Shown one piece after another: positions 1 to 42,580 of a DNA stretch of 42,580 nt. Under the pieces are notes generated by a model. It was not told the DNA's origin, did no database searches, and worked only from the letters and a program-made list of their open reading frames with translations. Position 1 is the first letter of the stretch, and each line of letters opens with the position of its first letter. Both the position numbers and the translations under genes were made by a program. The stretch is from Polymorphobacter sp. (GTDB lineage Bacteria > Pseudomonadota > Alphaproteobacteria > Sphingomonadales > Sphingomonadaceae): positions 1 to 42,580 of the forward strand of contig NZ_JANYGL010000011.1 in the NCBI RefSeq assembly GCF_025362435.1. Direction: 5' to 3'.

Positions 1-10
1 AGCCAGCGAA

Positions 11-38
11 GGGGGAGCGACTCGGGCATCGCTCCCCC
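11..38. terminator. Hairpin downstream of katE
   Basis: A perfect 10-bp inverted repeat (11-20 with 29-38, 8-nt loop) lies just beyond the katE stop. Neither side has a T-run, so it is not a canonical intrinsic terminator. It may stabilise the katE 3' end or end transcription together with other factors. Confidence 0.5.
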
Positions 39-66
39 ATAGCAGGTTTAGAACGTATAGAGAACG

Positions 67-2229
67 CTAGTAGACCGTGCGAACACTCGGCTCGCGCGCC
101 CAGATCCGCCCGTTGGCCGCGGCGTCGACGAACATCGCCGCGTCGTTGCCCGAGAGCGCGACCGTGCCCGCGTCGGGGATGACACCCGCCATGTCGAGCA
201 GCGGCTGCGCCTCGGCCGAGTAGCCGATGACCTTGAGGTGGGCGAAGGCATCGTGGACCCACGACACTGCGGCTGCCTCACCGAGCAGCGCGCTGACACC
301 GTCAGCCGACACCGCCAGCGCGACCGCGTCGAACAGCACCGACGGTCCGCCGGCAAGCTGGTGATCGGCGACGAGCTTGCTGCCGTCGCTGAGGACCGCG
401 CCACCGACCTTGGGGGCGATGACCTCGACCTTGGCGCCGGCCGCCGATGCCGCCGAGACGATCGCCCCGACCAGCCCGACGTCGGCGCCGTCGGTCACGA
501 GCAGCCCGATCTTGCGGCCCATGATCGTCGCCACTGCGCGTGCGAGGATGCTGAGCGCGGGCGACGCCGGCAGGTCGGTGCGGGTCGGCAGCGCCTGCGG
601 GATGGGCGTGATCGGGTCGTCGAAGCCGAGACCGGCGGCGACGCGCTCACCGAGTTCGGGGTCGATGTTGGCGAGGTGACCGAGCATCGCCTCGCGGACG
701 ACCATTGCGTCGACCTTGCTCAGCTCGAAGATCAGCGCGGCGACGATGTGGTCCTGCTCGGGCTCGGTCTGGCTGATGAAGAACTGCCGCGCCTGGCTGT
801 AGTGATCGGCGAAAGTCTCCGACCGCTCACGCACCTTGACCGCCTCGATCGGCGCCGGGAAGCTGCGGAAGCCGCGCACCGCATCCTCGCGCGGGCCCTT
901 CGGCGCGAGCAGGCTCGGCGTGTAGGTGACGCGCTCGGGCTGGAGCGAGTGCTGCATGTGGCCGTCGCGCTGCATGTTGGCAAACGGGCACTTCGGCGCA
1001 TTGATCGGCAGCTGCGTGAAGTTGACCGAACCGAGGCGGCTGAGCTGCGTGTCGAGGTACGAGAAGTTGCGCCCGTGGAGCAGCGGATCGTCGGAGAAGT
1101 CGATGCCGGGAAGGATGTTCTGGGTGCAGAACGCGACCTGCTCGGTCTCCGAAAAGACGTTCGTCGGGTTACGGTTGAGCGTCATCGTGCCGACGTTGCG
1201 GACGGGGATGATCTCCTCCGGGATGACCTTGGTCGCGTCGAGGTGGTCGAAGTCGAAGCTCGCGGCTTCCTCCTCGGTGAACAGCTGGACGCCGAGGTCC
1301 CACTGCGGGAAGTCGCCCATCTCGATCGCATTGTACAGGTCGCGGCGGTGGAAGTCGGGATCGGCGCCGTTGATCTTGACTGCCTCGTCCCAGATGACCG
1401 ACTGCATCCCCTGCTTCGGGGTCCAGTGGAACTTGACGAAGTTCGACTTGCCCTCGGCGTTGACCAGCCGGAAGGTGTGGACGCCGAAGCCCTGCATCGT
1501 CCGTACCGAGCGCGGCAGGGTGCGGTCCGACATCTGCCACATTACCATGTGCATCGCCTCGGGCGAGCAGGCGATCCAGTCCCAGAAAGTGTCGTGCGCC
1601 GACTGCGCCTGCGGGAAGCCGCGATCGGGCTCCTCCTTGACGGCGTGAACGAGGTCGGGGAACTTGATCGCGTCCTGGATGAAGAACACCGGGATGTTGT
1701 TGCCGACGATGTCCCAGTTACCCTCGGTGGTGTAGAACTTGACCGCAAAGCCGCGCACATCGCGGGCGAGATCGAACGAGCCGCGGTTGCCGGCGACGGT
1801 CGAGAAGCGGACGAACACCGGGGTTTCGAGCGCGGTGTCGGACAGCACGGCGGCGGTGGTGAAGTCGGCGAGGCTGTCGCTCAGGCGGAAGACGCCATGC
1901 GCGGCGAGACCGCGAGCGTGGACGACGCGCTCCGGGATACGTTCATGGTCGAAATGGTGGATCTTCTCGCGCAGGGCGAAGTCCTCGAGCAGCGTCGGGC
2001 CGCGCGGTCCAGCCTTAAGCGAGTTGAAGTCGTCGCTGATCGCGATGCCGTTGTTCGTCGTCATCCGCTCGGCGTCGGCGGCCATGCGCTGGTGTAGTTC
2101 GCCGCCTTCGCCCGGGGTCAGGCCGGCAGCGGCGAAGGCCACCCCGGCGGCGCGAGCTCCCGCCATAGGATCGGCTAGTGTCTTTGCGGTCGCGTCTTTG
2201 GCTGTCGCCTGCTTCGTCGTCGTGGCCAT
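67..2229 (-). CDS. katE: Large-subunit (HPII-type) catalase
   Basis: Haem catalase that breaks hydrogen peroxide down to water and oxygen in the cytoplasm. The 720-residue length and a C-terminal flavodoxin/DJ-1-like domain (about residues 570-720) mark the large clade-2 family of E. coli HPII. Active-site residues are visible: distal His104 (VVHARG), Asn177 (IVGNNIP) and proximal haem ligand Tyr391 ([13 protein letters not shown]), each offset by 24 from HPII numbering. I chose the ATG at 2229 ([11 protein letters not shown]) because GGGAG lies upstream; the frame stays open to 2454, but that extension is low-complexity and not catalase-like. A GGAAC at 2278-2282 on this strand resembles the -35 of an EcfG-type stress sigma factor, but I see no good -10, so that regulation is unproven. 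Confidence 0.97.
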
Positions 2230-2330
2230 GTTCTGTCTCCCGGGGGTCGGGAGGCTCAATAGCCAGCGGCGCGCGTCGTTCCGTTGACGGCGGCGCGTAA
2301 CGGACAAACCAGCGCGGTAGCCGTGCTGCG

Positions 2331-2678
2331 CTAGTGGCCGTTGATTTCGAATTCGGCGTCGAGCTTGGCGGCGTCGACTATATGGCGGCGGCAGGTCCGC
2401 GCCGTCATCTTGGTCTGCAGGTCGACGACGCCGACCCCGGCCCCGTTGCCGCATTTCTGGTCGGCGCGGGCGTTGGCGTGACGGATTGCCGCAAGCATCC
2501 GCGGATCGTTTTCAAGCTCAGCGGCGCTCAGCTTCGCCGGCGCAGCCGTGGGGACGTCGGCAGCGGGAGGAGCCGCAGGAGAAGCGGGGGCCGGTGGCAC
2601 CGGGTTGGCCTGCACAGCGAATGCCGCTGCCGGGGCGAAAGCTGCCAGCGCAGCCAGAACGAGCGCGAGTTTGGTCAT
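2331..2678 (-). CDS. Small secreted protein, unknown function
   Basis: A 115-residue protein with a clear Sec signal peptide (about residues 1-21, ending AAAFA) followed by a Pro/Ala-rich linker to about residue 48. The mature C-terminal part contains two cysteines (QKCGNG and RTCRRH) that could form a disulfide. Spacing around them is faintly like UrcA-type proteins, but the match is too weak to assign. AAGGGGA sits just upstream of the ATG. It follows the divergent transporter promoter region and reads toward katE, 101 bp away, so co-transcription with katE is possible but not shown. Confidence 0.75.
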
Positions 2679-2736
2679 TCAGGGTCCCCTTGTCCGCGCC
2701 CGATTATCCAGGTCGCGTTTACCGAGTATGCACGAC

Positions 2737-2754
2737 TTTTGCTGCACCGCAACA
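2737..2754. promoter_or_regulatory. Inverted-repeat operator candidate
   Basis: TTGC-TGCACC-GCAA (2739-2752) is a palindromic element between two divergent genes. Alphaproteobacterial phasin genes often carry TGC/GCA-rich boxes of this kind, recognised by PhaR, but that link is memory-based inference. On the minus strand it overlaps a poor TTGCGG/ATACTC promoter-like pair that could serve the secreted-protein gene. Confidence 0.3.
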
Positions 2755-2814
2755 TCTTCGCCCGCGTAACAAACTCCTGTTCTATCCGTCGCTGGTTTGC
2801 GTAAGATTGCAACC

Positions 2815-3576
2815 ATGACAGTTGCCGTCCCACCATCGACCATCGGACCCGCAGTGATCGTGGCGGTCGACGCGGGTGCGATCGCTGGGCGGCAGCTGCG
2901 CTACTACGACTTCGCAATGGCGGCGTTCGTCGTCATCCTCGTCTGCTCGAACCTGATCGGCGCGGGCAAGCCGGCAATGGTGACGCTGCCGCTCGTCGGC
3001 GTCGTCCATTTCGGCGCGGGCATATTATTCTTCCCGCTGAGCTACGTCCTCGGCGACATCCTCGCCGAGGTCTACGGCTTCGCCCGCGCGCGGCGCTGCG
3101 TCTGGGCGGGCTTCGGCGCGTCGCTGTTCGCCGCGGGCATGAGCTGGGTCGTCGTCGCCTTGCCCCCTGCGACCGACTGGAGCGGACAGGCGGCGCTGGC
3201 GACGGTGTTCGGGCAGGTGCCGCGGATCTTTCTCGCCTCGATCACCGCCTTCTGGGCGGGTGAGATCGTCAACGCGGCGGTGCTGTCGCGGATGAAGGTG
3301 TTGACCGGCGGGCGCTGGCTATGGACGCGGACGATCGGCTCGACGGTCGCGGGGCAAGGCGTCGACAGCCTGATCTTCTACCCGCTCGCCTTCCTCGGCG
3401 TCTGGGAGACGAGCCTCGTCATCGAGGTGCTGGTCACCAACTATCTGCTCAAGGTCGGCTGGGAGGTGATCCTGACCCCGGTCACCTACCGCGTCGTCGC
3501 GCTGTTCAAGGCGGCCGAGGGGATCGACGTGTTCGACCGCGGCACCAACTTCACCCCGTTCACGACGCGGGTGTAA
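2815..3576 (+). CDS. VUT/YhhQ-family queuosine precursor transporter
   Basis: Polytopic inner-membrane protein of the YhhQ/VUT family, whose characterised members import queuosine precursors (preQ0/preQ1) for tRNA modification. Family features visible: FPLSYVLGDILAEVYGF near residue 70 followed by the RRCVWAGF loop, a conserved AGEIVNA helix, and a final segment LLKVGWEVILTPVTYRVV; about six membrane helices in 253 residues. I chose ATG 2815; an in-frame TTG at 2797 would add six residues. Seventeen bases after its stop the DUF4337 gene begins, so the two probably form an operon. I saw no preQ1 riboswitch consensus upstream. Substrate is inferred from family only. Confidence 0.85.
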   Translation: MTVAVPPSTIGPAVIVAVDAGAIAGRQLRYYDFAMAAFVVILVCSNLIGAGKPAMVTLPLVGVVHFGAGILFFPLSYVLGDILAEVYGFARARRCVWAGFGASLFAAGMSWVVVALPPATDWSGQAALATVFGQVPRIFLASITAFWAGEIVNAAVLSRMKVLTGGRWLWTRTIGSTVAGQGVDSLIFYPLAFLGVWETSLVIEVLVTNYLLKVGWEVILTPVTYRVVALFKAAEGIDVFDRGTNFTPFTTRV

Positions 3577-3593
3577 CGACCAAGGATCTGACG

Positions 3594-4151
3594 ATGGAAG
3601 CCGACGACCTCCCCGCCGAAGGAGCGAACAAGCGATTGAACCGAATGGTCGCGGTGACCGTGGTGTTGCTGTCGGTGTGCCTCGGCCTGTGCAACATCAA
3701 GGACGGCAACATCGTCCAGGCGATGACCCAGTCGAAGGCCGACGCGGTCGACACCTGGGGTGAATACCAGGCGACGCGGACCAAGCTCCATATCGACGAG
3801 ACCGCGGCGGCCCAGCTTGGCCTCCTCGCTAAGGGCCCCGAGGTAAGCGCGCAGCAGGCGGTGCTCGCTGCCGAGATCGCCAAGTACAAGGCCGAAACCC
3901 CCGCGCTCCAGACCAAGGCGAAGGCGTTCGAGGCCAACTACGACGCGCTCAACGTCCACGACGATCAGTTCGATGCCGCCGACGCGCTAATGTCGATCGG
4001 GGTTTCGGCGGCGGCGGTATCGGCGGTCGTCGAGACCTTCGCCGTTCTCGCGGTGGCGTGGGCGTTCGGCGGCTTCGGCATCATCATGGGGCTCGCGGGC
4101 TTTCTCGGCTGGGCGATCCACCCCGCGTTCGTTGCCAGCTTCCTAGGCTAG
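3594..4151 (+). CDS. DUF4337 family membrane protein
   Basis: A 185-residue protein matching the DUF4337 pattern as I remember it: an N-terminal helix ([24 protein letters not shown]), a soluble alpha-helical middle containing [14 protein letters not shown] and a likely coiled coil (about 70-115), the motif [16 protein letters not shown], and two C-terminal membrane helices ending [10 protein letters not shown]. No biochemical function is established for the family. AAGGA lies 7 nt before the ATG. It follows the transporter by 17 bp. Its 3' end overlaps the 3' end of convergent purQ by 9 bp. Confidence 0.88.
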
Positions 4152-4808
4152 GGCGGCCATCAGCCCTTCGAACAGCCGTCGTCCGTCGGTGCCGCCCTGC
4201 GCCGTGTCGATCAGGCGTTCGGGGTGGGGCATCATGCCGAGAACGTTGCCGGCGTCGTTGACGATCCCGGCGATGTCGCGGGCGCTGCCGTTGACCGGCT
4301 CGGCGTAGCGGAAGACGACGCGGCCCTCGCCCTCGAGGCGGTCGAGCGTGGCGTCGTCGGCGGCGTAGTTGCCGTCGTGGTGCGCGACCGGAATGCGGAT
4401 CGTCTCGCCGGCGTCGTAGCGCGCGCTGAACGCCGTCTGGCTGTTCGCCACCGACAGCGCGACGTCGCGGCAGACGAAGTCGAGGCCGGCATTGCGCATC
4501 AAGGCACCCGGCAGGAGCCCCGTCTCGGTCAAGACCTGGAAACCGTTGCAGACCCCAAGGATCGCGCGCCCATCGTTCGCCGCCGCGACCACCGCTGCCA
4601 TGATCGGCGAGCGCGCCGCCATCGCGCCGGAGCGCAGGTAATCGCCGTAGCTGAACCCGCCGGGGAGTGCGATCAGGTCGAGGCCGTCGGGAAGTTCGGT
4701 ATCGCGATGCCACACCATCGCCGGGGCGGTGCCGGTGATTTCGTGGAGCGCGACGGCAAGGTCGCGGTCGCAGTTCGAGCCGGGAAAGACGATGACGGCG
4801 GTCTTCAT
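4143..4808 (-). CDS. purQ: Phosphoribosylformylglycinamidine synthase subunit PurQ
   Basis: Glutaminase subunit of the three-part FGAM synthase (PurL/PurQ/PurS). It hydrolyses glutamine and channels ammonia to PurL in step 4 of purine synthesis. The class I glutamine amidotransferase triad is visible: Cys87 in ILGVCNGFQ, His195 and Glu197 in MMPHPER; the AHHDGNY motif at 142-148 is typical of PurQ. It is 221 residues, normal for the stand-alone subunit. The start at 4808 ([16 protein letters not shown]) is fixed by homology; longer in-frame extension is spurious. It is the third gene of purC-purS-purQ, 25 bp after purS. purL is not in the window. Confidence 0.97.
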
Positions 4809-4833
4809 CGGGCGACCCCTGGCGACGGCGCCA

Positions 4834-5064
4834 TCACGCGAGTTCAATCCGGTAGTTCTCGATCACCGGGTTGGCGAGCAGCGCCTTGCACATCGCCTCG
4901 ACGTCGGCAGCGGTCGTGCCGTCGGCGAGGTCGAGTTCGATCAGCTTGCCCTGCCGGACCTCGTTGACGCCGGCGAAGCCGAGCCCCGCGAGCGCGTTGC
5001 CGATCGCTCGCCCTTGCGGGTCGAGGACGCCGGATTTGAGGGTGACGATGACACGGGCTTTCAT
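4834..5064 (-). CDS. purS: Phosphoribosylformylglycinamidine synthase subunit PurS
   Basis: The small (76-residue) structural subunit that bridges PurL and PurQ in the FGAM synthase complex. The sequence begins [18 protein letters not shown] and carries the family motif [12 protein letters not shown] near residues 33-44, with a beta-alpha-beta pattern and the ending [12 protein letters not shown]. The ATG at 5064 matches the family start; an upstream in-frame extension is not PurS-like. It lies between purC and purQ on the same strand. Confidence 0.96.
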
Positions 5065-5146
5065 GGTGCGCGGTCTAGTCGCCGTCACGGCTTCGGGCAA
5101 GTCGAACCGCATCGCCGGCGATGCGGCGAGACTGGGAGGCGCGGGA

Positions 5147-5926
5147 CTACTTGCCCCGCGCCTTGCGATGCTCGTCGAGGTCGAGAACGGTCGACACCGC
5201 GCCGTCGGGAAGCAGGCCGAGCCGCCGCGCGACCTCGGTGTACGCCTCGACTTCGCCGCCGAGATCGAGGCGGAAGCGGTCCTTGTCCATCTTGTCGTTG
5301 GTCTTCATGTCCCACAGGCGGCAGCCGTCGGGGCTGATCTCATCGGCGAGGATGATGCGGCTGAACTCGTTGTCGAACAGGCGGCCGAATTCGAGCTTGA
5401 AGTCGACCAGCCGGATGCCGACGCCGGCGAACAGCCCCGCCATGAAGTCGTTGATGCGAATCGCCATGTCGGCGATGTCGTGCATCTCGTCCTGGCTCGC
5501 CCAGCCGAACGCCGAAATATGCTCGTCGGTGATCAGCGGATCGCCGAGCGCGTCGTCCTTGTAATAATATTCGATGATCGTCCGCGGCAGCGCGGTGCCG
5601 TCCTCGAGCCCGAAGCGCTTGGCGAGACTGCCGGCGACGACGTTCCTCACGACGACCTCGATCGGCACGATCTCGACCTGGCGAACGAGCTGCTCGCGCA
5701 TGTTCAACCGGCGGATGAAGTGCGTCGGGATGCCGATCGTCGCGAGCATCGTGAACAGATGCTCGGAAATGCGGTTGTTGAGCACGCCCTTGCCGCTGAT
5801 CGTGCCCTTCTTCTGGGCGTTGAACGCGGTCGCATCATCCTTGAAATACTGGATGATCGTCCCCGGCTCGGGACCCTCGTAAAGGATCTTGGCCTTGCCT
5901 TCGTAGATCTGGCGGCGGCGGGACAT
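5147..5926 (-). CDS. purC: SAICAR synthetase
   Basis: Phosphoribosylaminoimidazole-succinocarboxamide synthase, which joins aspartate to CAIR with ATP in purine biosynthesis. Recognisable features: [15 protein letters not shown] at the N-terminus (ATP-binding hairpin), [14 protein letters not shown], the [11 protein letters not shown] strand, and [10 protein letters not shown] with [12 protein letters not shown] in the substrate-binding region. At 259 residues it has the normal length. GAGGAGG precedes the ATG at 5926. It is first in purC-purS-purQ, divergent from the zeta-inhibitor/bolA operon across about 225 bp that must hold both promoters. Confidence 0.97.
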
Positions 5927-5992
5927 GGGCGTCGTCCTCCTCGGTCGTCTTCCGGACACGCGCGCCGCTGCCCGCATCCGTGGAAAGAAAGC

Positions 5993-6026
5993 GCCCCGGC
6001 GCGGGCTGTACGCGCGCGGCCGGGGC
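5993..6026. repeat. GC-rich inverted repeat in a divergent promoter region
   Basis: GCCCCGGC (5993-6000) and GCCGGGGC (6019-6026) form a perfect 8-bp inverted repeat with an 18-nt spacer, between divergent purC and the zeta-inhibitor gene. It could be an operator or a leader hairpin of purC; nothing identifies a regulator. The remaining bases of this gap show no further feature. Confidence 0.35.
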
Positions 6027-6151
6027 TGGATAAGCGATATAGCGCGGCGGGGGGCGGCTGACAATGAGGCGGGGTCCGGCGATCGCGAGTTGAACGCGTG
6101 ACGCTGCATCTCTATCTGTGGATTTAGGCAAGGAAGGACACACGCCCCGCC

Positions 6152-6475
6152 ATGACGACATTCGACGAGCGCGAAGCGGGCTTCGAAGCCAAGTTCACCC
6201 ATGATGCCGACGTCGAGTTCCGCATCGTCGCGCGCGCCAACAAGCTGCTGGGCACGTGGGCGGCGGGCAAGCTCGGGATGACCCCCGAGGCAAGCGAGGA
6301 TTATGCCCGCACCGTGGTCCACGCCGAATTCGAGAAGGCCGGTCACCAGGGCGTGTTCGACAAGATCTTCAGCGATCTCGCCGTTCGTGGCATTGGCATC
6401 TCCGCCGCCGACGTCCGTGCGGCGATGGACGCGACGCAGGCGGAAGCGCGCCACCAGATCATGGACGTTGCCTGA
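6152..6475 (+). CDS. ATPase inhibitor subunit zeta (DUF1476)
   Basis: A 107-residue protein of the DUF1476 family, known from Paracoccus denitrificans as the zeta subunit that blocks reverse rotation of F1-ATPase. It begins [20 protein letters not shown], the inhibitory N-terminal stretch of the family, followed by the four-helix bundle containing [13 protein letters not shown] and EARHQIMD at the end. An AAGGAAGGA stretch lies upstream of the ATG. It is first of a tight rightward cluster with bolA and the CGFS glutaredoxin. Function is taken from the family. Confidence 0.93.
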
Positions 6476-6500
6476 TGGGCCCCGTGCGGAGCACAATCTA

Positions 6501-6749
6501 ATGGGTATGGCCGCCGCCGATATCGAGGCTGCGATCGTCGCCGCGATGCCCGACGCGCAGGTGACGATCACCGACCTTGCCGGTGACGGCGATCATTATC
6601 GCGCGCGCGTCGTCTCGGGCGCCTTCGCCGGACTGCCGCGCGTCCGCCAGCACCAGCTCGTCTACAATGCCCTTTGCGGCCGGATGGGGGGCGAACTCCA
6701 CGCGCTCCAGTTGACGACCGCCGCCCCCGTTCAGGAGACCATGTCATGA
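6501..6749 (+). CDS. bolA: BolA family protein
   Basis: An 82-residue BolA/IbaG-type protein. BolA proteins partner with monothiol CGFS glutaredoxins to bind a [2Fe-2S] cluster and take part in iron-sulfur trafficking and iron signalling. Visible: helix [37 protein letters not shown] and the conserved [25 protein letters not shown], which includes the loop and C-terminal His typical of the fold. Its TGA overlaps the glutaredoxin ATG (ATGA), so the two partners are translationally coupled. The start could also be the second ATG at 6507. Confidence 0.94.
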
Positions 6750-7075
6750 CCGATATCCATGCCAAGATCGGTGCGCTTGTCGGCGGCACCGACGTCGTGC
6801 TGTTTATGAAGGGGACCCCGCTGTTCCCGCAATGCGGCTTCTCGTCGAGCGCGATCGGCATCCTCGAGCGCCTCGGCGTCGACTACGAGACCGTCGACGT
6901 CCTCGCCGACCCTGAGGTCCGCTCGGGCATCAAGGCGTACAGCGACTGGCCGACCGTGCCGCAGCTTTACGTCAAGGGCGAGTTCGTCGGCGGCTCCGAC
7001 ATCATGATGGAGATGTTCCAGTCGGGCGAACTCGAGGCGCTGGTGACCGAAAAAGGCGTCGCCCGCGCCGCCTGA
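6746..7075 (+). CDS. grxD: Monothiol CGFS glutaredoxin (Grx4 type)
   Basis: A 109-residue monothiol glutaredoxin that carries a [2Fe-2S] cluster using its active-site cysteine and glutathione. Visible: KGTPLFPQCGFS with Cys30, the glutathione-binding WPTVPQLYVKGEFVGGSDIM, and the standard thioredoxin fold length. AGGAGA lies just upstream of the ATG. It overlaps bolA by 4 bp, matching the known BolA-Grx4 complex. Confidence 0.97.
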   Translation: MTDIHAKIGALVGGTDVVLFMKGTPLFPQCGFSSSAIGILERLGVDYETVDVLADPEVRSGIKAYSDWPTVPQLYVKGEFVGGSDIMMEMFQSGELEALVTEKGVARAA

Positions 7076-7124
7076 GCGCGCCGGTGATGTTGCGTAAAGT
7101 CCGTCACCGTTCCGGCGGCGGCGC

Positions 7125-7838
7125 ATGAGCTATCGCCTGTCGATTGCCGCGCTGTGGCGTGACACCTTCGCCACGGCGCGCGCGGGCATGGCGCTTTACT
7201 TGCCAGTCGCGGCCGCGTTCGTCCTGCTTCCCGGCGTCGCGATCGAGCTGTTTGGGCCGGCGCTGCCGAAGTCCCCGGCCGAACTGACGCCGAACCTCGT
7301 CTTCATCGCGCTGGTGCTGCCGTCGCTGATCGCGATCGTCGCGCAGGCGGCGATCATCCGGCTGGTGATCGACAAGGCGAGCGGGATCGACCGTTCGGTC
7401 GGCGAGGCATTGCTCGTCGCCCTGCGACTGTGGCCGCTGCTCGTCGTCGCGCTGCTGCTCGCGGCAGTGCCGATCGGCGCCGGGCTGCTGCTGTTCATCG
7501 TCCCGGGCCTGTACATGGCGGGGCGGCTGACATTGGCGATGCCGCTGGTGGTCGACGGGGTTGCCGCGCCGCTTGCGGCGGTCCGGCGGAGCTGGGAGCT
7601 GACCGAGAACAACGGCTGGCGGATCATCGCCTTCACGATCATGTGGGCGGCGTGGTTCCTCGCGCTGTCGACGATCGCTGCGATCATCGGCGGCGGCATC
7701 GCCACGGCGCTGACCGGACTCGGCGCGGGTGCCGCGGGTGCGGTGATCGCCAGCGTCCTCGGCGGGGTCGTCGGCGCGCTGTTCACGGTGTTCAACGCGG
7801 TTGGAATTGCCGTCGTCTACCTGCGGCTGCGGCGGTAG
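7125..7838 (+). CDS. Multi-pass membrane protein, unknown function
   Basis: A 237-residue protein with about six membrane helices, rich in Ala, Val, Leu and Ile. The pattern (N-terminal amphipathic segment, paired long helices, the middle motif FIVPGLYMAGRLTLAMPLVVD followed by AVRRSWELTENNGWRII) resembles the membrane domain of glycerophosphodiester phosphodiesterases and related YciC-like proteins; the RSWELTKGN-like motif is typical of that group. No catalytic domain is attached. It starts 49 bp after the glutaredoxin and may share its transcript. Function not assignable. Confidence 0.8.
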   Translation: MSYRLSIAALWRDTFATARAGMALYLPVAAAFVLLPGVAIELFGPALPKSPAELTPNLVFIALVLPSLIAIVAQAAIIRLVIDKASGIDRSVGEALLVALRLWPLLVVALLLAAVPIGAGLLLFIVPGLYMAGRLTLAMPLVVDGVAAPLAAVRRSWELTENNGWRIIAFTIMWAAWFLALSTIAAIIGGGIATALTGLGAGAAGAVIASVLGGVVGALFTVFNAVGIAVVYLRLRR

Positions 7839-7841
7839 CCG

Positions 7842-8699
7842 TCAGTCCCAGCGCGCGAGGGGCGGCAGGCTCATCAGGATCGCGTCGACGTTGCCGCCGG
7901 TCTTGAGGCCGAAGGTCGTGCCGCGGTCGTAGACGAGGTTGAATTCGGCATACAGGCCGCGGTAGCGCAGCTGGGCGATGCGCTCGGCCTCGGTGAACGG
8001 GTCGTGCATGTGCCGCCGGACTATCGCGGGGAATATGCCGAGGAGGGTCCGCCCGACGTCCTGGGTAAAAGCGAAGTTGGCGGCGAAATCACCTTCGAGA
8101 TGGTCGTAGAAGATGCCGCCGACGCCGCGATTGCGGTTGCGGTGGGGAACGTAGAAATACTCGTCGCACCAGCGGTCGAAGCGTTCGTAATAATCGCTGC
8201 CGTGACGGTCGCACGCAGCCTTGAACGCCGCCTTGAAGTCAGCGGTGTCGGCGGCGACTGGAAGCGCCGGGTTGAGGTCTGCGCCGCCGCCGAACCAGCG
8301 CTTGGTCGTGACGAGGAAGCGCGTGTTCATGTGGACCGCGGGGACGTGCGGGTTCGCCATGTGCGCGACGAGGCTGATGCCGGTGGCGAAGAAGCGCGGA
8401 TCGGCGCTGGCGCCGTTGATCGACTTGGCGAATTCGGGGGCGAACTCGCCGAATACCGTCGAGGTGTTGACTCCGACCTTCTCGAACACCCGGCCCTTCA
8501 TCACCGACATGACGCCGCCGCCACCGGGGGCGCCGGTCGCGTCGGGACGCTCCCATGCGGTCCGCTCGAAGCGCCCGGCGGGAGCGTCGCCCTCCCCCTC
8601 GTCCTCGAGGGTTTCGAAGGCGGCGCAGAGCTGGTCGCGGAGGCTTTGGAACCACGCCTGCGCGGCAAGCTGTTCGTCGTCGAGGGTGTATTCGGTCAC
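7842..8699 (-). CDS. hemF: Oxygen-dependent coproporphyrinogen III oxidase
   Basis: Aerobic HemF converts coproporphyrinogen III to protoporphyrinogen IX in haem synthesis. The 285-residue sequence has the family landmarks: [67 protein letters not shown] and the C-terminal [24 protein letters not shown]. Start codon is GTG at 8699. It lies 58 bp downstream of hppA on the same strand and could be co-transcribed. It ends convergently with the membrane-protein gene, 3 bp apart. A haem supply gene fits the nearby haem catalase only loosely. Confidence 0.97.
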
Positions 8700-8757
8700 G
8701 GGCTCTCCGTCGTTGGTGCCGACGGGACTATCCTAACCACCGCGCCCGCGAAAGCGG

Positions 8758-10887
8758 TTAGCCATGCCCCGCCAGCGCCGCGAGGAGCAGCAGCGCGACG
8801 ATGTTGGTGATCTTGATCATCGGGTTGACCGCCGGCCCGGCGGTGTCCTTGTACGGATCGCCGACGGTGTCGCCGGTCACCGCCGCCTGGTGCGCGGGCG
8901 AGCCCTTGCCGCCGTACGCGCCTTGCTCGATCACCTTCTTGGCATTGTCCCACGCGCCGCCGCCGCTCGTCATCGAGATCGCGACGAACAGCCCCGAGAC
9001 GATCACCCCCATCAGCAGCGCGCCGAGTGCGGCGAAGCCGTTGCCCTGCGTCGACACCGCGGTGACCGCGAAATAGACGACGACCGGGGCGAGCACCGGC
9101 AGCAGCGACGGGACGATCATCTCGCGGATCGCGCCCGCGGTGACGAGGCCGACGGTCCGGGCATAATCCGGCCGGACGCTGCGGTCGGCGATGCCGGGCG
9201 ACTCGCGGAACTGGGCGCGAATGTCCTGCGCGACGGCCGACGCCGTCCGCCCGACCGCGGTCATCGCCATGCCGCCGAACAGGTACGGCAGGAGCGCGCC
9301 GAGGAGCAGGCCGACGACGACGTAGGGGTTCGACAAAGTGAAATCGACCGTGGTGGTGGCGAAGAACTGGCGCAAGTCCTCGGTGTAGGTCGCGAACAGG
9401 ACGAGCGCTGCGAGCCCCGCCGAGCCGATCGCATAGCCCTTGGTCACCGCCTTGGTGGTGTTGCCGACCGCGTCGAGCGCGTCGGTCCGCTGGCGGACCT
9501 CATGCTCGAGCCCGGCCATCTCGGCGATGCCGCCGGCGTTGTCGGTGACCGGGCCGTAAGCATCGAGCGCGACGACCATCCCGGCGAGCGCAAGCATTGC
9601 GGTGGCGGCAAACGCAATGCCGATCAGCCCGGCAAGCTGGAAGCTGGCGATGATGCCGACGACGATCACCAGCGTCGGCAACGCCGTCGATTCCATGCTG
9701 ACGGCGAGGCCCTGGATGACGTTGGTGCCGTGGCCGCTGTCGCTCGCCTTGGCGATCGACTGGACCGGACGATAGCCGGTGCCGGTGTAATATTCGGTGA
9801 TCCAGACGATCAGCCCGGTCACCGCGAGCCCGACGAGCATGCAGAAGAACAAATGCATCGCGGTGAAGTCGGTCGGCGCGGCGACGGCGGCGGCCGCAGC
9901 AGCCTGCGCCGGCTTAACCGAGATCACCGCGTTCATGTCGGGGAAGATCGCCTTCGTCGCGAACCACAATGCCGGGATCGACAGCAGCGCGGTGACGATA
10001 AAGCCCTTGTACAGCGCGCCCATGATCGAGCCCGACTTGCCGAGCCTGACGAAGAACGTGCCGATCACCGAGGTGATGATGCACACCCCGCCCGCGAGCA
10101 GCGGCAGCGTCATCAGCCTCGCGGCGTCGGTCCCGGCGACGAGCAGCGCCACCAGCACCATCGTTGCGCCCAATGTGACGACATAGGTCTCGAACAGGTC
10201 GGCGGCCATGCCGGCGCAGTCGCCGACATTGTCGCCGACGTTATCGGCGATGACACCGGGGTTGCGGTCGTCGTCCTCGTCGAAGCCGAGTTCGTTCTTG
10301 CCGACCATGTCGGCGCCGACGTCGGCCGCCTTGGTGAAGATGCCGCCGCCGAGCCGCGCGAAGATCGAGATCAGCGATGCGCCGAAGCTCAGCGCGACGA
10401 GGGCGTTGATCACCGGGCGGCTGGTCGGGTCCATGTGGCCGAAGTTGACCAGCGAGTAGAAATATCCGGCGATCGCCAGCAGCGCGAGACCGGCGACGAG
10501 CATCCCTGTCACCGCGCCCGAGCGAAACGCCATCGTCAGCCCTGCCTGGAGCGAATTGCGCGCCGCCTCGGCAGTGCGGACGTTGGCTCGGACCGAGATG
10601 TTCATGCCGATGAACCCGGTCGCCCCCGACAGCAGTGCGCCGATGACGAACGCGACCGCCGGAACGACGCCGAGAAATAGCGCGACGAGGACCGCGACGA
10701 TTACGCCGACGATCGCGATCGCCTGGTACTGCCGCTTGAGATACGCCCCCGCGCCCTCCTGGATGGCCTTGGCGATCTCCTGCATCCGCGCATTTCCGGG
10801 CGAGGCGCCGAGCACCTGCCGCGAAGTAACAACTCCGTAGGCAACGGCAGCGAGCCCGCACAGGATCGCGATAAGCACGAAGTCCAT
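8758..10887 (-). CDS. hppA: Membrane-bound proton-pumping pyrophosphatase, K+-independent type
   Basis: Integral membrane pyrophosphatase that couples pyrophosphate hydrolysis to proton export. It has 709 residues and about 16 helices. Signatures: DVGADMVGK at 189-197, [19 protein letters not shown] at 205-223, and the C-terminal [18 protein letters not shown]. The subtype determinant is readable: [10 protein letters not shown] has Lys479 and Thr482, the residues reported for K+-independent enzymes; K+-dependent enzymes have Ala and Gly/Ala there. An Ala-rich loop at 327-337 is a small insertion. GGGGGA lies before the ATG at 10887. Upstream is cobB; hemF follows. Confidence 0.97.
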
Positions 10888-11006
10888 GAATAATCCCCCA
10901 AGAAACCGCGGGCGTGCCGATGCCGCCCATCTTGTCTTGCAAGAGTTGTTGCAAATGCCCGAGACGATAGCAAGCCGATGTACCGGATCGGCTTGCGGGG
11001 GCTCCG

Positions 11007-11726
11007 TTAGCCGCCAAGCAACGCGTCGACCCACTCGGGGACGAGCCTTCCGGCCGGGCCGTGGCGCGCCTCGTCGAACAGCTGGGTTCCTGCGCTCGGC
11101 TCGAGATTGATTTCGAGCGTGCGGGCACCGGCGTGCCGCGCGGCGTCGACGAACCCGGCGGCGGGATAGACCGCGCCGCTGGTGCCGATCGAGACGAACA
11201 GGTCGCACCCGGCGATCGCGGCGTCGATCCGGTCCATGTGGTACGGCATCTCGCCGAACCAGACGATGTCGGGGCGCAGCGTGCCACCGCAACCGCACGG
11301 GTCCGCTCCGGTCAGGTCGCCGTCCCACGGCTGCGTTGCGCCGCAGCGGCCGCATAGCGCCGACTTGAGTTCGCCGTGCATGTGAACGAGGCGCGCGGGC
11401 CGACCGTGGCCCGGCTCGGCAGCGCGGTCGTGGAGGTCGTCGACATTCTGCGTGACGATCAGCAGGTCGCCGGTCCACTCGCGATCGAGCCGGGCGAGTG
11501 CAAGATGCGCCGGGTTCGGCTCAACGTGCACCAGCGCCGCGCGGCGGGCGTCGTAGAAACGTTGGACGAGGACCGGATCGCGGCGGAACGCCTGTGGCGT
11601 CGCGACATCCTCGACCCGGTGGCCCTCCCACAGCCCGTCGGGGCCGCGAAAGGTCGGGACGCCGCTTTCGGCCGAGATGCCGGCGCCGGTGAGGATGACG
11701 ATATTGCGGATCACAGCCGCGACCAT
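11007..11726 (-). CDS. cobB: NAD-dependent sirtuin deacylase
   Basis: SIR2-family protein deacylase that uses NAD to remove acyl groups from lysines. Visible: GAGIS at 14-18, TQNVD at 92-96, catalytic His117 in HMHGEL, and a zinc site from Cys125, Cys128, Cys144 and Cys146. Tyr58 and Arg61 (FYDARR) form the YxxR pair of class III sirtuins such as E. coli CobB and SIRT5, which predicts activity on succinyl or other acidic acyl lysines as well as acetyl. The 239-residue ATG start at 11726 overlaps the preceding gene by 16 bp, so the two are likely coupled. Confidence 0.93.
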
Positions 11727-12136
11727 GCCTGCCATGTGCCGACCGTGTAAGTCAGCCCGTAGACGATGACGACGAGCGAACTCCAGAACAGGAACGGCGT
11801 GACCAGCCCCGGCCGAAACATCAGGCCGGGGACAAGCGCCAGCCCGCGTACGAGATAGATCGTTGAAATCATAACCAATCCCAGCTTGAGAAGCGGCAGG
11901 CGCGGCAACAGGCCCGCTCCGGAAAACGCATAGGCGGCCCAGACTGCGAGCACCGCCGCGATCGCCGCCGTGACCAGCCACGCCTCGGATTTGCCCGTCT
12001 CCGCAAGGTGCGCCATCCGCTCGCCTGCGCCGAAGAAGCGGTACCACGACGGGCCCCCGGCGATGATCGCGAGATGGAGCAACGCGGCGATTGCGCTGAG
12101 CACCCCGCCCGCGACCAGCCACAGATTGAGCTTCAC
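11711..12136 (-). CDS. Four-helix membrane protein, unknown function
   Basis: A 141-residue protein with four predicted membrane helices and short loops (MKLNLWLVAGGVLSAIAALLHL at the N-terminus; an internal WYRFFGAGERMAHLAETG loop). Start is GTG at 12136, preceded by GGGGAGG at good spacing; no ATG fits. Its 3' end overlaps the sirtuin start by 16 bp, suggesting an operon. I do not recognise a characterised family. It is divergent from dapB across 72 bp. Confidence 0.75.
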   Translation of the reverse strand: MKLNLWLVAGGVLSAIAALLHLAIIAGGPSWYRFFGAGERMAHLAETGKSEAWLVTAAIAAVLAVWAAYAFSGAGLLPRLPLLKLGLVMISTIYLVRGLALVPGLMFRPGLVTPFLFWSSLVVIVYGLTYTVGTWQAWSRL

Positions 12137-12208
12137 CCCCACGCCTCCCCGACGACCGGCCTTGGCGATCGGCCGCCGCGAAGCGCATAGTGGCGCGATG
12201 GAGGCGAT

Positions 12209-12982
12209 ATGATCAAGGTCGGTGTTCTCGGTGCAGGCGGGCGGATGGGGCAGGCGATCATCGCCGCGATCGCCGCCGATCCGCGGATGGTCCTCGGCGG
12301 CGCGGTCGAGCGTGCCGGACATCGCTCGGTCGGGGCGAAGCTCGGTGGCGGGCTGACGATCTGCAGCAATCCGTCGGCGCTCGCTCACGCCTGCGACGTC
12401 ATGGTCGACTTCACCAGCCCCGATGCGCTCGAGGCCAATCTCGACGCCGCATGGTCGACACGGACGGCGATCGTCATCGGCACGACCGGGCTCGAGGCGA
12501 AGCACGATGCCGCCGTGACCCGCGCCGCGCGCGATATCGCCGTGCTGCAGACCGCGAATACCAGCATCGGCGTCACCGTCCTCGCCGGGCTGGTCGAGGC
12601 GGCGGCGGCACGGCTGCCCGACTGGGATATCGAGATTCTCGAGCTACACCACCGCGACAAGCGCGACGCGCCGTCGGGAACCGCGCTCGCGCTCGGCGCG
12701 GCGGCGGCGCGTGGGCGGGGGACGACGCTCGACGCGGTGCGGACGGGATTGCGCGACGGCGTCGGACCCGTCCGGGCGAAGGGTTCGATCGGCTTTGCGG
12801 CGCTGCGCGGCGGCTCGGCGGCGGGCGACCACATGGTGCTGTTCGCCGGCGACGGCGAGCGGATCGAGCTGATCCACCGCGCCGAAAGCCGCGATATCTT
12901 CGCTCACGGCGCGGTCACGGCGGCGGCATGGCTCGCGGGCAAGCCGCCGGGGCGGTACACGATGGCAGACGTCGTCGGTTAG
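12209..12982 (+). CDS. dapB: 4-hydroxy-tetrahydrodipicolinate reductase
   Basis: NAD(P)H-dependent reductase of the lysine/diaminopimelate pathway. It has 257 residues with the Rossmann motif VGVLGAGGRMGQ (4-15), TSPDALEANLDAAW, GTTGL, and the catalytic ELHHRDKRDAPSGTA with His147, His148 and Lys151, equivalent to E. coli His159/Lys163. GGAGG sits 5 nt before the ATG. It is monocistronic by context, with a divergent gene upstream and a convergent peptidase gene downstream. Confidence 0.97.
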   Translation: MIKVGVLGAGGRMGQAIIAAIAADPRMVLGGAVERAGHRSVGAKLGGGLTICSNPSALAHACDVMVDFTSPDALEANLDAAWSTRTAIVIGTTGLEAKHDAAVTRAARDIAVLQTANTSIGVTVLAGLVEAAAARLPDWDIEILELHHRDKRDAPSGTALALGAAAARGRGTTLDAVRTGLRDGVGPVRAKGSIGFAALRGGSAAGDHMVLFAGDGERIELIHRAESRDIFAHGAVTAAAWLAGKPPGRYTMADVVG

Positions 12983-13015
12983 CGGCGCGCGGGCCGGCTT
13001 GCCGCCGCCGATGCC

Positions 13016-15037
13016 TCACCAGACCTTGATCCGCTCCTCCGGCGACAGATACAGCGTCTCGCCCGGCTTGGCGCCGAACGCCGCGTACCAGGCGTCGAGA
13101 TTGCGGGCGACGTTGGGGCGGAGGAAGCCCGCGGTGTGCGGGTCGGTCGTCGTCTGCTGGAGCAGCGCCGCGTCGCGGTACTTTTGCCGCCAGATCTGGG
13201 CGAAGCCGAGGAAGAAGCGCTGGTCGCCGGTCATCCCGTCGATCACCGGCGCGGGCTTGCCGTTCAACGACTTATGGTAGGCATCATAGGCGACGTTGAT
13301 GCCGGCAAGATCGGCCATGTTCTCGCCGAGCGTCAGTTCGCCGTTGATGTGCAGCCCGGGGAGCGGCTGGTAGGCGCCGTACTGCGCGACGACCTTGTCG
13401 GTCAGCACCTTGAACCGGGCGATGTCCTGCGCCGTCCACCAGTCGGCGAGCGTCCCGCGCTTGTCGTACTTGCGCCCCTGGTCGTCGAAATGGTGGCTGA
13501 TCTCGTGGCCGATCACCGCGCCGATGCCGCCATAATTGACCGCCGGGTCGGCGTTGGGGTCGAAGAACGGCGGCTGGAGGATCGCCGCGGGGAAGACGAT
13601 CTCGTTCCACGTCGGGTTGGCATAGGCGTTGACCGTCATCGGGGTCATGCCCCACTCGCTGCGGTCGATCGGCTTGCCGAGCTTGTCGAGGTCGCGCTGG
13701 AACTCGAAGCGCGCCGCCCGCTGGGCGTTGCCGAGCGCGTCGCCGCGGACGACCTCGAGGTTGGAATAGTCGCGCCACTTCGACGGGTAGCCGATCTTGG
13801 GGGTGAACACCGCGAGCTTGGCACGCGCCTGAACCTTGGTCGCGGGGTCCATCCACGTCAGCGCGCCGAGGCGGGCGTCCATCGCCGCGATGATGTTCTT
13901 GACCAGCGCGTCGGCCTTAGCCTTCGCGTCGGGGGCGAAATACTTGGCGACGTACAGCTTGCCGACCGCCTCGCCGAGCGCATCGCTCGTCGCGTCGACT
14001 CCGCGCTTCCAGCGCTCCTGATTGACCGGCTGGCCCGACAGGACGGTGCCCGAGAAGGCGAACTTGGCGTCGACGAACGTCGCCGGCAGCAGCGGTGCCC
14101 AGCGGTCGAGCGTGTGGAAAGTCAGATACGCCTGCCACGCAGCAAGCGGCTCGTCGGCGACGAGCTTCGCCGTGCCTGCGATCGCGCTCGGGTTGGAGAC
14201 AATTATCCGGGGCTGGCTTGCGACGCCGGCGGCCGTCAGGAACGGCGTCCAGTCAACGCCGGGGTCCTTCGCCGCCAGTTCGGCGGTGGCGACGGGGTTG
14301 TACGTCTTGTCGACCTGCCGCCGCTCGACCCGGCTCCACTGGACCGCCGCCAGCTTGGCCTCGAGGTCGTAGACCATCTTCGCCTTGGCGGCCGCGTCGG
14401 GCACCCCGGCGAGGGTCAGCAGCTGCGCGACATACGCCTCGTATTTTGTCCGGACGTCGGCGAACTTCGGGTTCTTCGTATCGAGGTAATAGTCGCGGTC
14501 GGGCATGCCGAGCCCGCCTTGGCCGATGTAGACGCTGTAGATGTCGGGGTTCTTGAGATCCTGCCGCAGCCGCAGGTTGACCGGCGCGTCGATCCCTTCG
14601 CGGTTCAAGTCGCCGAGCGTCGCCGCCAGCTTGGTCCGGTCGCCGATCGCCGCGATCGCATCGAGCCGCGGCTGGAGCGGGCTCAGCCCCTTCTTCTCGA
14701 TCGTCGCGGTGTCGAGGAAGCTCGCGTAATAATCGCCGATCTTGCGCGTCTCGCTCCCGGCGGGGGCGTTCGCCGCGGCGGCGGCCTCGACCAGCCCGCG
14801 CGTCCGCTCCTGGCTGAGATCGCGCAGCTTGGTGAACATGCCGTAGTTCGAGCGGTCGTCGGGGATGACGAGATCGTCGATATACTTGCCGTTGGCGAAG
14901 CGGCCCCAGTCGTTACCGGGCGTGACGCTGCGGTCCATCCCGGCGGTGTCGAAGCCGTAGTCGCCGTAGGTCGGCTTGGACGCGGGGGCAGCGGCGACGA
15001 CCATCAGGGCGGCACCGAGCAACAGGATCGAACGCAT
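13016..15037 (-). CDS. Secreted M13 (neprilysin-type) zinc metallopeptidase
   Basis: A 673-residue endopeptidase of family M13, exported to the periplasm or beyond by an N-terminal signal peptide (MRSILLLGAALMVVAAAPAS). The zinc-binding HEISH at about 511-515 and the GENMAD motif at about 571-576 (third zinc ligand Glu and supporting Asp) are intact, as are NAYANPTWNEIVFPAAILQPPFF (edge strand for substrate) and the C-terminal RPNVARNLDAWYAAF. I chose ATG 15037; an in-frame TTG at 15049 would add four residues. Natural substrate unknown. It is divergent from the glycosyltransferase. Confidence 0.95.
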   Translation of the reverse strand: MRSILLLGAALMVVAAAPASKPTYGDYGFDTAGMDRSVTPGNDWGRFANGKYIDDLVIPDDRSNYGMFTKLRDLSQERTRGLVEAAAAANAPAGSETRKIGDYYASFLDTATIEKKGLSPLQPRLDAIAAIGDRTKLAATLGDLNREGIDAPVNLRLRQDLKNPDIYSVYIGQGGLGMPDRDYYLDTKNPKFADVRTKYEAYVAQLLTLAGVPDAAAKAKMVYDLEAKLAAVQWSRVERRQVDKTYNPVATAELAAKDPGVDWTPFLTAAGVASQPRIIVSNPSAIAGTAKLVADEPLAAWQAYLTFHTLDRWAPLLPATFVDAKFAFSGTVLSGQPVNQERWKRGVDATSDALGEAVGKLYVAKYFAPDAKAKADALVKNIIAAMDARLGALTWMDPATKVQARAKLAVFTPKIGYPSKWRDYSNLEVVRGDALGNAQRAARFEFQRDLDKLGKPIDRSEWGMTPMTVNAYANPTWNEIVFPAAILQPPFFDPNADPAVNYGGIGAVIGHEISHHFDDQGRKYDKRGTLADWWTAQDIARFKVLTDKVVAQYGAYQPLPGLHINGELTLGENMADLAGINVAYDAYHKSLNGKPAPVIDGMTGDQRFFLGFAQIWRQKYRDAALLQQTTTDPHTAGFLRPNVARNLDAWYAAFGAKPGETLYLSPEERIKVW

Positions 15038-15124
15038 GTGAATTCCCAAGGATGAGGCCGTTTACGCGCGTTATAGATTTGTGACCGGGCGACCGCTAGT
15101 CACGCCGCGTGGAGGAGCGACGGG

Positions 15125-16228
15125 GTGACCAGCATTGACGGGCGAGCCGCGCATATCGCGCTCGTCCTCCACGATTTCTCCGGGGGCGGGAGCGAGCGCA
15201 TCGCGATCCGGCTGGCGCAGCGCTGGGCCGCCGCCGGGCGGCGCGTCACGATCATCGCCGGGACAGAGGCCGGGGTCGCGCGACCGCTCGCCGACGGACT
15301 GCCTGTCGTCGAGTTCCGCCGCACCCTGACCCGGAGCATCCCCGACCGGCTGCGCTTCGGCCACGCGGCGGCGGGAATGATCGCCGCGCTCGCCCCCGAT
15401 GTCGTCGTCTCGCCCGGCAACTGGCACGTCCCCGCCTTCAGCGCGATGCGACTGGCGGGAATGCGGCGGCCGGTCGTCGCCAAGATCAGCAACCCGATCC
15501 GCGTCGCCGAGCGCGGGCCGCCGGGGCAGCGGATCCTCAACCGCTGGTTCGCGTGGGCGACGCGGCACTATGCGGCGCTGGTCGCGATGTCCCCCGCGCT
15601 TGCCGCCGAGGCCAAGGCGGTTCTCGGTCGAAGTGTGGCGACGATCGCCGAGCCCAACCTGCCCGACGACTGGACCTTGCCACCGCCGCGGTCTGGACCG
15701 GTTCCCCCAATCCGAACGCTCGTCACCGCCGGGCGCTTGATGCCGCAGAAGGATTTCGGCCTCGCCTTTGAAACGCTCGCCGCGCTCGGTCCGGAATGGC
15801 GGCTCGACCTGCTTGGCGACGGGCGTGAGCGGGACCGCCTCGAAGCGCGCGCCGCGGCACTCGGGGTCGCCGACCGCGTCAACTTCGCCGGTCACGTCCC
15901 AAGCACCGCGCCGTATCTAGCCCGCGCCGACGCCTTCCTCTGCACCTCGCGCTACGAGGGGTACCCTGCGGTGCTGATCGAAGCGCTTGCGGCAGGGGTG
16001 CCCGTCGTCACGACGCCGTGCTCGCCCGCCGTCCCCGAAATCCTGTCCCACCCGAGCTTCGGCCGCGTCGCCGCGCCGTCCGCCGCCGCCTTGTCCGAAG
16101 CAGTCCATGGCGTCGCCGGGACCGTTCCCGACCCGACGGCGAGCAGTGCGCTGTTGATGCAACACCGCATCGGTCAATCCGCCGTAGCATGGCTGAGCCT
16201 TCTCGACCGCGTTGCGGCGAGCCGTTAA
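15125..16228 (+). CDS. GT4-family glycosyltransferase
   Basis: A 367-residue GT-B glycosyltransferase. The N-terminal domain begins VLHDFSGGGSERIA, a glycine-rich acceptor loop; the C-terminal donor domain starts near residue 198 (TLVTAGRLMPQKDF) and holds the GT4 E-x7-E motif in EGYPAVLIEALAAG. Start is GTG at 15125, with GGAGGAG 7 nt upstream. No other polysaccharide genes are adjacent, so the acceptor (lipopolysaccharide, capsule or sphingolipid glycan) cannot be named. The PAP2 gene follows 36 bp later on the same strand. Confidence 0.92.
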   Translation: MTSIDGRAAHIALVLHDFSGGGSERIAIRLAQRWAAAGRRVTIIAGTEAGVARPLADGLPVVEFRRTLTRSIPDRLRFGHAAAGMIAALAPDVVVSPGNWHVPAFSAMRLAGMRRPVVAKISNPIRVAERGPPGQRILNRWFAWATRHYAALVAMSPALAAEAKAVLGRSVATIAEPNLPDDWTLPPPRSGPVPPIRTLVTAGRLMPQKDFGLAFETLAALGPEWRLDLLGDGRERDRLEARAAALGVADRVNFAGHVPSTAPYLARADAFLCTSRYEGYPAVLIEALAAGVPVVTTPCSPAVPEILSHPSFGRVAAPSAAALSEAVHGVAGTVPDPTASSALLMQHRIGQSAVAWLSLLDRVAASR

Positions 16229-16264
16229 GGCGGCAGCTTCATTCGCTTGCCCCCGGGATCCGAT

Positions 16265-16795
16265 ATGCAGCGCTTTACACTTTTAGCGGTCGTTGCCGCG
16301 CTCGCCGCGACCCCCGCCGCCGCGAGCGACAAGTTCTGGCACGGCCTGGCCAACGTCGGCGAGATCGGCATCCCGCTCGCGGCTGGCGGCATCACGCTGT
16401 ACGAGGGCGACCGTACCGGCTTGATCGAGCTGGCTGAAACCGGCGCATTGACCGTCGCCGCTACCGAAGCGCTCAAATATTCGGTCAACGAGCGCCGCCC
16501 CAACGGTGGCGAGCATTCGTTCCCGTCGGCGCATACCTCGATCGCCTTCGCCGGTGCAGGCTATCTCCACGCGCGCTACGGCTGGCGTGTCGGTCTGCCA
16601 TTCGAGGCCTTCGCCACCCTCGTCGGCTTCGCCCGGGTCCATACACGCGACCACCACTGGTACGACGCGGTCGCCGGGGCCGCGATTGGCGAGGGCTCGG
16701 CGTATCTGTTCACCCGCCGTCTCAACGACCACACCCGCCTGACCGCCTATGGCGACAGCGGCGGCGGCGGCCTCCAGTTCGCAACGCGCTTCTGA
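16265..16795 (+). CDS. PAP2-family phosphatase, exported
   Basis: A 176-residue phosphatidic acid phosphatase type 2 protein with a signal peptide (cleavage near AAAS, residue 21). All three acid phosphatase signature motifs are present: K71-x6-R78-P79, PSAH at 87-90, and R124-x5-H130-x3-D134. Likely substrates are lipid phosphates or undecaprenyl-pyrophosphate, but the short length and few hydrophobic stretches do not decide this. I chose ATG 16265; an in-frame TTG at 16247 would add six residues. It follows the glycosyltransferase and may be co-transcribed. Confidence 0.9.
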   Translation: MQRFTLLAVVAALAATPAAASDKFWHGLANVGEIGIPLAAGGITLYEGDRTGLIELAETGALTVAATEALKYSVNERRPNGGEHSFPSAHTSIAFAGAGYLHARYGWRVGLPFEAFATLVGFARVHTRDHHWYDAVAGAAIGEGSAYLFTRRLNDHTRLTAYGDSGGGGLQFATRF

Positions 16796-16820
16796 CGGGA
16801 AGCAGGCGGCGGACGAATAC

Positions 16821-16830
16821 GCTGTCCTAC
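16821..16830 (+). repeat. Intergenic motif GCTGTCCTAC, copy A
   Basis: First of three exact copies of this 10-mer, here 26 bp after the PAP2 stop in the convergent gap before dcd. The shared stretch with copy B extends to 12 bases (ending ACAC). The rest of the 195-bp gap shows no gene. Confidence 0.5.
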
Positions 16831-16990
16831 ACCCGCTTGCTAAGAGCAGGATCGGCGCTGCGAACCGTTTCGGCGGCGCGCATGTCCTTTCTCATCGTCG
16901 ACGGCTAGCCGCGATGCAGCGGCAATAATACATCAAAATTCGGGCGACTGGCGCACGATTCAAGATGCGTTTAGTGTTACCTCTGTTACC

Positions 16991-17545
16991 TTAGAGCTTC
17001 GGCAGCGTCACCCCGCGCTGCCCCTGATACTTGCCCGCACGGTCGGCATAGCTGACCTCGCACGGCTCGTTGCCGAGCAGGAACAGGAACTGGCACGCGC
17101 CCTCGTTGGCATAGACCTTCGCCGGCAGCGGCGTCGTGTTCGAGAATTCGAGCGTGACATGCCCCTCCCAGCCCGGCTCGAGCGGGGTCACGTTGACGAT
17201 GATCCCGCACCGCGCATAGGTCGACTTGCCGAGGCAGATCACCAGCACGTCGCGCGGTACGCGGAAATACTCGACCGTCCGCGCCAGCGCGAAGCTGTTC
17301 GGCGGGATGATGCAGCAGTCGGTCTTGCGGTCGACGAAGCTCGCCGGGTGGAAGTCCTTCGGGTCGACGGTGACGCTGTCGACGTTGGTGAAGATCTTGA
17401 ACTCGTCCGACACCCGCGCGTCATAGCCGTAGCTAGACAGCCCGTACGAGATCACCCCGTCGCGCTGCTGCCGATCGACGAACGGCTCGATCATCCCGGT
17501 CGAGAGCGCCTGCTCACGGATCCAGCGGTCGGACATGACGGACAT
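16991..17545 (-). CDS. dcd: dCTP deaminase
   Basis: Deaminates dCTP to dUTP, the main route to dTTP in Gram-negative bacteria. It has 184 residues; the family sequence is clear: [13 protein letters not shown] start, [51 protein letters not shown], which contains the catalytic Glu (EPGWEGH) and substrate-binding Ser/Arg of GKSTYAR, and the C-terminal [13 protein letters not shown] second in-frame ATG lies at 17536; I prefer 17545 because the family normally has this MSxMSD double start. A long palindrome separates it from UPF0262. Confidence 0.96.
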
Positions 17546-17575
17546 ATGGGACGGAGCCTATCGTTGATCTTCAGG

Positions 17576-17649
17576 CCGTCATCCGCGCGAAATCGGGGAA
17601 CCATCTCCTGAGTTTGGGAGATGGCTCCCCGCTTTCGCGGGGATGACGG
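17576..17649. repeat. REP-like long palindrome
   Basis: A 33-base left arm (17576-17608) pairs with 17617-17649 across an 8-nt loop with three mismatches. The outer core CCGTCATCC...GCGGGGATGACGG is the same as at 21571-21602 and looks like the dispersed palindrome I know from sphingomonad intergenic DNA. It sits between dcd and UPF0262, both leftward. Confidence 0.8.
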
Positions 17650-17660
17650 GAGTGTGGAAC

Positions 17661-18188
17661 TTACTGCCGGATATGCAGCACGCAGATCAGCGTGAACAGG
17701 CGTCTTGCGGTGTCGAAATCGACCTCGATCCGGGTGGCGAGGCGTTCGATGAGCAACTCGGCGGCGTCGTTGTGGATGCCGCGGCGGGCCATGTCGATCG
17801 TCTCGATCTGGCTCGGCGTGGCGTTGCGGATCGCCTTGAAGTAGCTGTCGCAGATCGCGAAATAGTCGCGGACGGTGCGGCGGAAGGTCGAAAGCGGGAT
17901 GACGAACGCCTCGAGCGGGACGTCGCTCGTGGTTGCGACCGCGACGGTCAGCCGCCCCTCCTCGACTCCCATCACGACCTTGTACGGCCCAGCATAGCCA
18001 TCGTCGTACGCGGTCACCGGCTTGAAGAAATTGCCTTCGAGCAGGTCGAAAATCGCGACGCGGCGCTCCTGCTCGATGTCGGCGTTGCGCCACAGGATCG
18101 TTCGTTCGTCGAGCTTGACGTCGATGATGCGATGGTCGCTGTCGCTTCCGCGACGGGGATCGCCGCCTGTGGCCTGCGGATCGCTCAC
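17661..18188 (-). CDS. UPF0262 family protein
   Basis: A 175-residue alphaproteobacterial protein of uncharacterised family UPF0262. Diagnostic stretches: RIIDVKLDERTILWRNADIEQERRVAIFDLLEGNFFKPV, the middle GPYKVVMGVEEGRLTVAV, and IETIDMARRGIHNDAAELLIERLATRIEVDFDTARRLFTLICVLHIR. The first 18 residues are variable. Start is GTG at 18188, whose last two bases form part of the TGA of the serine hydrolase (GTGA overlap), so the genes are coupled. No function is known. Confidence 0.93.
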   Translation of the reverse strand: MSDPQATGGDPRRGSDSDHRIIDVKLDERTILWRNADIEQERRVAIFDLLEGNFFKPVTAYDDGYAGPYKVVMGVEEGRLTVAVATTSDVPLEAFVIPLSTFRRTVRDYFAICDSYFKAIRNATPSQIETIDMARRGIHNDAAELLIERLATRIEVDFDTARRLFTLICVLHIRQ

Positions 18189-19246
18189 TTCACGTCGGGG
18201 AAGCTGTTGACCAGCTTGCCCAGTGTCGGGAGCAGGCCGCCGCGCTCGCCGTCGGGCGTCTTGCCGAGGCGGACGACGACGAGGCGCTTCGACGGCGCGA
18301 TCATGACGTACTGGCCGAGGTGGCCGATCGCCGAATAGAGGTCTGCAGGCCCCTGGTCGGGGAACAGTGCCGGATGACCCTCTGCATTTCCCGGGTGGTT
18401 GAGCCAGAACTGGCCGCCGTATGCCGGGTTGGTCGGCGCGGGTTGCTGGACGAAGGCGACCCACGATGTGGGCACGACCTGCCTGCCCGCGACGACGCCG
18501 TTGTCGAGATACATCTGGCCGAACTTCGCCCAGTCGCGCGCGGTCGCGTGGCAGAACGAGCCGCCGAGCATCGTCCCCGCCGCATCATATTCGCAGACGA
18601 GGCTCGCCATCCTCGACGGCACGATCAACGCGTCGTGGAGGTACGCCTGCATCGCCGCGCGCCGCGCTGCGGGCGTCGTCGCGCCCGGCGCGATCGTCCG
18701 GACGATGATGTCGTCGAGCATCACCGTCGTCAGCGTTGAATATTCGTAGCGCGTTCCCGGCGGATATTTGAGCGGCGCAGCCTCGGCGGCCTTGGCGGAG
18801 TCGTTGCTCTCGTCGCTGAACAAGGCGCGGTTGGTGTCGGCCTCCTCGACCGGCGGCCCGGTCTCCGAGTGGGCAAGGCCCGACGCCATGTGGACCATCT
18901 GGAGCAAGGTGATCTTGCCGCGCGGGTCGGCCGGGTCGCGGTGCCACGCCGGGATCGGCGCGGGGGCGTTGAGGTCGAGCTTGCCGGCGGCAACGAGCTG
19001 CCCGAGCAGGGTCGAGGTGATCGACTTCGCCATCGACCATGAGATGAAGCGGTTGCCGGGACCATAGCCGGGGGCATAGCGCTCGATCACCGGCGTGCCG
19101 TTCTGCAGGACGACGACCGCGCGGGTCTCGCCGAAGGTCTTGTCCGAGAACAGCCGGTCGAGCGCGGTTTCCCCGGCCGTTTTCGCCATCGCCGGCCCCG
19201 AGATCAGGGCGAGGAGCAGAATGAGACTTGATCGCACGGCCCGCAT
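18185..19246 (-). CDS. Exported serine hydrolase, class C beta-lactamase fold
   Basis: A 353-residue protein of the serine beta-lactamase/esterase/6-aminohexanoate-dimer hydrolase superfamily. A signal peptide spans about residues 1-21 (GPAMA). The nucleophile motif SMAKS gives Ser71 and Lys74; the second motif is Y169-S-T rather than the usual Y-x-N, which fits the NylB-like/esterase branch better than true beta-lactamases. HLGQYV near residue 315 lies where the KTG-box region is expected. It overlaps UPF0262 by 4 bp and is divergent from a small membrane protein 48 bp away. Substrate unknown. Confidence 0.9.
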   Translation of the reverse strand: MRAVRSSLILLLALISGPAMAKTAGETALDRLFSDKTFGETRAVVVLQNGTPVIERYAPGYGPGNRFISWSMAKSITSTLLGQLVAAGKLDLNAPAPIPAWHRDPADPRGKITLLQMVHMASGLAHSETGPPVEEADTNRALFSDESNDSAKAAEAAPLKYPPGTRYEYSTLTTVMLDDIIVRTIAPGATTPAARRAAMQAYLHDALIVPSRMASLVCEYDAAGTMLGGSFCHATARDWAKFGQMYLDNGVVAGRQVVPTSWVAFVQQPAPTNPAYGGQFWLNHPGNAEGHPALFPDQGPADLYSAIGHLGQYVMIAPSKRLVVVRLGKTPDGERGGLLPTLGKLVNSFPDVK

Positions 19247-19294
19247 CGCGTCAGCATTCCCCGGTTGGCCGACGATGGTAATGGGGGCAAGCCG

Positions 19295-19615
19295 GTGAAG
19301 GCAAGAAATTGGTGGCTGACTGGAACAGCGGCGGTGATCGTCGTCGCCGGTGCGGGCTTCGTCGTGGTCAAGAATGGCTCGACCGGGCGCCGCGCCGACC
19401 TCGCTGCGGGCTATGTCGCGCACGTCGTCTGCTCGTGCCACTATGTCGGTAGGCGCGACATGAAGTCGTGCGCGACCGACTTCGAGCCGGGGATGGAGAT
19501 CGTCCGGATGGAGAACGACCCGGCGGCGAAGCGGATCACCGCGTGGGTGCCGCTGCTGGCGAAACACACCGCGACGTACACCCCCGAATACGGCTGCGCC
19601 CTCGACGCAGGGTAG
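19295..19615 (+). CDS. Small membrane-anchored protein, four cysteines
   Basis: A 106-residue protein with one N-terminal hydrophobic segment (about residues 6-23) acting as signal anchor and a periplasmic domain with four cysteines (VVCSCHY, KSCATD, YGCALD), probably disulfide bonded. Start is GTG at 19295 with GGGGGC upstream; a TTG at 19265 is possible but less likely. Divergent from the serine hydrolase. I do not recognise the family. Its stop lies 3 bp from the convergent corA stop. Confidence 0.7.
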   Translation: MKARNWWLTGTAAVIVVAGAGFVVVKNGSTGRRADLAAGYVAHVVCSCHYVGRRDMKSCATDFEPGMEIVRMENDPAAKRITAWVPLLAKHTATYTPEYGCALDAG

Positions 19616-19618
19616 CCC

Positions 19619-20590
19619 CTACAGCCAGCCGCGGCTCTTGAAGAACTGGTACGGCAGCACCGCCGAGCAGACCATGATGCCGAGCGCCATCGGGTAGCCG
19701 TAATGGAAATTGAGCTCCGGCATGTTCTTGAAGTTCATCCCGTAGATGCTCGCGACCAGCGTCGGCGGCATGAAGATCACCGCCGCGACCGAGAAGATCT
19801 TGATGATTGCGTTCTGCTCGATGTTGATCAGCCCGAGTGCGGCGTCGAGCAGGAAGGTGATGTTGCCGCTGAGGTAGCTGGCATGGTCGGTCAGCGACGA
19901 CACGTCCTTCGCCAGCCCGTCGAGATGCTCCTTGGTCCCCTTCGGGTCGAGCGTGCCGCCGAGGAAGCTGATCAGCCGCGACAGGCTGACGCCGCTGACC
20001 CGCGACTTCGAGACGATATCGTGGGCGTGGCCGATCCGCGTCAGGAGGACCTGGAGCGCGGCATTGGTCATCCGCTGCGTCCGCGAGCCGCCGCGGCGGA
20101 AAGTCGACTTGGAGATATTGTCCATCTCCGATCCGACCCCTTCAAGGACGTCGGCCATCCGGTCGACGATCGCGTCGAGCAGGTGGATCAGTGTCATCGT
20201 CGCGTCGGAGCATAATGCCGGCGAGCGTTCGACGTGCGCGGCGAACAGTTCGAACGCTTTCGGCGCGGCATAGCGGATCGTGATGAGGTGGGTCGGCGTC
20301 AGGACAAACGACACCGGGGTCGTGACCGGCAGGTCGTCGCCGGTCCCGGCGAGCAGGCTGGCGATGACGACGACAGTGTTGCCCTCCTGGTAGAGGCGGC
20401 TAGACGGTTCGATCTCGACCATCTCGTCACGGGTCGGGACGCCGACGCCGAGGACGCGCTCGACGAACGCCTCCTCCGCCTTCGACGGCTCGAACAGGTC
20501 GAGCCAGACGATTCCCGGCGGCAGCGGCGCGGTCGTCAGGTCGCCGTCGCACGTCACGCGTTTTTCGCCCGCCGAATAAAGCTGGAGCAT
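19619..20590 (-). CDS. corA: CorA-type magnesium transporter
   Basis: A 323-residue CorA-family divalent-cation channel. The long cytoplasmic domain (about residues 1-255) is followed by two C-terminal membrane helices, the first ending in the selectivity motif YGMNF and MPE loop (about residue 283 onward), and the short cytoplasmic tail FFKSRGWL with basic residues. EMVEIEPSSRLYQEGN and FVLTPTHLITIRY are typical of the family. It probably mediates Mg2+ uptake, though Co2+/Ni2+ passage is known for CorA. No adjacent magnesium regulators. It is divergent from the alpha/beta hydrolase. Confidence 0.95.
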   Translation of the reverse strand: MLQLYSAGEKRVTCDGDLTTAPLPPGIVWLDLFEPSKAEEAFVERVLGVGVPTRDEMVEIEPSSRLYQEGNTVVVIASLLAGTGDDLPVTTPVSFVLTPTHLITIRYAAPKAFELFAAHVERSPALCSDATMTLIHLLDAIVDRMADVLEGVGSEMDNISKSTFRRGGSRTQRMTNAALQVLLTRIGHAHDIVSKSRVSGVSLSRLISFLGGTLDPKGTKEHLDGLAKDVSSLTDHASYLSGNITFLLDAALGLINIEQNAIIKIFSVAAVIFMPPTLVASIYGMNFKNMPELNFHYGYPMALGIMVCSAVLPYQFFKSRGWL

Positions 20591-20742
20591 CGATCGATCC
20601 CGTTATGCGCTGCAGCCGCTATGGCGTCGGCGGCTTCCGCGCAAGCCGGGAAGCGCGGAGGCGCCCAGCGAATTAGTCGCGTTACCGGCATGAACTTCCC
20701 CGCGGCGGCAGGGTTGATGCGCGGCAACCAAGGAGCCCCCCG

Positions 20743-21564
20743 ATGACGACCTTCACCACGACCGACGGCACCGAGATCTATTTCAACGATTGGGGCAGCG
20801 GACGCGCGGTGGTCCTGATCCATGGCTGGCCGCTCGATGCCGACATGTGGTCGGAGCAGGCGACCTTCCTCGCCGAGAACGGTTGCCGCGTCGTCGCCTA
20901 TGACCGGCGCGGCTTCGGCCGGTCTAGCCAGCCGTGGAACGGTTACGACTATGACACGATGAGCGACGACCTTGCCCAACTGATCGAGCATCTCGAGTTG
21001 AACGACGTCACGCTGGTCGGCTTCTCGATGGGCGGCGGCGAGGTCGCGCGTTACCTCGGACGTCACGGCGGCGCGAAGGTCGCCAAGGCCGTGCTGGTCA
21101 GCGCGGTGACGCCGTACCTTGTCGAAACCAGCGACAATCCCACCGGCGTCGATCCGTCGGTGTTCGAAGGGATGCTCCACGACATGCAACGCGACCGCGC
21201 CGCGTTCTTCGGCAGCTTCGGGCCGCAATTCTATGGCAATTCGATGCTCCGCAAGCGCGTCTCGGCCGAGCATCTGCAGTGGACCCAGCAGATCGCGATG
21301 ATGGCGTCGCACCGTGCCACGATCGAGTGCGCCAAGGCCTTCTCGAGCACCGACTTCCGCCCCGACATGGCGGCGTTCACGATGCCGACGCTGATCATCC
21401 ACGGCACCGCCGACCAGACCGTGCCGATCGACAGTTCGGGTCGCGTGGCAGCGCGGATGATCGCGGGCTCGAAGCTGATCGAGTATGACGACGAGCCGCA
21501 CGGCCTCCACATGACCGCGAAGGATCGCCTGAACGCCGACCTGCTGAGCTTCATCGGGTCGTAA
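20743..21564 (+). CDS. Alpha/beta hydrolase (non-haem haloperoxidase/arylesterase type)
   Basis: A 273-residue alpha/beta hydrolase closely resembling cofactor-free haloperoxidases and arylesterases. The triad is visible: Ser95 in GFSMGG, Asp224 in HGTADQTVPID, His253 in EPHGLH; the oxyanion loop is LIHGWPLDADMW. No signal peptide, so cytoplasmic. AAGGAG precedes the ATG. The perhydrolase activity of this group often is a side reaction of an esterase, so the true substrate is open. It is followed by a short palindrome then the DUF1223 gene. Confidence 0.92.
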   Translation: MTTFTTTDGTEIYFNDWGSGRAVVLIHGWPLDADMWSEQATFLAENGCRVVAYDRRGFGRSSQPWNGYDYDTMSDDLAQLIEHLELNDVTLVGFSMGGGEVARYLGRHGGAKVAKAVLVSAVTPYLVETSDNPTGVDPSVFEGMLHDMQRDRAAFFGSFGPQFYGNSMLRKRVSAEHLQWTQQIAMMASHRATIECAKAFSSTDFRPDMAAFTMPTLIIHGTADQTVPIDSSGRVAARMIAGSKLIEYDDEPHGLHMTAKDRLNADLLSFIGS

Positions 21565-21570
21565 ATGCAG

Positions 21571-21602
21571 ACCGTCACCCCCGCGAAAGCGGGGATGACG
21601 GT
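21571..21602. repeat. REP-like palindrome with GAAA loop
   Basis: Fourteen-base arms 21571-21584 and 21589-21602 pair at 13 of 14 positions around a GAAA loop, just after the hydrolase stop. It is the short form of the palindrome at 17576-17649 and may also act as a terminator or mRNA end stabiliser. Confidence 0.8.
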
Positions 21603-21666
21603 CATTGGCTGTAACTTCGTGCAGCCATGCGGCGAACTGCCTTGTGACCCGTCACGAGGACCGCCG

Positions 21667-22347
21667 ATGTTTCGCTCGATACTTCTCGCCGCCGCGCTGG
21701 TCGCGACCCCTCCGCTCGCCCGGACCGACGCCGCGCATCCGACAGTCGTCGAGCTTTACCAGTCGCAGGGCTGCTCGTCGTGCCCGCCGGCGATCACGAA
21801 CCTCAACGCGCTCGCCGACCGCCCAGACCTGCTGACGCTGACCTTTGCCGTTACGTATTGGGACCAGCTCGGCTGGAAGGACACATTCGCCAGCGCCGCG
21901 CAGACCACCCGCCAATGGGATTATGCCCGCGGCTTCCACCATGACCAGGTATGGACGCCGCAGGTGATCGTCGACGGCCGGACCGACGTCGTCGGCGTGC
22001 GACCCGGGCAGATCGAAGCCGCGCTCAAGACCGTTCAGCCGCGCACCGGCCCCGACCTGACGCTCGCCGCCGGCAAGGTCGCGATCGGGGCGGGGGCCGC
22101 TCCTGCAGGCGGCGCCGACGTCTGGCTGGTCCGCTACGACCCGCGGACGATCGCGGTCGCGATCCGCGCCGGTGAGAACACCGGCCGCACGATCGGCCAC
22201 CGCAACGTCGTCCGCCAGCTCGTCAAGCTCGGCAAATGGAACGGCACGCCGGCAACGCTCGGCATCCCCGCCGCTGCGCCCGGCCTGTCGACCGCGGTCC
22301 TCGTCCAGACCAGCGGCGGCCCGATCCTCGCCGCGGTCCGCGGCTGA
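21667..22347 (+). CDS. DUF1223 family secreted thioredoxin-like protein
   Basis: A 226-residue exported protein of the DUF1223 family. A signal peptide covers about residues 1-23; the thioredoxin-like domain starts VVELYQSQGCSSCPPA with a CSSC redox motif at Cys36 and Cys39, then YWDQLGWKDTFA and the cis-Pro-like TPQVIVDGR. The C-terminal half carries the beta-rich domain of this family. A GAGGA lies before the ATG. Role in periplasmic thiol chemistry is inferred from the fold; no substrate is known. Confidence 0.92.
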   Translation: MFRSILLAAALVATPPLARTDAAHPTVVELYQSQGCSSCPPAITNLNALADRPDLLTLTFAVTYWDQLGWKDTFASAAQTTRQWDYARGFHHDQVWTPQVIVDGRTDVVGVRPGQIEAALKTVQPRTGPDLTLAAGKVAIGAGAAPAGGADVWLVRYDPRTIAVAIRAGENTGRTIGHRNVVRQLVKLGKWNGTPATLGIPAAAPGLSTAVLVQTSGGPILAAVRG

Positions 22348-22405
22348 AACCCTTTACCCACCGCCGGTCGCCATCGGGCGTGCGGCACAATCGAGAGAGA
22401 CGACC

Positions 22406-22666
22406 ATGACCCTGATCAAGACCTTGATGCTCGCTGCCGCCGTCGCGGCGATTGGCACCACCGGCGCGATGGCGCAGGACGCGATGAAGGCCGACAAGCC
22501 GGCGACGCACGACGCGATGGCCACCGACAAGATGGCGCCCCACGATGCGATGGCGACCGACGCGATGGCCACCGACCACATGGCTGGCAAAAAGATGACA
22601 AAGGCCGAAATGAGGAAGCACGACGCGATGATGAAGAAGGACGCGATGGCCTCGAAGCCGCACTGA
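22406..22666 (+). CDS. Pentapeptide MXKDX repeat protein
   Basis: An 86-residue exported protein: signal peptide (cleaved near GAMAQ, residue 24) and then a low-complexity region of repeated DAMATD / DKMAPH / DAMKAD units, ending in KKDAMASKPH. This matches the MXKDX pentapeptide-repeat protein family defined for small periplasmic proteins of unknown function. The repeat is rich in Met, His and Asp, which could bind copper or other metals (inference). It lies after DUF1223 and before the cytochrome b operon, separated from the latter by a strong hairpin. Confidence 0.88.
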   Translation: MTLIKTLMLAAAVAAIGTTGAMAQDAMKADKPATHDAMATDKMAPHDAMATDAMATDHMAGKKMTKAEMRKHDAMMKKDAMASKPH

Positions 22667-22674
22667 ACTAGGTA

Positions 22675-22710
22675 GCGGGCGGCGCGCTTTACAACGCGCG
22701 CGCCGCCCGC
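22675..22710. terminator. Strong GC hairpin after the MXKDX gene
   Basis: A perfect 13-bp stem (22675-22687 with 22698-22710) with a 10-nt loop, 8 bp after the MXKDX stop and 36 bp before the cytochrome b start. It has no T-run. A transcript-end stabiliser or weak terminator is likely. Confidence 0.55.
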
Positions 22711-22746
22711 GACAGTCCGTTACGCCCTCGACCGAAGGACGCACGC

Positions 22747-23637
22747 ATGGCCTCCGTTGCCGATACCCCACCGAGCCAGCCGCTCGCCGACACCGTCGTC
22801 GCGCCGCCGCCGGGGCGTGTCTACTACCGCCACCGTGTCGTCACCCGGATCTGCCACTGGATCAACGTGCTGTGCATCGGCTTCCTGATTGCCAGCGGAT
22901 TGAACATCTTCAACGCCCACCCCGCGCTCTACTGGGGCCAGTACGGCGCCAATAATGACGACGCGCGCCGCTGGTTCGAGATCGGCGCGAGCAGCAAGGC
23001 TGACGGCACGCCGATCGGCATGACCCGCGTCGGTCCGGTTACAGTCAACACCACGGGCATTCTCGGCCTCGCCAAGGGCACCGACGGCCAGCAGCTCGCG
23101 CAGGGCTTCCCCGAATGGGCGACCTTCCCGACCAACCGCGACCTCGCCACCGCCCGGCGCTGGCACTTCTTTTTCGCCTGGCTGTTCATCCTCAACGGCC
23201 TGACCTACCTGATCTACGGGCTGGTCACGCGCCACCTGCAGGACGACGTTTGGCCGCGGCTAAAGCAGCTCGCGCCCGCCAACATCTGGCACGACATCGT
23301 TGAGCACGCGAAGCTCAAGTTCCCGCGCGGCGAGAACGACAAGGAATATCACATCCTCCAGCGGCTTGCTTATGCTGGCACCGTGTTCGTCATCCTGCCG
23401 CTGATGGTCCTGACCGGCCTGTCGATGTCGCCCGGGTTCGACGCGGCGGCGCACGGCTTCCTGCCGCAGCTGTTCGGCGGACGCTCGTCGGCGCGGTCGA
23501 TCCACTTCATCGTCATGGACCTGACGATCGCCTTCATCATCGTCCACGTCGCGATGGTCGTCCTTTCGGGACCGATCCACCAGCTGCGGTCGATGATAAC
23601 GGGCTGGTATGATACCGGGAAGGAGCGCCGGCCATGA
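22747..23637 (+). CDS. Cytochrome b561/YedZ-like membrane haem protein
   Basis: A 296-residue cytochrome b/b6 domain protein with four to five membrane helices. Haem ligands are suggested by His37 (TRICHWIN), the His in RRWHFFFAW (about 139), and His residues in the final helices (RSIHFIVMDL, IIVHVAMV). The long segment between helices 1 and 2 is periplasmic or cytoplasmic and lacks cofactors. Its TGA overlaps the ATG of the molybdopterin oxidoreductase (ATGA), so it is the likely quinone-linked membrane electron carrier for that enzyme. Confidence 0.9.
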   Translation: MASVADTPPSQPLADTVVAPPPGRVYYRHRVVTRICHWINVLCIGFLIASGLNIFNAHPALYWGQYGANNDDARRWFEIGASSKADGTPIGMTRVGPVTVNTTGILGLAKGTDGQQLAQGFPEWATFPTNRDLATARRWHFFFAWLFILNGLTYLIYGLVTRHLQDDVWPRLKQLAPANIWHDIVEHAKLKFPRGENDKEYHILQRLAYAGTVFVILPLMVLTGLSMSPGFDAAAHGFLPQLFGGRSSARSIHFIVMDLTIAFIIVHVAMVVLSGPIHQLRSMITGWYDTGKERRP

Positions 23638-24410
23638 CCGTCCTCACGCGGCGTTCGCTGATCGGGGTCGGAGCAGGCGGTCTGCTCCTTTCCAGCTGCG
23701 ACAAACTGTCGAACTCGGTCGGAGCGAACGACTTCGTCGCCAAGGCCCAAAGCGCAACCTACGGCTGGCAGCGGCTGGTCGGACGCCAGGCGCTCGCGCA
23801 GGAGTTCACCGCCGCCGACATCTCGCCGGTGTTCAAGCCCAACGGCTCGACCAACCCGAAGGACGACGACTACCGCCGCCACGTCGACGAGGGCTTCGCC
23901 AACTGGAAGCTCAAGATCGACGGCCTCGTCCGGAAGCCGATATCGCTGTCGCTCGCCGACCTGCGTGCGCTGCCGGCGCGGACCCAGATCACGCGGCACG
24001 ACTGCGTCGAGGGGTGGAGCGCGATCGGCCAGTGGACCGGGCCGCAACTCGGGCCGCTGCTCAAGGCCGCGGGGCTGCTGCCGACGGCGAAATACATCGT
24101 CTTCCACTGCGCCGACAATTATGGCGGTGAAATCTCCAAGGGCGGCGCCCAGTCGACCGGGCGCTATTACGAGAGCATCGACCTGATCGACGCCTTCCAC
24201 CCGCAGACAATCATCGCCCACACGATGCGCGGCCAGCCCCTCGACGTCGCCCATGGCGCGCCGTGCCGGATGCGGATCGAACGCCAGCTTGGCTACAAGC
24301 AGGCGAAATACGTCATGCGGATCGAGGCGGTCGACAGCTTCGCCAAGATGGAGCTCGGCAAGGGCGGCTATTGGGAAGATCGCGGCTACGAATGGTACGC
24401 CGGAATCTGA
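23634..24410 (+). CDS. Sulfite-oxidase-family molybdopterin oxidoreductase, Tat lipoprotein
   Basis: A 258-residue protein of the sulfite oxidase/MsrP molybdenum-cofactor superfamily. The N-terminus has a twin-arginine motif (TRRSLIG) and a lipobox LLSSC with Cys22, so it should be exported folded and lipid anchored. The molybdenum-ligating cysteine is Cys124 in RHDCVEGWSAIGQWTG, a strongly conserved block; IVFHCADNYGG and AHTMRGQPLDVAHGAPCRM complete the cofactor pocket. It overlaps the cytochrome b gene by 4 bp. Substrate unknown: it lacks the usual dimerisation domain of true sulfite oxidases, so a MsrP-like or novel oxidoreductase is equally possible. Confidence 0.92.
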   Translation: MTVLTRRSLIGVGAGGLLLSSCDKLSNSVGANDFVAKAQSATYGWQRLVGRQALAQEFTAADISPVFKPNGSTNPKDDDYRRHVDEGFANWKLKIDGLVRKPISLSLADLRALPARTQITRHDCVEGWSAIGQWTGPQLGPLLKAAGLLPTAKYIVFHCADNYGGEISKGGAQSTGRYYESIDLIDAFHPQTIIAHTMRGQPLDVAHGAPCRMRIERQLGYKQAKYVMRIEAVDSFAKMELGKGGYWEDRGYEWYAGI

Positions 24411-24463
24411 CGGAGCCAGACGGTCGCGGCGGCGTTTTCGAGAGAGCTTGAAGGAGCCCCGGC

Positions 24464-24625
24464 ATGACCGTGACGATCGACCCCAACCTTATACCGGTGA
24501 CCGCCGACGAACTCGCGCAGGGCCATGCCGACGCGGTCAATGCGCCGGTCCTGACCGAGGCCGAAGTCGGGGCGCCGCCGGAGAAGCTGCCAGAGACGCC
24601 GCTGACCCAGCTCCCGCCGGGCTGA
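24464..24625 (+). CDS. 53-residue protein after the molybdoenzyme
   Basis: A short frame beginning MTVTIDPNLIPVTADELAQGH and ending LPETPLTQLPPG, with AAGGAG placed 8 nt before the ATG at 24464. It is Pro-, Glu- and Ala-rich with no membrane helix or cysteine. It follows the sulfite-oxidase-like gene by 53 bp on the same strand and closes the cassette. The strong ribosome-binding site supports it as a real gene; function unknown. Confidence 0.6.
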   Translation: MTVTIDPNLIPVTADELAQGHADAVNAPVLTEAEVGAPPEKLPETPLTQLPPG

Positions 24626-24665
24626 GGCGCCACCTCACATCGCCGTCGGTAAGTTAGGGGGGAAG

Positions 24666-25685
24666 CTAAAACTCGTCGTCCAACAACGGCAACTGCACCG
24701 CCGTCGCCGGTGGCTTCACGCCCAGATGCTTCCACGCCGCCGGGTTGAGCATCCGCCCCCGCGCCGTCCGCGCCACCAGCCCGGTCTGGATCAGATAGGG
24801 CTCGACGACCTCCTCGACGGTGTCGCGCGGCTCCGACAGCCCCGCCGCGAGCGTCTCGACCCCCACCGGCCCGCCGCGATAGATGTCGGCGATCATCATC
24901 AGATAACGCCGGTCCATCGCGTCGAGCCCGAGCGTGTCGACCTCGAGCCGGTTCAACGCGCGATCCGCCGCCGCCCGATCAACGGTGTTCGCCCCGGCGA
25001 AGTCGCGCACCCGCCGCAGCAGCCGCCCGGCAATCCGCGGCGTTCCGCGCGACCGCCCGGCGATCTCGCGCGCCCCCTCCGCCGTCAGGTCCATCGCCAG
25101 CAGCCGCCCGGCGCGGGTGACGACGCTCTCGAGCTCGTCGACGGTGTAGAATTGCAGCCGCAGCGGGATGCCGAAGCGGTCGCGCAGCGGCGTCGTCACC
25201 AGCCCGGCGCGCGTCGTCGCCCCGACGAGGGTGAACGGCGGCAGGTCGATCCGCACGCTGCGCGCCGACGGCCCCTCGCCGATCATCAGGTCGAGCGCGC
25301 GGTCCTCCATCGCCGGATACAGGATCTCCTCGACCGCGGGCGACAGGCGGTGGATCTCGTCGATGAACAGCACGTCGTTGGCTTCGAGGTTCGTCAGCAG
25401 CGCGGCGAGGTCGCCCGCCTTCGCGATCACCGGCCCCGAAGTGGCGCGAAACCCGACGCCCAGTTCGCGCGCAACGATCTGGGCGAGCGTCGTCTTGCCC
25501 AGCCCGGGAGGCCCATGAAACAGGACATGGTCGAGGGCCTCCCCCCGCCCCTTCGCCGCGGCGATGAACACGCGGAGATTCTCGCGCGCCGCTTGCTGGC
25601 CAACGAAATCGTCGAGCGTCTGCGGGCGCAGCGCCGCGTCGACGTCCTCGGGGCGGCGGAGGGGGGTAAGGGGAACGGCGGTCAC
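24666..25685 (-). CDS. ruvB: Holliday junction helicase subunit RuvB
   Basis: The hexameric AAA+ motor that drives branch migration with RuvA. It has 339 residues: Walker [10 protein letters not shown] (58-66), Walker B LFIDEIHR (about 105-112), sensor 1 GATTRAG, arginine-finger region PLRDRFG, and a winged-helix C-terminal domain. Start is GTG at 25685 with a weak GAGACGG upstream. Normally it would follow ruvA directly; here an M19 dipeptidase gene on the opposite strand lies between them, so ruvB must have its own promoter. Confidence 0.97.
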
Positions 25686-25749
25686 CCGACCGTCTCTACC
25701 GGTCTCGAGCCCGCCGCGCTATCGTTCCGGTCCAAGCAGGGAGTGGGCG

Positions 25750-26874
25750 ATGAATACGACGCGACGCGCGGTTTTGGCGGGGGCGGCGGGGCTCGCCGCG
25801 AGCGGGGCCTTCGCCAAGGCGATCGCCACGAATGAACGCTACGACCGCGCAATTGTCATCGACGGTCTCGGTACGCCCGACGATCCGGACGGCGACAAGT
25901 ATCCCGACTCCAATGTCTTTTCGCCGCGTGGACTGGCGCAGCTTCACGCCTCGGGGGGGACCGCGTGGCAGGTCACGGTTGGCGACGTCGGCAACGCGCC
26001 AACCAACTGGGACAAGACGCTCGCCAACATCGCGGATTGGGACGCTATCATCGACGCCAACCCTACCGCCTTCGTCCACGCCCGGTCCGCGACCGATATC
26101 CGTGCCGCCAAGGCCGCGGGCAAGGCGGCGATCATCTTCGGCACGCAGGACACAGCGATGGCCGGGACTCAGCTCGACCGGCTCGATGTGCTCAATGGTC
26201 TCGGCGTCCGCGTCGTCCAATTGACCTACAACCTGCGCAACCTTAGCGGCGACGGCGCGCTGGAAATGGCAAATGCCGGATTGTCCAAGCTCGGGTATTC
26301 GACGATCGCCCGGATCGAAAAGAACAAGCAGCTTGTCGACCTGTCGCACGGTGGCGCGAAAACGATCGCCGAAGCCATCGCCGCCGCCAAGCGCCCGCCG
26401 ACGATCAGCCACACCGGCTGCCGCAACCTCTACGATCATCCGCGCAACGTCTGGGATGCGGAATTGAAGGCCTGCGCCGACAAGGGCGGCGTGGTCGGAA
26501 TATACTGGATGCCGTACCTCGTGCCGGGCGGCAAGCCGACCACCGCGGACCTGATCCGCCACATGGCGCACGCGGTCGACGTCTGCGGCGAGGATCATGT
26601 CGGCATCGGCACCGACGGCGTTCTGAGCGAAATCGTCATCGACGACAAAGCGCGCGCCGCGCAGAAGACAGCGTTCGAAGACCGTGTTGCCAAGGGCGTC
26701 GTTGCCCCCGGCGACGGTCCGGATATCTTCACGATCATAGCCGAGCTGAATTCGCCGATGCGCTTCCGGATGCTGTCGGACGCACTTGCGAAGGCGGGAT
26801 GGCCGGGGGCACGCATCGACAAGGTGCTCGGCGGCAATCTGCTTCGACTTTACGGCGAGGTCTGGCCTGCCTAG
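25750..26874 (+). CDS. Divergent M19 membrane-dipeptidase-like protein, Tat exported
   Basis: A 374-residue member of the M19 dipeptidase superfamily with a twin-arginine signal ([20 protein letters not shown]). Conserved later motifs are present: LVDLSHGG and [16 protein letters not shown] (two His metal ligands), and VGIGTDGV (Asp). The first metal motif His-x-Asp is absent (IDGLGTPDD replaces it), and the bridging Glu position reads Gln in FGTQDT. It may bind one metal ion only, or have a different activity. GGGAG precedes the ATG. It is on the opposite strand between ruvB and ruvA; its stop shares CTAG with ruvA's stop. Confidence 0.85.
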
Positions 26875-27470
26875 CGCGTACTTTTCCGCAGAGCCACGCG
26901 GACCAGTTCCCCGACCACCGCGCCCTCGCCGACCTCCGCCACCGCTTCGGCCACCGCGCGGCTCGCGTCCATCGGGCGGAAGCCGAGGTTGGCGAGCGCG
27001 GACAGCGCATCGGCGACGGCGGTGCCGGGCTTCGCCAGCGGCGCCGCGACGCCCGGCGACAGCGCGATACTCCCCGCCTTGTCCTTGAGCTCGTTGACGA
27101 TCCGTGCGGCGAGCTTGGGGCCGACGCCGTTGGCGCGCGCGATGCTCGCGGTGTCCTTCGCCGCGACGGCGTGGTGGAGGTCGGCCGGGGCGAGGACCGA
27201 CAGGATCGCCAGCGCGACGCGCCCGCCGACGCCCTGCACCGACAGCAACAGCCGGAACCAGTCGCGCTCGTCGGCCGAGACGAAACCGAACAGTTGGATC
27301 GCGTCCTCGCGGACCTGCGTCTCGATGTGGAGGACCGCCGCCGCCCCCGCCGGACCGAGCGCGCCAAGGGTTTTCGCGCTGACGAAGACGAGGTAGCCGA
27401 CGCCGTTGACGTCGATCACCGCGCTGTCCGACGCCGCGCTGTCGAGCAGCCCGGTCAGTTTGGCGATCAT
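26871..27470 (-). CDS. ruvA: Holliday junction binding protein RuvA
   Basis: A 199-residue DNA-binding tetramer subunit that positions RuvB on Holliday junctions. Visible: N-terminal OB fold ([31 protein letters not shown]), helix-hairpin-helix motifs [16 protein letters not shown] and [16 protein letters not shown], and the flexible C-terminal domain ([16 protein letters not shown]). It lies 10 bp after ruvC on the same strand and in the yebC-ruvC-ruvA cluster. Confidence 0.97.
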
Positions 27471-27480
27471 ACCGGCTCGC

Positions 27481-27984
27481 TCATGCCATCACGCGCGCGG
27501 CAGAGTGGGCGCGTGTGGTGCGGGCCATGTGCGCGTGGGTGATCGCCACGGCGAGCGCGTCCGCCGCGTCGGGTCCGAGCGCGCCGCAGCCGGGCAGCAG
27601 CCGCGCGATCATCGCCTGGATCTGCCCCTTGTCCGCTGCGCCGGTGCCGACAATCGCCTTCTTGACGAAGCGCGCAGCGTACTGGGCGACCGGCAGCCCC
27701 GCCTTCGCCGCGACGAGCATCACCACCCCGCGCGCTTGCCCAAGCTTGAGCGTCGACTGCGGATTGGTGTTGACGAAGGTCTCCTCGACCGCCGCCGCTG
27801 CCGGGCGATGCTCGGCGATAACAGCCTCCAAAGCATCGTATAACTGGACCAGCCGGTCGGCGAGTGGGTCGGCGGCGCGGCTCCGCACCGTCCCGTTGGC
27901 GACGTGGCGCAGCCGGCTGCCGTCCGCCTCGATGATCCCCCAGCCGGTCGCCTGCAGCCCGGGGTCGAGGCCGATGACGATCAC
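27481..27984 (-). CDS. ruvC: Crossover junction endodeoxyribonuclease RuvC
   Basis: The 167-residue Holliday junction resolvase. Acidic catalytic residues are visible: Asp7 in GLDPG, Glu67/68 in VEETFVN, and Asp139/Asp142 in [29 protein letters not shown] is the conserved DNA-contact loop. Start is GTG at 27984. It follows yebC by 16 bp and precedes ruvA by 10 bp. Confidence 0.97.
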
Positions 27985-28000
27985 CGACTCGCGCCGAACA

Positions 28001-28747
28001 TCATGCCTGCAGCTTCGCCATCACGTCGTCGGGCACGTCGTAGTTACCGTACACCGTCTGGACGTCGTCATCGTCGTCGAGCGCGTCGATCAGGTGCATC
28101 AGCGTCGTCGCGGTGCCCTCGTCGACCGTCACCGCCTCCTTCGCCCGCCAGTGGAGCCGGACCGAGGTCGGCGACCCAAGCTTCTCCTCGAGCGCCTTGG
28201 CGACTTCGTGAAGCGAATCCATCGTGGTAAACACCTCGTGCCCGTCGTCGCTCGAGACGACGTCGTCGGCACCGGCGTCGAGCGCGGCCTCGAACACTGC
28301 CTCGGCATCGCCCGCCTTGAGCGCGTAGCCGATCAGCCCGACGCGCTCGAAGCCGTGGCTGACCGACCCGGTCGCGCCCATGTTGCCGCCGTTCTTGGCG
28401 AAGATCGTGCGGACGTGGGTCGCGGTGCGGTTGCGGTTGTCGGTCAGCGCCTCGACGATCAGCGCGACGCCGCCGGGGCCGAAGCCCTCGTAGCGCAGTT
28501 CCTCATAGTCGTCGCCGCCAGGCTCGGCCGCCTTCTTGATCGCGCGCTCGATATTGTCCTTCGGCATCGATTCCTGCCGCGCCGCGATCACCGCGCCGCG
28601 AAGTCGCGGGTTCATGTTGATGTCGGGAAGCCCCGACTTCGCCGCGACGGTGATCTCGCGCGCGAGCTTGGAGAAGATCTTCGACCGCTTCGCGTCCTGC
28701 GCGCCCTTGCGGTACATGATGTTCTTGAACTTGCTATGGCCGGCCAA
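28001..28747 (-). CDS. yebC: YebC/PmpR family transcriptional regulator
   Basis: A 248-residue YebC/TACO1-type protein. It starts [25 protein letters not shown], the family's near-invariant N-terminus, and holds [25 protein letters not shown]-type core sequence and an acidic C-terminus ([21 protein letters not shown]). The start codon is TTG at 28747. Members act as regulators or as translation factors easing ribosome stalling; which applies here is unknown. It is first of yebC-ruvC-ruvA, a common arrangement. Confidence 0.96.
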
Positions 28748-28809
28748 AGTGCGCCCCTGTGTGCGATGGGTATCCTGCGTCTCTACCCCCGCGCCCGGCC
28801 CTCGCGCAA

Positions 28810-29601
28810 CTAAGCCGCCGCCGCAACCGCCCGAGCCAGCATCGTCCCCGCAAGATGCGCGCGGTATTCGGCGCTGGCGTGGATGTCGGTGTTGAGATCG
28901 CCGCCGAGGATTAGGCCGTTTGCGGCTTCGGGGGTGAACGACGCCGTCAGCGCCGCCTCGGCCTCGGCCCAGCGGACGACGCCGGGGCCGGCTCCCGTCA
29001 CCGCGACGCGGACTTCCGCCGCGGTCTGCGCGACGTACACCCCGACGACCGCGTAGCGCGAAGCGGGGTGGCGGAACTTGGCGTAGGCGCTTGCGGTCGG
29101 GACGGCGAAGCCGACGCGGACGATGATCTCGCCATCGCTGAGCGCGGTGGCAAACATTCCCTGGAAATAATCGTCGGCGTCGTAGCTGCCGAGGTTGGTC
29201 TCGACGCTTCCGCCGAGCGCGAGCAGCGCGGCGGGATAGTCGGCCGACGGATCGTTGTTCGCCAGCACGCCGCCGATCGTCCCGCGATTCCGCACCTGTG
29301 GGTCACCGATCAGCAGTGCGAGCGCGGCGAGGCCGGGGATCGCTTCGGCAACAACGGCGTCGGCGGCAACCGTCGCGTGGGTCGTCATCGCGCCGATCCA
29401 TAGCGTGTCGCCTTCCCGGCTGATTCCGGTCAGGCCGGGAACGCCCGCGAGATCGACCACCGTGTCGGGCTGGCGCAGCCGCGACTTCATCGCCGGGAGG
29501 AGCGTATGCCCGCCCGCGATCAGCGCCGCCTCGCCGCCGCCGGCAAAGGCTGCGACCGCAGCGTCGAGGCTCGACGGACGTTCGTAAGCGAACTCACGCA
29601 T
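28810..29601 (-). CDS. CoxM/XdhB-type FAD-binding subunit
   Basis: A 263-residue FAD-binding subunit of the xanthine dehydrogenase/CO dehydrogenase family. FAD motifs are clear: [14 protein letters not shown] (about 29-42) and [25 protein letters not shown] (about 104-128), with the C-terminal CO-dehydrogenase-flavoprotein domain following. It transfers electrons from the [2Fe-2S] subunit to an acceptor. It overlaps the coxS-like gene by 8 bp. No molybdenum catalytic subunit is encoded beside it, which is odd for this family. Confidence 0.93.
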
Positions 29602-30082
29602 GGGTCGTCTCTCCGGAAACGGCCATCGCCTTTGCCCCGGCGGCAATCGCGGTGACGATGTTGCGGTAGCCGGTGCAGCGGCACAGATTGCCCTCGAGCT
29701 CGTGGCTGACCGTCGCCTCGTCGAGATCGTGGCCGTGACGCCGGACCATCTCGAGCCCGGCCATCACCATCCCCGGGGTGCAGAAGCCGCACTGGAGCCC
29801 GTGATGTTCCTTGAACGCCGCTTGCATTGGGTGGAGCGTGTCGCCCGACGCCAGCCCCTCGATCGTCGTCACGCTCGCGCCGTCGAGCTGGACCGCAAGG
29901 ACGGTGCACGCCTTGGTCGCACGCCCGTCGACCAGTACGTTGCACGCGCCGCACTGGCTGGTGTCGCAACCGATGTGCGTGCCCGTCAGCCCGAGCCCGT
30001 CGCGCAGCAGGTCGACGAGCAATGTCGCGGGTGAAACGTCGTGGGCGGCGGTCGCCCCGTTGATCGTCAGCGTCGTCGGCAT
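29594..30082 (-). CDS. CoxS/XdhC-type [2Fe-2S] subunit
   Basis: A 162-residue iron-sulfur subunit of a molybdenum hydroxylase. All eight cluster cysteines are present: Cys39, Cys44, Cys47 and Cys59 for the plant-ferredoxin-type cluster and Cys98, Cys101, Cys134 and Cys136 for the four-helix cluster. The family normally passes electrons from a large Mo-binding subunit to a flavoprotein. Here it is followed by the FAD subunit, with 8 bp overlap, but not by a large subunit. Upstream lies DUF2312, 32 bp away. Confidence 0.95.
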   Translation of the reverse strand: MPTTLTINGATAAHDVSPATLLVDLLRDGLGLTGTHIGCDTSQCGACNVLVDGRATKACTVLAVQLDGASVTTIEGLASGDTLHPMQAAFKEHHGLQCGFCTPGMVMAGLEMVRRHGHDLDEATVSHELEGNLCRCTGYRNIVTAIAAGAKAMAVSGETTHA

Positions 30083-30114
30083 CGTGTCACTCCTCCCCGC
30101 GTGTCGGCCAGTCG

Positions 30115-30360
30115 TCAGTCAGCCAGGCCGAGCGCGACCTTGTACGTTTCCAGCAGCGCTTCCTGCTCCTGTCGCGCCGCCTTTTCCATTGCCCGCAGCC
30201 GGATGATCGAGCGCATCGTCTTGGTGTCGAACCCGGTGCCCTTGGCTTCGGCGTAAACGTCCTTGATGTCGTCGGCGACACCCTTCTTGTCCTCTTCGAG
30301 GCGTTCGATCCGCTCGATGAGCAGCCGTAGCTGCTCGGCGGAAACATTCTCCGTCGACAT
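30115..30360 (-). CDS. DUF2312 family protein
   Basis: An 81-residue alphaproteobacterial protein of the DUF2312 family (GapR-like). It is almost all helix and highly charged: LRLLIERIERLEEDKKGVADDIKDVYAEAKGTGFDTKTMRSIIRLR. GapR of Caulobacter, the characterised member, is a nucleoid-associated protein that recognises overtwisted DNA; whether this is the orthologue I cannot tell from sequence alone, but the pattern and length fit. It lies between the coxS-like gene and the DUF1244 gene on the same strand. Confidence 0.93.
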   Translation of the reverse strand: MSTENVSAEQLRLLIERIERLEEDKKGVADDIKDVYAEAKGTGFDTKTMRSIIRLRAMEKAARQEQEALLETYKVALGLAD

Positions 30361-30439
30361 TATTGCTCCGTGATGACTTGATGGCGCACGCTAGATGTCC
30401 GGCCCGCCGGGCGCAAGGAGATCGCGATGTTCATCCGCG

Positions 30440-30814
30440 TCAGCCCGGTTCGCTGCGGCTCGGCGGATCGCTTGCCGGAAAGCTGTCGTCGAGCGCGTCG
30501 TCGAGCGCGTCCTCGCGGGCATTGCGCGCCACACTTGACCTCATCCGCTCGAGCTGCTCCGGGGTCGCGTCGGCCTGGTGGAGCGCCTTGTACGCATCGT
30601 ACGGCATTCCATAGACCATCACCCGCGCATCGTCCTTCGACAGCACGATGTCGCGTTCCGCTGCCGCCTCGGCGACCCAGTCCGACAGGCAGTTACGGCA
30701 AAATCCGCCGACTCCCATCAGGTCGATGTTCTGAACATCGGTGCGATGGCGCAGGAGCGCGGTCAGGCGGCGGAAGGCTGCGGCCTCGATCGCGTCGCGG
30801 GTAAGATCGTCCAT
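30440..30814 (-). CDS. DUF1244 family protein with acidic C-terminal tail
   Basis: A 124-residue protein whose first 90 residues match the DUF1244 pattern: FRRLTALLRHRTDVQNIDLMGVGGFCRNCLSDWVAEAAAERDI, with a CxxC pair (FCRNC) that may bind metal, and VMVYGMPYDAYKALHQ. The remainder (about 95-124) is an acidic tail ending DDSFPASDPPSRSEPG, a SFPASDPPS motif that recurs on many small proteobacterial proteins. Function unknown. It is divergent from pyk across about 100 bp. Confidence 0.92.
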   Translation of the reverse strand: MDDLTRDAIEAAAFRRLTALLRHRTDVQNIDLMGVGGFCRNCLSDWVAEAAAERDIVLSKDDARVMVYGMPYDAYKALHQADATPEQLERMRSSVARNAREDALDDALDDSFPASDPPSRSEPG

Positions 30815-30913
30815 GCACCGAACTCCGGTTGAGCCTTCGCTCCTATAAGGCTAGGCGCACCGCACAGCGCAAGACGGGCCGGTCCCGTACACTCGTCGCA
30901 AGGAGAAACTCCG

Positions 30914-32359
30914 GTGTTCACCCCCCGCGCCCGCCGCGTGAAAATCCTCGCCACTCTCGGCCCGGCGTCGGCGTCGCTCGACATGATCCGCGCGCTGACC
31001 GTCGCCGGGGCCGATGCCTTCCGCGTCAACATGAGCCACGGCACCCCCGAAGCACGCGGCAGCCTGATCGCCAACATCCGCGCGCTCGAGAACGAGATCG
31101 GCCGCCCGCTGACGATCCTCGCCGACCTCCAGGGGCCGAAGCTGCGGATCGGCAGCTTTGCCGGCAACAAGGTCACGATCGAGCGCGGCGAGACCTTCAC
31201 CCTAGACCTCGACCCAACCCCTGGCGACGTGACGCGGGTCGAGCTGCCCCACAAGGAGCTGTTCGCCGCGCTGAGCGCAGGTGCGCGGCTGCTCGTCGAC
31301 GACGGCAAGGTCGTCCTCCGCTGCACCGAAGTCACGCCGGGGCGGATCACCTGCGTCGTCGTCACCGGCGGCGCGCTGTCGAACAACAAGGGCGTCAACG
31401 TCCCCGACGTCGTCGTCCCGGTGCCCGCGCTCACCGTCAAGGACCGCGCCGACCTCGCCTTCGCCCTCGACCATAATGTCGACTGGATCGCACTGTCGTT
31501 CGTCCAGCGCCCCGAGGACGTCGCCGAGGCGCGGGCGCTGATCGGCGGCAAGGCGGCGCTGCTCGCCAAGATCGAGAAGCCCGCCGCGCTCGACCGGCTT
31601 GCCGAAATCCTCGAACTCGCCGACGCGGTGATGGTCGCGCGCGGCGATCTCGGCGTCGAGCTTCCCCCCGAACAGGTCCCCCCGGCGCAGAAGCGGATCG
31701 TTGCGATGGCGCGGGCGATGGGCAAGCCGGTCGTCGTCGCGACGCAGATGCTCGAATCGATGATCGTCTCGCCGTCGCCGACCCGCGCCGAGGTTTCGGA
31801 CGTCGCCACCGCGATCTACGACGGTGCCGACGCGGTGATGCTGTCGGCCGAGAGCGCCGCCGGGGCGTGGCCGGTCGAGGCGGTGTCGATGATGGACGCG
31901 ATCGCGCGGACGACCGAGGCCGACCCGCAATATTACGCCCGGGTCCACTTCAACGAGACCGCGACCGCGCACACCACGGCGGACGCGATCAGCGCGGCGG
32001 CGGCGGCGATCGTCAAGACAACCGGCGCCAAGGCGATGGCGTGCTTCACCATCTCGGGCTCGACCGCGCGCCGGGCCGCGCGCGAACGCGCCAGCGTGCC
32101 GATCCTGTGCCTGACCCCGGCCCGCGCGACCGCGCGGCGGATGGGGCTGGTCTGGGGTGTGCAGGGCGTCGTCACCCGCGACGTCGCCGGCTTCGAGGAG
32201 ATGGTCGACAAATCGAAGCGCATGGCGCTGCGGACGAAGATCGCCAAGGGCGGCGACCTGCTGGTGCTGATCGCCGGCGTCCCGTTCTCGACGCCGGGAA
32301 CGACGAACGTCGTCCATGTCGTGCGGCTGACGGGCAAGGAGCTCGAGGGACACAGCTAG
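30914..32359 (+). CDS. pyk: Pyruvate kinase, K+-independent type
   Basis: The 481-residue glycolytic enzyme that makes pyruvate and ATP from phosphoenolpyruvate and ADP. Motifs: KILATLGPAS, FRVNMSHG, MVARGDLGVELP, ATQMLESM and SAESAAGAWPVEAV. The K+-dependence switch is readable: DLQGPKLRIG has Leu72, Gln73 and Lys76, where K+-requiring enzymes carry Thr, Lys and Glu. This predicts a potassium-independent enzyme. Start is GTG at 30914 with AAGGAG upstream. Confidence 0.96.
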   Translation: MFTPRARRVKILATLGPASASLDMIRALTVAGADAFRVNMSHGTPEARGSLIANIRALENEIGRPLTILADLQGPKLRIGSFAGNKVTIERGETFTLDLDPTPGDVTRVELPHKELFAALSAGARLLVDDGKVVLRCTEVTPGRITCVVVTGGALSNNKGVNVPDVVVPVPALTVKDRADLAFALDHNVDWIALSFVQRPEDVAEARALIGGKAALLAKIEKPAALDRLAEILELADAVMVARGDLGVELPPEQVPPAQKRIVAMARAMGKPVVVATQMLESMIVSPSPTRAEVSDVATAIYDGADAVMLSAESAAGAWPVEAVSMMDAIARTTEADPQYYARVHFNETATAHTTADAISAAAAAIVKTTGAKAMACFTISGSTARRAARERASVPILCLTPARATARRMGLVWGVQGVVTRDVAGFEEMVDKSKRMALRTKIAKGGDLLVLIAGVPFSTPGTTNVVHVVRLTGKELEGHS

Positions 32360-32395
32360 GCAACGTCGCGAGAACATAGCCTACAATAGGCGCGT

Positions 32396-32423
32396 CCCGC
32401 CGGTCCGGATCCGGACCGGCGGG
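32396..32423. terminator. 28-bp perfect palindrome between pyk and a small gene
   Basis: A perfect 28-bp palindrome centred at 32409/32410, containing GGATCC in the middle, lies 37 bp after the pyk stop and 8 bp before the convergent gene's stop. As an RNA it would fold to a long GC stem with a very small loop. There is no T-run, so it is a terminator-like or convergent end element. Confidence 0.55.
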
Positions 32424-32431
32424 TTGAGGTG

Positions 32432-32659
32432 TCAGCCGTTGCTGCCGGCGGTGTTGGCAAACTGGTCGGGATAGAGCTGCACCATCTTGGTGCACATCGC
32501 GCTCTTGCCCATCACGTCGGGCTTCATCGCCTTGCACTTGCCGATCATCTTCATGTCGGCGGCGGGAATCGGGGCGATCGAGTTGGCTGCCGTGCGGGCA
32601 TTGGCGACGGTGCCGCAGGCGCTGGCGAGGACGAGGGCGGCGACGATGGTGATCTTCAT
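32432..32659 (-). CDS. Small secreted protein, unknown function
   Basis: A 75-residue protein with a signal peptide (MKITIVAALVLASACGTVANA) and a short mature domain with two cysteines (IGKCKAM, SAMCTKMV) and many Met and Lys residues. The cleavage near ANA (residue 21) would leave about 54 residues. GGAGA lies just before the ATG. No family recognised. It converges on pyk across the palindrome. Confidence 0.65.
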   Translation of the reverse strand: MKITIVAALVLASACGTVANARTAANSIAPIPAADMKMIGKCKAMKPDVMGKSAMCTKMVQLYPDQFANTAGSNG

Positions 32660-33014
32660 CGGGAGTCTCCAGGGTTCGTTGCCGCGACGAGCGGGACCAC
32701 CGTATGGGCAGTCCCCTGCCATTCGGGAGCAACCGGCGCGGCGTTACACGTCCGCAACGTCGCTCACAGATTTTACCGCTGTCCTACACGCACCCGTCGG
32801 CGGTAGCGTCGCGCCTCGAGTCGCCACCGGGCGGCGAACCGCGCTCTTTCTCATCGTCAGCCGTCGAACTCGATGCCCCCGGGGCGTCGCCTGCGCCACC
32901 GTGCAACCGACGGTGCGGTGCCGGACGTGATTTCAATGTCGAAAACCCTGAACTTCGTGTGACCTTTCAACCTGCGCCGCGGGCGCTGGCAGCCAGTCGG
33001 GCGCTTCCCGGACC
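32660..33014. other. 355-bp gap without a gene
   Basis: Between the small secreted protein and the nitronate monooxygenase-family gene. It holds intergenic motif copy B (32778-32787) and must contain the promoter of the small gene. Several short frames cross it, but none has a ribosome-binding site or recognisable content. I see no RNA gene with confidence. Confidence 0.6.
32778..32787 (+). repeat. Intergenic motif GCTGTCCTAC, copy B
   Basis: Second exact copy, about 119 bp from the start of the leftward small secreted protein. It shares 12 bases (GCTGTCCTACAC) with copy A. Confidence 0.5.
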
Positions 33015-34436
33015 CTAGTCGCCAGTCATGATCCGGTCGACGAGTTGCTTGACCGTCGGCACGAAGCCGTTGGAATAGAACGGGTCCTTGGCGAAGCGGA
33101 AGGCGCTGTGGCCGCCGAACATGAGGTTCTGCTCGGTGTCGCCGCCGTGGGCGATGTCCTGCAGCGTCTTCTGGATGCAAAACGACCGCGGGTCGGCGAG
33201 GCGGCCGGTCGAATTGTCCTCGGTGTCGGCCCAGGCACTGAAACCGCACTGGCTGAGGCAGCCCATGCAGTCGCTCTGGTCCTGCCGAATCATCCCCTTG
33301 TCCTCCGGCGTGACGAAGACGAGGGTGTTGTCGGGGGTTTTGAGCGCCTCCGAGTTGCCCAGCGCCGCCCATTCGCGCGCGCTGAGCAGGTCGTCGCGGG
33401 TCACCCAATATTTCTTCCTCCCGACGCCGACGTCGAGGAGGAACTGGTGGTCGCCGGTCGCCGTCGTCGAGAAGGCGATCTGCCGCGCCGACCGCGCCTC
33501 GAGCGCGCGCAGGTAAGGATTGCGCACCGCGCTCGAATAGAAGCCGGTCGGCGAGAATTTGTGAAGGAGGATGTCGCCCTCCTTGAGGGTCATCAGGCGG
33601 TCCTTCCACCCCTGCGGGATCGGGCTCTCCTGGGTCAGCAGCGGGCGCGTGCCGAACTGGAAGACGATCTGGCCGAGCTCGGGATTGCCGATCCAGTCGG
33701 TCCATTCGCGCAACGCCCAGACCCCGCCCGCCATGACGATCGGGACGCTGTCGGGAATGCCGCTTTCACGCATGACGGCGCGCAAGTCGCGGACGCGGGG
33801 CAGCGGGTCCTGCGGCTGGCGCGGGTCCTCGGCGTTCGACAGGCCGTTATGGCCGCCGGCAAGCCACGGGTCCTCGTAAACCACTGCGCCGAGCCACTCA
33901 GCCGCCTTCGAATAGGCGCGCTTCCACAACGCCCGGAATGCCCGCGCGCTGCTGATGATCGGGTAATAATGGACGCCGTACGAGGCGGCGATCTCCGACA
34001 ATTTGTACGGCATGCCGGCGCCGCAAGTGACGCCGTTGACGAGGCCGCGGGTGCGTTCGAGAACCCCGTGGAGGACGCGCTGTGCCCCGCCCATTTCCCA
34101 CAAGACGTTGATATTGATCGCGCCGAGGCCGCGCTGGAGCTCGCTCGAGGCCATCTCATAGGCACGGTGGACCTGCTGGACCGCGCCCTCGATGGCGTAG
34201 CCGACAAGCTCCTCGTGACGATCACGGCGGCTAAGCGCGGCATAGACTTGCGGGATGATCCGCCCGGTCGCGTCGTAGCTGTCGGCATTGACCGCGCTGA
34301 TCGTCCCGACCCCGCCCGCCAACGCCCATGCGCCCGACGACAGGTGATTGGTCGCGGCGACGCCCTTGCCGCCCTCGACCAGCGGCAGGACATGACGCCC
34401 GCCCATCATTACCGCATTGAGGCCGTTCAGCAGCAT
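33015..34436 (-). CDS. Nitronate monooxygenase-family flavoprotein with cysteine cluster
   Basis: A 473-residue TIM-barrel flavoprotein of the nitronate monooxygenase/2-nitropropane dioxygenase family. Barrel motifs: GGVGTISAVNADS, NINVLWEMGG, YYPIISSARA, and the FMN phosphate site VPIVMAGGVWAL and QFGTRPLLTQES. It is longer than typical family members (about 320-380 residues); the extra C-terminal region has Cys390, Cys393, Cys397 and Cys420 (SDCMGCLSQCGF, RSFCIQ), which could hold a cluster or zinc. Nitronate oxidation is inferred from family only. It starts downstream of the pnp terminator. Confidence 0.85.
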   Translation of the reverse strand: MLLNGLNAVMMGGRHVLPLVEGGKGVAATNHLSSGAWALAGGVGTISAVNADSYDATGRIIPQVYAALSRRDRHEELVGYAIEGAVQQVHRAYEMASSELQRGLGAININVLWEMGGAQRVLHGVLERTRGLVNGVTCGAGMPYKLSEIAASYGVHYYPIISSARAFRALWKRAYSKAAEWLGAVVYEDPWLAGGHNGLSNAEDPRQPQDPLPRVRDLRAVMRESGIPDSVPIVMAGGVWALREWTDWIGNPELGQIVFQFGTRPLLTQESPIPQGWKDRLMTLKEGDILLHKFSPTGFYSSAVRNPYLRALEARSARQIAFSTTATGDHQFLLDVGVGRKKYWVTRDDLLSAREWAALGNSEALKTPDNTLVFVTPEDKGMIRQDQSDCMGCLSQCGFSAWADTEDNSTGRLADPRSFCIQKTLQDIAHGGDTEQNLMFGGHSAFRFAKDPFYSNGFVPTVKQLVDRIMTGD

Positions 34437-34457
34437 CGATTTACTCTCACGCGCTCA

Positions 34458-34481
34458 GGCTCCTCACAAGATGTAGGAGCC
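34458..34481. repeat. Small hairpin upstream of the nitronate monooxygenase-family gene
   Basis: A perfect 7-bp stem (34458-34464 with 34475-34481), 22 bp upstream of the start of the leftward flavoprotein gene. It is either part of its leader or a second half of the pnp terminator region. Confidence 0.4.
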
Positions 34482-34490
34482 CCCGCCCCA

Positions 34491-34525
34491 AGAAAAAGGG
34501 GACCGCCCAATCACGAGCAGTCCCC
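34491..34525 (-). terminator. Intrinsic terminator of pnp
   Basis: Read leftward, a GGGGAC...GTCCCC stem (34520-34525 with 34498-34503) is followed by TTTTTCTT, about 45 bp after the pnp stop at 34570. This is a standard rho-independent terminator, with a rather long 16-nt loop. Confidence 0.75.
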
Positions 34526-34569
34526 CATGTACGTAACCGAACTGGGCGCCGACGCCCAGCCCCCGTCGA

Positions 34570-36912
<2,343 letters not shown>

Positions 36913-36988
36913 AGTCTCAGTCTTTCATCAGCGCCCGGCCCATGCCGTGCGCGGCCTACAGCCGGCCCCGCGTCATTGCGGTCGCCGG

Positions 36989-37017
36989 AAAAAGAACAGG
37001 CTCCCGAAGGAGCCTGT
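36989..37017 (-). terminator. Intrinsic terminator after rpsO with UUCG loop
   Basis: Read leftward, ACAGGCTCC-TTCG-GGAGCCTGT forms a 9-bp stem (37009-37017 with 36996-37004) with a UUCG tetraloop, followed by TTCTTTTT. It sits 6 bp beyond the rpsO stop and before pnp, so pnp needs read-through or its own promoter. Confidence 0.85.
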
Positions 37018-37023
37018 CCCGAA

Positions 37024-37293
37024 TTACTTGCGAAGCCCGAGCTTGCCGATCAGGTCGGTATAGCGGGCGGTGTCGCGGCTCTTGAGATAATCGAGCAGCG
37101 AGCGACGGTTGTTGACCAACATCAGCAGGCCGCGGCGCGAATGGTTGTCCTTGCCGTGGGTCTTGAAATGCTCGGTCAGGTTGGCGATGCGCTCGGTCAG
37201 GATCGCGACCTGGACTTCGGGTGAACCGGTATCGCCCGTGGTGCGGGCATGCTCGGCGATGAGCGCAGTCTTGCGCTCGATTGTGATCGACAT
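37024..37293 (-). CDS. rpsO: 30S ribosomal protein S15
   Basis: An 89-residue primary 16S rRNA-binding protein of the small subunit. The S15 sequence is complete: [77 protein letters not shown] lies just before the ATG at 37293. It starts 12 bp after the end of the truB C-terminal frame. A possible S15 autoregulatory pseudoknot was not identified. Confidence 0.98.
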
Positions 37294-37305
37294 CGTGGGT
37301 CTCCT

Positions 37306-38221
37306 TCAGGTCAGGTTGAACCCGCGCACGACCCGTATCGCGATGGAGGAAACCTCCACCAGGGCGACCGGAACAAGCCCGTCGGTCGCCAGATACAGCC
37401 CGTGGGATGCGGGGTGCCCGGGGAGCGTCCGACCTTGTCGAAGGAGGGTTGCGTCTTCGGGCGTAACGGATAGAGCCGGGATGTCGTCCAGCCCCGCCGT
37501 CAGCGGCAGTATCGCCTGTTCATCGCCCGCCTGTAGCAAAACCGCCAATTTGTCCAGCGAAATCGCCGCGTCGGGTGAACGGCCCGGCGCGGGTGCGCCT
37601 GAGCGCCGCGACATGCCCGACCGTGCCGAGCGCCAGCGCGAGGTCGCGGGCGAGGCTGCGGACATAGGTGCCCTTCGAGCAGGTCACTTCGAAGTCGGCT
37701 TTTTCGGCGCGCGCCTCGATCAGGTCGAAGGCGTGGATCGTCAGGTGGCGCTCGGCGAGGACGACGACCTCCCCTGCCCGCGCCAGCTTGTAGGCGCGCT
37801 CGCCGTCGACCTTGAGCGCCGAATAGGCTGGGGGTGTCTGGACGATCGGTCCGCGGAAGGCCGGGAGTGCGGCGCGGATCGCAGCGTCGTCGGGACGTAT
37901 ATCCGAGGTCGCGACGACCTCGCCCTCGCGGTCGTCGGTCGCGGTCGCGGATCCCCATGCGACGGTGAAGGCATAGCCCTTGGTCGCGTCGAGCATCCGG
38001 CCGGCGAGCTTGGTCGCCTCCCCGAGCGCGATCGGCAGGACGCCGGTGGCGAGCGGGTCGAGCGTCCCGCCATGGCCGATCTTGACCTTGGGGTAGCCCG
38101 ACTGGCGGAGGATGCGCTTGACCGCCGCGACGCCCTGCGCCGAGCTCAACCCGAGCGGTTTGTCGACGACGATCCAGCCGTGAAGCGGCCCCGCCTCGCG
38201 GGGAGACGGAGCCGATTCCAG
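37306..38221 (-). pseudogene. truB: tRNA pseudouridine synthase B, apparent frameshift
   Basis: TruB makes pseudouridine 55 in the T-loop of tRNAs. From 38221 the frame encodes HGWIVVDKPLGLSS, catalytic Asp55 in GHGGTLDPLATG and CSKGTYVRSLARDLA, then after AALRRTRAGPF runs off-sequence and stops at 37520. The normal C-terminal domain (ISLDKLAVLLQAG ... LPLTAGLDDIPAL ... GLYLATDGLVPVALVEVS) continues in another frame to 37306. One extra base in the GGG run at 37573-37575 explains it; restored, the protein would be 304 residues, the usual length. Start: no ATG/GTG/TTG precedes the conserved N-terminus; CTG at 38221 abuts the DUF2171 stop with AGAGGA 7 nt upstream. A TTG at 38149 would remove the KP motif. 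Mutation or sequencing error both possible. Confidence 0.85.
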
Positions 38222-38234
38222 TTACTTGTCCTCT
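38219..38234 (-). promoter_or_regulatory. Ribosome-binding site and CTG start of truB
   Basis: AGAGGA (38234-38229) is followed by a 7-nt spacer, which includes the DUF2171 TAA, and then CTG at 38221-38219. It is the only codon in this frame between an upstream stop and the conserved HGWIVVDKP that could start translation at suitable distance. Confidence 0.55.
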
Positions 38235-38452
38235 TCGAACGTCACTGCGACATCGCCGTTCGCCGACAGGCGGACGTCGTTGCCCTCGACCTCGGCGACC
38301 AGGCCGCCCGAGATCCAGTGGTGATGCTGGTCGCCCGAATCGGTCTTGGTCAGCTTGATGCGGTGGCCGTCGACGTGGTCGACCGTCCCGACGTGGACGC
38401 CGTCGGCGCCGATGACGTTCATATGCTCAGCGATCTGCGAAAGGTCGGCCAT
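38222..38452 (-). CDS. DUF2171 family protein
   Basis: A 76-residue small soluble protein of the DUF2171 family, with a PRC-barrel-like pattern: MADLSQIAEHMNVIGADGVHVGTVDHVDGHRIKLTK, then HHHWISGGLVAEVEGNDVRLSANGDVAVTFEEDK. Function unknown. It ends directly before the truB CTG, with its Shine-Dalgarno inside its last codons, so the pair is coupled. The 89-residue gene lies just upstream on the same strand. Confidence 0.9.
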   Translation of the reverse strand: MADLSQIAEHMNVIGADGVHVGTVDHVDGHRIKLTKTDSGDQHHHWISGGLVAEVEGNDVRLSANGDVAVTFEEDK

Positions 38453-38463
38453 CGATAGTCTCC

Positions 38464-38733
38464 TTATTTAGCGTGGGGGACGAACGCAGCCGGAGCCGCA
38501 TTGGCCCCGCCGGCGGAACGATTTAGCGTGGCACCGGCGAGCGCGACAAGCAACGCCTCGATCCGGCCGAGGCGCTCACTCAGCGCCGCGATGTCGGCAC
38601 GCGTGGCGACGTCGACGGGTGCCGGGGTGCCGACCCCGGGGGTCAGGGTCTTTTCGGCGACCGCCGCCGACAGTGTCAGCCACTGGTCGAGCATCGTGCG
38701 GACGGCGGTAGCAGGGTCGGGCGCATCGGCCAT
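38464..38733 (-). CDS. 89-residue alpha-helical protein, unknown function
   Basis: A small Ala-rich protein with two amphipathic helices (AVRTMLDQWLTLSAAVAEKT and DIAALSERLGRIEALLVALAG) linked by a Pro/Thr-rich stretch; the second helix is coiled-coil-like. No signal peptide. A faint resemblance to phasin or PHA-synthase accessory helices exists but is not enough to assign. It lies 11 bp upstream of DUF2171 and is divergent from lnt. Confidence 0.65.
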   Translation of the reverse strand: MADAPDPATAVRTMLDQWLTLSAAVAEKTLTPGVGTPAPVDVATRADIAALSERLGRIEALLVALAGATLNRSAGGANAAPAAFVPHAK

Positions 38734-38762
38734 CGGCTAGTTTTCCCGTGCTATAGGGTTTG

Positions 38763-38780
38763 GAAGTTGACGAAGTTGAC
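38763..38780. repeat. Tandem 9-bp repeat in a divergent promoter region
   Basis: GAAGTTGAC is repeated twice in tandem without spacer between the 89-residue gene and lnt. It may be a regulator site or simple slippage; no regulator is identified. Confidence 0.3.
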
Positions 38781-38913
38781 GCCACGTCGAACCGAAACAC
38801 CCTCCCCGTGCAAGCGCGCGGGTCCCGTGGCGCAAGCCGCGGGCTGTTCGGGCACAGCCGGGTCGAGAAGCATTCGTCGTCATCGACGCGGAAACTATCC
38901 CTTTTCGGCTGCC

Positions 38914-38923
38914 GTAGGACAGC
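38914..38923 (-). repeat. Intergenic motif GCTGTCCTAC, copy C
   Basis: Third exact copy, on the minus strand, 57 bp before the lnt start. It is flanked by a 5-bp inverted repeat (GGCTG ... CAGCC). Confidence 0.5.
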
Positions 38924-38980
38924 CCCAAGTTTCACCGGCGCGGGTATCGCTCGTCCCGGCGCTCGGCTAGAGGCGTCGCG

Positions 38981-40480
38981 ATGCCGCGCGCCACCCGCCT
39001 CCTGCTGCCGCTTGTTGCCGGAGCAGTGTCGGCGCTGGGGTTCGCCCCGCTCGACTGGTGGCCGCTGACGCTGCTCGGCATTGCGGTGCTGTTTTGGACC
39101 CTCGACCGCGCCCCCTCGGTCCGAAGCGCCGCGGGTGCTGGCTGGCTGTTCGGGGTCGGGCATTTCACCGTCGGGCTCTACTGGATCGCCACCGCCTTCA
39201 CCTACCAGGCGGCGATGCCCGCGTTCATGGGGGTCGTCACCGTCGTCTTGCTGTCGATGTTCCTCGCCATCTATCCCGCGCTCGCAGCGGGTCTTGCGCG
39301 GGCGTGGCCACGGCCCGGCATCAGTCGCGTGCTGATGTTCGCGGCTATGTGGATGCTGTGCGAGTGGCTGCGCGGCCACTTGCTGTCGGGGTTCGCATGG
39401 AACCCGCTCGGTGCGGCGTGGCTGGCCGCGGGCGGCGTCGCGCTGGGGGCAGCATGGATCGGCGCGCTCGGCCTGTCGGGATTGATGGTTGTCGCCGGCG
39501 GCATCATCGGCACCTTGCGACCGGTAACGGCGATCGCGTGCGCTGCCGCGATCTGCGGCGTCGCCCTGCTGACCCGCTTCGCCATCCCCGCCCCCGCCCC
39601 GGCGAACGGTCCCCTCGTCCACCTCATCCAGCCCGACATCGGGCAGGACGAGAAGTACGACGACTCCGCCGCGCACGTCGAAAAATACCTCGCCTTGAGC
39701 CGCGCCGCGCTCGGCCCCGCGCCGCACCGTCAGTCGATCACGATCTGGTCGGAGTCGGCGGTTCAGGACCTCGTCGCCGAGGAACCCGCGGCCCGCGCGC
39801 ATCTGGCGAGCCTGCTCAGCCCCGGCGACCTGCTGCTGTTCGGCGGCATCGCGCTGATCCGCAACCCCGACGGCACGCCTGCCGAGGCGACCAACAGCCT
39901 GTACGTCCTCGACGCCGACGCCAACCTGCTCGGGCGCTACGACAAGAGCCATCTCGTGCCGCTCGGCGAATATGTCCCAGCCCGGCCGCTGATGACGAAG
40001 CTTGGCCTCGCCCGCCTCACCCCCGGCGACATCGACTTCCTCGCCGGACCCGGGCCGCGAACCCTCGACCTGCCCGGCTTCCCGGCGGCGGGCATCCAGA
40101 TCTGCTACGAAGTGATCTTCCCCGCCGCCGTCGTCGACGAAGCCCATCGCCCGGCGTGGATCGTCAACATCTCGAACGACGCATGGTTCGGTGCGTGGGG
40201 CCCGCCGCAGCATCTGGCGCAAGCGCGCCTCCGCGCGATCGAGGAAGGCCTGCCGATCGCCCGCGTCACGCCGACCGGGATCAGCGCGATGATCGACGCC
40301 AACGGTCAGATCATCGGCGCGATCGGCCCGCACAAGGCGGCGTCGCTGTCGCTTCGGGTGCCGCCGCCGCATTCGCCGACGCTGTTTGCACGCTTCGCCC
40401 ACTGGACGAGTTTCGTGCTCGGGATAGCGCTCGCTGCGGGTGCGGTCGCAGCGGGCCGGCGAGCGACGCGCCGGATATAA
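38981..40480 (+). CDS. lnt: Apolipoprotein N-acyltransferase
   Basis: The 499-residue inner-membrane enzyme that adds the third acyl chain to lipoproteins. About seven N-terminal and one C-terminal membrane helices flank a periplasmic nitrilase domain (about residues 210-465) with the catalytic triad Glu258 (WSESA), Lys322 (YDKSHLVPLGEY) and Cys375 (QICYEVIFP). NISNDAWFG and the C-terminal hydrophobic segment are typical. Start ATG 38981 is preceded only by a weak purine stretch. metK follows 76 bp later on the same strand. Confidence 0.96.
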   Translation: MPRATRLLLPLVAGAVSALGFAPLDWWPLTLLGIAVLFWTLDRAPSVRSAAGAGWLFGVGHFTVGLYWIATAFTYQAAMPAFMGVVTVVLLSMFLAIYPALAAGLARAWPRPGISRVLMFAAMWMLCEWLRGHLLSGFAWNPLGAAWLAAGGVALGAAWIGALGLSGLMVVAGGIIGTLRPVTAIACAAAICGVALLTRFAIPAPAPANGPLVHLIQPDIGQDEKYDDSAAHVEKYLALSRAALGPAPHRQSITIWSESAVQDLVAEEPAARAHLASLLSPGDLLLFGGIALIRNPDGTPAEATNSLYVLDADANLLGRYDKSHLVPLGEYVPARPLMTKLGLARLTPGDIDFLAGPGPRTLDLPGFPAAGIQICYEVIFPAAVVDEAHRPAWIVNISNDAWFGAWGPPQHLAQARLRAIEEGLPIARVTPTGISAMIDANGQIIGAIGPHKAASLSLRVPPPHSPTLFARFAHWTSFVLGIALAAGAVAAGRRATRRI

Positions 40481-40556
40481 GGATAGCTTTATACGCTTGC
40501 GCGAGGGCGGCGCGCTGCTTATCGGTCGCGCGGACTGACCAGACAAAGGCTCCCCA

Positions 40557-41795
40557 ATGGCGCGCAGCTCGTTCCTCTTCACCAGCGAATCGGTTTCCGA
40601 AGGCCATCCCGACAAGGTCGCCGACCAGATCAGCGATGCGGTCGTCGACCTGTTCCTGTCGAAGGACCCGTATGCCCGCGTCGCCTGCGAGACGCTGACG
40701 ACGACCAACCGCGTCGTGCTGGCGGGCGAAGTCCGCGGCCTCGGCATGATCGACACCGCGGGTAACTGGGCCGACGGCGCGCAGGAAGAAATTCAGGCAG
40801 CGGTCCGGGCGACCGTCAAGCGGATCGGCTATGAACAGTCGGGCTTCCATTGGCAGAACCTTGTCTTCGAGAACCACCTTCACCCCCAGTCGGCGCACAT
40901 CGCGCAGGGCGTCGATGCCAGCGGCAACAAGGACGAGGGCGCCGGCGACCAGGGCATCATGTTCGGCTACGCGACCGACGAGACCCCCGACCTGATGCCG
41001 GCGACGCTGTATTATTCGCACAAGATCCTCGAGCGGATGGCCGCCGACCGCCATTCAGGCGCAGCCCCGTTCCTCGAGCCCGACGCGAAAAGCCAGGTCA
41101 CGCTCGCCTATGAGAACGAGATTCCGGTCCGCGCGACCGCCCTCGTCGTCTCGACCCAGCACGCGGTCGATTACTGCCTGCCGTGGGAAAGCGGCAGCGA
41201 GACGGGTGGCGACGCCGCGAAATATGCGACGCTCCGCGACTATGTCGTCGGCGTCTTCCACGAGATCCTGCCCGACGGCTTCATCACCGACGAGACCGCG
41301 ATCTACGTCAACCCGACCGGGCGCTTTGAGATCGGCGGCCCCGATGGCGACGCCGGCGTGACCGGACGCAAGATCATCGTCGACACCTACGGCGGCGCTT
41401 CGCCCCACGGCGGCGGCGCGTTCAGCGGCAAGGATCCGACCAAGGTCGATCGCTCTGCAGCGTACATCACCCGCTACATGGCGAAGAACATCGTCGCCGC
41501 CGGCCTCGCCCGGCGCGTCACGATCCAGCTCAGCTATGCCATCGGCGTGTCCGAGCCGCTGTCGCTGTATGTCGACACCCATGGGACGGGCAAGGTTCCC
41601 GAGGCGACGATCGAGGCGATCCTGCCGACGCTCGTCCGCCTGACCCCGCGTGGCATCCGCGAGCATCTCGGGCTCAACAAGCCGATCTACCAGCGCAGCG
41701 CGTCATACGGGCATTTCGGCCGGACGCCCGACGCCGATGGCGGCTTCAGCTGGGAAAAGCTCGACCTCGTCGACAAGCTCAAGGCAGCCGTCTGA
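40557..41795 (+). CDS. metK: S-adenosylmethionine synthetase
   Basis: Makes SAM from methionine and ATP. It has 412 residues, with [18 protein letters not shown] (16-20 GHPDK), [36 protein letters not shown] and the [19 protein letters not shown] phosphate loop. It is typical length, slightly longer than E. coli MetK. No SAM-type riboswitch is evident in the 76 bp upstream. Its stop overlaps the CTG proposed as the trmB start (CTGA), so the two are probably coupled. Confidence 0.97.
41781..41794 (+). promoter_or_regulatory. Ribosome-binding site and CTG start of trmB
   Basis: AAGG (41781-41784), a 7-nt spacer, and CTG at 41792-41794 overlapping the metK TGA. The codon precedes [18 protein letters not shown], the family's N-terminus. 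The spacing equals that at the truB CTG. Confidence 0.55.
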
Positions 41796-42487
41796 CCGCC
41801 GATCCGACCACGCTCCGCCGCCTGTACGGGCGGCGGCAGGGGCATAAGCTGCGTCTCGGCCAGGCCGACCTCGTCGAGACGACGCTCCCTGCACTGAGTG
41901 TACCCGAGGCCGGGCCGCTCGACGCGACCGTGCTGTTCGGCGACGCGCCCGACGCGATGCGCCCGTTGTGGTTCGAGATCGGCTTCGGCTCGGGCGAGCA
42001 CCTTGCTGCACAGGCGGCGGCGAACCCCGGCGTCGGCCTGATCGGGTGCGAGCCGTTTCTCAACGGCGTCGTCGGCGCGCTCGGGCATATTCGCGAGCAC
42101 GACCTGACGAACGTCCGCCTCCACATGGGCGACGCTCTCGATGTCCTCGAGCGGCTGCCCGACGCCAGCCTGTCCCGGGTCTTCCTGCTCCACCCCGACC
42201 CGTGGCCCAAGGCGCGCCATGCCAAGCGGCGCTTCGTCAACCCGGGGCCGCTCGACCTGATCGCGACGAAGCTCGCGCCGGGGGGTGAACTTCGTATCGG
42301 CACGGATCACGCGACCTATTGCCGCTGGACGCTGATGCAGATGGGAAATCGCGCAGATTTCGACTGGCTCGCCGCATCGCCGGCCGACTGGCAGGTCCGC
42401 CCCGCCGACTGGCCGCAGACCCGGTACGAGGCGAAGGCGCGTCGCCTCGGCCATGAAGTCTGGTATTTTCGCTACCGGAGACGCTAG
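41792..42487 (+). CDS. trmB: tRNA (guanine-N7)-methyltransferase
   Basis: Methylates guanine 46 of tRNA using SAM, made by upstream metK. From CTG 41792 the protein has 231 residues: [13 protein letters not shown] (9-21, a family landmark), SAM-binding [11 protein letters not shown] (61-71), and the catalytic/tRNA region [17 protein letters not shown] (132-148). Conventional starts are missing: the first GTG (41930) would lose about 46 conserved residues. Its TAG stop is made of TA plus the first base of an insertion element, so the original stop or final residues may differ. Confidence 0.92.
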
Positions 42488-42580
42488 GGTCAGGACCCAT
42501 TGATTTGAGCGTCGTTATCTGATTCAGGCTCCGCAAGGAGACTGAGTATGAGCGACCTGTATTGGCTTACTGACGAGCAG
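42487..42580 (+). mobile_element. IS5-type insertion sequence, left end
   Basis: Starts with GGGTCAGGACCC (42487-42498), an inverted-repeat end that is itself a small palindrome, followed by about 50 bp to a transposase start with AAGGAG before it. The element continues past the window. Insertion after TA fits the short target duplications of the IS5 group; the other end is not visible. Confidence 0.82.
42548..42580 (+). CDS. IS5-family transposase, N-terminal fragment
   Basis: Only the first 11 residues (MSDLYWLTDEQ) lie in the window, cut by its end. This N-terminus is one I recognise from IS5-family DDE transposases common in sphingomonads. AAGGAG lies 8 nt before the ATG. Whether the transposase is intact cannot be judged here. 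Confidence 0.8.
   Translation, partial: MSDLYWLTDEQ

Follow-up and report, generated by a model that had tools for sequence, protein, structure and literature searches.

Two missing bases in the only truB gene of a Polymorphobacter draft genome and a probable rpsO-pnp control region in the truB 3′ end

The only truB gene detected in this genome lacks two bases that are present in its closest relative. The break is found in no other locus compared, and the DNA that follows it is constrained at synonymous sites and contains a covarying hairpin. On balance, we read this as a recent, private lesion of the sole truB that leaves a truncated product and spares control of rpsO-pnp. The DNA behind the break suggests a broader feature, which we regard as reasonably likely: the final ~90 codons of truB would be dual-purpose in Sphingomonadales and some neighbouring orders, encoding the TruB C-terminus and serving as promoter and S15-responsive leader of rpsO-pnp, with nearly frozen synonymous sites; the 3′ half of the lesioned truB, which is no longer translated in frame, would thus have been kept. 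The window referred to below is the whole stretch of 42,580 nucleotides that was analysed.

The two truB reading frames and the break between them

The truB frame, on the minus strand, begins with the codon that follows the stop of a DUF2171 gene (38221) and runs to a TGA at 37520-37522. Its 5′ part (37574-38221, minus strand) encodes the TruB catalytic domain and stays in frame to ...RRTRAGPFT, as judged by profile matches (Pfam TruB_N, 3.2e-51; NCBIfam TIGR00431, 1.5e-62) and by 91% amino acid identity to TruB of the closest relative; GGTLDPLATG, the Asp-containing catalytic motif of TruB, is present. An out-of-frame tail of 17 codons and a premature TGA follow (37520-37573, minus strand), and the 17 residues after ...LRRTRAGPFT, RRGDFAGQIGGFATGGR, have no relation to TruB. 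The C-terminal region is found in a second frame (37306-37572, minus strand), which reads DAAISLDKLAVLLQ...VVRGFNLT to its own TGA and is 95% identical, in amino acids, to the relative's protein (its residues 218-305). The earlier note on this DNA had described both frames in the same way, with TruB homology lost after AALRRTRAGPF, a stop at 37520 and the C-terminal domain in a neighbouring frame down to 37306. It was also correct about the gene order truB-rpsO-pnp: rpsO (ribosomal protein S15; 37024-37293, minus strand) starts 12 bases past the truB stop, with its Shine-Dalgarno sequence AGGAG at 37301-37305 (minus strand), and is followed by pnp (polynucleotide phosphorylase; 34570-36912, minus strand; 97% amino acid identity to the relative).

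The DUF2171 gene (PF09939; 38222-38452, minus strand) is located directly upstream of truB in the same frame, and only its stop parts the two. At 38215-38230, no ATG, GTG or TTG start of truB was seen ahead of the essential HGWIVVDK motif. A CTG adjoins the DUF2171 stop (TAACTGG), GAGGA lies upstream of it, and a similar arrangement (TAGCTGG) exists in the closest relative; truB likely starts at this CTG or by coupled reinitiation.

The closest relative available (G005) belongs to the same genus, consists of 3 contigs and is rated 100% complete. Synteny with it extends across almost all of the window, at a DNA identity of about 79-94% by block (mostly 86-90%); two 26-base insertions relative to it were observed at window positions 6480 and 24629. 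Its syntenic truB is unbroken and has 305 codons. The sole difference in frame between the two genes is the absence of two bases at the 37572/37573 junction of the window (minus strand), which was located by DNA alignment and by a codon table of 89 sequences. On the plus strand, the window reads CGCGTC--GGGTGAAC and the closest relative CGCGTCGAGGGTGAAC, that is, a two-base deletion, and relatives have one extra codon at the break site, mostly CTC or CTG (89 sequences). The earlier note had placed the break correctly, as the plus-strand GGG at 37573-37575 flanks it, but had attributed it to one extra base in this run. We rejected such an insertion because two bases are missing in comparison with both the closest relative and other loci. 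Since loss of two bases and gain of one have the same effect on frame, the one-base inference was reasonable when made without relatives. The two lost bases lie outside any long homopolymer.

If translated as it stands, the gene would have the ribosome read 17 wrong residues after the break and then stop; the truncated product, of about 233 residues, probably has impaired function or none at all. The TruB_N match of the 5′ part extends to the end of the model, and that to TIGR00431 reaches model position 200 of 210. The match to Pfam TruB_C_2 already ends at position 30 of 66, with the rest of this domain out of frame. Compared with TruB tRNA pseudouridine-55 synthase (TIGR00431; PDB 1sgv, 1k8w), the N-terminal 216 codons align and the catalytic motif is present; in contrast, the C-terminal region, which should be continuous with the catalytic domain, is out of frame in the window. 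It is conceivable, but unlikely, that the truncated protein, with its catalytic domain, has retained tRNA binding and some of the tRNA chaperone role of TruB, so that the lesion is tolerated; this would be a sub-case of a real lesion and is not exclusive of the explanation that we prefer. The matches up to the end of TruB_N and to position 200 of 210 in TIGR00431 are consistent with such tolerance, as is the finding that catalytically dead TruB rescues E. coli fitness (PMC11301382). However, about half of TruB_C_2 and the entire C-terminal region are lost, and these C-terminal parts are kept in every relative searched.

Lesion or sequence error

A comparison with truB of relatives, along the lines of a check proposed in the earlier note, revealed a break private to the window: truB residues 190-240 are covered by a single uninterrupted frame in all 109 of the relatives' loci. 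Only one TruB match occurs in the genome (a draft, 97% complete), and the five further pseudouridine synthases are all of the PF00849 (RluA/RsuA) type. The gene was kept across the relatives searched, the exceptions being single cases or drafts that also lacked rpsO. Loss of truB within the genus was considered and rejected: three same-genus genomes had no truB match, and rpsO was absent from these drafts too, implying missing sequence rather than gene loss.

The earlier note had offered a lesion, programmed frameshifting and a sequencing error as explanations. The first and the last both stand, whereas programmed +1 (or -2) frameshifting that yields full-length TruB is very improbable. The second frame is indeed open to the natural stop, with its 95% amino acid identity to the relative, but this openness can be explained by the few changes (8/267 bases) under an independent constraint that is described below. 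Furthermore, no relative shares the break (109/109 loci unbroken), and inspection of the sequence at the shift site ACC-CGA-CGC revealed no evident slippery run, stop or conserved signal.

The alternative that carries most weight is an assembly or consensus error, in which the organism's truB is intact and two bases were lost in merging reads or strain variants; we give it somewhat less than an even chance. The window represents one complete contig from an assembly of 165 contigs, of which many measure 2-3 kb. This assembly is apparently a metagenome-assembled genome, and a draft of this kind makes an error plausible. The privacy of the break and the lack of decay in either half of truB also fit an error. 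To place the break in context, the window's genome was compared with that of the closest relative across roughly 230 kb of syntenic sequence, comprising 185 ORFs and 67,536 codons, and the truB break was the only clean internal frameshift. Other apparent frameshifts were mostly low-identity stretches upstream of starts, or ORFs in the wrong frame or strand; of the two strongest candidates, both rejected, L158 encodes an intact ferredoxin-like protein in a different frame, and no coding frame fitted L171. The absence of a second clean frameshift in 67,536 codons implies that the assembly is not generally indel-prone, and the break is not a long-homopolymer slip, both of which count against an error; nevertheless, one indel in about 230 kb (one event in 185 ORFs) could equally reflect a low rate of consensus errors or a rare lesion.

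Selection on the N-terminal part of truB was normal and purifying (dN/dS 0.15 relative to the closest relative). The window lineage has accumulated 7 nonsynonymous and 16 synonymous changes and that of the relative 18 and 22, respectively; these counts gave no sign in the N-terminal part of the relaxed selection that marks a pseudogene. Such a result is expected for either a recent lesion or an error, and the lack of excess amino acid change implies that the lesion, if real, is recent. E. coli survives deletion of truB but is less fit when competing (reviewed in PMC11301382, PMC12503941), and PMC11301382 cites Gutgsell 2000 for lowered competitive fitness upon truB loss. This cost and the retention of truB in relatives count against a real lesion. 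Considering these observations together, a recent lesion is slightly favoured over a sequence error, and we infer that the lesion is biological.

Constraint in the truB 3′ end and a candidate rpsO leader

After the break, only 8 of 267 bases differ from the closest relative and dS is 0.05, compared with 0.40 before it. The proportion of identical synonymous codons is about 75% ahead of codon ~219 (~210-230) and mostly 90-100% from there to the stop. This step, whose onset adjoins the lesion, was seen in independent close pairs from Sphingomonadales and neighbours; the low ratio was absent in more distant pairs, probably because their N-terminal part is saturated at biased codon usage. Individual codons showed the same tendency: Ile221 is encoded by ATT or ATA in 85 of 86 sequences, whereas ATC dominates elsewhere in truB, Lys225 is encoded by AAA in 62 of 68, and the GLDDIP codons are near-invariant in the truB alignment. 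As judged by these comparisons, the truB 3′ part carries nucleotide-level constraint on top of the protein code.

Because identity to the closest relative climbs from about 86% to 96% exactly at the lesion, we had suspected a recombination or contig-chimera junction there, which would explain both the drop in divergence and an indel at the join. The same step occurs at the same codon in many unrelated close pairs, pointing to constraint rather than to a private junction, and this possibility was rejected as largely refuted; we consider it hardly credible. The constraint also bears on the observation, made in the earlier note and borne out here, that both truB halves are otherwise intact. A second explanation is available for this, namely that the DNA after the break is constrained at synonymous sites in close relatives, apparently by rpsO control. 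Since synonymous sites in close Sphingomonadales pairs are nearly frozen, the intactness of the C-terminal half does little to distinguish a lesion from an error.

A covarying hairpin was detected inside the truB coding sequence (37464-37502, minus strand). Its core, CTGG-ACGACATC-CCGG, is located at -198 (198 nt upstream) from rpsO and is extended by a second helix. Over a set of 71 distinct sequences, 89.6% of the cells are paired and 55 cells were changed on both sides, compared with 15.7 in shuffles; the covariation score was 0.256, versus 0.144 when shuffled and no more than 0.112 with slid partners. Covariation is stronger evidence for the hairpin than fold energy, which alone is unremarkable (z -1.77). 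Just upstream of it, CTGGACA...GCTACA resembles the Caulobacter RpoD consensus TTGaCgS...GCtANAWC (quoted in PMC8144410). The putative -35-like hexamer, TGGACA, lies at 37551-37556 (minus strand), where the codons ATT-TCG-CTG-GAC-AAA are conserved and use synonyms that are rare elsewhere in truB; the putative -10-like hexamer, GCTACA (cf. GCTANAWC), at 37532-37537 (minus strand) is weakly conserved.

In a separate observation, truB of a second relative, from a one-contig genome of 86% completeness (G013, locus L086), is in two frames and is broken at about 1388-1405, just after LDDI and inside the conserved hairpin; this break is possibly a sequence error.

In the published description of the alphaproteobacterial S15 leader (Slinger et al. 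2014, PMC4137082), the H1 stem is highly conserved, covaries and carries an 8-nt loop, transcription starts just ahead of this stem, and the linkers that separate H1 from H2 can reach 400 nt. The leader was reported for more than 90% of species in five orders including Sphingomonadales, and S15 binding and autoregulation via the leader for R. radiobacter only. The window likewise has one conserved covarying stem-loop with an 8-nt loop upstream of rpsO, the arrangement expected of an S15 leader. It differs from the published description in the placement of the hairpin, at -198 and within the coding sequence of truB, and in a constraint that spans about 90 truB codons; the text of PMC4137082 does not mention truB. 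By likeness to this description, the hairpin is probably H1 of the S15 leader, and it is from this likeness that we infer the identity of the embedded element. RNAalifold over the whole stretch gave no clear H2 helix with the rpsO ribosome-binding site. No Rfam 15 family matched near the site (36800-38300) above chance level, and the S15 leader family may be absent from Rfam itself. A related arrangement is the element for rplS inside trmD in Caulobacter (PMC8144410), where a ribosomal protein gene is also controlled from the 3′ end of an upstream tRNA-modification gene. However, different genes are involved, and that element is a short translational hairpin demonstrated experimentally, not a promoter plus leader.

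Given the synonymous-site constraint and the covarying hairpin, the DNA after the break would also act as promoter and 5′ leader of rpsO-pnp. As these control elements are intact in the window, expression of S15 and PNPase from rpsO-pnp should be spared by the lesion.

Implications of the overlap

The lesion by itself is commonplace, as it concerns one interrupted gene in a draft genome, and the overlap is the more interesting part. An intact second half past a frameshift is usually read as recoding or sequencing error; here, that half is constrained beyond its protein. The overlap would extend the published S15 leader into the upstream coding region, and it predicts that synonymous recoding of the truB 3′ end in these bacteria would disturb expression of S15 and PNPase.
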